Source: Sulfurospirillum arcachonense DSM 9755 (GTDB lineage Bacteria > Campylobacterota > Campylobacteria > Campylobacterales > Sulfurospirillaceae). Taken from it: 64,000 nt of DNA. Both the position numbers and the translations under genes were made by a program. The notes below the pieces were generated by a model. That model worked only from the letters and a program-made list of their open reading frames with translations. It ran no database searches and was not told the origin of the DNA. The stretch is taken from positions 1 through 64,000 of the forward strand of contig NZ_JFBL01000008.1 in assembly GCF_000597725.1 (NCBI RefSeq), in the 5' to 3' direction. Shown piece after piece: positions 1 through 64,000 of this stretch. Every line of letters begins with the position of its first letter. Within the stretch, counting starts at the first letter, position 1.

Positions 1-362
1 ACAGGTAAAGCATAAGTGGCAAAAATCATTTTGATCGCAAACGTAATTCCACCGCCTCTTATAGTCGTAGACAATAATAGAACAACAACATAAAGTATAA
101 AGATAGTTAGTAATGTCGCAAAAATTATTTTGACAGCTTTCATGTCTTGTAGTTTTTGATCAAAGTTGAATTTTCGTAGGAGTACGTAAATTCCTGTTGC
201 AGGCAATACAATAAGTAAGGGAATCGCAATAATGAATAATTCTATTGATGAAATACCTCCAAATAGTGAAAAGTCGGCGAGAGTACTTAACAACTTAAGG
301 ATGCTCGATACCAAAATACTATCTAAGATAATGGTTAACACTAGTGATAAGATAATTAACAT
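1..362 (-). CDS. Membrane protein, N-terminal part (cut by window edge)
   Basis: An open frame on the minus strand starts with ATG at 362 and runs 120 codons without a stop to the left edge, so the C-terminus is missing. GGAG lies at 370-367, and a TATAAT -10 box sits about 50 nt upstream. The visible part is very hydrophobic, with three likely membrane segments near residues 1-20, 43-63 and 82-103 and a basic loop between the second and third. I do not recognise the family. It diverges from lsrK, and nothing visible ties it to that gene. The protein is real by start signals and composition; its function is unknown. Confidence 0.7.
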   Translation of the reverse strand, partial: MLIILSLVLTIILDSILVSSILKLLSTLADFSLFGGISSIELFIIAIPLLIVLPATGIYVLLRKFNFDQKLQDMKAVKIIFATLLTIFILYVVVLLLSTTIRGGGITFAIKMIFATYALP

Positions 363-410
363 ATTACTCCAATGTGTGTTTTTTGTAGACTAACTATTTA
401 TTCAACGAAC

Positions 411-416
411 ATTATA
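411..416 (-). promoter_or_regulatory. -10 box for the left-edge membrane gene
   Basis: The minus strand reads TATAAT here, 49 nt before the ATG at 362, with the GGAG site in between. No clear -35 element is visible, which is usual for vegetative promoters in Campylobacterota. Confidence 0.5.
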
Positions 417-648
417 ACACAAACAGCTCTAAATTTAACAAATAACTCACATAAAATATGTTAGTTATCTGAAGTATAAAAGCCCTAAAAAAGGGATGTT
501 AGTGAAAATTGATTGTTTATTTAGCGAGTTTTCTTAAATATTTAGTGTCCTTTTAAGCAGAAAATAGCAAATAATAGAACACTTTGTACCATGATTTGTC
601 AAATATCGTATTAAAAGAACAAAATGTCCCTTAAGTAAAGACTTTCGC

Positions 649-654
649 TATAAT
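649..654 (+). promoter_or_regulatory. -10 box for lsrK
   Basis: A perfect TATAAT lies 27 nt before the lsrK ATG. AGGGA at 672-676 follows as the ribosome binding site, which fits a short leader of about 20 nt. Confidence 0.6.
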
Positions 655-681
655 TTCAAAACACAAAAATTAGGGACTACA

Positions 682-2235
682 ATGAAATACTTGATGGCGA
701 TAGATGCAGGGACGGGAAGTGTTCGGGCTGTTATCTTTGATACAAAAGGCAATCAGATAAGCGTGGGACAGAGAGAGTGGACGCACCTTGAAGAAGAGGA
801 TGTGCCAAACTCTATGAGTTTTGATTGTGAGACTAACTGGGCTTTGGTTTGTGAGTGTATCAAAGAAGCTTTACATGTAAGCAATCTAAAGGGCGAAGAT
901 ATACTCGCTTTGAGTGCTACGAGTATGCGTGAAGGCATTGTTCTTTATGATAAAGAGGGACGTGAGCTTTGGGGCGTTGCCAATGTAGATGCAAGAGCCC
1001 ATAAAGAAGTAAGATACCTAAAAGAGAATTTTGAGGGTATAGAAGACGAGTTTTATGCACAAAGCGGTCAAACTTTTGCTTTGGGGGCATTGCCTCGTAT
1101 CATGTGGCTTAAAAACAATCGTCCCCAGATTTACGAAAAAGTAGCCAAGGTTTCTATGATAGGAGATTGGATACTAGCACGTCTAAGTGGAGTCATAGCG
1201 ACTGACCCGAGTAACGGCGGAACTACTGGGATATTTTCTCTAAAACAGAGAGATTGGGTTTCAGATATGGCTAAAAAAGTAGGGATTAAAGATGACATTT
1301 TCCCTTCTGTTTTAGAAGTGGGAACTCTCATGGGGAGTGTTACATGTAAAGAGAGTGGCTTGAGCGAAAACACTCAAGTAGTCATGGGTGGTGGAGATGT
1401 ACAGCTAGGAAGTGCTGGACTTGGAGTTGTAAAAGAGGGACAAGTAGCAATCCTAGGGGGCTCTTTTTGGCAACAAATAGTCAACATAAAAAGCGAAGTA
1501 ACTCCACCAAAAGATATGAGCATAAGAGTAAATCCACATGTCGTAAAAGGACTTTCACAAGCTGAGGGGATTACGTTTTTTAGTGGTCTTGTGATGCGTT
1601 GGTTTAGAGATGCTTTTTGTGACTTGGAAAAACTCGAAGCACAAAAAAGTGGTATAGATGTCTATACACTTTTAGAAAACAAAGCCAAAGATGTACCAGT
1701 TGGCTCGTACGGGATAATGCCTATCTTCTCAGATAGCATGAAGTACGGTAAGTGGTATCATGCAAGTCCTAGTTTTTTAAACCTCTCTATTGACCCCCTT
1801 ACATGTAACAAAGTTTCTATGTTTAAAAGCCTACAAGAAAACGCTTGTATCGTCTCACGTATAAACTTAGAAAAAATAAAAGAGTTTACGGATATAAAGT
1901 TTGAAGAGATAGTTTTTGCAGGAGGGGCAAGTAAGGGTGCGCTTTGGTGTCAAACTCTAGCAGATGTGACGGGTTGTAAGATAAAGATACCTCGTGTTAG
2001 AGAAGCTACAGCACTAGGAGCGGCAATGGCTGCTGGAGTTGGAGTAGGCATATATAAAGATATACCAAGTGCAGCAAATGAGTTAGTCGTATGGGAAAAA
2101 ACATATGAAGCCAATATGCAAAACTATAAAACATACCAAGAGATAAAAGAGAAGTGGCAAGAGGCATATGCTAAGCAGTTAGAACTTGTAGATGCGAGTG
2201 TAACAGATTCAATGTGGAAAGCACCAGGATTATAA
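682..2235 (+). CDS. lsrK: Autoinducer-2 kinase LsrK (FGGY family)
   Basis: This cytoplasmic FGGY-family kinase should phosphorylate the open form of the quorum signal AI-2 (DPD). Its 517 residues match the LsrK length. The N-terminus carries the phosphate-binding DAGTGS (residues 8-13), followed by CSMREG-like and NVDAR segments. The C-terminal half has FAGGASKGALW and EATALGAAMAAGVG, and the protein ends in the MWKAPGL tail that I know from enteric LsrK (LWKAPGL). This tail and the long colinear similarity favour LsrK over xylulokinase or glycerol kinase. The gene is visibly richer in G+C than its neighbours and no lsrACDBFGR genes are adjacent on the right. Start: ATG after AGGGA. AI-2 itself as substrate is inferred from family. 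Confidence 0.85.
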   Translation: MKYLMAIDAGTGSVRAVIFDTKGNQISVGQREWTHLEEEDVPNSMSFDCETNWALVCECIKEALHVSNLKGEDILALSATSMREGIVLYDKEGRELWGVANVDARAHKEVRYLKENFEGIEDEFYAQSGQTFALGALPRIMWLKNNRPQIYEKVAKVSMIGDWILARLSGVIATDPSNGGTTGIFSLKQRDWVSDMAKKVGIKDDIFPSVLEVGTLMGSVTCKESGLSENTQVVMGGGDVQLGSAGLGVVKEGQVAILGGSFWQQIVNIKSEVTPPKDMSIRVNPHVVKGLSQAEGITFFSGLVMRWFRDAFCDLEKLEAQKSGIDVYTLLENKAKDVPVGSYGIMPIFSDSMKYGKWYHASPSFLNLSIDPLTCNKVSMFKSLQENACIVSRINLEKIKEFTDIKFEEIVFAGGASKGALWCQTLADVTGCKIKIPRVREATALGAAMAAGVGVGIYKDIPSAANELVVWEKTYEANMQNYKTYQEIKEKWQEAYAKQLELVDASVTDSMWKAPGL

Positions 2236-2269
2236 GATAATTTTCTAACTTGTATCATCTCAAACGGTT

Positions 2270-2368
2270 TCAAGGTGGGTACCCCAAAATCATAGATTTG
2301 GACCCTTCCTCTGCAAATGTTTTCGCTGATACAATTAGAAAAAATAGTAAGTAAAAGTTTTTCTCATC
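2270..2368 (-). pseudogene. Possible remnant of a secreted-protein gene (5' end)
   Basis: Within the 197 bp between lsrK and the cupin gene, the minus strand reads ATG AGA AAA ACT TTT and then, after a one-base frame change, a stretch resembling a signal peptide: YLLFFLIVSAKTFAEE, ending SKSMILGYPP and a TGA. No clear ribosome binding site precedes it. This looks like the decayed start of a periplasmic-protein gene, but it is too short to identify and may be chance. Confidence 0.25.
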
Positions 2369-2432
2369 GAAGATGTGGCTTTAGTGAGAGGAATTTTTTC
2401 TGGGCTTTGCTCAGTAAAAAGGAGACATAAAA

Positions 2433-2804
2433 ATGAAATTAACAAATGAAAATGAACATGAGTATAGATTTGGGACACATGGTCCTAAATATTTAGGAAA
2501 AGGTCCAAAAGTAGATATGGGTGTAGTGGTAATAGGAGTGGGAGAAGAGCATCCTTGTCATAAGCATGTTTTTCAAGAAGAGTCTTTTTATGTACTAGAA
2601 GGGCAGTGTGCAGTGTATCTTGATGGTAAACGGATTGTTATCAAAGAAGGGGATTATCTTCAGTGTGATTTAGGGGAGTCTCATATGTTTATAAATGAGT
2701 TTAAAAAGCCTTTTAAATCGGTCTTTATAAAGGCTCCTCACTTAGAGGAAAAAGACTCTGTTTATATTGATTGGAAACCTGGCATGGAGTTTGTAAAAAG
2801 TTAA
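2433..2804 (+). CDS. Small cupin-domain protein
   Basis: This 123-residue single-domain cupin has the first conserved motif as HKHVFQEESFYVLEG (about residues 45-60), which supplies the HxH and E metal ligands, and the second as GDYLQCDLGESHMF (about residues 73-86), which supplies the later His. Such small cytosolic cupins bind a metal and often a sugar or small acid. The substrate cannot be read from sequence. A strong AAGGAG site lies 10 nt before the ATG. It follows lsrK in the same direction, so a role in processing a sugar-like compound such as phospho-AI-2 is possible but only inferred from position. Confidence 0.75.
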   Translation: MKLTNENEHEYRFGTHGPKYLGKGPKVDMGVVVIGVGEEHPCHKHVFQEESFYVLEGQCAVYLDGKRIVIKEGDYLQCDLGESHMFINEFKKPFKSVFIKAPHLEEKDSVYIDWKPGMEFVKS

Positions 2805-2826
2805 CCAATCGTTTACTTTGGTTTCG

Positions 2827-2832
2827 TATAAT
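2827..2832 (+). promoter_or_regulatory. -10 box upstream of lipoprotein gene
   Basis: TATAAT lies just after the cupin stop. It overlaps a perfect 6-bp inverted repeat, ATTTCG/CGAAAT at 2831-2847. A terminator-like hairpin lies between this box and the next gene's ATG at 2929, so transcripts from here may be attenuated. Confidence 0.45.
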
Positions 2833-2876
2833 TTCGTTAAGCGAAATTCATATAAACTTCAAAATAATAAAAAACA

Positions 2877-2912
2877 GGAAGAGATAAGCCAAGCATCTCT
2901 TCCGAATTTTTT
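2877..2912. terminator. Intrinsic terminator between cupin and lipoprotein genes
   Basis: GGAAGAGAT (2877-2885) pairs with ATCTCTTCC (2895-2903) around a 9-nt loop. A run of six T follows at 2907-2912 and an A-rich tract precedes it, so it could work in both directions. It probably ends the lsrK-cupin transcript. It also lies downstream of the -10 box at 2827. Confidence 0.65.
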
Positions 2913-2928
2913 CTACAGGCGTGATTTC

Positions 2929-3456
2929 ATGAAGAGACTTTTACAAAAAACTGCTTTACTTTTTTTAATTTCATTTTTATTTTTTGGTTGTGCTCAAAAA
3001 ATCGATCCTATGCGTATAAACAAAGCTATACTTCCAACACCATCACACGATACAACACTATTTTTAACTTCAAAAGTATATAACACATATGATGAAAAAG
3101 AAGGAAAGATTAGTACCTATTATTTTAAAATAAAAGAGGGACAATTAGCCGTAAGTGATGAGATAACTTATATCCCTATGGATTATACAGATCAGTTATA
3201 TAACCCATTTTCAAATGTAACACTTATATTAAATAGACTCACAGATTATAAAGCAAAAACAATTGAAGAGGGATTAGATATAGAAGTAGCAAAACACAAT
3301 TTTACAAGACTTTATAATGATAAAAATGAATATATCATAGGAAATCATTTTGCGAGTGAGATAAAATTTGCTATTAGACGATTTGAAGAGAAGATACAAA
3401 GACAAGAAGATAGAAGGATGAGAATTTCTAAAAGGATAAGATTACCCCTACTTTAG
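2929..3456 (+). CDS. Predicted lipoprotein of unknown function
   Basis: I place the start at ATG 2929, not at the in-frame ATG 2818, because only this start puts the basic-hydrophobic signal peptide at the N-terminus and because a -10 box and a terminator lie upstream of it. The 175-residue product has MKRLLQK, a hydrophobic core, and the lipobox LFFGC with Cys near residue 21, so it should be lipidated and exported. The rest is a mixed alpha/beta domain with a basic C-terminus (RRMRISKRIR). I recognise no family. The Mla operon follows at 3505, so a role in the envelope is plausible. Confidence 0.65.
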   Translation: MKRLLQKTALLFLISFLFFGCAQKIDPMRINKAILPTPSHDTTLFLTSKVYNTYDEKEGKISTYYFKIKEGQLAVSDEITYIPMDYTDQLYNPFSNVTLILNRLTDYKAKTIEEGLDIEVAKHNFTRLYNDKNEYIIGNHFASEIKFAIRRFEEKIQRQEDRRMRISKRIRLPLL

Positions 3457-3476
3457 TGCCTTTATTTATTTTTTGG

Positions 3477-3482
3477 TATAAT
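3477..3482 (+). promoter_or_regulatory. -10 box for the Mla-type operon
   Basis: TATAAT lies 22 nt before the ATG at 3505 with GAGG in between. It follows the lipoprotein stop by 20 nt and probably drives the genes from mlaE to the AI-2E-family gene. Confidence 0.55.
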
Positions 3483-3504
3483 GATTAAAAAATAGAGGCT
3501 TTGT

Positions 3505-4629
3505 ATGATAGACTTTTCTGAGGTTGATGTATTAGATACCAATGATACGATAACTTATCAGTGCAAAGGGCCTTGGACTCTTCATAATATAACCAAACTC
3601 TCAAAGAAACTAAAAACTCCTTATAAAGATAAAAAAATAATTTTTGATTTTTCAAAAATATCAGATTTTGATACTCATGGGATACTTCTTTTTATACAAA
3701 CAATTAAAAAATTACAAAAGCAAAGATGTAATGTATCAAAGATAGGAGAGACTGAGAAGTTTATAGCTTTATACCAAGTGTGTGAAGATAATTTCCCTAG
3801 TGATGTTGTTACTCCTAAAAAAGATGTAGGCATAAGTGTTTTTTTATATAATATAGGCAAAACGATAACAGAATCCAAAAAAACTCTTATAAATTTTTTC
3901 TCTTTTGTTGGAGGACTTACAGAAGCTGTTGGTATTGTCACGATTTATCCTCTGAGGTTTAGATTGCAAGCTATGTTCTATCATATAGAAAATAGTGGTA
4001 TTAAAGCAATCCCTATTATACTTTTGACTTCTTTTTTAATAGGAATTGTTATAGCGTTCCAAGGAGCAGTGCAACTCGAAAAATTTGGAGCAAATATATT
4101 TATAGTAGAGATGGTGAGTATCTCTGTTACAAGGGAGTTAGCTCCACTTCTTACAGCCATAGTCATTGCAGGACGGAGTGCTTCTGCATATACGGCACAA
4201 ATTGGGGTTATGAAAATAACAGAAGAGATAGATGCTATGAAAACTATGGGTTTTTCTGTGTGGGATTTTTTGATAATTCCTAGAGTTTTTGGGCTGATGA
4301 TATCTCTTCCTTTAATAGTTTTTTTTGCAGATATAGTTTCTATTTTTGGAGGTATGGTTGTTGCAAACTTTCAATTAGGAATTAGTTTTGAAGAATTTGC
4401 TCTTCGTATGCAAGAGAGTGTTGAAATCAAACATGTTGTTATTGGGCTTATAAAAGCACCTATTTTTGGATGGATTATAGCTGTGATTGGGTGCTTTAGA
4501 GGTTTTCAGATAAGTAGTAGTACTGAGAGTGTTGGAAAATATACAACAATAAGTGTTGTCAATGCAATCTTTTGGGTTATTGCTATGGATGCCATTATAT
4601 CAGTACTTTTAACGGAGATTGGATTATGA
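3505..4629 (+). CDS. mlaE: MlaE-family lipid ABC permease with N-terminal STAS domain
   Basis: This inner-membrane permease belongs to the Mla/MCE phospholipid transport system. Residues 1-110 form a STAS-like domain (IIFDFSKISDFDTHGILLF), corresponding to a fused MlaB-type regulator. Residues 125-374 are the MlaE permease, with about five membrane segments and the family loop GRSASAYTAQIGVMKITEEIDAM. STAS-permease fusion is common in Campylobacterota (IamB-like). The stop overlaps the next ATG as ATGA, so permease and ATPase are translationally coupled. At 374 residues it is longer than E. coli MlaE (260) because of the fusion. Confidence 0.9.
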   Translation: MIDFSEVDVLDTNDTITYQCKGPWTLHNITKLSKKLKTPYKDKKIIFDFSKISDFDTHGILLFIQTIKKLQKQRCNVSKIGETEKFIALYQVCEDNFPSDVVTPKKDVGISVFLYNIGKTITESKKTLINFFSFVGGLTEAVGIVTIYPLRFRLQAMFYHIENSGIKAIPIILLTSFLIGIVIAFQGAVQLEKFGANIFIVEMVSISVTRELAPLLTAIVIAGRSASAYTAQIGVMKITEEIDAMKTMGFSVWDFLIIPRVFGLMISLPLIVFFADIVSIFGGMVVANFQLGISFEEFALRMQESVEIKHVVIGLIKAPIFGWIIAVIGCFRGFQISSSTESVGKYTTISVVNAIFWVIAMDAIISVLLTEIGL

Positions 4630-5360
4630 GTGTTGTTATAAAAGCGACTAACATAGTTACACAATTTGGAAAAAATGTGGTCCATGATGATGTGAGTTTT
4701 GAAATTAGTCAAGGTGAAATATTTGGTTTATTGGGTGGAAGTGGGAGTGGAAAAACAACACTTTTAAGAGAGATGATACTTTTGCAAAAGTACGCTTCTG
4801 GTTCCTATAATGTTTTAGGTAAAAATATTAAAAAAATTAGTAGCAATGAAGCAAAAGAGCTACGAAGTCAATGGGGTGTTTTGTTTCAATTTGGAGCTCT
4901 TTTTAGTTCACTTAGTGTATTAGAAAATGTAAGTATTCCTTTAAAAGAGTATACAAATCTCTCGAAGGATGCTATTAAACAAGCAGCTCTTATGAAAATA
5001 AAAATGGTAGGACTTCCTGAAAGTGCAGCGTACTTATATCCATCGGAGTTAAGTGGGGGAATGAAAAAACGTGCAGGACTTGCAAGAGCACTTATTCGTG
5101 ATCCTAAACTTCTATTTTTAGATGAGCCTACAAGTGGGCTTGATCCAAAAAGTGCGAGAGACTTTGATGAACTAATAGTCGCACTAAGAGACACTTTAGA
5201 TATAACAGTTGTTATGGTTACTCATGATAAAGATACTATGAGTTCAGTTTTAGATAGGTTTATTATTTTAGGTGATAAAAAGGTACAATTTATGGGCAAT
5301 ATAAAGGAACTTCGTCTCAGTGATAATGAAAATTTAAGAGAGTTTACAAATGGAAAATAG
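4626..5360 (+). CDS. mlaF: MlaF-family lipid ABC transporter ATP-binding protein
   Basis: This is the cytoplasmic ATPase that powers the MlaE-type permease. The start is ATG 4626, which overlaps the mlaE stop, giving 244 residues. An in-frame upstream ATG at 4572 lies inside mlaE and is unlikely. Visible motifs are Walker A GGSGSGKTT (about residues 38-46), the signature LSGGMKKRAGLARAL, Walker B LLFLDEPTSGLDP and the switch His in VMVTHD. The LSGGMKKR form of the signature is typical of Mla/Ttg2A ATPases. It overlaps mlaD by 11 bp. Confidence 0.92.
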   Translation: MSVVIKATNIVTQFGKNVVHDDVSFEISQGEIFGLLGGSGSGKTTLLREMILLQKYASGSYNVLGKNIKKISSNEAKELRSQWGVLFQFGALFSSLSVLENVSIPLKEYTNLSKDAIKQAALMKIKMVGLPESAAYLYPSELSGGMKKRAGLARALIRDPKLLFLDEPTSGLDPKSARDFDELIVALRDTLDITVVMVTHDKDTMSSVLDRFIILGDKKVQFMGNIKELRLSDNENLREFTNGK

Positions 5361-6321
5361 AGTTAGTTATATTATGATAGGGCTTTTTGTTTTTATACTT
5401 GGTTTTTCTACTATTGGATTTATTTTATGGTTAGGAAAGTATGCTCAAACTGAGGTATATAATCACTACAAAGTGGTTACTCAGCAAAGTGTATCGGGAC
5501 TCAATGTAAAAGCACCAGTAAAACTTAGAGGTGTAAGTGTTGGTGAAGTAAAAGATATCTATATCAATACAGAAAATTCTGAGGAAGTTATTGTTTTAAT
5601 TAAGGTAAAAGAAGAAACACCTATAAAAGAAGATAGTTATGCGCTTATTAATTTACAAGGGATTACAGGACTTAGTTACATAGAACTTGATGGCGGTACC
5701 AATGAATCGCCTTTGTTAAAAACAGGAAAAAATCATAATTCATATGGAGTTATTAAAACAAAAGATTCTATGATAGAAAGAGTAGATAAAACACTGCAAG
5801 TTATAGGAAAAAAAACGGAGAGGATGTTAGATAAAACTGATAAAGTTATGAGTAAAACAAACTTGAAAAATTTAGAAAAAATATTAGAAAACTTTGCTAA
5901 AGTAACAGATTCTTTGAATAAAACATTAGAGACAATAAACTCTAAAAACGATGAATTAGATAAAATACTTTCAAGTGCTCATGACTTTGAAATAGCCTTT
6001 ATAAGCGCAGCAGATGAAGTAAAAAAGATGGCAAGTGTTTTAGGAAAATCAGGACATAGTACTTTAGTGAGTATGCAAGAAGCAGCACTAACAACTTCAA
6101 GAGTTATGAACGCAGTTGATACTAAATTAAAACAAGGTGTTCTTGATGTTGATGTTATTGTAAGAGAAAATTTACTGCCATTTCAAAATGATTTAAATGA
6201 CCTTCGAACACTTATAATAGAATCAAAAGAGTTAGTAAGTGAGTTAAGAGATAGTCCAAGTGATATACTATTTAAAGAGACAGATGTAGAGTTAGCCCCT
6301 TCAGAGGAGAATCAAAGATGA
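5350..6321 (+). CDS. mlaD: MlaD-family MCE-domain substrate-binding protein
   Basis: This periplasmic, membrane-anchored lipid-binding subunit has one membrane anchor near residues 7-29. A single MCE domain follows at about 38-115 (VSGLNVKAPVKLRGVSVGEV, then ALINLQGITGLSYIELDGG). After it comes a long helical, charged tail with repeated DKT/NK segments, predicted to be coiled coil. At 323 residues it is longer than E. coli MlaD (183) because of that tail, which could help span the periplasm. It overlaps mlaF by 11 bp and the next gene by 4 bp (ATGA), so it belongs to the same operon. Confidence 0.9.
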   Translation: MENRVSYIMIGLFVFILGFSTIGFILWLGKYAQTEVYNHYKVVTQQSVSGLNVKAPVKLRGVSVGEVKDIYINTENSEEVIVLIKVKEETPIKEDSYALINLQGITGLSYIELDGGTNESPLLKTGKNHNSYGVIKTKDSMIERVDKTLQVIGKKTERMLDKTDKVMSKTNLKNLEKILENFAKVTDSLNKTLETINSKNDELDKILSSAHDFEIAFISAADEVKKMASVLGKSGHSTLVSMQEAALTTSRVMNAVDTKLKQGVLDVDVIVRENLLPFQNDLNDLRTLIIESKELVSELRDSPSDILFKETDVELAPSEENQR

Positions 6322-6908
6322 AATATATATGGAGTTTGTTAGTACTACTGTTAGCTTTTAGTGGATGCAGTATGAAAGAAGTTACTAAAAGAGCAGATAA
6401 CTATAGATTGGAGCCTAAAAATAGTTTACATGTAAATGATAAAAGTGTAGATAAAGTTTTAAGAGTCCAAAGAGTTGAAGGTGATAGTGCCGTGATGACT
6501 CGCGCAATTTTGTATAAAAAAGATGGGGCGTTGAAACCGTACAAGTATGGTAGATGGAGTGAACTTCTTTCAACAAGACTTCAAGAAGTATTTACAGAAG
6601 CGATTGAATCACAAAATATTTTTAAAGCAACAGTGAGTAGCCGTTCTTTTGCAATAGCAGATTTGATTTTAGAAAGTAATTTAGAAAATTTTGAAGAGCT
6701 ATATAGTGCTGATAAATCAGCTGTACATGTAAAGATTAGGTTTAGACTCATCGAAAGAAAGAGGGCTAAAGTTTTAGGCTCAATTTTAATAAATAAAGTA
6801 GTTCAAGTAGAAGATAGAGGCGCAAGCGGTGTAGTAAAAGCTTTTAATAAAGCGACCCAAGAGGTTGTGAAAGATTTGAGTAGGTGGCTAAATGAACTCT
6901 CATATTAG
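6318..6908 (+). CDS. ABC-type transport auxiliary lipoprotein (PqiC/YmbA-like)
   Basis: This 196-residue lipoprotein has a signal peptide and the lipobox AFSGC (Cys about residue 17). Conserved-looking features of the auxiliary family are RVQRVEGDSAVMTRAILY, the SRSFAIADLILESNLENFEELY strand and the final QEVVKDLSRWL helix. In related MCE systems such lipoproteins sit in the outer membrane and complete the lipid path from the MlaD-type protein. It overlaps mlaD by 4 bp and the next gene by 17 bp. The specific lipid and the direction of transport are unknown. Confidence 0.78.
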   Translation: MKYIWSLLVLLLAFSGCSMKEVTKRADNYRLEPKNSLHVNDKSVDKVLRVQRVEGDSAVMTRAILYKKDGALKPYKYGRWSELLSTRLQEVFTEAIESQNIFKATVSSRSFAIADLILESNLENFEELYSADKSAVHVKIRFRLIERKRAKVLGSILINKVVQVEDRGASGVVKAFNKATQEVVKDLSRWLNELSY

Positions 6909-7929
6909 TTTTGATATACATAAAGTTTTAATTAGTTTAGCAGCTTTTGTTGTTATCGTAGCAGGCGTAAAAGCCTCATCCTCTATAGTCGTGCCTTTTT
7001 TGCTCTCTATTTTTATAGCTACGATTAGTGCTCCTGCTATTTTTTGGTTGGAAAAACTAAGACTACCACGTATCTTGGCATTTTTGATTGTTTTGGGGTG
7101 TGTTGTTTTTGTACTTTTAGGATTTGGATATATACTTTCAACTTCTGTAGATAGTTTTTTATCTAATACACCTCAATATACGGCTAAAATTATGGATATG
7201 GTAGGCTCAACAAAAGGAATTTTAGATAGATTTGGTATAGAGATTTCTCGAGCTAATTTAGAAACTATGTTTGATCCATCTGGACTGTTAAATTTTGCAG
7301 GAGGATTTCTAAAATCTTTTAGTAATGTACTCTCAAAATCATTTATTATATTTTTAGGCGTTACGTTTATGCTTTTTGAAACTTCTAGTTTGAGAACAAA
7401 AATATATCTTCTTACTAAAAAAGATGAATCAAAAGAGAATCCATTTGAAAAGTTTAGTAAAAAATTAAACAGTTATTTAGCGATAAAAACGGTGATTAGT
7501 CTTCTAACAGCTATTTTAGTGACTATAGGGCTTCTTCTTATTGGGGTTGATTTTGCTTTTCTTTTAGGTGTTATAGTTTTTTTATTGAATTATATTCCAA
7601 GTATTGGTTCAGTCATTGCAGCAATTCCAGCTGTTTTAGTAGCTCTTGTAGGGCTTGATATGACGAGTATAATTTGGGTTATAAGTTTATATCTAGTAGT
7701 GAATATTGTTATGGGAAATGTGGTAGAACCTCGCTATATGGGAAAAGGATTGGGACTTTCTGTTGTTGTTATTTTCTTCTCTCTTATATTTTGGGGATGG
7801 GTTTTAGGCTCTGTTGGGATGTTTTTAGCAGTGCCACTTAGTATGACAATAAAAATTGCATTTGAATCAAATCCTTCGACACAAGCCATTGCCATGTTAT
7901 TAAGCTCGGTAGATAAAGATTCACAATAG
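6892..7929 (+). CDS. AI-2E family transporter (PerM/TqsA/YdiK-like)
   Basis: This 345-residue polytopic inner-membrane protein of the AI-2E superfamily has membrane segments near residues 12-50 and 60-85, a soluble region around 95-145, and a C-terminal bundle. The C-terminal half carries the family hallmarks LNYIPSIGSVIAAIPA and NIVMGNVVEPRYMGKGLGLSVVVIFFSLIFWGW. The name comes from TqsA; most members are not shown to export AI-2 and some act as ion antiporters. It overlaps the upstream lipoprotein gene by 17 bp, which makes it the last gene of the Mla-type operon. This linkage favours an envelope role over a quorum role, although lsrK is only 4.7 kb away. Confidence 0.85.
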   Translation: MNSHISFDIHKVLISLAAFVVIVAGVKASSSIVVPFLLSIFIATISAPAIFWLEKLRLPRILAFLIVLGCVVFVLLGFGYILSTSVDSFLSNTPQYTAKIMDMVGSTKGILDRFGIEISRANLETMFDPSGLLNFAGGFLKSFSNVLSKSFIIFLGVTFMLFETSSLRTKIYLLTKKDESKENPFEKFSKKLNSYLAIKTVISLLTAILVTIGLLLIGVDFAFLLGVIVFLLNYIPSIGSVIAAIPAVLVALVGLDMTSIIWVISLYLVVNIVMGNVVEPRYMGKGLGLSVVVIFFSLIFWGWVLGSVGMFLAVPLSMTIKIAFESNPSTQAIAMLLSSVDKDSQ

Positions 7930-7969
7930 GCTCACAGTATTTGAGTAATATTCTAAAAAGGGAAAAACA

Positions 7970-8188
7970 GTGAAAAAAGTTATATTTAGTTTGATTTTTA
8001 TAGTAGTTTCTTTATTTGCTAAGGTTGATTTTTCTGAGATGAGTACAGAAGAGCTTCTTGCAATGATAGGTTATGTCAAACCAGCAAATCAAAAAAGTTT
8101 TCAAAAAGAGTTAGAATTTAGATATCCCAAAATGAGTGATAAAGAAAAAACAATATATATAAAAAATTTGAAAAAGATAAAGAAGTAA
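7970..8188 (+). CDS. DUF1104-like small exported protein
   Basis: This short protein (72 residues) starts at GTG 7970 after AAAAAGGG. It has a signal peptide (MKKVIFSLIFIVVSLFA) followed by FSEMSTEELLAMIG, a pattern I associate with DUF1104, a small periplasmic family found in Campylobacterota. The mature part is short, helical and lysine-rich. It lies 3 bp before a response-regulator gene and is probably cotranscribed with the regulator, kinase and cytochrome c. It might be a periplasmic sensor partner or a target of that system; this is inference. Confidence 0.65.
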   Translation: MKKVIFSLIFIVVSLFAKVDFSEMSTEELLAMIGYVKPANQKSFQKELEFRYPKMSDKEKTIYIKNLKKIKK

Positions 8189-8191
8189 CTT

Positions 8192-8872
8192 ATGAGTGTC
8201 AAACCTTCAAAAATTCTTTTCTTAGAAGATGATGTAAATCTGAACGAAACAGTAACTGAGTTTTTGCAAGAGAATGGTTATGTAGTTGATAGTGTGTATG
8301 ATGGCGATGAAGCAGAAGTAAAGATGTATGAAAACTCTTATGATTTGTTTTTGTTAGATGTAAATGTTCCTGGACTCAATGGATTTGAGCTTCTAAAAAA
8401 TTCTCGTGAAAATGAGAATAAAACTCCAGCGATATTTTTGACTTCACTCAATTCTATTGATGATGTAAGTGTTGGTTATGAGAGTGGTTGTGATGATTAT
8501 ATCCGTAAACCTTTTGAGCTTAAAGAGATACTTTTAAGAGTAAAAACACTTATAAAAAGGGAGTTTTTTCACTCTAAAGATGATAGTGTAAAAATTGCTA
8601 AAGATATAGAGTATCATACATCTACAAACTCTTTACATGTAGAAGGAAAAGAGGTGCAACTGCAAAATAAAGAAGCTATTTTACTTAAACTCTTTTTACA
8701 AAGAAGAGGAGAGATAATATCTCACAAAGTTATACTTGAAGAGCTTTGGGGATATGATGAGGTAGCGAGTGATGATGCGCTTAGAACATATATAAAAAAT
8801 TTGAGAAAAATTATAGGAAAAGAGAGAATTATCAGTGTTAAAAAGCTGGGATACAAATTTATTACAGAGTGA
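8192..8872 (+). CDS. OmpR-family response regulator
   Basis: This 226-residue regulator has an N-terminal receiver (acidic pair EDD near residue 12, phosphoacceptor Asp in FLLDVNVPG near residue 56, Lys in YIRKPFEL) and a C-terminal winged-helix DNA-binding domain (about residues 130-226, with LRTYIKNLRKIIG and KLGYKFI). It should act as a transcription factor switched by the overlapping histidine kinase. The kinase gene starts 38 bp before this gene ends, a very tight coupling. The same architecture recurs at 20452-21967. Confidence 0.92.
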   Translation: MSVKPSKILFLEDDVNLNETVTEFLQENGYVVDSVYDGDEAEVKMYENSYDLFLLDVNVPGLNGFELLKNSRENENKTPAIFLTSLNSIDDVSVGYESGCDDYIRKPFELKEILLRVKTLIKREFFHSKDDSVKIAKDIEYHTSTNSLHVEGKEVQLQNKEAILLKLFLQRRGEIISHKVILEELWGYDEVASDDALRTYIKNLRKIIGKERIISVKKLGYKFITE

Positions 8873-10016
8873 GAAAAAAACACTTTTTTCGTTTTTTATA
8901 CTCTATCTAATTTTTATTATACTTCTCTTATCTATACTTGGAGTTATGTATTATAATTTCCAAAAAGATTTGATGCTCCAAAAAAACAGATTAGAGCTTT
9001 CCTACTTAGCCAATGAGCAACTGTTAAAACTCAAAGATTTGCATGTAAATTTTGATAAAAATAGAGTATATCCTAGAGATGTGAGATTTAATTCTGCTAT
9101 TTATGATAGTTCTAAAAAAGAGATATTTTCTACATTTTCTAACAAACACATAGATTTTAACGAAGTTATTTACATGGATGAAGATAAAATATATCTCATA
9201 AAAGAGCCAGAATCTTATTATCTTGGTACAAAATATCTTGTTTTAGAAGTAAAGAGTGATAGTTCATGGCATAAAAATGTATACAAAACTCTTAGTATTT
9301 ATGGAGCAGGGTTATTTTTACTCATGGTAGTCTTTGGTTATTTTTTACTAAGACTTCTTTTAAAACCTATGCGTGAGGCAATAGAGCTTTTAGATAGATT
9401 TATAAAAGATACTACGCATGAGCTTAATACCCCAGTAAATGCTATCATGTCAAATATAGAGATGATAGATACAAATTCATTAGATGAAAAACTAGCAAAG
9501 AAGATAAAAAGAATAGATATAGGAGCAAGAACAGTTTCGAACTTGTACCAAGACTTGACCTATCTTACATTAGCACATAAGATCGTTTCAAATGATGAAG
9601 ATGTGAATTTACAAGAAGTTATAGAAGAGAGGATAGAGTACTTTACTCTTTTTGCACAATCAAGAAAAATAGATATAAATTGTGATTTAGAGGAAAACAT
9701 ATCTTTACATATAGATAGAAAAAAGATAACAAAACTTATAGATAATCTTCTATCAAACGCGGTTAAATACAATAAAATCAAAGGTACTATAAACATAAGG
9801 TTACAAGATGGATATTTTGAAGTACATGATAGCGGAAGAGGGATTGCTCAAGAAAAAATAGATGCAATGTTTGAGCGATACACAAGAGCAGATGAGAGTG
9901 TAGGAGGCTTTGGAATAGGGCTTAGTATAGTTCATATGATAGCAGAAGAATACACTTTACATGTAAAGATAACTTCAAAAGAAAAAAAGTGGACAAAGGT
10001 GAGGGTATCATGGTAA
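8835..10016 (+). CDS. Membrane sensor histidine kinase
   Basis: This 393-residue kinase has two membrane segments (about residues 18-40 and 155-176) that bracket a periplasmic sensor of about 115 residues of no recognised family. The dimerisation domain carries the phospho-His in THELNTPVNAI (about residue 195). The ATPase domain has DNLLSNAVKYN, DSGRGI and GGFGIGLSIV. The start is GTG 8835, inside the regulator gene; I see no better in-frame start before the first membrane segment. It is the partner of the overlapping OmpR-family regulator. A cytochrome c gene overlaps its 3' end, which may hint at a redox or respiratory stimulus. Confidence 0.88.
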   Translation: MLKSWDTNLLQSEKKTLFSFFILYLIFIILLLSILGVMYYNFQKDLMLQKNRLELSYLANEQLLKLKDLHVNFDKNRVYPRDVRFNSAIYDSSKKEIFSTFSNKHIDFNEVIYMDEDKIYLIKEPESYYLGTKYLVLEVKSDSSWHKNVYKTLSIYGAGLFLLMVVFGYFLLRLLLKPMREAIELLDRFIKDTTHELNTPVNAIMSNIEMIDTNSLDEKLAKKIKRIDIGARTVSNLYQDLTYLTLAHKIVSNDEDVNLQEVIEERIEYFTLFAQSRKIDINCDLEENISLHIDRKKITKLIDNLLSNAVKYNKIKGTINIRLQDGYFEVHDSGRGIAQEKIDAMFERYTRADESVGGFGIGLSIVHMIAEEYTLHVKITSKEKKWTKVRVSW

Positions 10017-10339
10017 AAAAAATATTTCTTTTATGTTTTTTAGTAGGAAGTATACATGCTAGTGTATATAAGAATAATTGTGTTTCTTGTCATGAAAAAA
10101 TGCCTGTAAAAATAGATAAGTTTTTTTATAGATATCTTTTAAAATATAGTAGTGAAGATGCTCTAAAAAATGCTCTTATAAAGTATTTAAAAAACCCAAC
10201 AAAAGAAAAAACTATACTCCAAGAGGGGCTTTTGAATCGTTTTGGTGTAAAAGAAAAAACAACCCTAAATGATAAAGACTTAAAAAAAGCAGTGGATGAA
10301 TATTGGGAAATATATAAGATATTTGGAAAACTAAAATAA
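10010..10339 (+). CDS. Small periplasmic monohaem cytochrome c-like protein
   Basis: I choose ATG 10010 over the in-frame GTG 9989 because GGTGAGGG sits just upstream and the ATG directly precedes the signal peptide (VKKIFLLCFLVGSIHA). The product is 109 residues with one haem-binding CVSCH at residues 24-28. The remainder is lysine-rich and helical with no obvious distal Met motif, so the sixth ligand is unclear. It overlaps the kinase gene by 7 bp and is probably cotranscribed with the two-component pair. It may be an electron carrier or a redox input to the kinase; the second is inference. Confidence 0.72.
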   Translation: MVKKIFLLCFLVGSIHASVYKNNCVSCHEKMPVKIDKFFYRYLLKYSSEDALKNALIKYLKNPTKEKTILQEGLLNRFGVKEKTTLNDKDLKKAVDEYWEIYKIFGKLK

Positions 10340-10398
10340 CTCACGATTGATACACTTTTTTATTTTATACTTTGATTATCAAAATTAAAGGATAAAAA

Positions 10399-10695
10399 AT
10401 GAAAAAGTCAATTTTTCTTATCGTAACTTTGTTTGCAACTTTTCTTATGGCAAATGATGGTGCTGCGTTATATAAAAAATGTATAGGATGTCATGGGGTA
10501 AAAGCTGAAAAAAAAGCTTTAAATAAATCTGCTGTTATTCAAGGTTGGGATAAAGTAACTTTAGCAAAAGCTCTTAAAGGCTATCAAGATGGAAGTTATG
10601 GAAGTACTATGAAAGCTCTTATGAAAAATCAGATAAAAGATTATGATGATGCTAAAATCGAGATAGTATCAGAATATATTTCAACTTTAAAGTAG
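10399..10695 (+). CDS. Periplasmic class I cytochrome c
   Basis: This small soluble cytochrome has 98 residues: a signal peptide (residues 1-18), haem motif CIGCHG at 28-33, and a likely distal Met in YGSTMKALMK. The spacing and the final SEYISTLK helix fit the cytochrome c553 type used by Campylobacterota to carry electrons to terminal oxidases and reductases. It has its own upstream gap of 59 bp with an AT-rich promoter-like stretch and an AAAGGA site. A terminator overlaps its stop codon. Confidence 0.88.
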   Translation: MKKSIFLIVTLFATFLMANDGAALYKKCIGCHGVKAEKKALNKSAVIQGWDKVTLAKALKGYQDGSYGSTMKALMKNQIKDYDDAKIEIVSEYISTLK

Positions 10696-10717
10696 TGAGA
10701 TTATCACTACTTTTTTT
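10690..10717. terminator. Terminator between convergent cytochrome c and methyltransferase genes
   Basis: AAGTAGTGA (10690-10698) pairs perfectly with TCACTACTT (10704-10712) around a 5-nt loop, with T continuing to 10717. Both convergent stop codons lie inside the hairpin, so it is best suited to end the cytochrome transcript. Confidence 0.75.
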
Positions 10718-11348
10718 GTAGTATGATTATACGTTTGTTATCATGTTTAATAACATTTAGTCCACATTCATTTGCCATTATTTCTATACACTTAGGTGTA
10801 AAAAAGGTTATATGTGTGGGGTCTCTTCTATACCACCACTTTAAAAAATCACTTTGTTTGTTAGTGTGAAAAAGAGTCATAAGTGCAATAACACCGTTAT
10901 TATTTAAAAGAGTAGTTAAAAAGTTTAAAACTTCTTTTGGATTATCTAAATGCTCAAATACTTCTGTTGAAGTAATGAGGTCGTATTTTTTATTTTCATA
11001 TATTTTTTGTGTTTGGTAAAATTTATCATAACAGTCACTCTTTACATTTCGTCTTTTAATGAGTTCATATAAAACAGGACCAGGTCCACAACCAAAATCA
11101 AGAGCTGTTTTTGTATTCTCTTTTATATCATCCCAAAAAAAATTCAAAAAATTTTCAAACATTTGGACATAACCACTATCTTCAAAACTGTTATTATGGT
11201 TATCATACTGCTTTTTTTCAGCTATAGGAGCAACATAAAATTTTTTATCTAAAAAAATAAGTTCACAGTGAGGACATTGGTAAAATTTTTTATCTAATTG
11301 AGGGTCATTAAAGCTATCTACGGAAGAGTTACATACGGTACAATACAT
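10707..11348 (-). CDS. Class I SAM-dependent methyltransferase with N-terminal zinc ribbon
   Basis: This 213-residue protein starts with a putative zinc ribbon, YCTVC (residues 2-6) and CPHC (about 25-28). A Rossmann methyltransferase follows: motif I ALDFGCGPG (about 83-91), the acidic loop TSTEVFEHLDNP and a later strand GVIALMT. It resembles Methyltransf_23-type enzymes, whose substrates are very varied (quinones, lipids, proteins). The substrate cannot be assigned here. A TAGGA site precedes the ATG. It stands alone on the minus strand. Confidence 0.78.
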   Translation of the reverse strand: MYCTVCNSSVDSFNDPQLDKKFYQCPHCELIFLDKKFYVAPIAEKKQYDNHNNSFEDSGYVQMFENFLNFFWDDIKENTKTALDFGCGPGPVLYELIKRRNVKSDCYDKFYQTQKIYENKKYDLITSTEVFEHLDNPKEVLNFLTTLLNNNGVIALMTLFHTNKQSDFLKWWYRRDPTHITFFTPKCIEIMANECGLNVIKHDNKRIIILQKK

Positions 11349-11399
11349 TGATTTTTATCCTAAGTAAATAAATATTTACTAAATTAAGTTATTTGGTGG

Positions 11400-11405
11400 T
11401 ATTAT
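11400..11405 (+). promoter_or_regulatory. -10 box directly before the binding-protein gene
   Basis: TATTAT ends 7 nt before the ATG at 11413, and no Shine-Dalgarno sequence fits in between. Transcription would begin at or within a few bases of the start codon, so the mRNA is predicted to be leaderless or nearly so. Confidence 0.45.
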
Positions 11406-11412
11406 AGCATTT

Positions 11413-12573
11413 ATGTATAGAATTTTATCAGCTTTGATTGTTTCAATAATTTTTATTTTACCATTTGTTAATTTTGACTCCTATTATAACGATACAGAGA
11501 TACGATTAGGTATGAGTGGACCCTTTAGTGGTAGTCTTCATACTATTGCTGATGAACTTATGTTAGGTATTAATGCGTATTTTAATAATATCAATGAGCA
11601 AGGTGGAGTGTACGGTAGAACTTTTAAAGTAATTACAAAAGATGATAAGTATGAGCCTAAAATTACAGCAGAAAATGCAGAAGAACTCATAAAAAAAGAT
11701 AAAGTATTTGCTTTTTTAGGTTTTATAGGAACGCCTACAAGTAGAGTTGCTTTACCCATTGCTATAAAATACAAAACTCCTTATATAGGAGCATTTACTG
11801 GAGCAGAATTTTTAAGAGAGCTTCCAAGAAATCCTTTTGTTTTAAATGGAAGAACGAGTTATAGAAAAGAGATTGAAGCACTTGTGAATTATTTTGTAGA
11901 TAAAGAAAAATATACTAATATCGCTGTTTTTTATCAAAATGATAGTTATGGACGCTCCGGATTAAAAGGAGTAAAAGAGGCTCTTAGCAAAAGAAATATG
12001 AGTTTAGTTGCAGAAGCAAGCTATAAAAGAAATACCCTCTCCGTTGGACATGCTCTTTACGAAATATCTCAAAGTAACGCGCAAGTAGTTATTATGGTTG
12101 GAGCCACAAAACCTACCGCAGAATTTATAAAAAGAGCAAGGCAAAATCCAAAACTTAAAAATATTCATTATGGAGCAATCTCGTTTATTGGTTCAAGTAT
12201 GTTACTTAATGCTTTAGATAAACATGTAGAAAATATAGTGTTTTCTCAAGTAGTACCCTCCCCATGGGGAGGGTTATCTAGTGAAGTAAATTTATATAGA
12301 AAACTTATGGACAAATATTATCCTAATAGAGAGTACAGTTATGTATCTTTAGAAGGATTTTTTATCGCAAAAATGACTACAGAGTTATTTAAAAGAGTTG
12401 GTCCTCATTTTACAAAAGAAGACTATATTGATCAGATGCGGTTTTTATATAGAGAAATAAAAAATAATCAAGATGTAGATGAAAGTAGAAGGGTTTGTAA
12501 ATGTTTAAATAATGTATATTTGACGACATATTCAGATGGTATTTTTTGGGATGTAGATGAAGAAGATAATTAA
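11413..12573 (+). CDS. Periplasmic binding protein of the branched-chain amino acid/urea/amide type, probable sensor
   Basis: This 386-residue type I periplasmic binding protein (LivK/UrtA/AmiC-like) has an uncleaved-looking hydrophobic N-terminus. The family start IRLGMSGPFSGS follows, then GINAYFNNINEQGGVYGRTF, FLGFIGTPTS and a C-terminal lobe. No permease or ATPase gene is nearby. The next gene is a membrane histidine kinase that overlaps by 17 bp, so the protein probably presents its ligand to the kinase and not to a transporter. Two Cys near the C-terminus (RVCKCLNN) are unusual. The ligand is unknown; the glnK-amtB and arginase neighbours suggest a nitrogen compound. Confidence 0.82.
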   Translation: MYRILSALIVSIIFILPFVNFDSYYNDTEIRLGMSGPFSGSLHTIADELMLGINAYFNNINEQGGVYGRTFKVITKDDKYEPKITAENAEELIKKDKVFAFLGFIGTPTSRVALPIAIKYKTPYIGAFTGAEFLRELPRNPFVLNGRTSYRKEIEALVNYFVDKEKYTNIAVFYQNDSYGRSGLKGVKEALSKRNMSLVAEASYKRNTLSVGHALYEISQSNAQVVIMVGATKPTAEFIKRARQNPKLKNIHYGAISFIGSSMLLNALDKHVENIVFSQVVPSPWGGLSSEVNLYRKLMDKYYPNREYSYVSLEGFFIAKMTTELFKRVGPHFTKEDYIDQMRFLYREIKNNQDVDESRRVCKCLNNVYLTTYSDGIFWDVDEEDN

Positions 12574-14191
12574 TCCTTTTAAGGACTTTATGGGCAATAT
12601 CAATAACATGACAATAGCTAAAAAAACTAGTTTATTGTTTTTTATTATGGTAGTTGGGATGCTTTTTATTGGAAGTTTTGCACATATGAGTTTAAATAGA
12701 ATAAAAGGTGATTTTGATATTCTTTATACCAAAAGAATGGTACCTGTTATCAAACTTGAAAAAATAAAAGATATTTATACTGTTAATATACTTGATACTT
12801 TAAGGGATGTAGAAAACAGTCAGATAAGTGTGAAAGATGGAAAAAGTATTATAGTTCTTGCTCAAGAGCTTATAAGACGAGATTGGAGTGAATATAAAAC
12901 AAGTTTAAAAATTCATGATAAAGATTGGGTATCTGAGATATTAGAATCATGGGGAATTATAAGTCCCAAAAAAACTAACACCATAAAAACTTTAGAAGAT
13001 GATATGGTTTTAATAATTGAAAAAAAAGTTAACAATATTGACACGATTTTAGATGATATATTTAAACTGTTTAGTAGGGCTCACACAGCAGATGCGTATA
13101 ATCGTCTGCAAGAGGAGTTATATCCAAGTATTAATTCCATAAATATTCATTTAACACAATTAATAAGTTTAAATTTAGAAGCTGCAAATAGTGGTAAAAA
13201 GAGAACAAGAGCAGTATATGATAATACTTTTGAATGGATAGTTGTAGCAACGGTTGGAACTATAACTGTGGCAGCTCTTTTGGCAATTGTGATTTTACAA
13301 AATATTAGACTTTTACATGCAGAACTTGCAAGAATTGTGGATATAAAAACAAAAGAACTTCAAAAACTCAATAAAAATTTGGAAAAGAAAATTGCATATG
13401 AAGTTGAACAAAGTCGTCAAAAAGATCAAATTATGTTTAGGCAGTCAAGACTTGCAGCTATGGGTGAGATGGTAGGAAATATTGCACATCAATGGAGGCA
13501 ACCGTTAAATGCGATAGTTCTTATTATTCAAAGTTTTCAAATGAAAAATATGGTTGGTAAGTTGGATGATGCATTTATTGATAAACAAGTTGATGAAGGG
13601 ATAAAACAAGCAACATCGATGTCAAAGACTATAGATGATTTTAGAAATTTTTTTAATCCAAATAAGAGAGCAGAAGATTTTAGTGTAAAAAAAACAATTG
13701 AAGAATCTATGGATTTAGTAAAGTTTTATTATGAAAAGGCAAATATTAAGATGCGTTTGTCATGTGAAAAAGATTTTGAGACGTTAGGGTATCCTAATGA
13801 ATTTTCACAAGTAATGATGAACCTTTTTTCAAACTCAAAAGATGCTTTAGAATCAAAAGAAAATCAAAATAAGTATATTGAAATTATTGTCAAAGTTGAT
13901 GAGGTAAATAAAAAAGGAAACATTTCAATTATAGACAATGGTGGAGGAATTCCCATAGAAGTTATAGATAGAATGTTTGAGCCATATTTTACTACGAAAC
14001 ATCAAAGTAGTGGTACTGGAATTGGCTTATACATGTCAAAAGAGATTATAGAAAAACAGATGCACGGAAATATTGAAGTACAAAACATTGCTTATACATT
14101 TAATAATAATGATTATTATAAGAAATGTGCTTGTATCAATATTGTAATGCCAATAAGTGGGCTTGATAAAGATAAGTGTAAAAAAGAATAA
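12557..14191 (+). CDS. Sensor histidine kinase with four-helix-bundle-like periplasmic domain
   Basis: This 544-residue kinase has membrane segments near residues 25-48 and 222-246 around a helical periplasmic domain resembling the chemoreceptor four-helix bundle. A coiled coil follows, then the dimerisation domain with AHQWRQPLNAI (His near residue 311, a form common in Campylobacterota). The ATPase domain has MNLFSNSKDAL, DNGGGIP and GTGIGLYMS. The start ATG 12557 lies inside the binding-protein gene. ATG 12590, preceded by AAGGA, is a reasonable alternative and would remove only 11 residues. It should receive input from the upstream binding protein and pass phosphate to the regulator at 14206. 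Confidence 0.88.
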   Translation: MKKIINPFKDFMGNINNMTIAKKTSLLFFIMVVGMLFIGSFAHMSLNRIKGDFDILYTKRMVPVIKLEKIKDIYTVNILDTLRDVENSQISVKDGKSIIVLAQELIRRDWSEYKTSLKIHDKDWVSEILESWGIISPKKTNTIKTLEDDMVLIIEKKVNNIDTILDDIFKLFSRAHTADAYNRLQEELYPSINSINIHLTQLISLNLEAANSGKKRTRAVYDNTFEWIVVATVGTITVAALLAIVILQNIRLLHAELARIVDIKTKELQKLNKNLEKKIAYEVEQSRQKDQIMFRQSRLAAMGEMVGNIAHQWRQPLNAIVLIIQSFQMKNMVGKLDDAFIDKQVDEGIKQATSMSKTIDDFRNFFNPNKRAEDFSVKKTIEESMDLVKFYYEKANIKMRLSCEKDFETLGYPNEFSQVMMNLFSNSKDALESKENQNKYIEIIVKVDEVNKKGNISIIDNGGGIPIEVIDRMFEPYFTTKHQSSGTGIGLYMSKEIIEKQMHGNIEVQNIAYTFNNNDYYKKCACINIVMPISGLDKDKCKKE

Positions 14192-14205
14192 TAAAAAGGA
14201 AAAAT

Positions 14206-14868
14206 ATGGATTTGAATTGCTTAAAAGATTGCGTAATTTTATATGTAGAAGATGAGCAAAGTATACAAAGTCAAACAAAAATGATATTAGATGATTTTGT
14301 AAAAGAGGTCATAGTTGCAAGTGATGGTGAAGAAGGACTTAAAATTGCGCTTGAAACTGATATTGATATCATAGTAACGGATATTATGATGCCACATTTA
14401 AATGGTATTGATATGCTTAAAATTTTGAGAAATGAGCATAAAAAAGATATTCCAGCTATTATTACCACTGCTTTTACAGAGACCGATTATTTACTAGAAG
14501 CTATTAAATTAAAAGTAGATGGGTTTATAACGAAACCTATTAATATTAAAGATTTAATTAATACGATATATACAGTAATGTTACCAAAAGTACAAAAAGA
14601 AGAATTAGAAGGTTGCTCATATATGGTTGATGCTTTATCAATTTTAGTTGGTGGTAAAAAGATCGAGATACTAAAATATATTATTGATCATATTGATAAA
14701 GAACATATTTTTTATGGTTCATATCAGGATATAATGGATAATATACAAGTTAGTAAACCAACAGTTGTTAATATGTTTAAACAACTCATTCAAGCAGGAA
14801 TTTTAGAAAAAATAAAAAACAAAATGTACCGTTTTCAAAATACAAAATTTATAAAAGATGAAGGATAA
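14206..14868 (+). CDS. Response regulator with atypical C-terminal helix-turn-helix
   Basis: This 220-residue protein has a receiver domain (EDE near residue 18, Asp in VTDIMMPHLNG near 58, Lys in ITKPINI). Its C-terminal part is not the OmpR winged helix. Instead YQDIMDNIQVSKPTVVNMFK (about 170-190), followed by LIQAGILEKIKNKMYRF, reads like a MarR/RepL-style winged helix. AAAGGA precedes the ATG, 14 bp after the kinase stop. It should be the transcriptional output of the binding-protein/kinase system; targets such as glnK-amtB are inference. Confidence 0.85.
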   Translation: MDLNCLKDCVILYVEDEQSIQSQTKMILDDFVKEVIVASDGEEGLKIALETDIDIIVTDIMMPHLNGIDMLKILRNEHKKDIPAIITTAFTETDYLLEAIKLKVDGFITKPINIKDLINTIYTVMLPKVQKEELEGCSYMVDALSILVGGKKIEILKYIIDHIDKEHIFYGSYQDIMDNIQVSKPTVVNMFKQLIQAGILEKIKNKMYRFQNTKFIKDEG

Positions 14869-14876
14869 TTATAGAA

Positions 14877-15401
14877 ATGAAAAAAATAGTATTTTTACTC
14901 ATATTGAGTTTATCAACATTTGTATTCGCAGCAGACAAAAATGTAGTTTTTGAAACAAGCCAAGGAAATATAGAGTTGAAATTATTTCCAAAAATTGCTC
15001 CTAAAACTGTAGAAAACTTTGTAGGTTTAGTCAAGAAAGGTTACTATAATGGGACAATTTTCCATAGGGTAATTCAAGATTTTATGATTCAAGGTGGAGA
15101 CCCAACGGGAACAGGAAGAGGTGGAGAATCTATTTGGGGTCACTCTTTTGAAGATGAGTTTAAACCAGGAATTGTTTTTGATAGACCAGGTCTTCTCGCT
15201 ATGGCCAATGCTGGTAGAAATACAAATGGAAGCCAATTTTTTATAACAACAATACCTACTAGATGGTTAAATGGGAAACATACTATTTTTGGTGAAGTTG
15301 TTGAAGGTTATGATACAGTAGCAAAAATTGAAAATACAAATGTTGATGGTAGAGACAAACCAATCGTTCCTGTGAAGATTATAAAAGCTTATGTTAAATG
15401 A
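14877..15401 (+). CDS. Periplasmic cyclophilin-type peptidyl-prolyl isomerase
   Basis: This isomerase catalyses cis-trans isomerisation of X-Pro bonds. A signal peptide (MKKIVFLLILSLSTFVFAA) sends the 174-residue enzyme to the periplasm. Cyclophilin motifs are clear: FHRVIQDFMIQGGDPTGTG (catalytic Arg in FHR), NTNGSQFFIT and the HTIFGEV segment; the usual Trp position reads RWLNGKHTIFG. It starts 8 bp after the regulator stop, so it may share that transcript. It could help fold exported proteins such as the binding protein upstream. Confidence 0.9.
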   Translation: MKKIVFLLILSLSTFVFAADKNVVFETSQGNIELKLFPKIAPKTVENFVGLVKKGYYNGTIFHRVIQDFMIQGGDPTGTGRGGESIWGHSFEDEFKPGIVFDRPGLLAMANAGRNTNGSQFFITTIPTRWLNGKHTIFGEVVEGYDTVAKIENTNVDGRDKPIVPVKIIKAYVK

Positions 15402-15437
15402 GTGTTTTATAATCATAAATTGGTAGCTTTATTCTAA

Positions 15438-15818
<381 letters not shown>

Positions 15819-15830
15819 TATATAAATTTT

Positions 15831-15859
15831 ACAAGATGATTATTTTTTAATCACCTTGT
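15831..15859. repeat. Hairpin after glnK
   Basis: ACAAGATGATT (15831-15841) pairs with AATCACCTTGT (15849-15859) with a single A/C mismatch. The loop is T-rich but there is no T-run after the stem, so it is not a classic terminator. It could stabilise the glnK 3' end or partly separate glnK from amtB expression. Confidence 0.5.
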
Positions 15860-15907
15860 GGAACAGTTTTTGTGTACAATTTTATATTCAAAAATACAAC
15901 GTGTTTG

Positions 15908-15928
15908 AGCTCACTATTGTAGTGAGCT
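15908..15928. repeat. Perfect hairpin in the amtB leader
   Basis: AGCTCACTA (15908-15916) and TAGTGAGCT (15920-15928) form a perfect 9-bp stem with a 3-nt loop, 40 nt before the amtB start. No T-run follows. As DNA it is a 21-bp near-palindrome that could be an operator; as RNA it would be a stable leader hairpin. Confidence 0.6.
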
Positions 15929-15968
15929 TAGCATACTAAATAGTATTAAAATATAAAAGGTCACAAAA

Positions 15969-17150
15969 ATGCAAGCTACAGAATTACAATACGTAATTGA
16001 CACTTTTTTCCTTATTTTTTCAGCAGTACTTATTATCTTCATGGCACCAGGTTTCTCTATGCTTGAAGCTGGACTTGTTAGAACAAAAAATGTAACAGCA
16101 GTACTTACAGGGAACGTTTTACTTTATGCAGTATGTTCATTTGTTTTTCTTCTTTGGGGATACAATTTAATGTTTGGTGGAAGTGGATTTTTTCTCAATG
16201 GAGTAGAAGTTACAGGATATAGTGCTTATGCATTTTTCTTTTTTCAAATGGCTTTTGTAAGTAAAACAGTATCTATTATGAGTGGTGGTGTAAGTGAGAG
16301 AATTAAAATTGTCCCTTTCATGAGCTTTGCAATTTTAATGAGCGGATTTATTTATCCGCTTGTAGGAAATTGGATTTGGGCTGGAGGGTTTTTAAGTGAT
16401 GTTCATGACTTAGCTGGTTCTACTGTTATTCACTCTGTTGGAGGATGGGCTTTATTGGCTGCAATATTAGTATTAGGTGCTAGAAAAGGTAAATATACTA
16501 AAGATGGCAAAATTCGTCCAATCCCAGCATCAAATATACCATTAGTTACACTTGGTGGTCTTCTTTTATGGATAGGATGGTTTGGTTTTAATGGTGGAAG
16601 TGCTTTTAATATCTCTACTAAAGATGCTGCAGATTTAGTTGGATTGATTATATTAAATACAAATACAGCAGGACTCGCTGGTGCTATTGTAGCAACTCTT
16701 ATTGTTTATTTTCAGTATAAAAAATTAGATATCACAATGATTCTTAATGGCGCACTTGGTGGACTTGTAGCTATCACTGCAGGTGCAGATGTTGTTGGTT
16801 TGTGGGAGCCAATTGTAATTGGTGCTATTGGTGGAGCTTTAGTTGTTTACGCTGTTCCATTTTTTGATAAGTTTAAAATTGATGATCCTGTTGGTGCTCT
16901 TTCTGTTCACTTGGTAAATGGTATTTGGGGAACTATTGCAGTTGCTTTATTTGCTGATTTTTCACTTTTAGCACAATTAAAAGGTATTGTTGTAGTGGGA
17001 TTATTTACTTTTACAATTTCACTTATTATATTTGTAGTTATTAAAAAAGCTATTGGACTTAGAAGTGATGAAGAACATGAATACGAAGGACTTGATTTAG
17101 AAGAGTGTGGTGTTGAAGCCTACCCTGAATTTGTAAAATCAAAAGTCTAA
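15969..17150 (+). CDS. amtB: Ammonium transporter AmtB
   Basis: This 393-residue ammonium channel has eleven predicted membrane segments. The twin-His pore is visible as STVIHSVGGWALL and GALSVHLVNGIWG. FGGSGF-like and PLVGNWIWAGGFL segments also fit the family. The C-terminal cytosolic tail (DEEHEYEGLDLEECGVEAY) has the conserved GLDLxxxGxxAY motif that interacts with PII. There is no signal peptide in front. AAAGG precedes the ATG. It lies 150 bp after glnK in the common glnK-amtB order. Confidence 0.95.
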   Translation: MQATELQYVIDTFFLIFSAVLIIFMAPGFSMLEAGLVRTKNVTAVLTGNVLLYAVCSFVFLLWGYNLMFGGSGFFLNGVEVTGYSAYAFFFFQMAFVSKTVSIMSGGVSERIKIVPFMSFAILMSGFIYPLVGNWIWAGGFLSDVHDLAGSTVIHSVGGWALLAAILVLGARKGKYTKDGKIRPIPASNIPLVTLGGLLLWIGWFGFNGGSAFNISTKDAADLVGLIILNTNTAGLAGAIVATLIVYFQYKKLDITMILNGALGGLVAITAGADVVGLWEPIVIGAIGGALVVYAVPFFDKFKIDDPVGALSVHLVNGIWGTIAVALFADFSLLAQLKGIVVVGLFTFTISLIIFVVIKKAIGLRSDEEHEYEGLDLEECGVEAYPEFVKSKV

Positions 17151-17154
17151 TATA

Positions 17155-17185
17155 AAAAAGTGGGGAGGATTTCTCCTCACTTTTT
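17155..17185. terminator. Bidirectional terminator between amtB and the arginase gene
   Basis: AAAAAGTGGGGAG (17155-17167) pairs with CTCCTCACTTTTT (17173-17185) with one G-U wobble, giving a 13-bp stem. T-runs in both directions suit it to ending both convergent transcripts. Confidence 0.8.
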
Positions 17186-18151
17186 CTAATAATATTTCAA
17201 TAAGTTATTCGTTACTTTCTCTAAAATTTTAAAAACTCTTTTTGAATCGTCCTTATTGTTATTATAAAGAGGGTTTATTTCAGCCATCTCCCAACAACAA
17301 ACTTTTTCATTTTTTATTAATTCTAAATTTAATTGCATTGCTTGTTCATAAGATAAGCCATTTGTTACTGGAGTTCCAGTTCCTGGAACATATAAAGGGT
17401 CAATACTATCTACATCAAAGGAGATATAAATATGTTTACAGTAAGATAGTTTTTTAAAAATCTCTTCTACTACATTTTGTATACCTTTAAAAGTAATCTC
17501 TTCTACCGAGTATGTTGGAATTTTATATTTTTCTATGAGAACTTTTTCCTCTCCTTCATAATCTCGTAATGCACAAAAAACTATATTTTCAGGTTTTATG
17601 GAAGGCTCATTTGTAACTAGATATTTTAATTTATTCCAATACTCTTTCTCTTTTTTATTTGGTTCATTGATTTTTGATTCACTATTATCAAGTGCACAAG
17701 CAACAGCTAAAGGCATACCATGCATATTTCCTGAACCACTAGTATAAGGAGAGTGAATGTCCGCATGAGCATCTATATAGACTACGCCTATCTCTTCATT
17801 TGGATGAGCCATTTTAAGACCATGCATAGTTCCTGCACAGCTAGAGTGGTCACCTGCTAAAACAATAGGAAAAAGATTTTCTTCTCTTAGTTTTTTTACT
17901 CTTTGGGCTAATCTAGAAATTACAAGATAAATTTTATCAATATATTTTGCATGTTCAAATTCACTTGGTTTTTCAAAAGCGTTATTTTCATGAAGAATAT
18001 TTTCTGTTTCAAACTTTTCATAGTATGTTGAGTCTAACTCTTTTGAACTGTTTCTTAGTGCATCTAAGCCTAAAGAAGCACCTTTTTTATGTCCGGCAAT
18101 ATCTGAATAAACTTCAATTATTTTGATATGTTTTGAATTATCTGGCATCAT
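17186..18151 (-). CDS. Arginase/agmatinase-family ureohydrolase (probable arginase)
   Basis: This 321-residue binuclear manganese hydrolase has the metal-binding motifs AGDHSSCAGT, YIDAHADIH and SFDVDSIDP in the right order. It also has the arginase-like PGTGTPVTNGLSYEQA segment, which favours arginase over agmatinase. The neighbouring gene, 5 bp away and transcribed first, encodes ornithine cyclodeaminase. Together they would convert arginine to urea and ornithine, then to proline and ammonia. TAGGAAAT precedes two adjacent ATG codons; either may start the protein. Confidence 0.85.
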   Translation of the reverse strand: MMPDNSKHIKIIEVYSDIAGHKKGASLGLDALRNSSKELDSTYYEKFETENILHENNAFEKPSEFEHAKYIDKIYLVISRLAQRVKKLREENLFPIVLAGDHSSCAGTMHGLKMAHPNEEIGVVYIDAHADIHSPYTSGSGNMHGMPLAVACALDNSESKINEPNKKEKEYWNKLKYLVTNEPSIKPENIVFCALRDYEGEEKVLIEKYKIPTYSVEEITFKGIQNVVEEIFKKLSYCKHIYISFDVDSIDPLYVPGTGTPVTNGLSYEQAMQLNLELIKNEKVCCWEMAEINPLYNNNKDDSKRVFKILEKVTNNLLKYY

Positions 18152-18156
18152 ATTTC

Positions 18157-19161
18157 CTATAATAGAGAAAAAAGATTTTTGACATCATTGAGTTTTGGTA
18201 TGAGATTCATCTCTTTTCCTATATTGTTTTTTTGTGCTAAATTATATATCAACCGAAGTACCGAATAATCTTCTAAGGCAAAACCAACAGAATCAAAAAT
18301 AATAGTTCCATGAGTAGCAACATTGAGTTGTTTTTCACCTCTAATAATTTCATAAATTTCTGTACATGTAAAGCTTGAAGAGAGTTGTTGGATTTCACCC
18401 TCTATTTTTGCTTGTTCTAAGAACTCCACGACAACTGTAGACTCTTCTACTAATTCTTTTTGAAGTTCTGTTTTACCAGGACAATCTCCACCAAGTGCAT
18501 TGATAAATACATCTTTTTGAATCATATCCTTTGTTAAAACAGTTTGGTATCTTTTATCTGCTGTACATGTAGTGACAATATCTGCTCCTTGAGTCGCTTC
18601 ATAGGCATCTTTACAAGGAGTTAATAAAATATTGTATTGGCTCATATTTGTAGCAAATTTTTCCATCGCTTTTGGGTCAGTATCGTAGTATCTCACTTCT
18701 TTTAAGTCAAAAATATATGAAAATGCTAAGTATTGAAATTCACTTTGAGCCCCAGTTCCTATAAGAGTTAAGATACGAGAATCTTTTTTTGCTAAATATT
18801 TTGCCGCCATAGCAGAGTTTGCTGCTGTTCTTAAAGCAGTTAAAAGTGTCATCTCTGTAAACATAAGAGGCTCACCAGTTTTCGTCAAAGAGAGCTGACC
18901 TGTCGCCATGACTGTCATTTTGTGCTGAGTTGGATTTTTAGGGTGTCCATTGACGTATTTAAAAGAGTATAGGGTATCATTGGAGATTGGCATAAGCTCA
19001 ATCACACCACCATCTACATGATTTGCAACTCTTGGACATTTATCAAAACTTTCCCACGCACTATAATCTTCTTCCATTGTTTTGATTAACTCTAAATAAA
19101 ACTCTTTATAACCTATCTTTGAAATAAGGGTTTTTATATCTTCAATCTCTAAAACTAACAT
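18157..19161 (-). CDS. Ornithine cyclodeaminase/mu-crystallin family protein
   Basis: This 334-residue NAD-dependent enzyme of the ornithine cyclodeaminase family has the substrate-binding N-terminal region with KYVNGHPKNPTQHKMTVMA, followed by TALRTAANSAMAAKYLA and a Rossmann motif LIGTGAQSEFQ. Later DIVTTCTADK and NALGGDCPGKTEL also fit. The predicted reaction is ornithine to proline plus ammonium. AAGGAAAGAG precedes the ATG. It is the first gene of a two-gene minus-strand operon with arginase. Two TACATGTA palindromes lie inside it. Confidence 0.85.
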   Translation of the reverse strand: MLVLEIEDIKTLISKIGYKEFYLELIKTMEEDYSAWESFDKCPRVANHVDGGVIELMPISNDTLYSFKYVNGHPKNPTQHKMTVMATGQLSLTKTGEPLMFTEMTLLTALRTAANSAMAAKYLAKKDSRILTLIGTGAQSEFQYLAFSYIFDLKEVRYYDTDPKAMEKFATNMSQYNILLTPCKDAYEATQGADIVTTCTADKRYQTVLTKDMIQKDVFINALGGDCPGKTELQKELVEESTVVVEFLEQAKIEGEIQQLSSSFTCTEIYEIIRGEKQLNVATHGTIIFDSVGFALEDYSVLRLIYNLAQKNNIGKEMNLIPKLNDVKNLFSLL

Positions 19162-19260
19162 CTCTTTCCTTTTATCATTAGTGTATGCTGTGATGAAAGA
19201 GGAGAGGGATAGTTTTATGAAAAATAGCTTATCAATCTCTACATCTTTAATACAGCATTA

Positions 19261-19276
19261 TTTGCACAAGTGCAAA
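19261..19276. repeat. Palindrome TTTGCACAAGTGCAAA
   Basis: The 7-bp arms TTTGCAC and GTGCAAA are perfect and separated by AA. The compact symmetry and intergenic position fit a dimeric-regulator operator better than a terminator. Confidence 0.5.
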
Positions 19277-19331
19277 ATCTGAAATACTAAAAAGTTAAAA
19301 GAGAAAAATCGAATTTTTCAATGTACGTCGC

Positions 19332-19348
19332 AAGTGTTTAAAACACTT
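19332..19348. repeat. Palindrome AAGTGTTTAAAACACTT
   Basis: The 8-bp arms AAGTGTTT and AAACACTT flank a single A. It lies about 90 bp before the pyrC -10 box and has no T-run. It is a candidate operator. Confidence 0.5.
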
Positions 19349-19437
19349 ACTTGTTTATCTATTACTTTTTGTCTATAAGTACTAGGATTTTCGCATACTT
19401 GTACTTAATATTCAATTAATATTAGTTTTTAATTAGC

Positions 19438-19443
19438 TATAAT
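19438..19443 (+). promoter_or_regulatory. -10 box for pyrC operon
   Basis: TATAAT lies 25 nt before the pyrC ATG, with AAAAAAGGGAAA in between as the ribosome binding site. It probably drives pyrC, the regulator/kinase pair and the PilZ gene together. Confidence 0.6.
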
Positions 19444-19468
19444 GAAAGTACTAAAAAAGGGAAAATAA

Positions 19469-20470
19469 ATGACTATAACCATAAAAGCACCATTAGATAT
19501 GCATCTTCACTTAAGAGATGCAGAGATGTTAAAAGTAGTAGCACCATTGAGTGCACAAACGTTTTCAAATGCTATTATTATGCCAAATCTTGTACCACCA
19601 GTTACAACAATAGAAGCTTTAAAAGAGTACAAACAAAGAATTATGAGTGCTATAGGAAATGAAAAGTTTGAACCTCTTATGACACTTTTTTTTCGCAATG
19701 ATTATACGTATGATTTTTTAAAAGAGGCAAAAAAGTATATAAGTGCTATAAAATTATACCCTTCAGGAGCAACTACAAACTCTGAAGGTGGTGTAACAAG
19801 CATGGATATAGAGAGTCTAAGAGAGACTTTTGAGGCGATGAGTGAACTTGAAATTCCACTTTGTGTTCATGGAGAAACTAATGGTTTTGTTATGGATAGA
19901 GAGGCTGAATTTGGCTCAGTATATGAGCAATTTGCTTCAAATTTCCCTAAATTAAAAATTATCATGGAACATATTACTACAAAAAATAGTGTTGATTTAC
20001 TCGAAAAATATGACAATCTTTATGCAACAATTACACTACAACATCTTTTTATTACTTTAGATGATGTAGCAGGTGGTATGCTTAAACCTCACCTTTTTTG
20101 TAAACCAATAGCAAAACGATATGAAGATAGAGAAGCCCTTTTAAAAGTAGCTTTGAGTGGGCATCCTAAAGTTATGTTTGGAAGTGACTCAGCTCCTCAC
20201 CCAACGCATAAAAAAGAGTGTTGTGGATGTGCTGCTGGGGTTTTTACAGCACCAATTGCACTTCAAGCATTGGCTGGGCTTTTTGAGAAAAATAATGTCC
20301 TAGAAAATTTACAATCTTTTGTTAGCAATAATGCACAGAAAATTTATAGTTTTAAACCACTTGAAAAAAATATAGTTTTAGAAAAAACACCATTTAAAGT
20401 TCCAAATAGTTATGGTGATGTAGTGCCGATGTTTGCAGGAGAGGAGCTAGCTTGGTCTATAAAGTTTTAG
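19469..20470 (+). CDS. pyrC: Dihydroorotase
   Basis: This zinc enzyme interconverts carbamoyl-aspartate and dihydroorotate in pyrimidine synthesis. The 333-residue product has the N-terminal metal motif DMHLHLRD, the metal-bridging Lys in [14 protein letters not shown], His in CVHGE and EHITT, and GSDSAPH near the C-terminus. Size and motifs fit the short class II PyrC type. AAAGGG precedes the ATG. Its 3' end overlaps the following response-regulator gene by 19 bp, an unusual coupling of a biosynthetic gene to signalling genes. Confidence 0.95.
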
Positions 20471-21117
20471 TATTAGAGGATAATGAACTTCTTTTAGAAA
20501 CATATGAAGATTTTTTGAGTCAATATGGCTGTGAAGTTATTTTGGCAAAAAATATAGAAATAGCATATGAAATATGTTTTGAAAATAGATTTGATATATA
20601 TCTTATTGATGTTAAATTACCAACAAGTAATGGATTTGAGTTTTTAAGATCGTTACGGGACTCAGGAGATAAAACACCTGCTATTTTTATAACCTCTTTT
20701 ACAGATAAGCAGAGTTTATTAGAAGGGTTTAAAAGTGGGGCAGATGATTATATAAAAAAACCATTTGATTTAGATGAATTATGGTTTAGAATAGAAGCAA
20801 TTATATCAAGAGATAGAGGATATAACGATAGAGTAATGGTCATCAATGATGAGTATTCTTTGAATGTAGATAGAAAAAATCTCACATGTAATGGAAATGA
20901 AGTTTTGATAAATTTAAAAGATTTTGAACTTCTTCATCTTCTTTTAACAAATCGTACACAAGTAGTAACTAAAGAGATGATAGAAGAAAAACTATGGTGT
21001 ACAAACGATAACTCAAATAGTGGTTCAATAAGAGTGTATGTAAATAATTTGAAAAAAATTTTAGGAAAAGATTCTATATCAAATATAAGAGGGATTGGTT
21101 ATAGACTTGAAATCTAG
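20452..21117 (+). CDS. OmpR-family response regulator
   Basis: This 221-residue regulator has a receiver (LEDNELL, Asp in [12 protein letters not shown] near residue 53, Lys in YIKKPFDL) and an OmpR winged-helix domain with [14 protein letters not shown] and GIGYRLEI. Its TTG start at 20452 is supported by GGAGAGGAGC just upstream, inside pyrC. It resembles the regulator at 8192 in size and layout. The cognate kinase gene overlaps its 3' end by 23 bp. Confidence 0.9.
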
Positions 21118-21967
21118 TGAAAAACGTTTACTTATATTAGCGACGATAAGTGTTTGTAGTATTTCATTTGTACTATTTATTGCTCTGTTTTTAGTAAATT
21201 TTTCTGCTATGTTACCATTAGTAAAGGTTGCTTTTTTTTGTCTTTTTTTTATAATTTTTATTTTTAGCATATATATGACTATACACTATTTACTTTCTCC
21301 TATGTTTAAAACTAATTATCTTTTAGAATTATTGCTTAAAGATACTCTTCATGAGTTAAATATCCCTTTATCAGTTATAAAAGCAAACTTGCAAATGTTA
21401 AGGATGAATGAAAAAGACAGCAAAAAGTTAAAACGACTAGATAGGGTAGGATTGGCTTGTGTTGATTTAGATAGACTGTATAAAGATATGGATTATTATA
21501 TAAAACGAGAAGTAAGATATGATTTGAAAGAAAATTTTGATGTTAAAGATGTCATTGAAGAAGTCAAAGAAAAAGTAGAAGCACAAGGGCTACATGTAAA
21601 GATTGAGTCAAGTGTAGAATCTTTACATGTAAATGCAGATAAACATGGTTTTATAAAAGCTATAGGAAATCTTGTAGATAATGCAATAAAATATAATAAA
21701 AATGGAAAAAGTATTAATTTGTCATTAAAAAATGGTAAACTAAACATAGAAGATCAAGGTATAGGAATGGATGAGTCTGAAATATTTAGAGTTTTTGATA
21801 GATATTATCAGAGTGATGATTCAAAAAAAGGTGTAGGAATAGGACTTAATATAGTGAAAAATTATTGTGATGAATCTAAGATTTTTATAAATATTTTTTC
21901 AAAAAAAGGAAAAGGTACGAAAATTTCATTAGATTTAAAAAATATTTTGTTAGAGCAAAATCAATGA
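21095..21967 (+). CDS. Compact membrane histidine kinase
   Basis: This 290-residue kinase has two closely spaced membrane segments (about residues 13-37 and 43-66) and almost no periplasmic domain, so it probably senses within the membrane or through partners. The phospho-His is in LHELNIPLSVI (about residue 86). The ATPase domain has GNLVDNAIKYN, EDQGIGMDE and KGVGIGLNIV. The start is TTG 21095 or TTG 21107; both are inside the regulator gene and I cannot separate them. A 4-bp ATGA overlap couples it to the PilZ gene. Confidence 0.85.
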   Translation: MVIDLKSSEKRLLILATISVCSISFVLFIALFLVNFSAMLPLVKVAFFCLFFIIFIFSIYMTIHYLLSPMFKTNYLLELLLKDTLHELNIPLSVIKANLQMLRMNEKDSKKLKRLDRVGLACVDLDRLYKDMDYYIKREVRYDLKENFDVKDVIEEVKEKVEAQGLHVKIESSVESLHVNADKHGFIKAIGNLVDNAIKYNKNGKSINLSLKNGKLNIEDQGIGMDESEIFRVFDRYYQSDDSKKGVGIGLNIVKNYCDESKIFINIFSKKGKGTKISLDLKNILLEQNQ

Positions 21968-23097
21968 TAGAACGTAGTGAAATAGACAGTTTTCTTGAAT
22001 GCTCATCAGAGTTTATTGATAAATATGAGTTGGAATTTATTGATTATTTTGTATCATTGTATGAATCTCATGATAAAAGTTATCCTCAAAAAACAATACA
22101 AATGATAGCAAAACTAATTTACAAAGATTTTTTTAATATAGATATTTTTTTTACAACTAATGAAAAAGATATTTTTATTGAAATGAAAGATAAAGGAATA
22201 ATGTTAAACTTTTTAATTACAAAAAGTATACTTTTTCTTTTAACAAATTATATTAAAGAGTCAACAGAAAAACATTTAGAGTACGAAAAGTATATGGGAA
22301 CTTTTGTATCATTTATTTCTGAGTATCTTGAGCAGTTTGCAACACAAATTTCAAATAAAAATCGACATAAAATCAAGCATGTAAACTTTGATAGATTAGA
22401 TAACTTTTCACCAGGACATAATATAATAGATATTTTTAAAGATATAAAAGATAATGGTGAAGAAGTTATCTTTTTTAATCTTTATAAAGGTATTCCTATT
22501 CGTCATAGTGCTATTGTGATGAACATTGAAGATAATGAGGTTACTTTTAAGACTATTCAAATTCAAGGTATTGCTATGAAAATGGATGGTGTTGCATATA
22601 TATTAAAAGATAATAATTTTAATAATTATGTTAAAGCAGATATAGTTTACAATGATTTTTCAAATAATATTGTAGTTTTAAAGAATTTTAATTATCTTTT
22701 AAATATGCCAGCAACACAAAGAGAAGCTGTCAGAGTATATCCAGAAATTATGGCAGAAGTAGTACTCCTATCAGATAAAGAATCAATGACTAAAGGAAAG
22801 TTATATGATTTATCAGTAGCAGGGGTAGGTGTTGTTAGTGAATCAAACAATGGTATATATGCAGGTGCTAAAATAGAACTCAATATTCCGTTAAAAATAA
22901 ATAATACTCAAGAAGTTCATTTGATTAAAGTAGAAGGGGAAGTTTTAAATATCATAGAGTACAGAGATTCATATAGGTATTGTATAAAAATTTATCCTGA
23001 GTTAGATGAAAAAGATAAAATTATTGATTATGTAAAATTTAGAGAAAAAGAAATCTTAAATAGTCTTAATCAAGAATTAAAAGACTATAATTTTTAG
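21964..23097 (+). CDS. PilZ-domain protein with helical N-terminal region
   Basis: This 377-residue cytosolic protein has a C-terminal PilZ domain (about 245-350) with both c-di-GMP motifs: RxxxR in TQREAVRVY, and D-x-S-x-x-G in LYDLSVAGVGVVS. The first 150 residues are helical and unassigned, followed by a beta-rich YcgR-N-like region (EEVIFFNLYKGIPIRHSAIVMNI). This architecture resembles YcgR-type flagellar brakes but with an added N-terminal domain. It overlaps the kinase gene by 4 bp, so it is probably the output partner of that two-component system. Confidence 0.82.
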   Translation: MIERSEIDSFLECSSEFIDKYELEFIDYFVSLYESHDKSYPQKTIQMIAKLIYKDFFNIDIFFTTNEKDIFIEMKDKGIMLNFLITKSILFLLTNYIKESTEKHLEYEKYMGTFVSFISEYLEQFATQISNKNRHKIKHVNFDRLDNFSPGHNIIDIFKDIKDNGEEVIFFNLYKGIPIRHSAIVMNIEDNEVTFKTIQIQGIAMKMDGVAYILKDNNFNNYVKADIVYNDFSNNIVVLKNFNYLLNMPATQREAVRVYPEIMAEVVLLSDKESMTKGKLYDLSVAGVGVVSESNNGIYAGAKIELNIPLKINNTQEVHLIKVEGEVLNIIEYRDSYRYCIKIYPELDEKDKIIDYVKFREKEILNSLNQELKDYNF

Positions 23098-23098
23098 A

Positions 23099-23122
23099 GG
23101 TATGTAGGATTTCCTACATACC
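23099..23122. terminator. Hairpin between convergent PilZ and permease genes
   Basis: GGTATGTAGG (23099-23108) and CCTACATACC (23113-23122) form a perfect 10-bp stem with a 4-nt loop. It overlaps the permease stop. T-runs are poor on both sides, so termination strength is uncertain. Confidence 0.5.
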
Positions 23123-24082
23123 ACCGCTATTAGCCATTCTTTTTTCTAACCTACTTCCTAAAAGTGCAAGAAGTGCAGTTATACAAAAATACATGGCAGC
23201 AACTATTATCCATGTTTCAAATGGAGAAAAAGTATTTGCAACTATTTCACGTCCTACTTTTGTCAAATCTGTGATAGAAATTACAGAAACTAAAGAAGAA
23301 TCTTTTACTAAGGCAATCATTTCACCTACTAGCGTTGGTAGAGCTCGCTTTAGTGCTTGAGGCATGATAATATAAGTCATAGTTTGAGGATAATTCATAC
23401 CAAGTGATTTAGCTGCCTCGTATTGACCTTTGTCTATTGATTGAATTGCCCCTCTTAAAACTTCAGCAATATATGCGCCAAAGAATATACCAAGAGATAA
23501 TCCACCTGCTATAAAGCGTTCTAAATCGAAAATTGTTGCGACTATAAAATAAAATATAAATATTTGGACAAGAAGAGGTGTTCCTCTAATAATAGTAATG
23601 TATACAGTTGCAATATCTTTTAAAAATTGAAAGCTTGAAATTCTCATAAAAGCTAGTAATATACCTATAGTAAAAGCTAAAATTGCTGAAAATCCAGATA
23701 TTTTTAAAGTAATGAGTAAACCTTCTAAAAGTGGACCCATTTTCCAAGCTGTAGTTGTTGCAATGTTATCCATTTCGAACAATTCATCACCATTATGAAC
23801 TACAAGAGTATATTCACTAGGGATAGTTATCTCTTTACTGTCATCATCACTATTTATTACAATTGTACCATTTTCTTTTATACTCACAACACCATCAAAT
23901 GGTGCTTCAATTACTTCTGTTTTTTCATATACAAAATACTTTGGAACGCTAGTCCATTTCCAAATATAATTCATTTCGGAAGCAGCATTAAATAAAAAAT
24001 ACCCTATCAATACATAAAAAAGTACGGCCACAGAGTGACCGAATATTTTATTGTGGAAAAGCGATTGTTTCGTTTTTGCCAT
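23114..24082 (-). CDS. Polar amino acid ABC transporter permease with inserted periplasmic domain
   Basis: This is the inner-membrane permease of a His/Glu/Gln-type importer, 322 residues. One membrane segment (about 14-36) is followed by roughly 70 periplasmic residues rich in beta strands and acidic positions (FDGVVSIKENGTIVINSDDD). Then comes the normal permease core with the EAA loop EAAKSLGMNYPQTMTYIIMPQALK and RGTPLLVQIFIFYF. The insert makes it longer than typical HisM/GlnP (about 220-240). It is the last gene of the ATPase-binding protein-permease operon, 3 bp after the binding-protein gene. Confidence 0.88.
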   Translation of the reverse strand: MAKTKQSLFHNKIFGHSVAVLFYVLIGYFLFNAASEMNYIWKWTSVPKYFVYEKTEVIEAPFDGVVSIKENGTIVINSDDDSKEITIPSEYTLVVHNGDELFEMDNIATTTAWKMGPLLEGLLITLKISGFSAILAFTIGILLAFMRISSFQFLKDIATVYITIIRGTPLLVQIFIFYFIVATIFDLERFIAGGLSLGIFFGAYIAEVLRGAIQSIDKGQYEAAKSLGMNYPQTMTYIIMPQALKRALPTLVGEMIALVKDSSLVSVISITDLTKVGREIVANTFSPFETWIIVAAMYFCITALLALLGSRLEKRMANSGGM

Positions 24083-24085
24083 TTA

Positions 24086-24889
24086 TTACATTACCTTTTT
24101 TTGCCAAGCGTCTCTTTCAAACCACTTAGAGTATATTTTTGCATATGTACCATCGTGTTTTGCTTGATTTAAGAAGTTGTTTAACCAGTTAATAAAATCA
24201 GGATCACCTTTTCTTACAGCCCATCCTAATGGTTCATAAGTTAAGTCTTCATCTAAATGAATAATTTGTCCAGTAGCTTTTTTTTGTGCGTAGAATATAG
24301 CATTGTATGGTTTGTCATAAACAAAAGCATCAGCATTACCATTCATTACTTCTTGTGCTGCATCAGCTTCTGTTTCAAAAGTTCTGATTTTTGCTTTTTT
24401 AAACATTTTTCTAGTTGCTATTTCACCAGTAACACCTAGTTTAGTAACTACAGTATATTTTGCATTATCTAACTCTTTCCACGTTTTACCAGCATGCTTT
24501 TTAGCCGCTATAATTGTTTGTCCAACACTGATATAAGGGTTAGCAAAGTTAACTTTTAAGTTTCTTTCTTGAGTAACTGTCATGCCTGACATGATTATGT
24601 CATATTTTCCTGTAAGAAGACCAGCAATAATACCATCCCATGCAGTTGGAACAAATTCTAATTTAACACCCATGGCTTTTGCTACTGCTTTAGCCATATC
24701 AACGTCAAATCCTATGATATTTCCTTTTTTGTCTTTCATTTCAAAAGGCATATAACCAGGTTCTAGACCAACTCTTAAAACACCTTTTTGTACAACTTGA
24801 TTTAGTGTTGATTTTTGCCATAGGCTAATATCATCAGCCATACTATTCAGCCCAAGCATTAAAATTAATGCAGCAAGAATTTTTTTCAT
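24086..24889 (-). CDS. Periplasmic amino acid-binding protein (SBP family 3)
   Basis: This 267-residue binding protein has a signal peptide (MKKILAALILMLGLNSMA). The family 3 signature follows: LRVGLEPGYMPFEMKDKKGNIIGFDVDMAKAV, then AWDGIIAGLLTGKYDIIMSGMTVTQER and VTKLGVTGEIAT. It should bind a polar amino acid and deliver it to the permease. AAGGAG precedes the ATG. The ligand cannot be read reliably; Glu, Gln or basic amino acids are all possible. Confidence 0.9.
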   Translation of the reverse strand: MKKILAALILMLGLNSMADDISLWQKSTLNQVVQKGVLRVGLEPGYMPFEMKDKKGNIIGFDVDMAKAVAKAMGVKLEFVPTAWDGIIAGLLTGKYDIIMSGMTVTQERNLKVNFANPYISVGQTIIAAKKHAGKTWKELDNAKYTVVTKLGVTGEIATRKMFKKAKIRTFETEADAAQEVMNGNADAFVYDKPYNAIFYAQKKATGQIIHLDEDLTYEPLGWAVRKGDPDFINWLNNFLNQAKHDGTYAKIYSKWFERDAWQKKVM

Positions 24890-24913
24890 ATTTTCTCCTT
24901 AAGATTTTATTTT

Positions 24914-25654
24914 TTAATGTACTAATACTTCTTTTAAAAATTTTTGAGCACGATCTGTTTTTGGATTTGTAAAAAACTCTTGTGGAGTTGCTTCTTCCAA
25001 AATTTCTCCTTCATCCATAAATACAACACGATTACATACTTCTTTTGCAAAACCCATTTCATGAGTTACGCAGACTATAGTATAGTTTTCATGTGCAAGA
25101 TCACGCATAACGTCTAATACTCCACCAATCATTTCTGGATCTAATGCACTTGTTGGTTCGTCAAAAAGAATTATTTGAGGTGTCATAGCAAGAGTTCTTG
25201 CTATTGCAACACGTTGTTTTTGCCCACCACTTAGTTCACTTGGATAACCTTCTGCTTTGTGTGCAAGTCCAACTTTTTCTAATAGTTTTAAAGAAATTTC
25301 ATTGGCATCGTGTTTAGAAGTTCCTTTTACCTTTGTTTGTGCTATTGTTATGTTTTCTAAAATTGTAAGGTGAGGAAATAAATTAAAATGTTGAAACAAC
25401 ATACCTGTTTCTGCTCGTAGTTGATTTAAATTAACGTTTTTATTATATAAGTCTTTACCTTCTACAAGTAACTCTCCACTATCTATCTCTTCAAGTCTAT
25501 TTATACATCTTATAAGAGTGGATTTACCACTTCCACTAGGCCCACATATAACGACTATTTCTCCTTTTTGTACAGAGAAATCTATGTTTTTAAGTACATG
25601 AAAATCACCATAATACTTATCTACATTTTTCATACTTATAATTGGTTGGTCCAT
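24914..25654 (-). CDS. glnQ: Polar amino acid ABC transporter ATPase (GlnQ-like)
   Basis: This 246-residue ATPase has Walker [10 protein letters not shown] (about 36-44), Q-loop [16 protein letters not shown], signature [17 protein letters not shown], Walker [15 protein letters not shown] and the switch [12 protein letters not shown]. The last two segments are typical of GlnQ/HisP proteins. It is the first gene of the minus-strand importer operon, so ATPase, binding protein and permease are all present. The promoter should lie in the 150 bp upstream; AAAGG precedes the ATG. Confidence 0.9.
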
Positions 25655-25804
25655 TGAAACCTTTCTTTGAAATGACTTAAGCGGTCATTCTATCAGTCTT
25701 AATATAAAAATAAACTAAAAAAAAAGGCTTATTTTTGTAACTATTGTATAAAATTTAAGCATTATTAAGATGAATCACAATTAGAAACATTTAGAATAGA
25801 TATT

Positions 25805-26122
25805 TTAGTTTTTTCCCATTTTTGAGATGAAAATCGCCAATTCTTTAACTTGCTTATCTGTTAAAATTCTCACTCTTTTTGCCATTACGGTAGTAACTCC
25901 TTTGGCCCTAAACTCATTATTTCTATAGACATTAATAGTTTGTATTAAGTCTTCAACTTTTTGTCCAGCTATAGGAGCACTTCTTCCATAAGCAGGATTT
26001 TTCCCATCTTTGCCATGACACTTTGCACAGTCTTTAAAAATTTCAGCAGGAGTTAATTCGTTGGCAAATGAAGTAGTTAGAGTAAGAGGTATTAATATAA
26101 AAACAAAAAGCTTTAATTTCAT
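25805..26122 (-). CDS. Periplasmic class I cytochrome c
   Basis: This 105-residue cytochrome c has a signal peptide (residues 1-20), haem motif CAKCHG at 32-37, and PAYGRSAPIAGQ, the conserved loop after the haem in c553-type proteins. The distal Met is probably in GVTTVMAKR. The helical end LAIFISKMGKN fits the family. GGTGAGGAAAG precedes the ATG. It stands alone between the amino acid importer and the EamA gene. Confidence 0.88.
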   Translation of the reverse strand: MKLKLFVFILIPLTLTTSFANELTPAEIFKDCAKCHGKDGKNPAYGRSAPIAGQKVEDLIQTINVYRNNEFRAKGVTTVMAKRVRILTDKQVKELAIFISKMGKN

Positions 26123-26301
26123 ATTCTTTCCTCACATAGGTATAAATTTTTAATCCAAATATTATATCACTAAAATTATAAGATGTTAAATTATATTTAG
26201 AAGAATAGAAGTTTTTTGATAAATTTGAATTAAAAGTAACAATTTTTGTAAATAGATGTCATTATGGTAATATACTCATTTTATATGATTAGGGGATTTT
26301 A

Positions 26302-27201
26302 TTGATAAAAAGTAAACTAAAAGAATTTGGGGCAGATTTTTCATTATTGCTCGTTGCTATATGTTGGGGTGGAACATTTTTTATTGTTCAAGATGCTATA
26401 GAAGGTACACCAGTGTATATCTTTCTTTTTTGGAGGTTTTTTATTGCTACGATTTTAATGGGCCTTTTATCTTTCAAAGAAATAAAAAAATTAGACAAAC
26501 CCACTTTAAAAGCAGGTTTTGTTTTGGGTGTATTTATGTTTTTAGGTTTTGCTTTTCAAACTTTTGGTTTATCTTATACTTATTCATCAACAGTTGCATT
26601 TATTACTGGGCTTAATGTTGTTATTGTCCCTTTTGCAGTGTTTCTGATTTTTAAGAAAAAAGCCTCTATATACTCTTTATTTGGAGCAGTGTGTGCTGTA
26701 GTGGGACTTTATTTTTTAACAAACAATGAAACACTAGGCGGTTTTAGTTATGGAGAATTTTACTCTTTAATTTGTGCAGCTATGTTTGCTTTACAAATTA
26801 CTTTTACTGATGTTTATGCAAAAAAATATAGTGCATTTTTACTTGTAACAATACAATTTGCAGTTGTTTCTATGCTATCATTTTTTGGAGCCATTGCATT
26901 AGATGGGCACATACAGCCAAAAAGTTTTGATGGAGTATTTTTAGAAGCGATAATCATAACAGTTTTGTTTGCTACTATTTTTGCTTTTTTTACACAAACA
27001 GTTATGCAAAAGTTTACAACACCAGCAAAAACGGCAATTATTTTTACAATGGAGCCAGTAAGTGCAGGTATTTTTGGTTATTATTTTGCAGGAGAAGAGT
27101 TCCATGCAGTTCAGCTTATGGGAGCAGGTTTGATTTTGTTTGGGATGCTAAGTGCAGAACTTGGTACGTATTTTAGAAATAAAAGATTAGCCAATGTATA
27201 A
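26302..27201 (+). CDS. EamA/DMT-family transporter
   Basis: This 299-residue inner-membrane protein has ten predicted membrane segments in two EamA repeats: the first opens LLVAICWGGTFFIVQDA, the second ends GIFGYYFAGEEFHAVQLMGAGLILFGML. The segment FTMEPVSAGIFGY is typical of drug/metabolite exporters of this superfamily. The substrate is unknown. The start is TTG 26302, supported by TAGGGG 7 nt upstream. It overlaps the next lipoprotein gene by 8 bp. Confidence 0.85.
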   Translation: MIKSKLKEFGADFSLLLVAICWGGTFFIVQDAIEGTPVYIFLFWRFFIATILMGLLSFKEIKKLDKPTLKAGFVLGVFMFLGFAFQTFGLSYTYSSTVAFITGLNVVIVPFAVFLIFKKKASIYSLFGAVCAVVGLYFLTNNETLGGFSYGEFYSLICAAMFALQITFTDVYAKKYSAFLLVTIQFAVVSMLSFFGAIALDGHIQPKSFDGVFLEAIIITVLFATIFAFFTQTVMQKFTTPAKTAIIFTMEPVSAGIFGYYFAGEEFHAVQLMGAGLILFGMLSAELGTYFRNKRLANV

Positions 27202-27670
27202 ATATATATTTTTAGTAGTAGCCATACTTTTTATTGGATGTACGACAACAATACCTTATACATCTTCAAAAGCTTATTATATGGTAATTAAAAATCCTAA
27301 AATAGCCTTAGCTGATACAGGTTTTGTTAAAAAAGATGATACTAGATTAAATTTACAAATTTTTTCTGCTTCATCTCCTATATTTGATTTACATGTAGAA
27401 AATCAAGTTTGTTTAAATGCTATTTGTTTTGCAAAAGAAGCTTTTAATTATGAATTTTTTAATTTTAGACATTATGAAAATTTTATAGAGGAACTTTTTA
27501 ATTTACAACCCATATACAATCAAAAAAACATCCAAAAAAATGAGAATGGATTTGAACAAAGAATTAAAACTAACTCTTATGATATAACGTACAAAGTAGA
27601 AAATAATAATTTGTATTTTAAAGACAAAAAAAATGGAATATTAATAAAATTAAAGGAACTAAAAAAATGA
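27194..27670 (+). CDS. Predicted lipoprotein of unknown function
   Basis: This 158-residue protein has a short signal peptide and lipobox ILFIGC (Cys about residue 15), then [28 protein letters not shown]. Two Cys in QVCLNAICF may form a disulfide. I do not recognise the family. It overlaps both neighbours (8 bp with the EamA gene, 4 bp with nfo), so it sits in a translationally coupled trio, but the partners give no common function. Confidence 0.7.
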
Positions 27671-28509
27671 AAATGATAGGAGCACATGTTAGTGCAAGTG
27701 GTGGAGTTTTTAATGCTCCAATAAATGCAAAAAAAATAGGTGCACGTGCTTTTGCACTATTTACAAAAAATCAAAGACAATGGGTTGCAAAACCTTTAGA
27801 TGAAGAGGTTATTTCTAAGTTTAAACAAGAGTTAGAAAAATCAGAAATTCTAGCAAAACATATATTGCCACATGATAGTTATTTGATTAATCTAGGGCAT
27901 CCTGAAGTTGAAAAAAGAGAAAAATCACTGAGTGCATTTATAGATGAAATAAAAAGATGTGAACAACTTGGAATTGATAGACTTAATTTTCATCCAGGAA
28001 GTCATTTAAAACTTATAAGTGAAGATAATTGTTTAGAACTTATAAGTGAGTCAATGAATGAAGCTTTAAGACAAACAAATGGTGTGAAACTTGTAGTTGA
28101 AAATACAGCTGGTCAGGGAAGTAACTTAGGTTATAAGATGGAACATTTAGGGTTTTTGATGCAAAATTCATGCGATAAAGAGAGAGTGGGTGTTTGTATA
28201 GATACATGCCATTTATTTGTTTCAGGGTATGACTTTCGGTCACCAAAAACATATGAGGAAACTATGCTGAAGTTTGATACAATCGTTGGATTCAAGTATT
28301 TAATGGGTATGCATCTAAATGATTCAAAACCAGAACTAGGAAGTCGTGTAGATAGACATGATAGTATTGGTAAGGGTAAGTTAGGCTTAGAAGCATTTGA
28401 GCTTATTATGAATGATGATAGGATAGATGATATTCCAATGGTACTTGAAACTATAGACGATACTATATGGGGACAGGAAATTGAGCTTTTATATAGTTTA
28501 GTTAAATAA
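27667..28509 (+). CDS. nfo: Endonuclease IV (AP endonuclease)
   Basis: This zinc-dependent enzyme cuts DNA 5' to abasic sites in base-excision repair. The 280-residue length is standard. Motifs in order: [70 protein letters not shown] and [11 protein letters not shown]. These hold the three-zinc ligands. ATG 27667 overlaps the lipoprotein stop by 4 bp. Confidence 0.96.
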
Positions 28510-28524
28510 CTTTTGGAGATTTTA

Positions 28525-29745
28525 ATGAAAAATTACGTTAAAGTTGCAGCACTGCTTGGTTTAAGTGCAGCAACACTAAATGCATCAGGATGGAGAATTC
28601 CTGAACAATCACTCAATAGTACAGCTTTAAGTGCAGCTTATGTTGCAAATGCAAATGGCGCAGATGCGAGTTATTATAATCCTGCAAATATGTCTTGGAT
28701 GGAAGACATTTCTCAAATGGAAATGGCTTTGACTTATATAAACCTTCCTAGTGTTAAATATACTGATAGTGTGAGTTCTACTTTTAACAGCGAATCAAAA
28801 AAAGAAACATTTTATTTGCCTACTTTTCATTATGTTTCTCCTTTTGTAAATGATTTTAGATTTGGTTTATCAATGGTAGCCCCTGGAGGACTTTCTAAGA
28901 GGTGGGATGATGCATATGCAAAAGCAACAGCAGAAGAGTTTACTTTAAAAGTAATAGAGTTAAATCCGAATATTTCTTATAAAGTAAACGATCAATTTTC
29001 AATTGGTTTTGGTTTACGGGCTGTTTATTCTGAGGGTATCGTAAAAAGTGATGCTACTTTATTGGGACAGTCTTCACGTAAAAGAGATTTAGAAGGGGAT
29101 TCAATTGATTTTGGTTATAATTTAGCTTTAAGTTACAAACCAATTGAAAATCTTACTTTAGCAACGACATATCGTTCAAAAGTAGATTTAACGGAAGAAG
29201 GAACAGCAACTCTAGCTGGGGGTTTGTATGATGGAGATACGAGTGTAACTATACCCTTACCAGCTTCATTAACTTTAGCAGCAGCTTATACTATGAATAA
29301 AACAACATTTGAATTTGTATATGAAAGAACGTATTGGTCTGATTATAAAGATTTAGATTTTAATTATGCTGTTGATTTAACAACAGGACCATTAGCAGGT
29401 TTTGATTTACCGATTTCAAAAAATTGGAAAGATGCAAATGCTTATCGTATAGGTGTGACTCATCAGTATAGTGATAAATTAAAATTTATGTTAGGTTTTG
29501 CTATAGATGAAAATGGTGCCCCTGATGAAACCATAGGTTTTGAATTACCAGAGTCTGATGCAAAACTTTACTCTTTTGGTATAGAGTATAAAGTAAATAA
29601 AGATATGAAAATAGGTTTTGCTTATCTTTATGATAAAAAAGAGAGTAGAACAGTACTTAATGGATCAGCTAATGCAGCAACAAATGGTACATTCACAGAT
29701 TCTGAAGCACATTTGGCTACTGTATCATTCAAATATAAATTCTAA
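28525..29745 (+). CDS. OmpP1/FadL/TodX-family outer membrane channel
   Basis: The start is ATG 28525, 6 nt after GGAG at 28515-28518; an in-frame upstream TTG overlaps that site. The 406-residue product has a signal peptide (MKNYVKVAALLGLSAATLNA). The FadL-type N-terminus follows: GWRIPEQSLNSTALSAAYVANANGADASYYNPANMSW with the conserved NPA. Many beta strands follow and the protein ends in an aromatic residue (VSFKYKF), as outer-membrane barrels do. It probably carries hydrophobic compounds such as fatty acids or hydrocarbons across the outer membrane. An acyl-CoA ligase gene follows. Confidence 0.9.
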   Translation: MKNYVKVAALLGLSAATLNASGWRIPEQSLNSTALSAAYVANANGADASYYNPANMSWMEDISQMEMALTYINLPSVKYTDSVSSTFNSESKKETFYLPTFHYVSPFVNDFRFGLSMVAPGGLSKRWDDAYAKATAEEFTLKVIELNPNISYKVNDQFSIGFGLRAVYSEGIVKSDATLLGQSSRKRDLEGDSIDFGYNLALSYKPIENLTLATTYRSKVDLTEEGTATLAGGLYDGDTSVTIPLPASLTLAAAYTMNKTTFEFVYERTYWSDYKDLDFNYAVDLTTGPLAGFDLPISKNWKDANAYRIGVTHQYSDKLKFMLGFAIDENGAPDETIGFELPESDAKLYSFGIEYKVNKDMKIGFAYLYDKKESRTVLNGSANAATNGTFTDSEAHLATVSFKYKF

Positions 29746-29759
29746 AAAAACTTAACTTT

Positions 29760-29785
29760 AAGCCATCTATTAGCATAGATGGCTT
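29760..29785. terminator. Hairpin after the FadL-type gene
   Basis: AAGCCATCTAT (29760-29770) pairs perfectly with ATAGATGGCTT (29775-29785) around a 4-nt loop. An A-run lies before it and only a weak T-rich stretch after. It probably ends the fadL-type transcript. Confidence 0.65.
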
Positions 29786-29853
29786 ATATTTGCACTTTAC
29801 AAAAATTAAGAACAAATATAAGCCACCAATGTGGGTAAGGTTAAGGATAGTGC

Positions 29854-31413
29854 ATGTTAGAGTATAAGTATGAGAATTTTTATGAAGCGATTGAGGAAAA
29901 TGCAAAGGTAAATCCTTCAAAAACAGTTATTTTTATAGAAAAGAAAAAAGTTAATAACCTTGATTTTAAACAAAAAATAGATACATTTGCAAGATTTTTA
30001 GAAGTAAGTGGGATAAAAACTAAAGATAGGGTTGCTATAATAGTTGGTAACTCAGCAGAGTTTATGATAGCCCTTTTTGCGATTACAAAAATAGGTGCAG
30101 TTGCTGTTCCTATTAATACTTTTTTAAAGCATGAAGAGTTTGAATATATTGTTAATGATTGTAGTGCTAAAATGCTTATAAGCTCTCCATCACTTGCTAA
30201 AGAAACAAAAAATCTTTTATATTCAACTACAGTAGAGAAGATAGTGTGGACAGAAGATTACGATAAGTTTGATGAAAAAAATTATAGTTTTTCAGAAGTC
30301 ATTAACAACATAGATACTCAAGAACAACTTTTAGGCTCCCCTTCATTAGATGATTTAGCATGTATAGTTTATACTTCAGGAACGACTGGTAAACCTAAAG
30401 GGGCTATGTTAAGTTATAGAAATCTTTTTTCAAATGCAGTAGGGGCAAAAGATGCATTTAGGATAACAGCACAAGATAGATTTATTGTATTTTTGCCAAT
30501 GTTTCACTCTTTTACACTTTCTGTTATGGTGATATTACCTATATTTGCCAATTCTTCAGTTGTTATTATAAAATCGGTATTTCCATTCGCCAATGTATTA
30601 AAACAAGCATTATTAAAAAAAGTGACAATATTTTTAGGTGTACCAACTCTGTATAACTCTTTAGTAAAAGCAAAAATACCATGGTATTTTTTATGGTTTA
30701 ACAAAATTAGAATATTTATTTCAGGGAGTGCGCCACTAAGTGAAAAAGTTTTGAATGACTTTAATGCAAAGTTCAAAAATGCAGTTCTTACTGAAGGTTA
30801 TGGACTTAGCGAGTGTTCTCCTGCTGTTGCTGTAAATAGACTTGATAAACAAAAACCTCTTTCTGTTGGTTTGCCATTACCTGGTTATGAAGTAAAAATA
30901 GTCAATGAAGAGATGGTTGAACTTCCTGCTGGAGAAGTTGGAGAGATTATCGTAAAAGGTGATTGTGTAATGCAAGGTTATCTAAATCGTCCTGATGCTA
31001 CTGATGAGACTATACTCAATGGATGGCTCTTAACAGGGGATTTAGGAAAAGTTGATCAAGATGGTTTCATTTTTATTGTAGATAGAAAAAAAGATTTGAT
31101 TATCTCTAAAGGAATCAATATTTATCCAAGAGAGATAGAAGAAGTTTTACATCTGTATACAGGAATTGATACAGCTGCTGTAATTGGTATAAAAAATGAT
31201 GTAAATGATGAAGAAGTTATGGCATTTATTCAGCTTAAAGATGGAGTAGAATTAAAAGAGATAGAAGTCAAAAAATATCTTAAAACTCATTTAGCAAATT
31301 TTAAAATTCCTAAGCATATATATTTTGTAGAAGAGCTTCCTAAAAATGCTACTGGAAAGGTTCTTAAGAGGGTACTTAAAGAACAAATTCATAAAGGGAT
31401 ATTCTCTAAATAA
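29854..31413 (+). CDS. Acyl-CoA synthetase (AMP-dependent fatty acid-CoA ligase)
   Basis: This 519-residue member of the ANL superfamily has the AMP-binding motif YTSGTTGKPKGAMLSYRN (about 172-189), the adenine motif EGYGLSECSP, the hinge region GWLLTGDLGKVDQDGFIFIVDRKKDLI and the C-terminal catalytic Lys in PKNATGKVLKR. It should activate a carboxylic acid, most likely a fatty acid, to the CoA thioester. It follows a FadL-type channel in the same direction, suggesting uptake and activation of external acyl chains. AAGGATAG precedes the ATG. Confidence 0.88.
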   Translation: MLEYKYENFYEAIEENAKVNPSKTVIFIEKKKVNNLDFKQKIDTFARFLEVSGIKTKDRVAIIVGNSAEFMIALFAITKIGAVAVPINTFLKHEEFEYIVNDCSAKMLISSPSLAKETKNLLYSTTVEKIVWTEDYDKFDEKNYSFSEVINNIDTQEQLLGSPSLDDLACIVYTSGTTGKPKGAMLSYRNLFSNAVGAKDAFRITAQDRFIVFLPMFHSFTLSVMVILPIFANSSVVIIKSVFPFANVLKQALLKKVTIFLGVPTLYNSLVKAKIPWYFLWFNKIRIFISGSAPLSEKVLNDFNAKFKNAVLTEGYGLSECSPAVAVNRLDKQKPLSVGLPLPGYEVKIVNEEMVELPAGEVGEIIVKGDCVMQGYLNRPDATDETILNGWLLTGDLGKVDQDGFIFIVDRKKDLIISKGINIYPREIEEVLHLYTGIDTAAVIGIKNDVNDEEVMAFIQLKDGVELKEIEVKKYLKTHLANFKIPKHIYFVEELPKNATGKVLKRVLKEQIHKGIFSK

Positions 31414-31415
31414 TC

Positions 31416-31444
31416 TTAAGACGAGAAGTTACTTTTCGTCTTAA
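31416..31444. terminator. Hairpin after the acyl-CoA ligase gene
   Basis: TTAAGACGAGAAG (31416-31428) and CTTTTCGTCTTAA (31432-31444) form a 13-bp stem with one wobble pair and a 3-nt loop. The T-run after it is interrupted. The next gene's -10 box begins 5 nt downstream. Confidence 0.65.
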
Positions 31445-31448
31445 TCTC

Positions 31449-31454
31449 TATCAT
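31449..31454 (+). promoter_or_regulatory. -10 box close to the AAA ATPase start
   Basis: TATCAT ends 9 nt before ATG 31464 with no Shine-Dalgarno sequence between, predicting a leaderless or nearly leaderless mRNA. Confidence 0.4.
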
Positions 31455-31463
31455 CTTTTTGTT

Positions 31464-33254
31464 ATGCTAATATATCAAGATACATATTTACATAATAAAA
31501 TAGGAAGTTTAGTGCACTACTTAATTGATTTTTTAGAAAATGACAGTATTGAAAAAAGTAAAATTTTTGAGCAGTTAAAATGCACAAAAGAAGAGGCAAC
31601 TATTCTCAAAAATATGACCAAACAATATATAAGGGGTAATATAGAAGTTGTTTCACTAGATGTTTTAGTAGACCTTTTTGGTGATAAAGAGTATCAACAT
31701 TTATCGAAGTTAGCAGTAATAAAAAATCTTTTAGATCAAGGTTGGGTTACGCATGGTAATTTTGTTAATCTAAGAGTTGCAGAAGTATCTAATATAGAGC
31801 TTTTAAATTCAACCATAACTTTAAGTAGCTCTTTTTTAAAACTTTTAGAAGATGGTACTTTGGATATGGAACTTCCTGAAGTTTCATCTTATGAGGATCA
31901 CTTAGAATATTTAAAAGACCAATTTCTCAGAATCGAACTTTACCAAAAACTTAGTGGCGATAAACAGAATTTAACAGATAATTCGATTAGTATAAGTAGA
32001 ATTAAAAGTAAATTACAGTTACTAGAATCAAGAATTACTCAGAGGGTAGAATCAACACAAATTGATATTGTTGTAGAAAAAATATTTGAAGAACATGAAC
32101 TTAATCAAAAAGAACAGGTTATATTTTTAGCACTTTTAAAAGAAGAGTATGCAAGTGAATTTGAGAGTTTAAGAGATATGAACACTCTTGTAAATCTTAT
32201 TAGTTTTGATGATTATGAAAAAATAAAAAATAGAGCTTTATTAGAAGAGGGTTCAAAATTAATAGAGAATGACATTATTGATTATGATGAGATGCTCAAT
32301 GGTTTTGGAGGAGTAACTAGAAGTTTTTTTATAAGTGAAGAGTTACTTCAAAATATTATGCATCCAAATAAAGAGAAAAAAGCTAAAAAAATTAAACTCG
32401 ATATGCTTATACGTGAACAAGAATTATTTGAGTTGATAGATCCTAAAACTTCTTTAGCTGATGTGGTATTGAGCCCTAAAACAAGAGAGTTATTAGATAA
32501 TTTATTAAAACAAGTTGATAGAAATGTTATGAAACTTCTTCGTGAATGGGGAGTTAAAGAGAGACGTGGTGGAATAGATGCTAAGATTATTTTTTATGGA
32601 CCTCCTGGAACTGGTAAAACTATGACAGCACTTTCACTTGCAAAATCTATGAAAAAAAGAGTACTTAGTTTTGATTGTTCAAAAATTCTTTCAAAATATG
32701 TTGGAGAGAGTGAACAAAATGTTAGAAGTATCTTTGACACTTACAGAGATTTGAGTCTTAAAACAAAAAGTGAACCAGTTTTGTTACTTAATGAAGCAGA
32801 TCAATTTTTAAGTGCACGTGTATCAGAAGCTGGTGGTAGTGTAGATAAAATGCATAATCAAATGCAAAATATATTTTTAGAGCAAATTGAAAAGTTCAAT
32901 GGAGTATTAATTGCAACTACAAATTTACTTGAAACTATAGATAGTGCATTTTCAAGAAGATTTGATTATAAAGTGGCTTTTGAAAAACCTTCATTAAAAC
33001 AAAGAATTGAACTTTGGCAAAAGCTTTTACCAGAGATGGCCGTATATGAAGCAAACTTTTCTATAGAAGAGTTGGCAAAATATAAACTTAGTGGTGGACA
33101 AATAAAATTAGTTTTGAAAAATTGTGCTTTAAGAGTAGCTATCAAAGAAGAACCTATCTTTTGTATGGAAGACTTTAAAAATGCAATTGAAAGAGAAAAA
33201 GCAGGATTATTCGGTGAAGAAAAATCCATGGGATTTCTTACTAGTGAGAAATAA
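31464..33254 (+). CDS. AAA-family ATPase with long N-terminal region
   Basis: This 596-residue protein has a helical, acidic N-terminal region of about 330 residues followed by a classic AAA module: Walker A GPPGTGKT (about 379-386), pore-loop SKYVGESEQNVRSIF, Walker B-like LLLNEADQFL (about 439-448), TTNLLETIDSAFSRRFD with the sensor and arginine residues. Asn in place of the first Walker B Asp is a known variant of this subgroup; the catalytic Glu is kept. The N-terminal half contains a winged-helix-like segment but no named domain. The substrate is unknown; such proteins remodel or extract proteins. No partner gene overlaps. Confidence 0.82.
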   Translation: MLIYQDTYLHNKIGSLVHYLIDFLENDSIEKSKIFEQLKCTKEEATILKNMTKQYIRGNIEVVSLDVLVDLFGDKEYQHLSKLAVIKNLLDQGWVTHGNFVNLRVAEVSNIELLNSTITLSSSFLKLLEDGTLDMELPEVSSYEDHLEYLKDQFLRIELYQKLSGDKQNLTDNSISISRIKSKLQLLESRITQRVESTQIDIVVEKIFEEHELNQKEQVIFLALLKEEYASEFESLRDMNTLVNLISFDDYEKIKNRALLEEGSKLIENDIIDYDEMLNGFGGVTRSFFISEELLQNIMHPNKEKKAKKIKLDMLIREQELFELIDPKTSLADVVLSPKTRELLDNLLKQVDRNVMKLLREWGVKERRGGIDAKIIFYGPPGTGKTMTALSLAKSMKKRVLSFDCSKILSKYVGESEQNVRSIFDTYRDLSLKTKSEPVLLLNEADQFLSARVSEAGGSVDKMHNQMQNIFLEQIEKFNGVLIATTNLLETIDSAFSRRFDYKVAFEKPSLKQRIELWQKLLPEMAVYEANFSIEELAKYKLSGGQIKLVLKNCALRVAIKEEPIFCMEDFKNAIEREKAGLFGEEKSMGFLTSEK

Positions 33255-33284
33255 ATAATATTTTAAAATAAAAATTATATGAAT

Positions 33285-33306
33285 TCAGATAAAATTACTT
33301 ATCTGA
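33285..33306. repeat. Hairpin just upstream of nuoA
   Basis: TCAGATAA (33285-33292) pairs perfectly with TTATCTGA (33299-33306). It is 29 nt before the nuoA ATG and lacks a T-run. It is either an operator or a structured nuo leader. Confidence 0.5.
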
Positions 33307-33334
33307 GTTGATATTAATTTTAGAAGGACCTTCC

Positions 33335-33733
33335 ATGACACAGTTGTCACATATGGATTTTGCTCATCCTTATTTTGGAGCATTTTTCCTCTTAGCATTT
33401 GGTGTTGCTGTATTTTATGGCATAACTGTTGTAGCAAGAATTGTTTCTAGAAGAATGGCAAGATTAGATACTGAAAAGTTAAAACTTACCATTTATGAAT
33501 GTGGGCCAGAGGTAAGTAAGCAGCCAAATAAAATTTCTGCACATTTTTATCTTTTTGCTCTTTTATTTATACTGTTTGATGTAGAAATAATTTTCATGTT
33601 TCCATGGGCAGTAAACTTTAAAATACTGGGTTGGTTTGGATTTATTGAAATGGTACTTTTTGTTTTATTATTGGCAATTGGTTTTGTATACGCGTGGAAA
33701 AAAGGAGCACTCGAATGGCACAGCATAAGATAA
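33335..33733 (+). CDS. nuoA: NADH-quinone oxidoreductase subunit A
   Basis: This small membrane subunit of complex I has 132 residues from ATG 33335, chosen because AGAAGGA lies 7 nt upstream and because an upstream in-frame TTG would place that site inside the gene. There are three membrane segments. The family motif [10 protein letters not shown] contains the conserved Cys loop, and [12 protein letters not shown] is the usual acidic membrane segment. It opens a 14-gene nuo operon in the standard A-N order. nuoB overlaps by 19 bp. Confidence 0.93.
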
Positions 33734-34224
33734 ATTATCTTAGTGAAGGAGGACTTCCTGTCGCTCTTACTACTGTAGATAAACTTGTTCAATGGGGTAG
33801 AAGTAATTCATTATGGCCAATGACATATGGATTAGCTTGTTGTGCGATTGAAATGATGGCAACGGGTGCAAGTCGGTATGACTTTGATAGATTTGGAACA
33901 ATTTTTAGAGCAAGCCCTAGACAATCAGATGTATTAATCATTGCAGGAACTCTTACAAAAAAACATTCGCCTTTTATGCGAAGATTATATGATCAAATGA
34001 CTGAGCCTAAATGGGTTATTAGTATGGGAAGTTGTGCAAATACTGGTGGTATGTTTAATACTTATGCAACAGTACAAGGAGCTGATAGAATAATTCCTGT
34101 TGATATTTATTTACCAGGTTGCGCTCCACGTCCTGAAACTTTACAATATGCATTGATGCTTTTACAAAAAAAAGTAAGAACTGAGAGTGCATCGAGAAAA
34201 TTGAGACCAAAAAGGTTAGTGTAA
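33715..34224 (+). CDS. nuoB: NADH-quinone oxidoreductase subunit B
   Basis: This peripheral-arm subunit holds the terminal iron-sulfur cluster N2 that reduces quinone. The 169 residues from ATG 33715 follow AGGAG at 33703. Cluster ligands are in [11 protein letters not shown] (tandem Cys), [10 protein letters not shown] and LPGCAPRPE. The C-terminus is short and basic ([13 protein letters not shown]). The stop and the nuoC start overlap by one base. Confidence 0.96.
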
Positions 34225-35021
34225 TGAGAGCCTATAAAGACAAAAAGAATGTACAGGCAAAATCTTACTACAATGATAGATTTTATGTATCACCTCAAAT
34301 TCCTAAACTAGATGTTAGTAGTGATGAGATATTTGCAAAAGATGTAGAGTTATTAAAAGCTTCATTCAAAGTACATGAGGCATATATACAAAGAGAACAA
34401 CTCGTAGTATATATCAATGCAACAGATAATGTAAAAGTATTAACTTTTTTACGAGATGAGTTAAAATATAATTTTTTAAGTGAACTAAGCGCTATTGATT
34501 GGCTTGCACGTAGTGGAGAGTTTGAGATATTTTATCAGATGTTATCTACATGTAAAAGAAAAAGAATGCGTGTAAAGTTTTTCATAAAAGAAAAAGAAGA
34601 AATTCAGAGTGTAACAAGTGTTTATAAGAGTGCTGATTGGGCTGAGCGAGAAATGTATGATATGTATGGTGTTCGTATTATAGGTCATCATTATATGAAA
34701 AGAATTCTTATGCCTGATGATTGGCATGATCATCCTCTTCGTAAAACATATCCACTTCATGGAGATGAAGAAGCACAGTGGTATGAGATAGATAAAATTT
34801 TTGGTAAAGAGTATCGAGATATAATTGGTCCAGAAGAGAGGGATGGTGCAAGAATAGTAGAAAAAGATACTCAAAGATTTTCAAGAGTTAAACATGAAGT
34901 TCCTTTTGGTGCTGATTATAGTGAAGAACCAACAGATACAGATTATCAAGAAGAAGGTGGTGTAGCTATTGTTAGAAAGCTTAAAAAATCAGATGTTACC
35001 ATGATAAAAGAGAGAAAATAA
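34224..35021 (+). CDS. nuoC: NADH-quinone oxidoreductase subunit C
   Basis: This hydrophilic subunit of the quinone-reducing module has 265 residues. Motifs include [29 protein letters not shown] and RRIL-type [19 protein letters not shown]. It has an N-terminal extension of about 45 residues and a C-terminal tail with VARIVR-like VAIVRKLKK, longer than in many bacteria. It is separate from nuoD, unlike the nuoCD fusion of E. coli. Confidence 0.94.
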
Positions 35022-35022
35022 C

Positions 35023-36249
35023 ATGCAAAAAGTGAATAAACTTCAACCATTTTTTGAAAACTTAGTGTTTGAGAGAGATGATAATACTATGATTATCAAC
35101 TTCGGCCCTCAGCATCCAAGTTCACATGGACAATTACGTCTTATTCTTGAACTTGATGGAGAGTTAGTAACTAAATCGACTCCTGATGTTGGATATCTTC
35201 ATCGTGGTATGGAGAAGATGGCTGAAAACATGATATATAATGAATTTTTACCTACAACAGATCGTATGGATTATATTGCTTCTACCTCAAATAACTATGG
35301 TTTTGCACTAGCTGTTGAAAAACTCATTGATTTAGATGTTCCAAGGCGTGCAAAAGTAATAAGAATGATGTTATTAGAACTTTCACGTATAACTTCTCAC
35401 CTTTTTTGGATTGCTACTCATGCTTTAGATGTAGGGGCAATGACAGTTTTCTTATATGCATTTAGAGAACGTGAATATGCAATGGATCTTTTTGAAGATT
35501 ATTGTGGTGCAAGACTTACTCATTCTAGTGTAAGAATTGGTGGAGTTCCTTTAGATCTTCCAAAAGACTGGACAGCATCATTAATGAAATTTATTGAAAA
35601 AATGCCTGCAGCTATTGAAACATATGAGGGTTTATTAGACCAAAATCGTATTTGGAAAATGAGACTTGAAGATGTTGGTATTATCTCTCCTGAAATGGCA
35701 CAATCTTGGGGTTGTAGTGGACCTATGCTTAGAGGAAGTGGAATTGCGTGGGATATAAGAAAAGAAGAACCATATGAACTTTATGATGAAGTAGAATTTG
35801 ATGTCCCTGTAAGTGATAGATGTGATAGTTATGGAAGGTATAAGCTTCATATGAAAGAGATGAGAGAGTCTCTTAAAATCTTAAAACAACTTATACCAAT
35901 GTATTATGAAACAAAACCTGAATTAATGACAAATGCACCTAAATATATTTCAGCTCCAAAAGAACAAATTATGACACAAAATTATTCTTTGATGCAACAT
36001 TTTGTTCTAGTAACCCAAGGTATGAGACCTCCTGTTGGAGAAGTTTATGTAGTGACTGAATCTCCTAAAGGAGAGTTAGGTTTTTATATAAATTCTCAAG
36101 GGGACCCATATCCATATAAATTAAAATTAAGAGCTCCAAGTTTTTGGCATACAAGTATTCTTCAAGAACTTCTTCCTGGACATTACTTGGCTGATGTTGT
36201 AACGATAATTGGTAATGCAAATATCGTATTTGGCGAGATTGATAGATAA
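35023..36249 (+). CDS. nuoD: NADH-quinone oxidoreductase subunit D
   Basis: This 49-kDa-type subunit (408 residues) shapes the quinone-binding site with NuoB. It has [22 protein letters not shown], the quinone-site [29 protein letters not shown] and the C-terminal [18 protein letters not shown]. The hydrogenase-type Cys ligands are absent, as expected. It starts one base after nuoC. Confidence 0.96.
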
Positions 36250-36260
36250 GGGTATATGAT

Positions 36261-36497
36261 ATGCAAAGATATGATTTAAGACATTTAAAAGATGATTTTT
36301 ATGGAAGAATGTTAGAAATTGTTGAATCAACATCAATTGGTGAAGTTTCTATCTTTATGTTTGAAATTGGAAATTTTGAACCAGTACAAAAGAGTGCTGA
36401 TATAATAAAAGAAGCAGGGCATGAGTTGATGAATTCATTAAAGTTTAATGAAGTAGATTGGACCATAGTTGTTAAAAAAAATAAAAAGGAAGCATAG
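36261..36497 (+). CDS. nuoE: Campylobacterota-type NuoE-position subunit
   Basis: This short protein (78 residues) occupies the nuoE slot but lacks the four Cys that hold the [2Fe-2S] cluster of true NuoE; the sequence contains no Cys. It matches the HP1264/Cj1575-type protein as I know it: RYDLRHLKDDFYGRMLEIVE and EVSIFMFEIGNFEPV. In this lineage complex I does not use NADH through NuoEF, and flavodoxin has been proposed as the donor in Campylobacter. The protein may help dock that donor. The symbol is positional. Confidence 0.82.
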   Translation: MQRYDLRHLKDDFYGRMLEIVESTSIGEVSIFMFEIGNFEPVQKSADIIKEAGHELMNSLKFNEVDWTIVVKKNKKEA

Positions 36498-37235
36498 GTG
36501 AAAAATGATTTAGTAGTAGTAATAGGGACAATGCTTTCGATTGATGATAAAGCAGTATTTCAAGATTTAGAAAATTCTAAAATAGCTTTGATTTCTGTTA
36601 TGGAAGACTTGCCTCTTATGGATAGAGTAGAGTTTTTTAGTAGGTATGAAGCAGGAAGTGAAGAAGGTGTTGTTGCGATTTTAGCAAAAGAGTTTTTAAA
36701 AGACAAAAATTTACCACAAGAGATAAAAAATTATTTAAATGAATTAGATGAAGGGTATATTAGCGCTGAAACTAATATAGGGGAAGAAGAAGCGGAAGAG
36801 TTGTATGAGATGATTCAAAATGCTTCTTCACCGCTTATTATTTTTGGTAAAGATTTGTTTTTAAACAAAAGAGCAGAGAATATAACAAAGTTTGTTAATT
36901 TAATCGCAACTTATAGTGGGATAGATACAAAATGTTTAAGTGATATAAGTTTAAATAAGGCGGTGTTACCTGAAGAAGTAGAAGAGTTAGAAAGTTTTAA
37001 TGGTACAGTTGTTTTTGAATATGTTAGTGATAAAGAAACAAATTTATTAATTGGTTCAGCTCAATTTGGTGTTGCAGCAAAAATACAAGATGGGCAAGAG
37101 ATAGAAGTAAAAAAACAAAATAGAAAGTTTATGCTAGATAAAACGTTGAAAGGGACAATTGCTTTGATGCCAAGTGAAGATATAGATAATTCATATAGGT
37201 TCAAAGTTGCAAAAATAACAAAGAGAGAATCTTAA
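36498..37235 (+). CDS. nuoF: Campylobacterota-type NuoF-position subunit
   Basis: This 245-residue protein replaces NuoF. It has no FMN-binding or NADH-binding glycine motifs and no C-terminal four-Cys cluster motif; its single Cys is in TKCLSDISLN. It resembles HP1265/Cj1574-type proteins (NDLVVVIGTMLSIDD; SPLIIFGKDLF), with a fold like part of NuoG's C-terminal region. The start is GTG 36498 with AAGGA 8 nt upstream, directly after the nuoE stop. nuoG overlaps by one base. The electron donor it binds is unknown. The symbol is positional. Confidence 0.8.
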   Translation: MKNDLVVVIGTMLSIDDKAVFQDLENSKIALISVMEDLPLMDRVEFFSRYEAGSEEGVVAILAKEFLKDKNLPQEIKNYLNELDEGYISAETNIGEEEAEELYEMIQNASSPLIIFGKDLFLNKRAENITKFVNLIATYSGIDTKCLSDISLNKAVLPEEVEELESFNGTVVFEYVSDKETNLLIGSAQFGVAAKIQDGQEIEVKKQNRKFMLDKTLKGTIALMPSEDIDNSYRFKVAKITKRES

Positions 37236-39727
37236 TGAGCGATATTAAATTAACAATTGATGGCGTTACATGTGAAGCAAAAGAGGGTGAGTTTGTTTTG
37301 AACATTGCAAGAGCAAATAATATATTTATCCCAGCTCTATGTTATTTATCGAACTGTTCTCCAACTTTAGCCTGTAGGTTATGTTTAGTAGAAATTGATG
37401 GAAAACGTGTATACTCTTGTAATGCAAAAGCAAAAGAGGGTATGAACGTAATTACTAAAAATGAAGAGATAGAAAAAGAACGCCGTGCAATCATGGAAAT
37501 TTATGATGTAAATCATCCTTTAGAGTGTGGTGTTTGTGACCAAAGTGGTGAGTGTGAGTTACAAAATTATACTTTAGAAATGCAAGTAGATAGCCAAAGC
37601 CATTGTATAGCAGATACTCCACGACCTACAAAAGATTGGGGAAGAATTCATTATGATCCATCACTTTGTATAGTGTGTGAGCGTTGTGTTACTGTTTGCA
37701 AAGATATGATTGGAGAATCTGCTCTTAAAACAGTTCCTAGAGGTGGAGCTATTTTAGATAAAAGCTGGAAAGATAATACTCCAAAAGATGCATATGCCAT
37801 GTGGAATAAACTTCAAAAATCTCTCATAGGTACAACAAGTGGCAGTGAAATGTTAGACTGTACACAGTGTGGTGAGTGTACATCAGTTTGTCCTGTTGGT
37901 GCACTTGTCGGTACAGACTTTCAATATAAATCAAATGCATGGGAACTTAAAAAAATTCCAGCAGCAAATCCTCATAGTAGTGATTGTTCACTCATATATT
38001 ATGATGTAAAACATGATTCAATCACAAATTCAAATGATAAAATTTATAGAGTGAGTAATGATTATGGTTTTTCTCCTATCCATGCTGGAATAAGATATGG
38101 ATATGATTTTGAAAATGTAGCAGAAGAAAAAGATGAAGAAGCATTAGAATATGTTGTAAACGCTTTAAAAACAAAAGTTGATACTATAGAGTTTGAAAGT
38201 TATATTACAAATGAAGAAGCTTTCATACTTCAAAAATTAAAAGAAAAATTTGGATATAAATTAGTAAACAAAGATGCTTTTTTATACAAAAAATTTCTTC
38301 ATAATTTTTCAAAAACATCGGGAAGCAATTTATATAATGGTGATTTGTTAACTGTGAAAAATAGTGATTTTGTTATTAGTGTAGGAACTGCAATTAAAAC
38401 AGATAGTCCAAATAGTGGATATGCACTGAATAATGCACTTACTATGAACAAAGGAGCTGGGATTTACTTTCATCCAATAGTTGATCCAATAGTTGATAAT
38501 TACTCTAAAAATTTATTGAGTATTAATCATAAAGTAGGCGTTGAAGAAGCTATTCTTTATCTTATATTAGATCTGTTTGGAAAAGAATTACCTCAAGATA
38601 TAAGTGCGTATTTATCTAAATTTCATTCAGTTAGTAAAAAAACTATTACTGAGAGTATAAAAGAGAATGTTCAAGAGATAGTAAAAAAAACAGTAGTAGA
38701 TGAAGAGAGTGGTGAAGAGAAAGAAGTTGAAGAAGAAGTCACAAAAGTAGTAACAAAGCAAGTAGAAAAAGAGATAGAAGTTGATACAAATACTCTTTTA
38801 GATATGGTTGGGGCTACTGAAGATTTTAATGAAAAATTAGAAAAACTTTTAGCAAAAAAAGAGACTTATTCACTTATCGCAGGTGAAGATTTGTATGCTC
38901 ATCCACAAAGTGAAAACTTAGCAAAACTTTTAGGACTTATTCAAAAATATACAGATTTTAATGTTCTTATAATTCCAAGTCAAACAAACACATTGGGTGT
39001 TTCACTTATTTGTGAATTAGATGAAGAAAAGGGTCAGTTTACTTTAGGATATAACGTAAAATCAGATATAAGTATAAGCTCACTTTGTGAAAGTGATTTA
39101 GCAATGCCAGCACTGAATCAACAAGAAGGAACTTTTACTTCTATGAATAAAAGAGTAGTTCCAACCAATGTTGCATTAGCATTTGGGGGATATTGCTTAA
39201 ATGATATAGCAAATGAACTTGGTTTAGAGGCTGAATATACTATAGATTATACCGAACAACTTCCAAATAGTGCAGGATTTGAGCAAATAGAATTTGATAA
39301 ATTATCAAATGAATTTACAGCTGCTGGAGAAGAAAAACGAGGTTATTTATTAAAAGAGAAAAGTCTTACATGTAATGATGAAGTAGCAGCAATAAGCGAT
39401 ATCCAAGAGATAGACAATATAATTTATCTTGCAAACCCTGTACACCAGTTTAATGCTGCAACCAACAAAGCACACCAGCTTAACGAAGCTGGAGCCTTGT
39501 ATGTTTCAAATGAATTTTTAGAAAAACGTAAACTTTTAAATGGAAATATGGTTGTAATAGAAAATGATGATGGTGCAAAATTAACAGTTGCTCTTAAATT
39601 AGATTCTATGATTGGTGGAGATATTCCTTACTTACCAACGTTTGATACGAAACTAAATGCTACGCAGTTTTTCCCAAGCGGGTTTAGATATGCACAAGTT
39701 AGTATAAAAGGTGCAAACAATGAATGA
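37235..39727 (+). CDS. nuoG: NADH-quinone oxidoreductase subunit G with charged insert
   Basis: This large iron-sulfur subunit has 830 residues. The N-terminal [2Fe-2S] domain (CYLSNCSPTLACRLC ... YSCNA), the ECGVCDQSGECELQ motif and two [4Fe-4S] motifs CIVCERCVTVC and CTQCGECTSVCPVGA are intact. The C-terminal part is a degenerate molybdopterin-enzyme fold without catalytic residues. A highly charged K/E/V segment at about residues 464-518 (KESIKENVQEIVKKT-like, then EEKEVEEEVTKVVTKQ) looks like an inserted coiled coil. Overlaps with nuoF (1 bp) and nuoH (8 bp) tie it to the operon. Confidence 0.92.
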   Translation: MSDIKLTIDGVTCEAKEGEFVLNIARANNIFIPALCYLSNCSPTLACRLCLVEIDGKRVYSCNAKAKEGMNVITKNEEIEKERRAIMEIYDVNHPLECGVCDQSGECELQNYTLEMQVDSQSHCIADTPRPTKDWGRIHYDPSLCIVCERCVTVCKDMIGESALKTVPRGGAILDKSWKDNTPKDAYAMWNKLQKSLIGTTSGSEMLDCTQCGECTSVCPVGALVGTDFQYKSNAWELKKIPAANPHSSDCSLIYYDVKHDSITNSNDKIYRVSNDYGFSPIHAGIRYGYDFENVAEEKDEEALEYVVNALKTKVDTIEFESYITNEEAFILQKLKEKFGYKLVNKDAFLYKKFLHNFSKTSGSNLYNGDLLTVKNSDFVISVGTAIKTDSPNSGYALNNALTMNKGAGIYFHPIVDPIVDNYSKNLLSINHKVGVEEAILYLILDLFGKELPQDISAYLSKFHSVSKKTITESIKENVQEIVKKTVVDEESGEEKEVEEEVTKVVTKQVEKEIEVDTNTLLDMVGATEDFNEKLEKLLAKKETYSLIAGEDLYAHPQSENLAKLLGLIQKYTDFNVLIIPSQTNTLGVSLICELDEEKGQFTLGYNVKSDISISSLCESDLAMPALNQQEGTFTSMNKRVVPTNVALAFGGYCLNDIANELGLEAEYTIDYTEQLPNSAGFEQIEFDKLSNEFTAAGEEKRGYLLKEKSLTCNDEVAAISDIQEIDNIIYLANPVHQFNAATNKAHQLNEAGALYVSNEFLEKRKLLNGNMVVIENDDGAKLTVALKLDSMIGGDIPYLPTFDTKLNATQFFPSGFRYAQVSIKGANNE

Positions 39728-40712
39728 AATAGCAATAATCATAGAAACAGTTATTAAAGCAGTTGTTGTATTGGCCGTTGTAGCAGGTATGGCCGCATTT
39801 GCTACATTTATAGAGCGTAAAGTTTTAGCCTATATGCAACGTCGCCTTGGACCTATGAATGTAGGGCCTCATGGTATATTACAACTTGCAGCAGATGGTA
39901 TAAAACTTTTCACTAAAGAGGATATTATTCCTCAAAATGCAGTAAAACCTATATTTAAAATAGCTCCAGTAATAGCTCCAGCAACAGCTTTTACAGCAAT
40001 GGCAGCTATCCCTTTTTTCCCTGAATTTACAGTTTTTGGATATACAGTAACTCCTATTATATCTGATATAAATGTGGGTGTTTTGTTTATTATGGGTGTG
40101 GCTTCCGTTGGTATGTATGCTCCACTTCTTGCAGGTATGAGTAGTACAAATAAATGGGCATTACTAGGAGCAGCAAGAACAGTTATCGCACTTCTATCTT
40201 TTGAAGTTGTTTCAGGTCTTGCTCTTTTAGCTCCTTTGATGCTCATAGGTTCACTTTCTCTGATAGATATTAATGATTTTCAAAATGGAGGATTTAGTTC
40301 TTGGTTAGTTTGGCAACAACCTTTAGCCTTTTTGTTATTTGCAATAGCTGGTTTTGCTGAAACAAATAGAACACCATTTGATTTGATTGAATATGAAGCA
40401 GAAATTGTTTCTGGTTATGCAACAGATTATTCTGGTATGAGATGGGGACTATTTTTTATAGGTGAGTATGCAAATATGATAACAGTAGCATTTTTAGTAA
40501 GCATTATTTTCTTAGGAGGCTACAATCCTTTTTGGATAATTCCAGGGGCAATTATGATATTGATTAAAATATCAGCATTTATATTTTTATTTTTATGGGT
40601 AAGAGCAGCGTGGCCTCATGTGAGACCTGATCAAATGATGTGGTTGTGTTGGAAAGTATTGATGCCTTTAGCGCTTGTCAATATTCTTATCACTGGCATA
40701 GTGCTTATTTAG
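39720..40712 (+). CDS. nuoH: NADH-quinone oxidoreductase subunit H
   Basis: This membrane subunit links the two arms and forms part of the quinone tunnel. It has 330 residues from ATG 39720 after AAAAGGTGC; an in-frame GTG at 39711 overlaps that site. Eight or nine membrane segments are present. Family motifs: FIERKVLAYMQRRLGPMNVGPHGILQLAADGIKL, GFAETNRTPFDLIEYEAEIVSGYATDYSG (split here only by wording) and RPDQMMWLCWKVLMPLAL. The stop is followed 9 bp later by nuoI. Confidence 0.95.
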   Translation: MNEIAIIIETVIKAVVVLAVVAGMAAFATFIERKVLAYMQRRLGPMNVGPHGILQLAADGIKLFTKEDIIPQNAVKPIFKIAPVIAPATAFTAMAAIPFFPEFTVFGYTVTPIISDINVGVLFIMGVASVGMYAPLLAGMSSTNKWALLGAARTVIALLSFEVVSGLALLAPLMLIGSLSLIDINDFQNGGFSSWLVWQQPLAFLLFAIAGFAETNRTPFDLIEYEAEIVSGYATDYSGMRWGLFFIGEYANMITVAFLVSIIFLGGYNPFWIIPGAIMILIKISAFIFLFLWVRAAWPHVRPDQMMWLCWKVLMPLALVNILITGIVLI

Positions 40713-40721
40713 GAGAATATA

Positions 40722-41339
40722 ATGAGTTTAGAACAATTTAGCAAAAGAGATGCAACTCCTGGTTATATTTACTATGAAGGTGAAAAAAAACCAAAAACTC
40801 CTTGGGAATCATTTCTTAGAGTAGTTCGCCGTGCTTTTAAAGGTGAACTTTTTGTAGGGCTTTGGATAGTTTTAAGAGAAATGGTTACAAAAGGCAATAC
40901 ACATACCCTTATGTATCCTGAAGAAAAATTTGTAATGGGTCCAAGATATAGAGCTGTACATAAACTTTTAAGACTTCAAGAGAGTGAAAGTGAAAGATGC
41001 ATAGGTTGTGGGCTTTGTGAAAAAATTTGTATTTCAAATTGTATTAGAATGGAAACAAAACTTGATGAAAATTCAAGAAAAGAGGTATCACAATATACAA
41101 TAAATTTTGGTAGATGTATATTTTGTGGTTATTGTGCTGAAGTGTGTCCTGAACTTGCTATTGTTCATAGTGGTGATTATGAAAATGCAAGTGAACAACG
41201 TGCTCATTTTGGTTTGAAAGACGATATGTTAACGCCTTTAGATGAGTTTAAGGCCAACAAACAGCAAGAGTTTCCTGGGTTTGGTGCATTAAGTGATGAT
41301 GCAGATTCTTTTGTTAAAAAAACACCATTAGCGTACTGA
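40722..41339 (+). CDS. nuoI: NADH-quinone oxidoreductase subunit I
   Basis: This ferredoxin-like subunit (205 residues) carries two [4Fe-4S] clusters, N6a and N6b: [15 protein letters not shown] and [14 protein letters not shown]. The N-terminal amphipathic region [17 protein letters not shown] lies along the membrane as in other NuoI. GGAG precedes the ATG. The C-terminal extension after the second cluster is moderately long and acidic. Confidence 0.96.
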
Positions 41340-41347
41340 GGTTTGTT

Positions 41348-41917
41348 ATGTTTGAAGCTATAGCATTTTATACTTTTTCAATTCTAACCATTATTATGTT
41401 TGGAATTGTAGTTTTTACTAAAAATGCACTCTACGCAATGAGTGCATTAGCAGGCGGGATGATTTTTATTTCAGGTTTTTTCTTTCTTTTAGGGGCAGAA
41501 TTTTTAGGAGTAGTTCAAATCATTGTTTATTCCGGTGCAATCATGGCAATTTATGCCTTTGGTATGATGTTTTTTGATACAACTCGTGATGTAAAAGAGA
41601 ACATACACTCAAAAAAAGTACTCTATGCTTTATCTATTATCTCAGCAGTTTTAATAGTTATTATTTTGAGTGCACCAATTTATTCTGCAAATATAGAAAG
41701 CCTTTATCCTGTAGGTATTTCTCAAAACTACTCTGAAAATCCTGGTAATGTTCAGGATGTGGGTATTGTTCTATTTATTAAATATCTTGTACCATTTGAA
41801 TTGGCAGCAATAATGCTTTTAGTTGCAATGATATCAGGCATTGTACTTGTAAGTAAAAGAATGGAAATGAATCTTACAGAAGAAGATAACCATGAAGAAA
41901 AAGGAGAAATTATATGA
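41348..41917 (+). CDS. nuoJ: NADH-quinone oxidoreductase subunit J
   Basis: This 189-residue membrane subunit has five predicted membrane segments. Family motifs are KNALYAMSALAGG, GAEFLGVVQIIVYSGAIMAI (conserved Glu and the pi-bulge region) and FELAAIMLLVAMISGIVL. The C-terminus is charged. It overlaps nuoK by 4 bp (ATGA). Confidence 0.94.
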   Translation: MFEAIAFYTFSILTIIMFGIVVFTKNALYAMSALAGGMIFISGFFFLLGAEFLGVVQIIVYSGAIMAIYAFGMMFFDTTRDVKENIHSKKVLYALSIISAVLIVIILSAPIYSANIESLYPVGISQNYSENPGNVQDVGIVLFIKYLVPFELAAIMLLVAMISGIVLVSKRMEMNLTEEDNHEEKGEII

Positions 41918-42216
41918 TAACTTTAACGCATTATTTAGTTCTCTCAGGGATTCTTTTTAGTATAGGATTAGTGGGTGTAATGAAAAGAAAAAATCTTTTG
42001 ATGCTTTTTTTCTCAACAGAAATTTTACTCAATGCAGTCAATGTTGGTTTTGCAGCAGTTTCAAAATACTATGGAGATTTAAGCGGTCAAATGTTTGCCT
42101 TTTTTATAATAGCAGTTGCAGCGAGTGAAGTTGCAGTTGGTCTTGGTTTATTGGTTCTTTGGTACAAAAAGACTGGTTCAACAGATCTTGATAGTATACA
42201 AATGATGAAAGGATAA
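41914..42216 (+). CDS. nuoK: NADH-quinone oxidoreductase subunit K
   Basis: This 100-residue antiporter-like subunit (MrpC type) has three membrane segments. The conserved Glu residues are in FFSTEILLNAVNVGF and AASEVAVGLGLLVLWYK. The length is standard. The AAAAAGGAG site lies inside the nuoJ end, and the genes overlap by 4 bp. Confidence 0.96.
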   Translation: MITLTHYLVLSGILFSIGLVGVMKRKNLLMLFFSTEILLNAVNVGFAAVSKYYGDLSGQMFAFFIIAVAASEVAVGLGLLVLWYKKTGSTDLDSIQMMKG

Positions 42217-42220
42217 GTGT

Positions 42221-44077
42221 ATGGAAAAGTATTTATATATTGCACTTTTTGCACCACTTGTAGGCTCTTTAGTAACAGCATTTTTTGCCCAGTTTCCTAA
42301 AACACTGTTCACAGGAATCTTTACATCAACATTGATATTTATCTCTTTTGTAAGTTCAATGATATTACTAAACTATGTAGATATGGATACTATTGTACAT
42401 GTAGAGATGATGGATTGGATTAGTGCGGGGAATCTATCTATTCCTTTTGGTTTTGTCGTTGATCAAGTTTCAGTTATTATGATGGTAACAGTTACTTTAG
42501 TTTCAACTGTTGTACATGTGTATTCTATTGGTTATATGGATCATGATAAAAGTTTTAATAGATTTTTCTCATATCTTTCAGCATTTGTATTTTCAATGAT
42601 GATTTTAGTCATGAGTGATAATTTTGTTGGACTCTTTATCGGTTGGGAAGGTGTTGGTCTTTGTTCTTGGTTACTTATTGGTTTTTGGTACCATAAACAT
42701 AGTGCATCTTGGGCGGCTAATGAAGCATTTATTATGAACAGGATTGCAGATCTTGGAATGCTAATGGGACTTTTTCTTATCTATTGGCAAATAGGTTCAC
42801 TCCAATACGATATAGTTTTTGCAAATATAGTAAATCTTGCCCCAACAACAGTTACTTGGATAGGGATATTTTTATTTATTGGTGCTATGGGTAAATCAGC
42901 ACAGTTCCCACTTCATACATGGTTAGCAGATGCGATGGAAGGACCTACTCCAGTTTCTGCACTGATTCATGCAGCAACAATGGTAACAGCAGGTGTTTAT
43001 CTTGTAGTTAGAGCAAGTGAAATATATGTGCTTATCCCTGAAGTAGGAATGTTCATAGCAAGTCTTGGGGCATTTGTTGCTGTATTTGCAGCTTCAATGG
43101 CACTTGTTAATAGAGATTTAAAAAGAATTATCGCTTACTCTACCCTTTCACAACTTGGATATATGTTTGTTGCAGCAGGTCTAGGAGCTTATTGGATAGC
43201 ACTTTTTCATTTAATGACTCATGCATTTTTTAAATCACTTCTATTTTTGGGTGCTGGTAATGTTATGCATGCTATGGATGATGAACTTGATATTAAGAAA
43301 ATGGGTGGATTATATAGTGCTATGAAGCCAACAGCAATTTTGATGAGTATAGCTTCAGTAGCACTTGCTGGTATTTATCCATTTGCAGGGTTCTTTTCAA
43401 AAGATAAAATTTTAGAAGTTGCTTTTAATGATGGTTCTTACTTGTTATGGTTTGCCCTGTTTATAGGTGCTGGACTTACGGCTTTTTATAGTTTTCGTTT
43501 AGTTATGCTTGTATTTTTTGGTGAAAAAGTTCATGAAAAATTAGGTTTTCATCCTCATGAAGCCAAACCATTTGTCATTTATGCTCTTACACCTTTAGCT
43601 CTTTTAGCTATAGTGGCTGGATTTTTTGAGCACTCTTTTCATGAGTTTACAACACAACTTTTAAGTAATTATGAATTTACACTTGAACATAGTGTAGGAA
43701 TGATTTTGATATTTGCTACTTCAGCGATTGCTATTAGTGGCATTGCTTTTGCAGTGTTTAAATACAAAAGAGGTGGATTTAGTGAAAATATTGAAAATTG
43801 GGGTATTTATAAACTTTTATCGAATCAATATTATATTCCTAAACTTTATGAAGTAGCGATAATGAAACCTTTTACAGCATTATCAAAGTTTATTTGGTTA
43901 GAAGTAGATATGAGAATAGTAGATAGTACGGTAGATATGATTGCTAAAGTTATATATGGTACTGGTGAAAAAGCAAGAAAGATGCAAAGTGGTAATCTTT
44001 CATCTATGTTGAGATGGATGGTTGTAGGCATAATTGTTCTACTTGTTTTAGCAATTTTTTATAGACCAATGGTATAG
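42221..44077 (+). CDS. nuoL: NADH-quinone oxidoreductase subunit L
   Basis: This distal proton-pumping subunit (618 residues) has about sixteen membrane segments and the long C-terminal lateral helix. Key segments: GWEGVGLCSWLLIGFWYH, AMGKSAQFPLHTWLADAMEGPTPVSALIHAATMV (shared antiporter core), and STLSQLGYMFVAAGLG. One TACATGTA palindrome lies near the 5' end. It starts 4 bp after nuoK. Confidence 0.95.
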   Translation: MEKYLYIALFAPLVGSLVTAFFAQFPKTLFTGIFTSTLIFISFVSSMILLNYVDMDTIVHVEMMDWISAGNLSIPFGFVVDQVSVIMMVTVTLVSTVVHVYSIGYMDHDKSFNRFFSYLSAFVFSMMILVMSDNFVGLFIGWEGVGLCSWLLIGFWYHKHSASWAANEAFIMNRIADLGMLMGLFLIYWQIGSLQYDIVFANIVNLAPTTVTWIGIFLFIGAMGKSAQFPLHTWLADAMEGPTPVSALIHAATMVTAGVYLVVRASEIYVLIPEVGMFIASLGAFVAVFAASMALVNRDLKRIIAYSTLSQLGYMFVAAGLGAYWIALFHLMTHAFFKSLLFLGAGNVMHAMDDELDIKKMGGLYSAMKPTAILMSIASVALAGIYPFAGFFSKDKILEVAFNDGSYLLWFALFIGAGLTAFYSFRLVMLVFFGEKVHEKLGFHPHEAKPFVIYALTPLALLAIVAGFFEHSFHEFTTQLLSNYEFTLEHSVGMILIFATSAIAISGIAFAVFKYKRGGFSENIENWGIYKLLSNQYYIPKLYEVAIMKPFTALSKFIWLEVDMRIVDSTVDMIAKVIYGTGEKARKMQSGNLSSMLRWMVVGIIVLLVLAIFYRPMV

Positions 44078-44086
44078 GAGTTAAGA

Positions 44087-45613
44087 ATGGATCATATCTT
44101 ATCGTTAATAATATTTTTTCCGTTACTTGCAGGAATTGCTGGATTTTTAGTAAATAAAGATAGCATAAGAGTTTATGGAATAGTAGTATCAGCTCTAGAG
44201 TTCTCTCTTACTATTGCACTATGGATAGGTTTTGATAATAATATAGATGGTTTTCAATTTGTAGAACATGCTAGTTTAATATCTAATTTTGGAATGAGTT
44301 ATTCTATAGGAGTAGATGGTATATCTCTATTTTTAGTTATTCTTAGTACATTTATGACTATGATTGCACTCATTGGTCTTAATATTGAAAAAGATGCTAA
44401 AAATCTCATTATTTCTATTTTATATTTAGAGATGACTATGGTTGGTGTATTTTTAAGTTTGGATGTTATTTTATTTTATCTTTTTTGGGAATTTTCACTT
44501 GTTCCTATGCTTTATATTATAGGTGCATGGGGAAGTGATAGAAGAATATACGCAGCTATAAAATTTTTCTTATATACATTTGCAGGATCAGTCTTAATGC
44601 TTGTTGGTATTTTGTATATGGGATATTTTTATTTTCAACAAACAGGTATCTGGAGCTTTTCTATTGTAGATTGGCAATTGTTGTCTATGCCATTTAATTT
44701 ACAACTTTGGTTGTTTGGAGCATTTTTCTTAGCATTTGCTATAAAAGTTCCTATGTTTCCATTTCATACATGGTTACCATATGCTCATGGACAAGCTCCA
44801 ACAATTGGTTCGGTTATACTTGCAGCAGTACTCTTAAAGATGGGAACTTATGGGATGGTAAGATTTTTACTACCACTTTTTCCTGATGCCACAATATATT
44901 TTTTAATGCCAATAGCAATAGTTGCTATTATAATGGTTATTTATGCTGCTATGGTGGCATATGCCCAAGAAGACATGAAACAAGTTATTGCTTATAGTTC
45001 CATCTCTCACATGGGTATTATTATACTCGGTATTTTTGCAATCAACGCAGAAGGTATTACAGGATCAATTTTTCTTATGATAAGCCATGGTATTGTTAGT
45101 GGTGCTTTGTTTATGTTAGTTGGTTGTATTTATGATAGAAGACATACTAAAAATATGAGTGAATTTGGTGGGCTTGCTATTTCAATGCCTACCTTTGCTA
45201 CTATTTATGGAATTATGTTAATGGCTTCAGTTGGACTTCCTTTAACGATTGGTTTTGTTGGAGAGTTTTTATCTCTTATGGGATTTTATAAAGTGAATTG
45301 GTTAATGACTCTTTTTGCAGGAACAGGTATCATCTTAGGGGCTGTTTACATGTTAACTCTTTATAAAAGGTCATTTTTTGGAGAAATTACAAATGAGAAA
45401 AATAGAGGTTTAAAAGATCTTCATGGTAGAGAGTTAGTTGCTCTTGTACCATTGGTTGCATTAGTTGCAATTTTAGGAATTTATCCTAAACCACTATTAG
45501 AACCAATTGATTTAAGTGTTAAAAAAATGCTTGTTTTGATGCATAAAAAAGCTGTTTTGCCAGATACACAAGATTTTATTCTTAAAGTCAATACAATTAA
45601 AGGAGGTGAGTAA
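44087..45613 (+). CDS. nuoM: NADH-quinone oxidoreductase subunit M
   Basis: This proton-pumping antiporter-like subunit has 508 residues and about fourteen membrane segments. Motifs include FYLFWEFSLVPMLYIIGAWG, FLAFAIKVPMFPFHTWLPYAHGQAPT and YSSISHMGIIILGIFAI. AGGAG precedes the ATG. The stop overlaps the nuoN start by one base. Confidence 0.95.
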   Translation: MDHILSLIIFFPLLAGIAGFLVNKDSIRVYGIVVSALEFSLTIALWIGFDNNIDGFQFVEHASLISNFGMSYSIGVDGISLFLVILSTFMTMIALIGLNIEKDAKNLIISILYLEMTMVGVFLSLDVILFYLFWEFSLVPMLYIIGAWGSDRRIYAAIKFFLYTFAGSVLMLVGILYMGYFYFQQTGIWSFSIVDWQLLSMPFNLQLWLFGAFFLAFAIKVPMFPFHTWLPYAHGQAPTIGSVILAAVLLKMGTYGMVRFLLPLFPDATIYFLMPIAIVAIIMVIYAAMVAYAQEDMKQVIAYSSISHMGIIILGIFAINAEGITGSIFLMISHGIVSGALFMLVGCIYDRRHTKNMSEFGGLAISMPTFATIYGIMLMASVGLPLTIGFVGEFLSLMGFYKVNWLMTLFAGTGIILGAVYMLTLYKRSFFGEITNEKNRGLKDLHGRELVALVPLVALVAILGIYPKPLLEPIDLSVKKMLVLMHKKAVLPDTQDFILKVNTIKGGE

Positions 45614-47100
45614 TGTTAGAACCAATCTTAATAAGTTTTGAATCTCTCAATATTACTTCTTTGCTTCCAATGGCAATTTTAGTTTTTGGTGCTTTGTCTA
45701 TCATTTGTATAGATTTAATGACAAAAGCTCTTTCCCGCAGTTTTTATACTATTTTAACAGTACTATTTATAACTTTATCTTTAGGAGCAGTACTTGGATA
45801 TCACGGAGGGAACAGAGGATTTTTTGATGTTGTTTTAGTGGATGGTATTGCTTTACTTTCTCAAATCATTATTCTTGTAACTTCAGCATTTTATGTACCA
45901 CTTGCACTTGGTGGACGTCGTTTTCAAGAGTTTGCAATGGCAGAATTTTATGCACTTTTCTTGTTTATGATTGTTGGATTTCAATTTATGGTGGCCACTG
46001 ATAACCTTATATTGATTTTTATTGGACTTGAAACTGCTTCGTTAGCACTGTATACAATGATTGCTATGCATAACCGTAAAAAAGCGAGTGAGGCTGCTCT
46101 TAAATATTTTACTATGGGAGCACTCGCTGCTGGTTTTTATACTATGAGTGCTTTGATTTTTTATACGCTTACAGGAAGTGTTGAAATTCATCAAATCGCA
46201 GAAATTCTTCAATCAAAGGGGTTTGAGCCGATTATTGGAGTATTAGCTGGAACAGTATTTATGTTAGGTGCACTTGGTTTTAAATTATCCATGGTGCCAT
46301 TTCATACATGGACTCCTGATGTTTATGAAGGAAGTTCATCAGCACTTGCAGGATACATGTCAATTGTACCAAAAATAGCAGGTTTTGTTGTTGCTTTAAG
46401 ATTTTTTGATATGCTAATGGATTCTAATATTGTTTGGTTAGATAATATCCTTTATATAGCGGTTGTTTTAACCATGACTTTAGGAAATATAATAGCCCTT
46501 GTTCAAGAAGATGTTAAAAGAATGTTAGCTTTTAGCTCCATTGCTCATTCAGGTTTTGTATTATCTGCAATTTTAATAGGATCAACTGAAGCTCATGCAG
46601 GACTTTTTCTTTATTGGGTTTTATTTATGTTAGCAAACCTAGGAGCTTTTACAATGTTGTGGGCAACTAGACATAGAAAAAATCTTTGGGATGGGAGATT
46701 CCAGCATCCTTTTGTTAAGTTTTCAGGTATGATAAAAATAATGCCAGCAAATGCTGTTATCATGGGTATTTTTATGTTTGCTCTGGCAGGTATGCCTCCA
46801 TTTTCAGTATTTTGGGGTAAATTATATTTAGTAAGTGCTGCTGTAAATAATGGTTTTATTTGTTTAGCTATTATTATGGCACTCAATAGTGCTATTGCTG
46901 TTTATTATTATATGAAATTGATGGTTTATATGTTTTTAAAAGAGCCACTGAGTAATGATGAACGTATATATACAAGCAATACATCAACAACATTGAAAGT
47001 AATTTTAGCTTTTGCTGCATTTCTTACATCTACATCTGTTATTATAGTTAATCCTCTTTTAGAGATAATAACTAACTATGTCAAAATAAGTGGATTTTAA
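45613..47100 (+). CDS. nuoN: NADH-quinone oxidoreductase subunit N
   Basis: This third antiporter-like pump (495 residues, about fourteen membrane segments) is the last gene of the operon. Motifs: FIGLETASLALYTMIA, LGFKLSMVPFHTWTPDVYEGSSSALAGYMS and AFSSIAHSGFVLSAILIG. AAAGGAGG precedes the ATG. A strong terminator follows the stop by 5 bp. Confidence 0.95.
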   Translation: MLEPILISFESLNITSLLPMAILVFGALSIICIDLMTKALSRSFYTILTVLFITLSLGAVLGYHGGNRGFFDVVLVDGIALLSQIIILVTSAFYVPLALGGRRFQEFAMAEFYALFLFMIVGFQFMVATDNLILIFIGLETASLALYTMIAMHNRKKASEAALKYFTMGALAAGFYTMSALIFYTLTGSVEIHQIAEILQSKGFEPIIGVLAGTVFMLGALGFKLSMVPFHTWTPDVYEGSSSALAGYMSIVPKIAGFVVALRFFDMLMDSNIVWLDNILYIAVVLTMTLGNIIALVQEDVKRMLAFSSIAHSGFVLSAILIGSTEAHAGLFLYWVLFMLANLGAFTMLWATRHRKNLWDGRFQHPFVKFSGMIKIMPANAVIMGIFMFALAGMPPFSVFWGKLYLVSAAVNNGFICLAIIMALNSAIAVYYYMKLMVYMFLKEPLSNDERIYTSNTSTTLKVILAFAAFLTSTSVIIVNPLLEIITNYVKISGF

Positions 47101-47105
47101 TATTT

Positions 47106-47136
47106 AAAAAGGAGTAGCACGAGTTACTCCTTTTTT
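47106..47136 (+). terminator. Terminator of the nuo operon
   Basis: AAAAAGGAGTA (47106-47116) pairs with TACTCCTTTTT (47125-47135) around an 8-nt loop, with T continuing to 47136. It is a textbook intrinsic terminator, and the pflA -10 box starts 3 nt after it. Confidence 0.85.
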
Positions 47137-47138
47137 GA

Positions 47139-47144
47139 TATAAT
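47139..47144 (+). promoter_or_regulatory. -10 box directly before pflA
   Basis: TATAAT ends 6 nt before the pflA ATG. No ribosome binding site fits in between, so transcription should start at the A of ATG or next to it (leaderless mRNA). Confidence 0.55.
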
Positions 47145-47150
47145 GCTTCC

Positions 47151-49535
47151 ATGAAAAAAATACTACTACTCTTATTCTTTATTGCAACACAACTTTTTTC
47201 TTTAACTATTGTTTTAAATAGTGCAAAAGAGAATGGAACTGCTTATGCAATTTTACATATAGAAGATACTCAAAGTGTTGATTGTCAAATTGTTCCACAA
47301 GATTTAGATAAAAAAATATATCTTTGTAAATTCAATAAAATAGTTAAAACACCAATAAGTGCAAAAAAAATGTCACTTGTTAATATCGATTTTTTAGAAA
47401 AAGAAAAAGAGTTTTATATAAGAATTGAGCCAAAGGTAAAATCAAAATTAATTCCAGTAGGAAATGCTTTATATGCAAATAAAGAAGTAACTGGGAAACA
47501 AAATAAAAAAAATTTTAAACATTGGAGTATACTTCTTTATGAAAAGTCCCCTTTTTTACAAGATGAAGAAAGGGATAGTATAGATTTTCCTATTATGTAC
47601 TCAAAAAATTTAAAGCCTTATATTGGAGCACTTGATCTTAATGGGGCTCCTATATCTTATGCTCAAAGTAAAGATATTAGGCTTTACCTTAGATTAAAAA
47701 AATCATATAAACAAAAAAAATATCGAGATGTAGTTGAAGATAGTATTGATGCAATTAAAAAATTTCCACAAACTATTTTTAAAAGTGAGTTTTTACTTTA
47801 TAGATTAAAAGCACTTGATAAAGGGATGGAAGAAAATGAAAGTGATATAGCTGTTAAATTTGATAGTAATGATATAGTTCGTGAAGGTAAAGTTTGGATT
47901 AAATCTTTTCCTTCTGATAACAATATTCCTGAAGTTATCATGCTTATTGCAAAAGCTTATTTGAAAATGGGGTTTAAATCAGATGCTAATTATTTTATGG
48001 ATATTTTAATAAGTGAGCATGAAGATAGCCCTTTTACAAAGAAAGCTATTTTAGTGTTTGCAGATTCTCTTTATAATTCAAGAAAAAAAGATAAAGCGAT
48101 TAAACTTTACCAAGATGTTCTATATTCTGCAAAAGATTTAGATATAGCTGCAGAAGCAGCAATTAGACTGAGTAATTCAGAAATGAACAGAGGTAAAATA
48201 GATAGTGCTAGAGAATATTTAGTAAAAGTTTTAGATGCAAATAAAGAGTATTTGTTAAAAGATCGGGTTGCTTCTTTTAAGTTTGCAAAAAAATTAGCTA
48301 GTAAAAATCTTTATGATGTGGCATCAAAAGTTGCTGACGTTTTACTTGATGGTTTGAAAAAAACAGATGAGAATAGAGAAGCATTATTAAGAGATAGTGG
48401 TTTATGGCATACAAAAGCAAATAATATAAAAGAAGCATATGCCAGATTACAACAATATCTTAAAGAGTATAAAAATGGAGATTTTGTAAAAGAAGTTCAA
48501 ACAAGTTTGGATGAATTGTTTTTTGAGTTAAATGAAACAAACGAGACAAAACTAGCAAATTATTATGATACGCTTATTAAAAAATATAAAAATAAAATAG
48601 GAGATAAAGCTGTAGTTGAAAAAGCAAAGTTATTTTTATCTCAGAAAAAGTATAAAGATGTTCTAAAAATGCAAAATATGTTAGAATATGTGAGTGAAAA
48701 AAATGCAACAACAACAAATAAATTTGTGCAAAGTGCTGCAGATGCTCTAGTTAAACTTTCTATAAAAAAAGATGAGTGTATGCAAGCAGTCAATTATATA
48801 GAAACATATAAATTAGATATAGAAACATTTGATAAAGCAAATATTTTTAATTGTTTAATTAGAACTTCTAGGTTTGAAAAAGCAAAAAAACTGAGTGAAA
48901 AATATATAAAAGAGAGTAATTTAAATAAAAGAGTAACTTGGTTAGAAAGATATCTTTTGAGCCAGTATAAATTGAATAAATATGCTAGTGCTGTTGATGT
49001 TGGAGATGATATTATCTCTTTATCAAAATCTTTAAAAATAAAGCCTAAAAATAAAACGCTACAAATGATATTCTTCTCTTTAATGAAATTAGAAAAATTA
49101 GAAAAAGCGATAGAAATAGCTAAACTTATAGAAAAAAATAGTCCAAATGAATTAAATAATAGTGATGTATTTATAGAGATAGTAAAAAAAGCTGTTGATG
49201 ATAGAAATGATTTGTTGTTAAAAGAGTATGCAAATAAGATAATTGCACTTCAAAAAAAGCATAATAGCTATGTTCATACACCTATAGTAGAATTAAGCCT
49301 CATAGGAGCACTACAAAGGTTAGAAAAACCAAAAGAAGCTTTAGGGATAGCAAAGAGTCTATTGAATAAAAATATCGCTTTAAAAGATAAAACAAGAGCT
49401 TATTACAATGCAGGTGAGCTTAGTATGAAACTAAAGCAAAATGAGGAAGCAAAAAAATATTTTAAACAGTGTGCAGATATAAAAGTAAAAAGTTCATGGA
49501 AAGATATTTGTGAGCAAAATTTAAAACTGTTTTAG
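47151..49535 (+). CDS. pflA: PflA-like flagellar motor scaffold protein (TPR repeats)
   Basis: This 794-residue periplasmic protein has a signal peptide (MKKILLLLFFIATQLFS), a beta-rich N-terminal region to about residue 150 and then a long all-helical solenoid of TPR-like repeats (for example VIMLIAKAYLKMGFKSDANYFMDIL and AYYNAGELSMKLKQNEEAKKYFKQC). Size, domain order and location right after nuoN match pflA of Campylobacter, where PflA and PflB scaffold the stators of the high-torque flagellar motor. The assignment rests on architecture and synteny, not on a catalytic motif. The 3' end overlaps the convergent miaA by 15 bp. Confidence 0.78.
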   Translation: MKKILLLLFFIATQLFSLTIVLNSAKENGTAYAILHIEDTQSVDCQIVPQDLDKKIYLCKFNKIVKTPISAKKMSLVNIDFLEKEKEFYIRIEPKVKSKLIPVGNALYANKEVTGKQNKKNFKHWSILLYEKSPFLQDEERDSIDFPIMYSKNLKPYIGALDLNGAPISYAQSKDIRLYLRLKKSYKQKKYRDVVEDSIDAIKKFPQTIFKSEFLLYRLKALDKGMEENESDIAVKFDSNDIVREGKVWIKSFPSDNNIPEVIMLIAKAYLKMGFKSDANYFMDILISEHEDSPFTKKAILVFADSLYNSRKKDKAIKLYQDVLYSAKDLDIAAEAAIRLSNSEMNRGKIDSAREYLVKVLDANKEYLLKDRVASFKFAKKLASKNLYDVASKVADVLLDGLKKTDENREALLRDSGLWHTKANNIKEAYARLQQYLKEYKNGDFVKEVQTSLDELFFELNETNETKLANYYDTLIKKYKNKIGDKAVVEKAKLFLSQKKYKDVLKMQNMLEYVSEKNATTTNKFVQSAADALVKLSIKKDECMQAVNYIETYKLDIETFDKANIFNCLIRTSRFEKAKKLSEKYIKESNLNKRVTWLERYLLSQYKLNKYASAVDVGDDIISLSKSLKIKPKNKTLQMIFFSLMKLEKLEKAIEIAKLIEKNSPNELNNSDVFIEIVKKAVDDRNDLLLKEYANKIIALQKKHNSYVHTPIVELSLIGALQRLEKPKEALGIAKSLLNKNIALKDKTRAYYNAGELSMKLKQNEEAKKYFKQCADIKVKSSWKDICEQNLKLF

Positions 49536-50402
49536 TATAGCTTCTCTTATATCGTGTACACTTCCTTTAAAATGTTCTTTAAATTGAGTACTATTAAAAG
49601 TTCGTTGTCTTTTTGCAAGTCGGGCAGTATTTATGATGATTTTTTCTTTTAATTCATCTTTATTCATTTTGCCGTCTAAAAAACCAAGACACTCTTTTAT
49701 ACCTATGGCTTTCATAGGATTAGGTGATCTTGTATATTTTTTTTCAAGATAAAAAACTTCATCTATAAGTCCAGTATCAATCATGATTTGTGTTCTTAAT
49801 GAAATTCTATCCCTTAAAATCTCTTTATCGATGACTATTTCATAAAGTTTTATATCCTTTACAATAGGCTCTTTTTCGTTTTGTTTAAAAAATTCACTCG
49901 GGATTGTATTGGTTTGAAAATATATTTCTAACCATTTTTCTATTCGATAAGAGTCACTTTTACTGATAGCATTCGCATATTTTTTATCTATTTGATTGAT
50001 GATTTCATACCCATTAGCTAAATTTTTTGAAACTTTTTGTTTTGTCTCTTCACTAAGAGGTGGTTTATAGCTCACACCGTCAATCATAGATTTTAGATAA
50101 AAACCTGTTCCTCCAACTATGATAAGGTTTTTATTTTCTTGGCTACTTTGCTTTTTTGCTTCTTTGTATAATTCAAAAAAGGTAGTGACATTAAAACTCT
50201 CATTAATTGATAACGCATCAATTCCAAAATGTTTTATATTGCCTCTCTCTTGTAGAGTAGGTTTTGCTGAAGCTATATCAATTTCTTTATAAATACTAAG
50301 GGAGTCTAGTGAGAGTATATTTGCATTTAATTGTTTTGCCAACTCTATACTAAGAGAAGTTTTTCCTGAAGCAGTTGGTCCAAGTATGGCAATGTCTTGC
50401 AA
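49521..50402 (-). CDS. miaA: tRNA dimethylallyltransferase
   Basis: This enzyme transfers the dimethylallyl group to A37 of UNN-reading tRNAs. It has 293 residues with P-loop GPTASGKTSLS (about 8-18), the substrate loop LSLDSLSIYKEIDIASAKPT, IIVGGTGFYLKSMIDG and NTARLAKRQRTFNS near the C-terminus. The start is TTG 50402 with AAAGGA upstream. The Q-Y catalytic element reads DSLSIY in place of the usual DSMQVY, a notable but conservative change. Confidence 0.93.
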   Translation of the reverse strand: MQDIAILGPTASGKTSLSIELAKQLNANILSLDSLSIYKEIDIASAKPTLQERGNIKHFGIDALSINESFNVTTFFELYKEAKKQSSQENKNLIIVGGTGFYLKSMIDGVSYKPPLSEETKQKVSKNLANGYEIINQIDKKYANAISKSDSYRIEKWLEIYFQTNTIPSEFFKQNEKEPIVKDIKLYEIVIDKEILRDRISLRTQIMIDTGLIDEVFYLEKKYTRSPNPMKAIGIKECLGFLDGKMNKDELKEKIIINTARLAKRQRTFNSTQFKEHFKGSVHDIREAILKQF

Positions 50403-50549
50403 AGTTATCCTTTAAAAAGTAATGGTATACATATTTTTATTTTTTTTATTAATGTATTTAAATATTTAAATATTTTTATCTGTAATTATAACACCTTTAA
50501 AGTAATTTTTAGTAAAATGAAGAAATAAAAAAGACAACAAAGGGTTGAT

Positions 50550-51419
50550 TTGCAAAATTTCTTGAAAATATTAAAAGATATAAATGAGCTTATTATGTTT
50601 AAGCATTCTATATTTTCTCTTCCATTTATTTTTATTGCTATGATAGTATCTTCTAAAGAGATTAATGAAACTTCTTGGTTTGGTTGGGAACTTTTACTTT
50701 TAGGTCTAATTGCTGCGATTAGTGCAAGAAACTTTGCTATGAGTTTTAATAGATATGTTGATAGAGATATAGACAAAGATAATCCAAGAACAGCTTCAAG
50801 ACCAAGTGTAGATGGTCGTGTTGGAAATAAAAATATGAAATTATTTATAGGCATTAATGCTTTAGTTTTTATACTAACAGCATATTTTATTAATAATCTT
50901 GCTTTAATACTTTCAATACCTATACTTGTTATTTTGGCTGGATATTCAATTTTTAAACGTTTTTCATCTTACGCCCATCTTATTTTAGGTATATCTTTAG
51001 GATTAGCTCCAATAGCTGGTGTAGTAGCAGTGAGTCAAAGTATTACTCTGTGGTCAGTTTTGTTAGCTTTTGGAGTAATGTTTTGGGTTGCTGGATTTGA
51101 TTTACTATATTCTTTACAAGATATGGAGTATGATAAAGAGAAAGGATTGTTTTCTATTCCTTCAGTTTATGGGAAAGATGCAACATTTTTTATATCGCGT
51201 CTTTTTCATGCCCAAACAATACTTTTTTGGTTATTGTTTGTTATAAGTGCAAATTTAGGTATTTGGGCATATTTAGGAGTGTTTTTAAGTGCATGTATAC
51301 TTTTTATGGAACATAAAATTGTTATTAAAGATTTTACAAAAATAGATAGAGCATTTTTTACTCTTAATGGATATTTAGGCATAATGTTCTTTATTTTAAT
51401 TTTTCTAGATAGGTTTTAA
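50550..51419 (+). CDS. mqnP: UbiA-family prenyltransferase, probable menaquinone MqnP
   Basis: This inner-membrane enzyme (289 residues, eight to nine membrane segments) attaches the isoprenoid chain to an aromatic acid. The two Asp-rich motifs are MSFNRYVDRDIDKDNPRTASRP and YSLQDMEYDKEKGLFSIPSVYG in part. Campylobacterota make menaquinone by the futalosine route, where the prenyltransferase is MqnP; the MFKHSIFSLPFIFIAM opening fits that group. The start is TTG 50550 after AAAGGG. The next gene begins directly after the stop. Confidence 0.85.
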   Translation: MQNFLKILKDINELIMFKHSIFSLPFIFIAMIVSSKEINETSWFGWELLLLGLIAAISARNFAMSFNRYVDRDIDKDNPRTASRPSVDGRVGNKNMKLFIGINALVFILTAYFINNLALILSIPILVILAGYSIFKRFSSYAHLILGISLGLAPIAGVVAVSQSITLWSVLLAFGVMFWVAGFDLLYSLQDMEYDKEKGLFSIPSVYGKDATFFISRLFHAQTILFWLLFVISANLGIWAYLGVFLSACILFMEHKIVIKDFTKIDRAFFTLNGYLGIMFFILIFLDRF

Positions 51420-51947
51420 ATGGATTTAATTCGTTATGTAAGTGCTCCTTTAAAAATAACTTTTGACATTGATGAAAATTTAGAAGAGCATAAAAGAGAG
51501 TATGATTCTCTTTCTTCTAGTGATGATGATAGTGTTGGAGAGTGGTTAAGACTTGCAAAAGCTCGTGGAGAAACAGGAGAGAGCGATCAAGTTTTACTTA
51601 CTTTAGTGGTAGAACTACATAGAAAAATAGATGATTTGAACTCTTACATAAGAGGCGAAAAAACAGAGTTGATTGGGCTTCTATGTAAAGGTGATATTGA
51701 GGCTATCAATTATGAGTATTTTAGAGTTAAAGAGGAACTATTTGAAAAAGATAGAAAATATTATGGAAGAGTTGAGATGCCTTTTTTTCCAAAAAGAGAA
51801 GTTCCTATATATTTTAAAGCAGTGAGTAAAAATGAAGCTAAGATAGTCTTACTTCATGAAAGAGATGAAAAAGATTGGAATGCGTACGTAGTAGCTAGAG
51901 AAAGAATTATGATAAGAGAAATGAGGGCAAATAAAGATGGGATTTGA
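51420..51947 (+). CDS. Conserved hypothetical cytosolic protein
   Basis: This 175-residue protein starts with its ATG immediately after the mqnP stop. It has no signal peptide or membrane segment. A charged helical middle (VLLTLVVELHRKIDDLNSYIRGE) is followed by a beta-rich C-terminal half (YYGRVEMPFFPKREVPIYFKAVS), suggestive of a small barrel. I do not recognise the family. A 11-bp overlap with the next gene links the two unknown proteins. Confidence 0.65.
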   Translation: MDLIRYVSAPLKITFDIDENLEEHKREYDSLSSSDDDSVGEWLRLAKARGETGESDQVLLTLVVELHRKIDDLNSYIRGEKTELIGLLCKGDIEAINYEYFRVKEELFEKDRKYYGRVEMPFFPKREVPIYFKAVSKNEAKIVLLHERDEKDWNAYVVARERIMIREMRANKDGI

Positions 51948-52455
51948 TATGTCATTAGAGTTAATGGGTTTAATTGGACTAACAGTGTTGATTGTGATAA
52001 TTTTTCTTATGATGAGTATGAAAGATACAGAGACATCAAAAAAACTTTCAAGGTATGAGCAAAGTATAGATAATTTAGCCCAACAAAATCATAGACTTAG
52101 AAAAGAGATAATAGAACTTTCAAAACAAAGAGATAAATTTATAGAAGAGATGGATGATATTCTTGAAGATAGAGTCAAAGAAAAAGTGCAACATAGTGTT
52201 TATCCTTTGATAGAATCAATGAGAGAAATAGAGCATGTTATGCAAAGTTTTCAAGATGAACAAGTAGAAAGAATAGATAGAATGGAAGAGCGCTCAAGTG
52301 AGATAAGTTATATTCCAGCAGGAAATACGGCCTCCAATGAAAAGCTTATTATTGCACAATATGGTTCAGGAAAGAGTGAAGCTGCTATTGCGAAAGATTT
52401 ACGTATTGGTATTGGTGAGGTTGATTTAGTTTTAAAGTTGGCTAACTTAAAATAA
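51937..52455 (+). CDS. Membrane-anchored coiled-coil protein with C-terminal HTH-like segment
   Basis: This 172-residue protein has one N-terminal membrane segment (about 7-27), a coiled coil (about 35-125, RYEQSIDNLAQQNHRLRKEI and onward) and a C-terminal helical unit. The last part, IIAQYGSGKSEAAIAKDLRIGIGEVDLVLKL, reads like a helix-turn-helix. That is typical of DUF6115/DUF2802-like proteins as I recall them. ATG 51937 or ATG 51949 could be the start. It overlaps the uracil-DNA glycosylase gene by one base. Its function is unknown. Confidence 0.65.
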   Translation: MGFDMSLELMGLIGLTVLIVIIFLMMSMKDTETSKKLSRYEQSIDNLAQQNHRLRKEIIELSKQRDKFIEEMDDILEDRVKEKVQHSVYPLIESMREIEHVMQSFQDEQVERIDRMEERSSEISYIPAGNTASNEKLIIAQYGSGKSEAAIAKDLRIGIGEVDLVLKLANLK

Positions 52456-53180
52456 TGCCATTAGATGTAGATAATTCTTGGAGTGAAATAATCACATATG
52501 CTTATGATGGATTAACACCAAAATACAGGAAATTTTTAGAAGCAAATGAAGGTTATTTTCCTAATTATACAAATTTTTTAAATGCATTTAAAACACTTCC
52601 ATTAGATAAAACAAAGTATATTCTTTTTGGACAAGACCCTTATCCTAGAGAACAAAGTGCTACTGGATATGCTTTTATAGATGGAAATGTGAAAAATATA
52701 TTTTCCCAAAAAGGATTTTCTAAAGAGGTCAATAGGGCAACTAGTTTGAGGAATTTTTTAAAAATGCTTCTTTTAAGTGAAGGGTATTTAAATAGTGATG
52801 ATTTATCTCAAGAAGCTATAGCAAAGTTAAATAAAGAAAAATTCATTGATTCAATTAATGAGTTAAAAGATAACTTTCAAAAAAGTGGGGTATTGCTTTT
52901 AAATATAGCTTTAATCTTTACATGTAAAGAGGATACTAATTTACATGTAAAAGAGTTTAGAGTGTTTATGCAAAGACTTTTGAGTAGACTTGAATCTTAT
53001 AAAATTGAGTTAATTTTGTTTGGAGCTATGGCTAAAGATATTAAAAAGAATTTACCTGCTGCGTTGGAGTACAAAACAATTGAAACCCTACATCCTTACA
53101 ATATAGGGTTTATTCATGATACAAAAGTTTGGGAACTTTTTAAGCCAATGTCTCTTCTTGACAAGGAACTTCATCACTAG
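52455..53180 (+). CDS. Divergent uracil-DNA glycosylase-family protein
   Basis: This 241-residue protein has recognisable family 1 glycosylase landmarks: the water-activating loop [19 protein letters not shown] (Asp and Tyr kept, His after Tyr replaced by Pro), [12 protein letters not shown], and LHPYNIGFI in place of the usual HPSPLS. The key Asp and the late His are present, but the uracil-specificity and DNA-intercalation loops differ. It may be a variant Ung or act on another lesion. It carries two TACATGTA palindromes. Its 3' end overlaps the convergent chemoreceptor gene by 41 bp. Confidence 0.72.
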
Positions 53181-54594
53181 ATAATTCATTAAGTAAACCA
53201 AATAATTTAGTGCTTGCTTCTTCCATTTGTTTGAAGTTTTGTACTAATGGAGTTAATTCTTGTGCTCTATAACCTCCTCCTTCTTGTACAATATTCATAT
53301 TTTCATGAACTTTATCATGTACTATTTTGTGAGGTTCATCTATGAGAGGATATACTTTTTTACAAGAAAATCTTTCTTTACCTTGACCCTCGGCATACCA
53401 TTTCCCAAGTCTACAGTTTGAATGATGGCTAAATTCTTCATCATAGTTTTCATTGAGTATAGCAGTATAAGCACTTGTTTTATATACAATATGATCAATT
53501 TTTGCTAAAGTAACAAAAGTCTTATTTTCCATAGTATAAGCTATCTTAGCTGTGTTATTTGCAGTTTCATTGAACTCATGTAAAGTATGCTCAAAATTAT
53601 TGATGCTATCTTCAGAAGCGTTTGCAATATCATTTATTCTTTCTGAATTTGTTTGAATACCTGTTGTCTCTTGTTGCAGTGTTTGTATTGTTATACCTAT
53701 TTCAGAAGTGGCTTTTCCTGTACGCTCAGCCAATTTTTTAACTTCTTCTGCAACAACAGCAAATCCACGACCATGTTCACCTGCACGAGCAGCTTCAATT
53801 GCAGCATTGAGTGCTAAAAGATTTGTTTGATCTGCAATGTCTTTAATAAGCGCAACAATAGAAGATATTTCAGCAGTTCTTTCACCTAAAGAAGTAATTG
53901 CTGCATTAGAGTTATTGATAAGTTCAAGAAGCTCTTTTAAATCATTAGAAACACTACTTACAAGACTAAGGCTTTGGTTTGATTTATCAGCAGTTTTTCC
54001 AGAAGATATAGAGATGTCACTCATCACTTTTATACTACTATTTAAATCTTTTTGTATATCATTAATACCATTATTTCCATTACCTAGTTTTGAAAATTCA
54101 GTGATTAAAAGACCTTTTGTAAGGCCTTTTTGACCTTTGATAATACCAGAAACACCTTTACTTATGCGTTGAGCATTTGCACTAAATATACCTCTAAACC
54201 CTTCATTGAAAACATTTCTATAAGTTTTACCAGCACTAGCACTTTCTATAGCAGTTTTAGTTTCTCTTTGAATTGCTTCTACTTGGTCAAGTAAATCATT
54301 TACATTTTGAGCAATTTTACCCAAGTGGTTTGTATTATCTATATTAATAATCCTAGGTTCTAAGTTTCCTTTTCCTGCTTCCGCTGTGACTGCAAGAAGT
54401 TTTTCATAAAGTTCAGCATCACATTGAATAGTTTTACGATTTCCAAAAAAAGACCCAGCTATAGCTCCTGTTAAAAGAGTTGAACCACTTAGTAAGTCTC
54501 CACTACTAAACTGGTATACACTAACAGCAAATAATGTTATACCTAATAAAATTTGAGGTTTATAATCTTTGAAGATGATTTGAAAGTTCTTCAT
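53140..54594 (-). CDS. CetA-like chemoreceptor with C-terminal CZB zinc-binding domain
   Basis: This 484-residue methyl-accepting protein has two adjacent N-terminal membrane segments (about 15-45) and no periplasmic sensor. A HAMP-like region and a signalling domain follow, with the hairpin [31 protein letters not shown] (split by the tip Glu). After it comes a CZB domain with [16 protein letters not shown] and [11 protein letters not shown], which supply Cys/His zinc ligands. The absent sensor and the PAS gene directly upstream (26-35 bp overlap) match the bipartite CetA/CetB energy-taxis receptor of Campylobacter. AAGGA precedes the ATG. Confidence 0.85.
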
Positions 54595-55069
54595 AACTCA
54601 TTCCTTTTTCTTTTAATAACTTTTCTATATGAGAATAAGAGGCATTTATGCCATCTTTGTTTTCAAGTTCAATAAGTTCTTTATATAGAGGAATAATAAC
54701 CTCTAGTGCTTTAGGATTTGGTTTTCTTCTGACTGAATAATAACCAATTGTATTACCTTTATTGTCTGTAGAAGCAGTTACATTTGCAAATACCCAATAA
54801 AAACCTCCATCAGCACTCATGTTCTTTACATAAGCGAAAATTTCTTCTTTTGCTTGAATTTTTTCCCAAAGTAATTTGAATATAACTTTAGGCATATCTG
54901 GATGACGGACAATATTATGAGGTTTTCCTAATAACTGTGTTTCTTTGTATCCTGCAATTTCCATAAAAGGTGGATTGCAGTAAGTAATTCTTCCTTTAGT
55001 ATCAGTTTTTGATACTAAAAATGCATCAGCTTTAACAACTGATTCTTTATTTATAGGGGATGGTTTCAT
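54560..55069 (-). CDS. CetB-like Aer-type PAS protein
   Basis: This soluble PAS protein has 169 residues from ATG 55069, chosen because GGAG lies 7 nt upstream; an ATG at 55081 overlaps that site. Aer-type PAS features are [34 protein letters not shown] and FYWVFANV, which in Aer-like proteins form an FAD pocket. A helical C-terminal tail follows and its gene end overlaps the CZB chemoreceptor start by 35 bp. It should sense redox or energy state and signal through that receptor; FAD binding is inferred. Confidence 0.82.
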
Positions 55070-55147
55070 CTTTAGCTCCATTTGTGTAACAACAACATTT
55101 TAACTATATTACCTAAGAGTGTTTTACAATTACATTAAAAAAAAAGA

Positions 55148-55153
55148 TATAAT
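55148..55153 (+). promoter_or_regulatory. -10 box for moaA
   Basis: TATAAT lies 26 nt before the GTG start of moaA, with TTAGGAA in between. Confidence 0.5.
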
Positions 55154-55179
55154 GTTTTATCAAAAATTAGGAATATAAA

Positions 55180-56148
55180 GTGTTATTAGATGGATATGGA
55201 AGAAAAGTAAATTATTTACGAGTTTCAGTCACTGAAAGATGTAACTTTAGATGTCAATATTGTATGCCTGAAAAACCATTTTCTTGGGTTCCAAAAGAGA
55301 ATTTACTCTCATTTGAAGAGCTCTTTTTATTTATAAAAGTAGGGATAGATGAAGGCATTGATAAGATACGTATAACAGGTGGTGAGCCGTTATTACGTAA
55401 AGGTTTGGATCAATTTATTAGAATGATAAATGATTATAAATCAGGTTTAGATATCGCTTTAACAACGAATGGTTATTTACTTAGTGACATTGCACAAGAT
55501 TTAAAAGATGCAGGATTAAAAAGAATTAATGTGTCATTAGATACGTTAAAAGATGATGTAGCTCATAAGATTTCTGGAAAAGATGTATTAAAAAAAGTAA
55601 AAGAAGGTATTGAAAAAGCTAGGGAAGTTGGTCTTGGTATAAAGATTAATAATGTTCCATTAAAAGGTGTCAATGCAGAAGAACTTTTAGATGTTTTAGA
55701 GTACTGTAAACAAAGAGATATGCCTATACGTTTTATAGAATATATGGAAAACCAACATGCAAAAGAAAAACTTGTAGGTTTAAATAGTAATGAAATTCAA
55801 GAAATAGTTGCTACAAAATATAATTTTCAAGAAGTCAAAAGAGATACGGCAAGTCCAGCTCAAATGTTTGAGTTTGAAGATGGATATAGATTTGGCATTA
55901 TTAGTCCTCATAAACATGATTTTTGCGAAGATTGTAATCGTATTCGTTTGACTGCTGAGGGGCTTTTAATCCCTTGTTTATACTTTGAAGAAGCGATGAG
56001 TATCAAAAAAGCTGTCCAATCAGGGGATATTGGGGCTGCTGCAGAAGTTTTAAAAGAGGTTTTAAAAAATAAGCCAGAAAAAAACAAATGGAGCAGCGAT
56101 GATAACAATGAAACTTCTAGTCGAGCATTTTATGAAACGGGTGGATGA
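55180..56148 (+). CDS. moaA: GTP 3',8-cyclase (molybdenum cofactor synthesis)
   Basis: This radical SAM enzyme catalyses the first step of molybdopterin synthesis. The 322-residue protein has the N-terminal cluster [17 protein letters not shown], and the C-terminal cluster [19 protein letters not shown]. It ends in the essential Gly-Gly tail (YETGG). The start is GTG 55180, with AGGAA upstream. A 13-bp hairpin terminator separates it from the convergent moeA, another gene of the same pathway. Confidence 0.95.
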
Positions 56149-56150
56149 TA

Positions 56151-56183
56151 AAAATTAATAGTTTTCAGAACTATTAATTTTTT
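56151..56183. terminator. Bidirectional terminator between moaA and moeA
   Basis: AAAATTAATAGTT (56151-56163) pairs perfectly with AACTATTAATTTT (56169-56181) around TTCAG, with T continuing to 56183. T-rich sequence on both strands suits both convergent transcripts. Confidence 0.75.
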
Positions 56184-57253
56184 AAAAAAGCAAAAAATTC
56201 TACAAAGGCATCTTTTTCAATGATGTTTGTATTTTTTATGAGCGCATAACCATTGCATTTTGCAAGTACATTTAGCATTCCAGCTTTAAAAGATGGGGCA
56301 CTTTTGAAAGTTATACCATTAAAAAAGCCGGGAATAGCACTTGTACAGTTATCTTTACATGTAAACTCTTCTTCATTTTTTACAAAGATACTTTTTTTAT
56401 TTTGAATATTTTCATTTTTAATAATTTTCAAAGTAGGAATTCCAAGTAATTCAAAGCCAAGGAGTGAGGATAATGGAAGACCTGGAAGATGCAGTATTGG
56501 AGTCTCATTAAAAATACTTAGTGCTGTTGGACTAGCGGGGGCAATTTGGACTTTATGAAATAAAATTTTAAATTCATCACTATAGAGAGTTTTACTCATC
56601 GCATCATGCATACTCATCGCTCCAGTTGTGACTATAAAATCACTTTTTTCACTTAACTCTTGTAAGCATTCTAAAATTTCATTTTTATCATTTTTAGATT
56701 GCCATACCTTGTGTATATTTGCACCACTTTCTAAAATTCTGGCCCCAAGTGAAAGAGCATTAGAGTTGTAAACTTCTCCTTCTTTAATATCTTTTTGAAT
56801 GGGGCATAAGTTATCACCAATACTTAAAATACTGACTTTAATTCTTTTAAATACTTTTATAGATTTTATACCTTGAGAAGCGAGAGAGGTTATACTATAT
56901 GCTGTAATATAATCTCCCTTTTTTAGAAGAAGTTCACCTTTTTTAATGTCTTCTGCTACCTCTTTTATATTTTGTTTCATTGTTACATGATTTGAATTAT
57001 TGATTTCTTCAAGTGGAATTACAGCTACTGTTCCTTCTTTTAATGTATCACCGGTTGAGACTTGATAAGATTTATTGCCTAAAAGTGCAATGCCATCTCT
57101 TAGACTAATTGGCGCAGATGGAAGATCAGAAGAAGCATATAAGTCTTCAGCACAAATATGTTTAACACAAGCGAGTAAAGGCAGGTTTTTTGTTTCAGAC
57201 GCAGTTGAAATTTCGTTGGCTATAATTTCAAGAGCATTTTTGTAACTAATCAT
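56174..57253 (-). CDS. moeA: Divergent MoeA-like molybdopterin molybdotransferase
   Basis: This enzyme should insert molybdenum (or tungsten) into molybdopterin. At 359 residues it is shorter than E. coli MoeA (411). Recognisable parts are LRDGIALLG (DGYA-like), GDYITAYSITSLASQGI, VSILSIGDNL, EVYNSNALSLGARILESGA and LHLPGLPLSSLLGFELL. The usual GGVSVGD loop reads TTGAMSMHDAMSK, so its catalytic details may differ. Since the window has a canonical moaA next door, a role in the pathway is likely, but a paralogue of a standard moeA elsewhere is possible. Confidence 0.75.
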   Translation of the reverse strand: MISYKNALEIIANEISTASETKNLPLLACVKHICAEDLYASSDLPSAPISLRDGIALLGNKSYQVSTGDTLKEGTVAVIPLEEINNSNHVTMKQNIKEVAEDIKKGELLLKKGDYITAYSITSLASQGIKSIKVFKRIKVSILSIGDNLCPIQKDIKEGEVYNSNALSLGARILESGANIHKVWQSKNDKNEILECLQELSEKSDFIVTTGAMSMHDAMSKTLYSDEFKILFHKVQIAPASPTALSIFNETPILHLPGLPLSSLLGFELLGIPTLKIIKNENIQNKKSIFVKNEEEFTCKDNCTSAIPGFFNGITFKSAPSFKAGMLNVLAKCNGYALIKNTNIIEKDAFVEFFAFLKN

Positions 57254-57272
57254 TTGGTAAAGTCCTTTAAGC

Positions 57273-57278
57273 TATAAT
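57273..57278 (+). promoter_or_regulatory. -10 box for the small membrane protein gene
   Basis: TATAAT lies 46 nt before ATG 57325; AAAAGGAG at 57311-57318 is a strong ribosome binding site. The same transcript probably continues into rsmE. Confidence 0.5.
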
Positions 57279-57324
57279 TATATCAAAATTAAAAATTTAT
57301 CTTTTCTTTAAAAGGAGAAACACA

Positions 57325-57711
57325 ATGGAAGAATTGATTTTAACGTCAATAAAGTTTCATAAATATTTTGTATATGCAATGGTTTTAGTAGCTATTTTAA
57401 ATTTATTTTTTATTTTTACAAACAAAGAGTTTTCAAAAAAAGTAAAGTTAATTAATCCAATATATTATATGTTTCTTGCTGCTGTTATTTTTACAGGAGT
57501 ACTTATTTTAGGTGCTTATCAGTTTTATATGTCGCATAGTGTTATGCTTATGATAATTGTTTGGCTTGTTATATTTATTATGAGTATGAAACTTTTTAAG
57601 ATTTACAAGTATGGAACAAATGTACATTATAGAGCATTTGCTAAGAAAAAATATATGTTAGATATAGTGTTAATTGTAGTTACAATAGGCGCAACACATA
57701 TGGTGAAGTAA
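57325..57711 (+). CDS. Small integral membrane protein of unknown function
   Basis: This 128-residue protein has four predicted membrane segments (about 13-33, 50-70, 74-97, 108-126) and short charged loops. I recognise no catalytic motif. rsmE starts directly after the stop, so the two are cotranscribed. As I recall, a similar small membrane protein precedes the rsmE homologue in Campylobacter, so the linkage seems conserved. Confidence 0.7.
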   Translation: MEELILTSIKFHKYFVYAMVLVAILNLFFIFTNKEFSKKVKLINPIYYMFLAAVIFTGVLILGAYQFYMSHSVMLMIIVWLVIFIMSMKLFKIYKYGTNVHYRAFAKKKYMLDIVLIVVTIGATHMVK

Positions 57712-58380
57712 GTGCAGTTTATCTATGCTGATGTGGCAGGTGAGCCAAATTTATCTTTACATGTAAAAGATTATTCACATATTTTTAAAGTGCGAAGAGT
57801 AGCTATTGGGCAAAAGCTTGATTGGCGAAATTTAAAAGATAGTAATCTTTATACTTATGAGATAGAGTCTATTACAAAAAAAGAGGCTATATTAAAACTT
57901 ATTAATATAAAAGAGACTAAGGATATCTCTACATGTAACCTTCATGTTGGTTGGTGTGTAGTTGAGCCTAAAACTATTGAAAAAAATATAGCGATGTTAA
58001 ATGAAATGGGTGTGAAAAAAGTTACTTTTGTTTATGCTGATTTTTCACAAAAAAATTATAAAATTGATGAAGAAAGATTAAGAAGAATTTTAATTAATTC
58101 AAGTGAACAATCTGGTAGAAGTATTTTAATGGAATTAGAAGTACTAAATAGTGTGCAAGAGTATTTAGAAAAGTATCCTTGTAGTGCTATTATAGATTTT
58201 AGCCAAAATTATTTAAGTCAAGATGTCGAGGTTAGTAACTTTTTAGTTGGACCAGAAGGTGGGTTTAGTGAAGAAGAGAGAAAACTTTTTGAAAAAAGAA
58301 AAATATTTGGGTTAAAAAGTACAAATATACTAAAAAGTGAGACAGCAGTTGTTGGAGTTTGTGCAAAAATCATACTTTAG
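57712..58380 (+). CDS. rsmE: 16S rRNA (uracil-1498-N3)-methyltransferase
   Basis: This SPOUT-family enzyme methylates U1498 of 16S rRNA. The 222-residue protein has an N-terminal PUA-like barrel (HIFKVRRVAIGQKLDW) and a C-terminal trefoil knot with SSEQSGRS, FLVGPEGGFSEEER and LKSTNILKSETAVVGV. The start is GTG 57712, immediately after the previous stop. Two TACATGTA palindromes lie inside it. Confidence 0.92.
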   Translation: MQFIYADVAGEPNLSLHVKDYSHIFKVRRVAIGQKLDWRNLKDSNLYTYEIESITKKEAILKLINIKETKDISTCNLHVGWCVVEPKTIEKNIAMLNEMGVKKVTFVYADFSQKNYKIDEERLRRILINSSEQSGRSILMELEVLNSVQEYLEKYPCSAIIDFSQNYLSQDVEVSNFLVGPEGGFSEEERKLFEKRKIFGLKSTNILKSETAVVGVCAKIIL

Positions 58381-58401
58381 CTTGAAATTAAAGCTTCTTT
58401 T
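58379..58401 (+). terminator. Weak terminator after rsmE
   Basis: AGCTT (58379-58383) pairs with AAGCT (58391-58395), followed by a T-rich run. The stem is short, so read-through into rpmE is likely. Confidence 0.35.
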
Positions 58402-58404
58402 TGA

Positions 58405-58510
58405 TATAATCCCAATTCCCCTTCCCTGCTATATAGTAGTGGACGCTTTCAAGGGTTTACTGTATTTTTAAGAGCTAGGGCAATTTATTATTAATTTTTA
58501 GGATAAAGAA
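58405..58510 (+). promoter_or_regulatory. rpmE promoter and structured leader
   Basis: A TATAAT box at 58405-58410 precedes a leader of about 95 nt. The leader contains CCCTT and AAGGG arms around a CTATATAG-containing segment, then GAGCTAGGGC. Leaders of L31 genes are known to be autoregulated by L31 in other bacteria, so this may be an L31-binding RNA; that is inference from position and structure. GGA before the ATG serves as ribosome site. Confidence 0.45.
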
Positions 58511-58711
58511 ATGAAAAAAGATATACATCCAGAATATGTAGAATGTACTGTGACTTGTGCGTGTGGAAACAACTTTGCAACAATGTCTAACAAATCAGAA
58601 ATGAGAATTGATATCTGTAGTGAATGTCATCCATTTTTCACAGGTAGTGAAAAAATTGTTGATGCTGCAGGTAGAGTTGAGAAATTTAAGAAAAAATATA
58701 ACTTAAAATAG
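58511..58711 (+). CDS. rpmE: 50S ribosomal protein L31
   Basis: This 66-residue zinc-binding form of L31 opens MKKDIHPEY. The four-Cys set is CAC near residue 16-18 with CSEC near 37-40, and [20 protein letters not shown] is the family core. The Cys motif marks the zinc-containing type; a zinc-free paralogue, if any, lies outside this window. It is separated from rsmI by 12 bp. Confidence 0.96.
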
Positions 58712-58723
58712 CTCCTGACCGTT

Positions 58724-59536
58724 TTGGTTTACTTTATTCCTACACCGATAGGAAATTTAGATGATATTTCACAAAGGAGTTTGAAACTTCTTTGTGAGTG
58801 TCACACTCTGTTTTGTGAAGATACAAGAATAACAAAAAAACTTCTCTCCCTTCTTAGTGAAAGACATAATTTAGAATTTAATATAGAAAACTTTATTTCA
58901 CTTCATTCGCATAATGAAAAACATATTTTAGATAATATAGATTTATCTATTTTTGATGAAACTGTAGCATATTTAAGTGATGCAGGAATGCCTTGTATAA
59001 GTGATCCTGGAAGTTATTTTGTTCTTTTTTGTCAAGAAAAAAACATAAATTATGAGATAGTACCTGGCGCAAATGCAGCACTTTTAGCATATGCTTCTAG
59101 TGGATTTTTAAATCCTAAGTTTACTTTTTTTGGTTTTTTACCACATAAAGGTAAAGAGAGAATAATAGGGCTAGAAGAGATAAAAAATTCGCCGGTTCCT
59201 ATGATAGTATACGAATCACCTCATAGAATAGAAAAACTTATTGAAGAGTTAGCAAAACTTTTACCAAATAGAAGAGCAATATTTATAAAAGAAGCAACGA
59301 AAAAATTTGAAAGACGTTTTGTAGGAACTTGTATAGAAATAAAAGAAGAGTTTAAAGAGGCAAATCTTCGGGGTGAATGGGTCATTGTTATAGACAGCGA
59401 TATAAAAGAAAAAGGTGATGCTATTACTAAAGAAGATATTCTCAATTTAGATCTCCCTCCTAAACAAAAAGCTAAGCTTTTAGCAAAAGTTACAGGAGAG
59501 AGTGTCAAGGATTGGTACAATCAACTTCTAAGTTAA
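58724..59536 (+). CDS. rsmI: 16S rRNA (cytidine-1402-2'-O)-methyltransferase
   Basis: This tetrapyrrole-methylase-fold enzyme methylates C1402. The 270 residues include [64 protein letters not shown] and VYESPHRI. The start is TTG 58724, placed by alignment to the family; no good Shine-Dalgarno lies before it, so translation may depend on rpmE just upstream. Its 3' end overlaps the convergent chemoreceptor gene by 9 bp. Confidence 0.93.
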
Positions 59537-61633
59537 ATTATCCATTATTTTTAATATAGCAGATGTTTTATCTTGTATGTTTTGAACATCTTCTGTTAGT
59601 TTTTCCATCTCTTTTGAATTACTTTTCATTCCATCAGAACTTTTTGTTATGTTTTCTACCATAACTTTTATAGTCATTTGAATTTCTTGTAAAGATTCTG
59701 TTGTTTTATCAGCTAGGTCTCTAACACTCTCAGCAACAACAGCAAAACCACGACCATGTTCTCCTGCACGTGCTGCTTCTATAGCAGCATTGAGTGCTAA
59801 CAAGTTTGTTTGGTCAGCAATTTCAGCTATGATATTAAGTGCATCTTCTGCTTCTTTAGCATTTTGAGTTAGATGGATAAGGTTTTCAGATAAATTTTGT
59901 TGAGAAGAAGACATCTCTTTCATCGCAGTAGTTGTATCTTGCACAATATTATCTAATTCTTGAAGTGGTTCATCTTTTATTGTAGTGATAGAAGAAGCTA
60001 TTTTATTTGCACTTTGTTGTATGTTTGTACTTTGTATCTTATTTTCTTCGATAGTATTTTTTAAAGATACTCCAAGTGCATTAACGCCATTAATTAAATC
60101 TTTAAGTTGGTAAGATGTCTCTATCTCAATAGTTTTACTAAAATCACTATTTTGAAAATTTTTGAGTGAGTTTATAGTTGCTGTTATAACTTCATCTAGT
60201 TTATTACTCATAAAATCTATTTCATAAGAGAGACGGTTTGTCAAAAAGTGTGATGATTGAAAAGAGGTTCTGTCTTTAAATTCTCCATTAGACATTTTTG
60301 AACTTATGAGAAGTACTTCACCAACACTTCTAACATCATCGGTATGAATTTTTTTATATTGTGCAAATGTTTTGTCAATTAATTGTACAGTGGAACCTAT
60401 CTCATCTGGAGAATTATCGTGTATTTCAAAGTCTAATTCGTTCTTTTTATTTGTAACGTATAGTGAAAAATTTTCTATATATTTTTTTAGGTTTATTAAT
60501 CTTGTTCCAATTAATTTCTTTGTTAAAAATCTTGAAATCAATGCAAATACTAAAATTGTTATTACCAAAATTATTACATTACTTATAAGTTGTTCTTTAA
60601 TTTGAGCCATTAAAGAAGCTTTTTCTTTTTGAACTAAAGTTTCAATATCATCTGCATATACTCCAGTACCAACTATCCATCCCCACTCTTTAAAAGCTTC
60701 AACGTAAGATATTTTTTGTTGAGGTTTCTCAAATCCTGGTTTTGGCCACATGTAATTAACAACACCTTTACCTTTTTCAGAAGCAACTTTGATCATTTCA
60801 TTAAATAAAAATTTTCCTGTAGGATCTTTTGATTTACTTAGATCCTTTCCATTTAGTGAAGGCTTGATAGGGTGCATAATCATATTTGGTTTAAAATCAT
60901 TAATCCAAAAATAGCCTTTACCATTATCGTATCTCAGTTTTGCAATAACATTTTTTGCTTTTTTTTGGAACTCTTTTATAATTTCACTTTTATATTTTCC
61001 TGTTCCTATAACCCAGTTATAAGGTTCAAATTTAAATACAAAGCTTATTTTGTCTTCTATCTCATGTGTTTTTGGATTTGGCCATTTATATTTTACTACA
61101 CCACTTCCTGATTTTTTAACAACTTTTGACATTTCTTGAAAAAGATAAACTCCATCATTATCTTTCAGATTACGTAAGTTTTTCATATCTAAGCTAGGTT
61201 TAATAGGATGCATAATCATAACTTCTTCTAAATCATTAATCCAAAAATAACCAAGACCATTGTCATATCTAAATGCTTTAACAAGTTCAATGATTTTACT
61301 TTTTAATTCATCTTCACTAAAGTTATCTTTATTTGCTTCATAAAATCGATCAAGAGTATTTTTAAATTCAAATGAAATTTCTTTTAATTCATTTGCTATA
61401 TTTTGCTCTTTGGAATTTTCGTAAAAAGAGACAATAGCATTTTTTGCTATTGATATATTTGATTTTAAAGAATTGATTTTATTTTGTGTCATTGTCTGTT
61501 TAAAAGTTGCTAATCGAGTATCAGTCTTTGAAAGCATAATAGCGATAGTTGAAGCTGAAGTAATAAATGCTGCTAAAGTGAGAGCCCCTACAATTAGTAT
61601 TGTTAATTTTGATTGGATTGAAAGGTTTCTCAT
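59528..61633 (-). CDS. Chemoreceptor with tandem Cache-type periplasmic sensor
   Basis: This 701-residue methyl-accepting protein has an N-terminal membrane segment (about 9-31) and a periplasmic region of about 300 residues with two similar Cache modules. Both contain [17 protein letters not shown] and W-x-x-GTG ([22 protein letters not shown]). A second membrane segment lies near 345-365. The signalling domain has [23 protein letters not shown], then an unusually short C-terminal arm (about 60 residues), ending without a pentapeptide. Cache domains of this kind often bind small organic acids or amines. A PAS gene lies directly upstream with a 4-bp ATGA overlap. Confidence 0.87.
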
Positions 61634-62025
61634 TTTGATTCTCCTTGTCTCATATCTTTATAAATTATTTCATATTTTTCTATTTCATCTCTTTCAGCTT
61701 TTTTTCTTACAGAGAGATAATGGTTTTCCCCATATGGAAAAACTGTCGCATATACCCAGTAAAAATGATCATTTTTTGTTTTGTTTTTAACAAATCCTTC
61801 CCATACATCCCCTTTTTGTATAGTGGACCACATATCTTTAAATGCTTGTTTAGGCATATCTGGATGTCTTATCATATTGTGAGGTTTACCAATCATTTCT
61901 TCTAATGTATACTCACTTAGCTCTAAAAAAAGATCATTTGCATAAAGGATTTTCCCTTTAGAATCTGTTTCAGAAACAAGTAAGGCACTATCGTCTAGTA
62001 TATTTTCATTATCGATTGTGTTCAT
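61630..62025 (-). CDS. Aer-type PAS protein paired with Cache chemoreceptor
   Basis: This 131-residue soluble PAS protein is similar to the one at 54560-55069: [38 protein letters not shown] and [10 protein letters not shown]. It is shorter, ending soon after the PAS fold with an acidic-basic helix. AAAGGA precedes the ATG. Its stop overlaps the Cache receptor start by 4 bp, so the two are translationally coupled. It probably adds a cytosolic redox (FAD) input to that receptor; FAD binding is inferred. Confidence 0.82.
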
Positions 62026-62175
62026 AAAATAATCCTTTTTTTGTGGTATATATTATTATAGTTCTCAATAAATTAAGAACAAGTTAAAAATTAGAATAGT
62101 ATTAGAAAGTAAGTAAAATGGAACAAATATTTCTCATTAAAATTACTCTTTGACATTATTTTAAGTGATTTTAGA

Positions 62176-62181
62176 TACAAT
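62176..62181 (+). promoter_or_regulatory. -10 box directly before the rRNA methyltransferase gene
   Basis: TACAAT ends 6 nt before ATG 62188 with no ribosome binding site between, predicting a leaderless mRNA as for pflA. Confidence 0.45.
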
Positions 62182-62187
62182 AAATCC

Positions 62188-62871
62188 ATGATTATATATG
62201 GCAAACAATTATTTTTACATGTACTTAATAACTATCCTAATAGGTTGAAGACAGTTTACTTAGCAAAGAAGTGTGAGCAAAAACTTTTTTCAACAATTGC
62301 GAATGCGACTAGTACAATAGTTCGTGTTGACAATCAGAAGGCACAATCACTTAGTCGTGGAGGAAATCACCAAGGGTTTATTGCTGAGATTGAAGATTTA
62401 GAATATAGTGATTTTAGTGTAGTTAAAAACGGTTCATTTTTAGTAATTTTAAATGAAATAACAGATGTTGGAAATATAGGTGCAATAGTAAGAAGTGCAT
62501 ATGCTTTCGGAGCTGATGGTGTTATTATTAGTGGAATAAAAAGTGTTAATTTAGAAGCAATTATACGTTCAAGTAGTGCAGCTGTTTTTGAATTACCAAT
62601 TATACTTTACCCTTCTGCTTTAGACATGGCAAATGAGTTAAAGCAAGTAGGTTTTACTCTTTATGGGGCAGATATGAATGGTATGAATGTAAATGAGGTA
62701 AAATTTGATTCTAAAGTAGCTTTGGTTATGGGAAGTGAAGGTGAAGGAATCAATAAAAAAGTAAAAGCAAAATTAGATAAAATTATTTCAATAAAAATGG
62801 CGAGAGCTTTTGACTCTTTGAATGTGAGTGCGGCAACAGCGGTGATATGTGACAGGATTACTAATGGATAA
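62188..62871 (+). CDS. rlmB: TrmH/SpoU-family RNA 2'-O-methyltransferase (RlmB-like)
   Basis: This 227-residue SPOUT enzyme probably methylates a ribose of 23S rRNA. An N-terminal substrate-binding region (MIIYGKQLFLHVLNN, SRGGNHQGFIAEIED) leads to the catalytic motifs DVGNIGAIVRSAYAFGADGVI, LVMGSEGEGI and IKMARAFDSLNVSAATAV. RlmB is the best guess because the SRGGNHQG segment resembles its N-terminal domain (usually ...GVxHQG), but other TrmH members are possible. It overlaps the next gene by 8 bp. Confidence 0.85.
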   Translation: MIIYGKQLFLHVLNNYPNRLKTVYLAKKCEQKLFSTIANATSTIVRVDNQKAQSLSRGGNHQGFIAEIEDLEYSDFSVVKNGSFLVILNEITDVGNIGAIVRSAYAFGADGVIISGIKSVNLEAIIRSSSAAVFELPIILYPSALDMANELKQVGFTLYGADMNGMNVNEVKFDSKVALVMGSEGEGINKKVKAKLDKIISIKMARAFDSLNVSAATAVICDRITNG

Positions 62872-63799
62872 GATTAAGGTACTTGAAGAGATAGGATTAA
62901 AAAAGGTTTCACAAGAGACTCATATAGAAGAGAAATATATAAAATATATGATAGATTGTGATTTTGATAAATTAAATAGAATCAATACTTTAGGTTTTGT
63001 TAAAATACTTTCTCGAGAGTATCAGTTGGATTTATCTACTTGGAATGAAGCCTTTGAAGAGTATTGGCAGGAAAATCGCCATGAGGAAGACAATGATGGT
63101 CTTTTTATCGTCGTAGATGATAATAAAAAAAGTAAGAAATTTTTAGTTTTTTTATTGATACTTTTAGTTGGGAGTATTCTTAGTATACTGTTCTCTATAT
63201 TTCAAGATAAAATTGATTTTGTTAATTACATGAATAATGGAACATCAAGTTATGAACAAGCAAGTATAGTTCAAGAGACACAAGAATCATTGGATATGGT
63301 TAAGAATAACGACCAAGAAGATAATGCAACCATCGCACAAATCAATGCAGATGAAACTTTGGATGAAACTGTAGATACAGTAGTTCAAGAAGATGTAGAA
63401 AAAGAAGAAATTATACAAACTGTTGATAAAAATGATACTGTAGATACAGAAAAAAAAATTCCAATTAATGAGACAATAACAAAAACAGAAGTTTATGAAA
63501 AAAATAGTCCTAGATTTAAAGATGAAGCGATAATTATTCCACATAATAAGTTATGGGTAGGTATAATTTATCTTGATGACAAAAAAAGAAGGTCATATTT
63601 AGGTGAGGGAAATTTTTCTATTGATATATCACGAGAACAGATTATAACAACAGGACATGGAAGTTTTGATCTTTCTGCAAAAGATGGAATAAAAAAATTT
63701 AATAAACAAGCTCCAATGAGATTTTTAGTTAAAGATGCAAATATAACAGAGATAAGTTGGAGAAGATTTAGAGAACTAAATGAGGGTAAAGCTTGGTAA
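62864..63799 (+). CDS. Single-span membrane protein with helical cytosolic head
   Basis: The start is ATG 62864 with an AGG 8 nt upstream; an in-frame GTG at 62849 is less likely. The 311-residue product has a cytosolic N-terminal helical domain (about 1-85, with VSQETHIEEKYIKYMID, HTH-like), one membrane segment (about 92-114), an acidic linker with many D/E/T residues and a C-terminal beta-rich domain (KLWVGIIYLDDKKRRSYLGEG). The layout recalls RodZ, but I cannot confirm it. It overlaps rlmB by 8 bp and the next gene by 7 bp, and similar membrane/periplasmic pairs follow rlmB in Campylobacter as I recall. Confidence 0.7.
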   Translation: MDKIKVLEEIGLKKVSQETHIEEKYIKYMIDCDFDKLNRINTLGFVKILSREYQLDLSTWNEAFEEYWQENRHEEDNDGLFIVVDDNKKSKKFLVFLLILLVGSILSILFSIFQDKIDFVNYMNNGTSSYEQASIVQETQESLDMVKNNDQEDNATIAQINADETLDETVDTVVQEDVEKEEIIQTVDKNDTVDTEKKIPINETITKTEVYEKNSPRFKDEAIIIPHNKLWVGIIYLDDKKRRSYLGEGNFSIDISREQIITTGHGSFDLSAKDGIKKFNKQAPMRFLVKDANITEISWRRFRELNEGKAW

Positions 63800-64000
63800 G
63801 AATTGCCTTAGTATTGTTTTTTATAACGACGTTTATCCAAGCAAGTTTATTAGACAAAAAAATTGAACACTTTATTGGTCAAAGACAGTATAAAATACAA
63901 AAAAATTTAATAAAAATTTTATTTAAAGATAAAAATGAGTTTTTAAATACGGATAAAAGTGTTAATGACATTAAAGTGTTAACAAAACTTAAAACAAGTG
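63793..64000 (+). CDS. Periplasmic protein, N-terminal part (cut by window edge)
   Basis: A frame opens at TTG 63793, preceded by GAGGG, and runs 69 codons to the right edge. It begins with a signal peptide (LVRIALVLFFITTFIQA) followed by a lysine-rich helical stretch. It overlaps the upstream membrane-protein gene by 7 bp and is probably its partner. Too little is present to assign a family. Confidence 0.6.
   Translation, partial: MVRIALVLFFITTFIQASLLDKKIEHFIGQRQYKIQKNLIKILFKDKNEFLNTDKSVNDIKVLTKLKTS

What the first reader, a model, noticed from the sequence alone, without database searches (positions are those of the whole stretch)
11413..14868. Binding protein + histidine kinase + atypical regulator next to glnK-amtB
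A LivK/UrtA-type periplasmic binding protein overlaps a membrane kinase by 17 bp, followed by a receiver fused to a MarR/RepL-like winged helix in place of the usual OmpR or NarL output domain. No permease or ATPase is nearby. The likely logic is that a captured amide, urea or amino acid is reported to the kinase. The neighbours are glnK-amtB and arginase/ornithine cyclodeaminase, which suggests nitrogen-source sensing.
Basis: partly seen in the sequence, partly recalled or inferred. Interest (0 to 1): 0.6.

Follow-up and report, generated by a model that had tools for sequence, protein, structure and literature searches.

The report
Binding-protein-fed two-component sensor, ligand unknown
Three neighbouring genes look like a complete sensor that controls its own expression: a probably membrane-tethered periplasmic binding protein, a kinase and a DNA-binding regulator; it is conserved through one bacterial family and has a sister copy beside formate-dehydrogenase genes, but its suggested role in nitrogen sensing is not backed by the evidence found here.

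Summary
In detail: window 11413-14868 encodes a Peripla_BP_6 binding protein (SBP), a histidine kinase with an all-helical periplasmic domain, and a receiver fused to a RepL-like winged helix. It is a conserved module: 38 of 44 family genomes carry it, beside glnK wherever contigs allow (34/34). New evidence: (1) A paralogous triad (type B) exists; in relatives it adjoins selenocysteine formate dehydrogenase. (2) Both types share an operator, RGTAAA-N6-TTTACY; in this genome its only intergenic exact copy (11363-11380) precedes the SBP gene, and none of 19 glnK upstream regions has one. (3) In a genome that lost only the SBP gene, the kinase's periplasmic domain alone diverged (30% versus 44-68% identity). 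(4) The SBPs lack AxA and lipobox motifs and the residues that hold alpha-amino groups in LivK; distant relatives often adjoin chemoreceptors. Best reading: a dedicated, autoregulated SBP-kinase-regulator system with unknown ligand. Nitrogen-source sensing is unproven: the glnK link is part of wider conserved gene order, glnK survives without the triad, and orthologous regulators elsewhere keep the cyclophilin neighbour more often than glnK. It is a known kind of system; I found no description of this variant in the open-access papers searched.

The parts
11363..11380 (+). Palindromic operator AGTAAATAAATATTTACT (AGTAAA-N6-TTTACT), predicted binding site of the regulator
   Evidence: Core GTAAA-N6-TTTAC exact in 13 of 22 SBP-A upstream regions (0.025 expected from dinucleotide shuffles), up to 1 mismatch in 20 of 22 (0.85 expected); same geometry upstream of SBP-B, 20 of 34 exact (0.025 expected). 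Only intergenic exact match to RGTAAAN6TTTACY in the own genome
11400..11405 (+). Putative -10 element TATTAT of the triad promoter, 7 nt before the ATG
   Evidence: TATTAT conserved downstream of the operator in relatives; inference
11413..12573 (+). Signalling-type periplasmic binding protein (Peripla_BP_6, 386 aa), N-terminal helix 2-18 without cleavage motif, type-A-specific CxC (C362, C364)
12557..14191 (+). Histidine kinase (544 aa): TM1, helical periplasmic domain, TM2, HisKA with H311, HATPase_c
14206..14868 (+). Response regulator (220 aa): receiver with D59, RepL-like winged helix with conserved SKPT
14877..15401 (+). Cyclophilin-type peptidyl-prolyl isomerase, 8 bp after the regulator; deepest conserved neighbour
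   Evidence: Pfam Pro_isomerase; next to the regulator in most family-f1 loci and 10 of 10 f7 loci
15480..15818 (+). glnK (P-II), conserved neighbour; no operator upstream
   Evidence: NCBIfam P-II hits; linkage 34 of 34 resolvable genomes; operator 0 of 19
15969..17150 (+). amtB ammonium transporter, beside glnK in the window and many but not all relatives
   Evidence: NCBIfam amt above cut-off; not beside glnK in L042, L045, L055, L057, L059, L061

Best explanation
It is an SBP-dependent two-component system. The binding protein stays tethered in the inner membrane, captures a small ligand that is probably not an alpha-amino acid, and docks on the helical periplasmic domain of the kinase. 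The kinase phosphorylates the regulator, whose RepL-like winged helix binds AGTAAA-N6-TTTACT upstream of the SBP promoter and switches its own operon (probably activates it), with read-through into the cyclophilin gene and possibly glnK-amtB. Supported by computation here: architecture, conservation, paralogy, a conserved operator, the link between SBP loss and sensor-domain divergence. Inferred: tethering, docking, which protein binds the operator, activation, read-through. Unknown: the ligand.
For: Triad conserved in 38 of 44 genomes of five genera and duplicated as type B, SBP-HK-RR in the same order. No AxA or lipobox in 66 SBPs; AlphaFold model pLDDT 90 with an N-terminal helix 2-18 continuing to the domain. 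G116 lacks only the SBP gene and keeps HK-RR-glnK: its periplasmic domain is 30% identical to other type-A kinases (others 44-68%), while HisKA is 81%, TM1 74% and TM2 70%; D72, N77 and T81 changed, and D72 and N77 changed in no other kinase of the set. SBP distances track the kinase periplasmic domain beyond kinase core and regulator (partial r 0.60 in A, 0.56 in B; kinase core 0.36 and -0.02). Same operator geometry in A and B. Distant relatives on plasmids adjoin chemoreceptors in Thioclava, Ruegeria, Phaeobacter, Terrarubrum and Deinococcus, and a hybrid response-regulator protein in Burkholderia.
Against: No binding, phosphotransfer or complex was tested. The G116 case is one event. The periplasmic/SBP correlation can partly reflect shared constraint or different rates. 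An SBP next to a kinase gene need not activate it: in Pseudomonas aeruginosa no evidence was found that PA0602, PA4985 and AgtB activate AgtS or AruS (PMC11113362). Four of ten annotated plasmid relatives had no adjacent transducer and one lay beside an ABC permease and ATPase. The number of exact operator matches in the genome equals that of the reversed control pattern, so only conservation marks the site.
Confidence: 0.7

Rival explanations
1. Nitrogen-source sensor: the SBP binds an amide, urea or amino acid and the regulator controls glnK-amtB and nitrogen metabolism.
For: glnK lies within about 4 kb of the SBP in 34 of 34 resolvable genomes; two loci without the cyclophilin gene still have glnK next to the regulator (L008, L059); HK-RR-cyclophilin-glnK-amtB also occurs in family f7 (L134); read-through from the triad promoter cannot be excluded, and no terminator-like site was found on the + strand between regulator and glnK.
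Against: No operator upstream of glnK in 19 genomes nor between 11381 and 37506 of the window at up to one mismatch. MT-cyclophilin-glnK remains without the triad in G301-G303. Upstream methyltransferase and downstream pyrC/RR2/HK2/PilZ are also often conserved neighbours, so general gene order may explain the link. Alpha-amino-binding residues of LBP (T102, Y202, E226) are G130, A/S231 and I/L/F256. Arginase/OCD found beside it only in the window and L042.
Confidence: 0.2
2. The kinase senses directly; the SBP is a passenger or only modulates it.
For: Orthologous regulators occur with kinases but no detected SBP in families f7, f14, f18 and in G116; the Pseudomonas precedent (PMC11113362).
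Against: In those genomes the sensor domain is different, shortened or nearly absent (L125), which looks like exchange of inputs rather than independence of this domain from its SBP; type B repeats the triad in other families.
Confidence: 0.12
3. Envelope or thiol-redox sensor: the type-A-specific CxC pair responds to periplasmic redox state or metal, and the cyclophilin is the relevant output.
For: CxC near the C terminus in 23 of 24 sequences labelled type A and 0 of 40 type B; the cyclophilin is the deepest conserved neighbour.
Against: CxC lies beside a low-confidence loop of the model (354-359); a ligand pocket of the Liv fold is retained; no cysteine in the f7 systems was examined.
Confidence: 0.1
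4. An orphan transport SBP that works with an unlinked Liv permease.
For: Liv fold; two Liv permease sets are in the genome.
Against: Both Liv operons have their own SBPs; NCBIfam LivK and UrtA models score 43.6 and 37.7 bits against cut-offs of 477 and 492.75; no cleavage motif; triad conserved and duplicated with the kinase.
Confidence: 0.06

Closest known systems
TorT-TorS-TorR (TMAO sensing; description from general knowledge, TorS model compared)
   Same: Type-I-fold binding protein, kinase with helical periplasmic domain and regulator encoded together; binding protein acts as co-receptor.
   Different: TorS is a hybrid phosphorelay kinase and TorR an OmpR-type regulator; here the kinase is simple, the output RepL-like, the SBP Peripla_BP_6. 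TorS model scores 46.6 bits vs cut-off 676.5.
LivK/UrtA/AmiC-type binding proteins (Peripla_BP_6 fold)
   Same: Same fold; LBP S79 corresponds to invariant T107 and Y150 to Y179; Foldseek hits include Liv proteins, a urea-binding protein and AmiC.
   Different: Alpha-amino-binding positions changed, no cleavage motif, no linked permease, linked to a kinase.
4kv7 (Rhodopirellula baltica, unknown function) and plasmid SBPs beside chemoreceptors
   Same: Closest solved relative (E 1.6e-78 by profile, TM about 0.83), sharing DDxYEP, GTPT, QNDxYG and YxRNT motifs.
   Different: Function and ligand of 4kv7 not known to me; plasmid relatives pair with MCPs instead of a kinase.
Type B triad, same phylum
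   Same: Same three proteins in the same order and the same operator geometry.
   Different: Beside formate dehydrogenase and often selA/selB instead of cyclophilin-glnK; SBP about 36-40% identical, no CxC, position 232 Tyr instead of Thr.

Membership tests
SBP-dependent two-component system (general kind) | SBP, kinase and regulator genes adjacent and conserved together | tested here: met
SBP-dependent two-component system (general kind) | Kinase with a periplasmic domain able to take a protein ligand | tested here: met
   Two TM segments and a helical periplasmic domain of about 175 residues
SBP-dependent two-component system (general kind) | SBP physically binds and controls the kinase | not testable with these tools
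   Only indirect: G116 and partial correlations; complex prediction not available
TorT-TorS-TorR | Hybrid kinase with TorS-level score and OmpR-type regulator | tested here: not met
   TorS 46.6 vs 676.5 bits; no Trans_reg_C in the regulator
Liv/Urt ABC-transport SBP (HAAT) | Curated LivK or UrtA model above cut-off | tested here: not met
   43.6 vs 477; 37.7 vs 492.75
Liv/Urt ABC-transport SBP (HAAT) | Alpha-amino-group-binding residues of LBP (T102, Y202, E226) | tested here: not met
   G130, A/S231, I/L/F256 in the alignment; the C-terminal half is aligned at low identity
Liv/Urt ABC-transport SBP (HAAT) | Linked permease and ATPase | tested here: not met
   None beside the triad in the loci inspected
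OmpR/PhoB or NarL response regulators | Trans_reg_C or GerE output domain | tested here: not met
   RepL above gathering score, no Trans_reg_C or GerE hit
NtrB-NtrC nitrogen regulators | NtrB model above cut-off and sigma-54 AAA+ regulator | tested here: not met
   NR(II) 53.3 vs 240 bits; regulator has no AAA+ domain

The most novel reading that the evidence does not exclude
A lineage of Liv-fold binding proteins (DDxYEP...GTPT...QNDxYG...YxRNT) is dedicated to signalling and is reused as co-receptor for kinases, chemoreceptors and hybrid kinases. In Campylobacterota two sister copies with one operator code diverged: type B reads an extracellular formate- or selenium-related signal for formate dehydrogenase and selenocysteine genes, and type A reads another small ligand for its own operon with cyclophilin and glnK.
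Probability: 0.3. Interest if true: 0.65.

Novelty: new variant of a known kind. Interest (0 to 1): 0.45.

Why it matters
How Campylobacterota regulate respiratory enzymes such as formate dehydrogenase, and nitrogen uptake, is poorly known: the 2019 review PMC6682613 names FdhTU for formate dehydrogenase in C. jejuni and no substrate-specific sensor in the passages I read, and the Arcobacter butzleri genome paper states that its two-component systems could not be assigned functions and that NtrB/NtrC homologues are absent (PMC2147049). The paired triads give two testable regulators with a predicted operator, and SBP loss in G116 points to D72, N77 and T81 of the kinase as candidate SBP-contact or signalling residues.

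Tried and rejected
(1) glnK as the regulated gene: operator search upstream of glnK gave 0 of 19 at up to one mismatch. (2) A wider regulon: exact operator matches in the own genome and seven f1 genomes fall inside coding genes except those at the SBP promoter and one intergenic site in G283 (L156); in G258 (L144) the site falls in an over-long methyltransferase ORF call. The f7/f22 genomes gave mostly coding or scattered intergenic sites, no pattern. (4) SBP-kinase complex prediction: not possible, since the tool takes single unaltered proteins. (5) Pocket geometry: coordinates of the models are not readable, so the pocket was judged from sequence only. (6) Sequence search for a published account of this triad: none in seven searches of the open-access library; subscription papers are not held. 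(7) The SBP-signalling review (Matilla et al. 2021) is not held. (8) Consensus promoter scan gave fewer sigma-70 sites than shuffles and missed the TATTAT element.

Full report
What is there. The window lies in contig C8 of a 2.66 Mb genome; close relatives by record title are Sulfurospirillum and Sulfurospirillaceae. Kinase H311 and the surrounding HQWRQP motif and regulator D59, with K110 and the T88 region, are invariant in 43 and 35 aligned sequences, so both look catalytically intact. The kinase model is helical through the periplasmic part (mean pLDDT 81.5, pTM 0.45, so only secondary structure is used). The SBP model is good (pLDDT 90.4) and matches 4kv7 and 3lop best.

A paralogous triad. 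The own genome has one further full-length match to the regulator and one to the kinase sensor region, and both belong to a second triad on contig C26, SBP 40% identical, followed by selA. In the order-wide sample type A was seen only in family f1 and type B in f1 and several other families. Type B lies divergently from a formate dehydrogenase operon whose alpha subunit has an in-frame TGA at the expected selenocysteine context; 32 of 41 loci labelled B (five or so are outliers) have the fdh ferredoxin-like gene and 22 have selA. No A locus had fdh or sel genes and no B locus had glnK or amtB.

Conservation and the glnK link. In 44 genomes of the family, 38 have type A. Combining by hand, glnK is on the same contig within about 4 kb in 34, and the other four have the SBP and glnK on different contigs, mostly at contig ends. 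The divergent upstream methyltransferase and downstream pyrC, RR2, HK2 and PilZ are frequently conserved as well, so the link may be inherited gene order. In G301-G303 the triad is absent and methyltransferase-cyclophilin-glnK remain. The regulator tree groups type A with regulators from families f7 and f22 (support 0.986) apart from B (0.928); in f7 the order is kinase-regulator-cyclophilin, with glnK-amtB near in three of ten loci, no SBP detected and a different sensor domain; in f22 a divergent SBP (about 30%) is present without glnK. The regulator is therefore older and more conserved than its input.

Operator. Upstream regions show a palindrome AGTAAA-N6-TTTACT before SBP-A and GGTAAA-N6-TTTACC before SBP-B. 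With the common core GTAAA-N6-TTTAC the exact counts are 13 of 22 and 20 of 34 against 0.025 expected each; glnK 0 of 19. The pattern was chosen after looking at these sequences, so the expectation understates chance somewhat, but the excess is about 500-fold and the A and B sequences are independent regions. The gap from operator to the TATTAT element, read from the printed sequences (the script stopped at an earlier TGTTAT in a few), is 18-19 bp in the window genus and 29-31 bp elsewhere, about one helical turn apart, which fits binding on one face of the helix. In the own genome the three other exact RGTAAAN6TTTACY matches are inside genes. In type B genomes further sites precede selA, selD and a Tat-signal transglutaminase-like/MerT-like/MerP-like cluster (the names selD, MerT, MerP are my reading of the sequences, not a database result).

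Why the SBP is thought to signal. (a) None of 66 SBPs (a few duplicates among them) has AxA or a lipobox in the N-terminal region, and all have a strongly hydrophobic N-terminal stretch; the LivK proteins of this genome start with conventional-looking signal peptides. (b) G116 lost the SBP gene cleanly, keeps kinase-regulator-glnK, and its kinase diverged in the periplasmic domain only, losing D72 and N77, which are unchanged in all other kinases of the set. (c) Partial distance correlations favour SBP with periplasmic domain over SBP with kinase core. (d) Six of ten annotated plasmid relatives from distinct genera lie beside chemoreceptors or a hybrid regulator protein. None of these is a binding experiment, and PMC11113362 is a warning that adjacency alone is not enough.

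Ligand. Both own-genome LivK proteins keep an acidic residue at the E226 position. This argues against alpha-amino acids, not against amides, urea, amines or carboxylates. Position 232 (Thr in A, Tyr in B), 284 (Pro in A, Tyr in B) and the CxC pair suggest A and B bind different things.

Verdict. A real, conserved, autoregulated SBP-kinase-regulator system with a clear sister system; the nitrogen assignment rests on position alone.

Noticed in passing
L010 1839-5346 (own genome C26) and type B loci L062-L101: Paralogous SBP-kinase-regulator triad beside formate dehydrogenase, selA/selB and, in several genomes, a selD-like gene, with operator GGTAAA-N6-TTTACC; candidate regulator of formate dehydrogenase and selenocysteine genes.
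   Followed up: partly
L112 4922-8300 (G116): SBP gene absent between methyltransferase and kinase; kinase periplasmic domain diverged and regulator-glnK kept.
   Followed up: yes
L059 5981-7121 (G037): Type-A SBP split into two ORFs (146 and 222 aa) in a single-contig genome: frameshift or sequencing error.
   Followed up: no
L084 7985-10498 (G101): Type B kinase in two pieces, and a TGA inside the SBP match in the same genome: looks like a decaying copy.
   Followed up: no
window 11400-11413: The putative -10 lies 7 nt before the SBP start codon, so the message may be leaderless in this genus.
   Followed up: no
SBP residues 362-364 (window 12496-12504): CxC motif in 23 of 24 type A SBPs and none of 40 type B.
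   Followed up: partly
L099 9724-10866 (G253): A further SBP of this lineage followed by a 947-aa protein, a 170-aa ORF and a short receiver-like ORF: another possible signalling arrangement.
   Followed up: no
L075 (G132): A 946-aa uninterrupted formate dehydrogenase alpha homologue beside type B, with a second fdh start and operator about 5 kb on: possible Cys/Sec enzyme pair under one regulator.
   Followed up: no
window 8192-10016 and 20452-21967: Two more two-component pairs with OmpR-type regulators flank the region and are conserved neighbours in many relatives.
   Followed up: no
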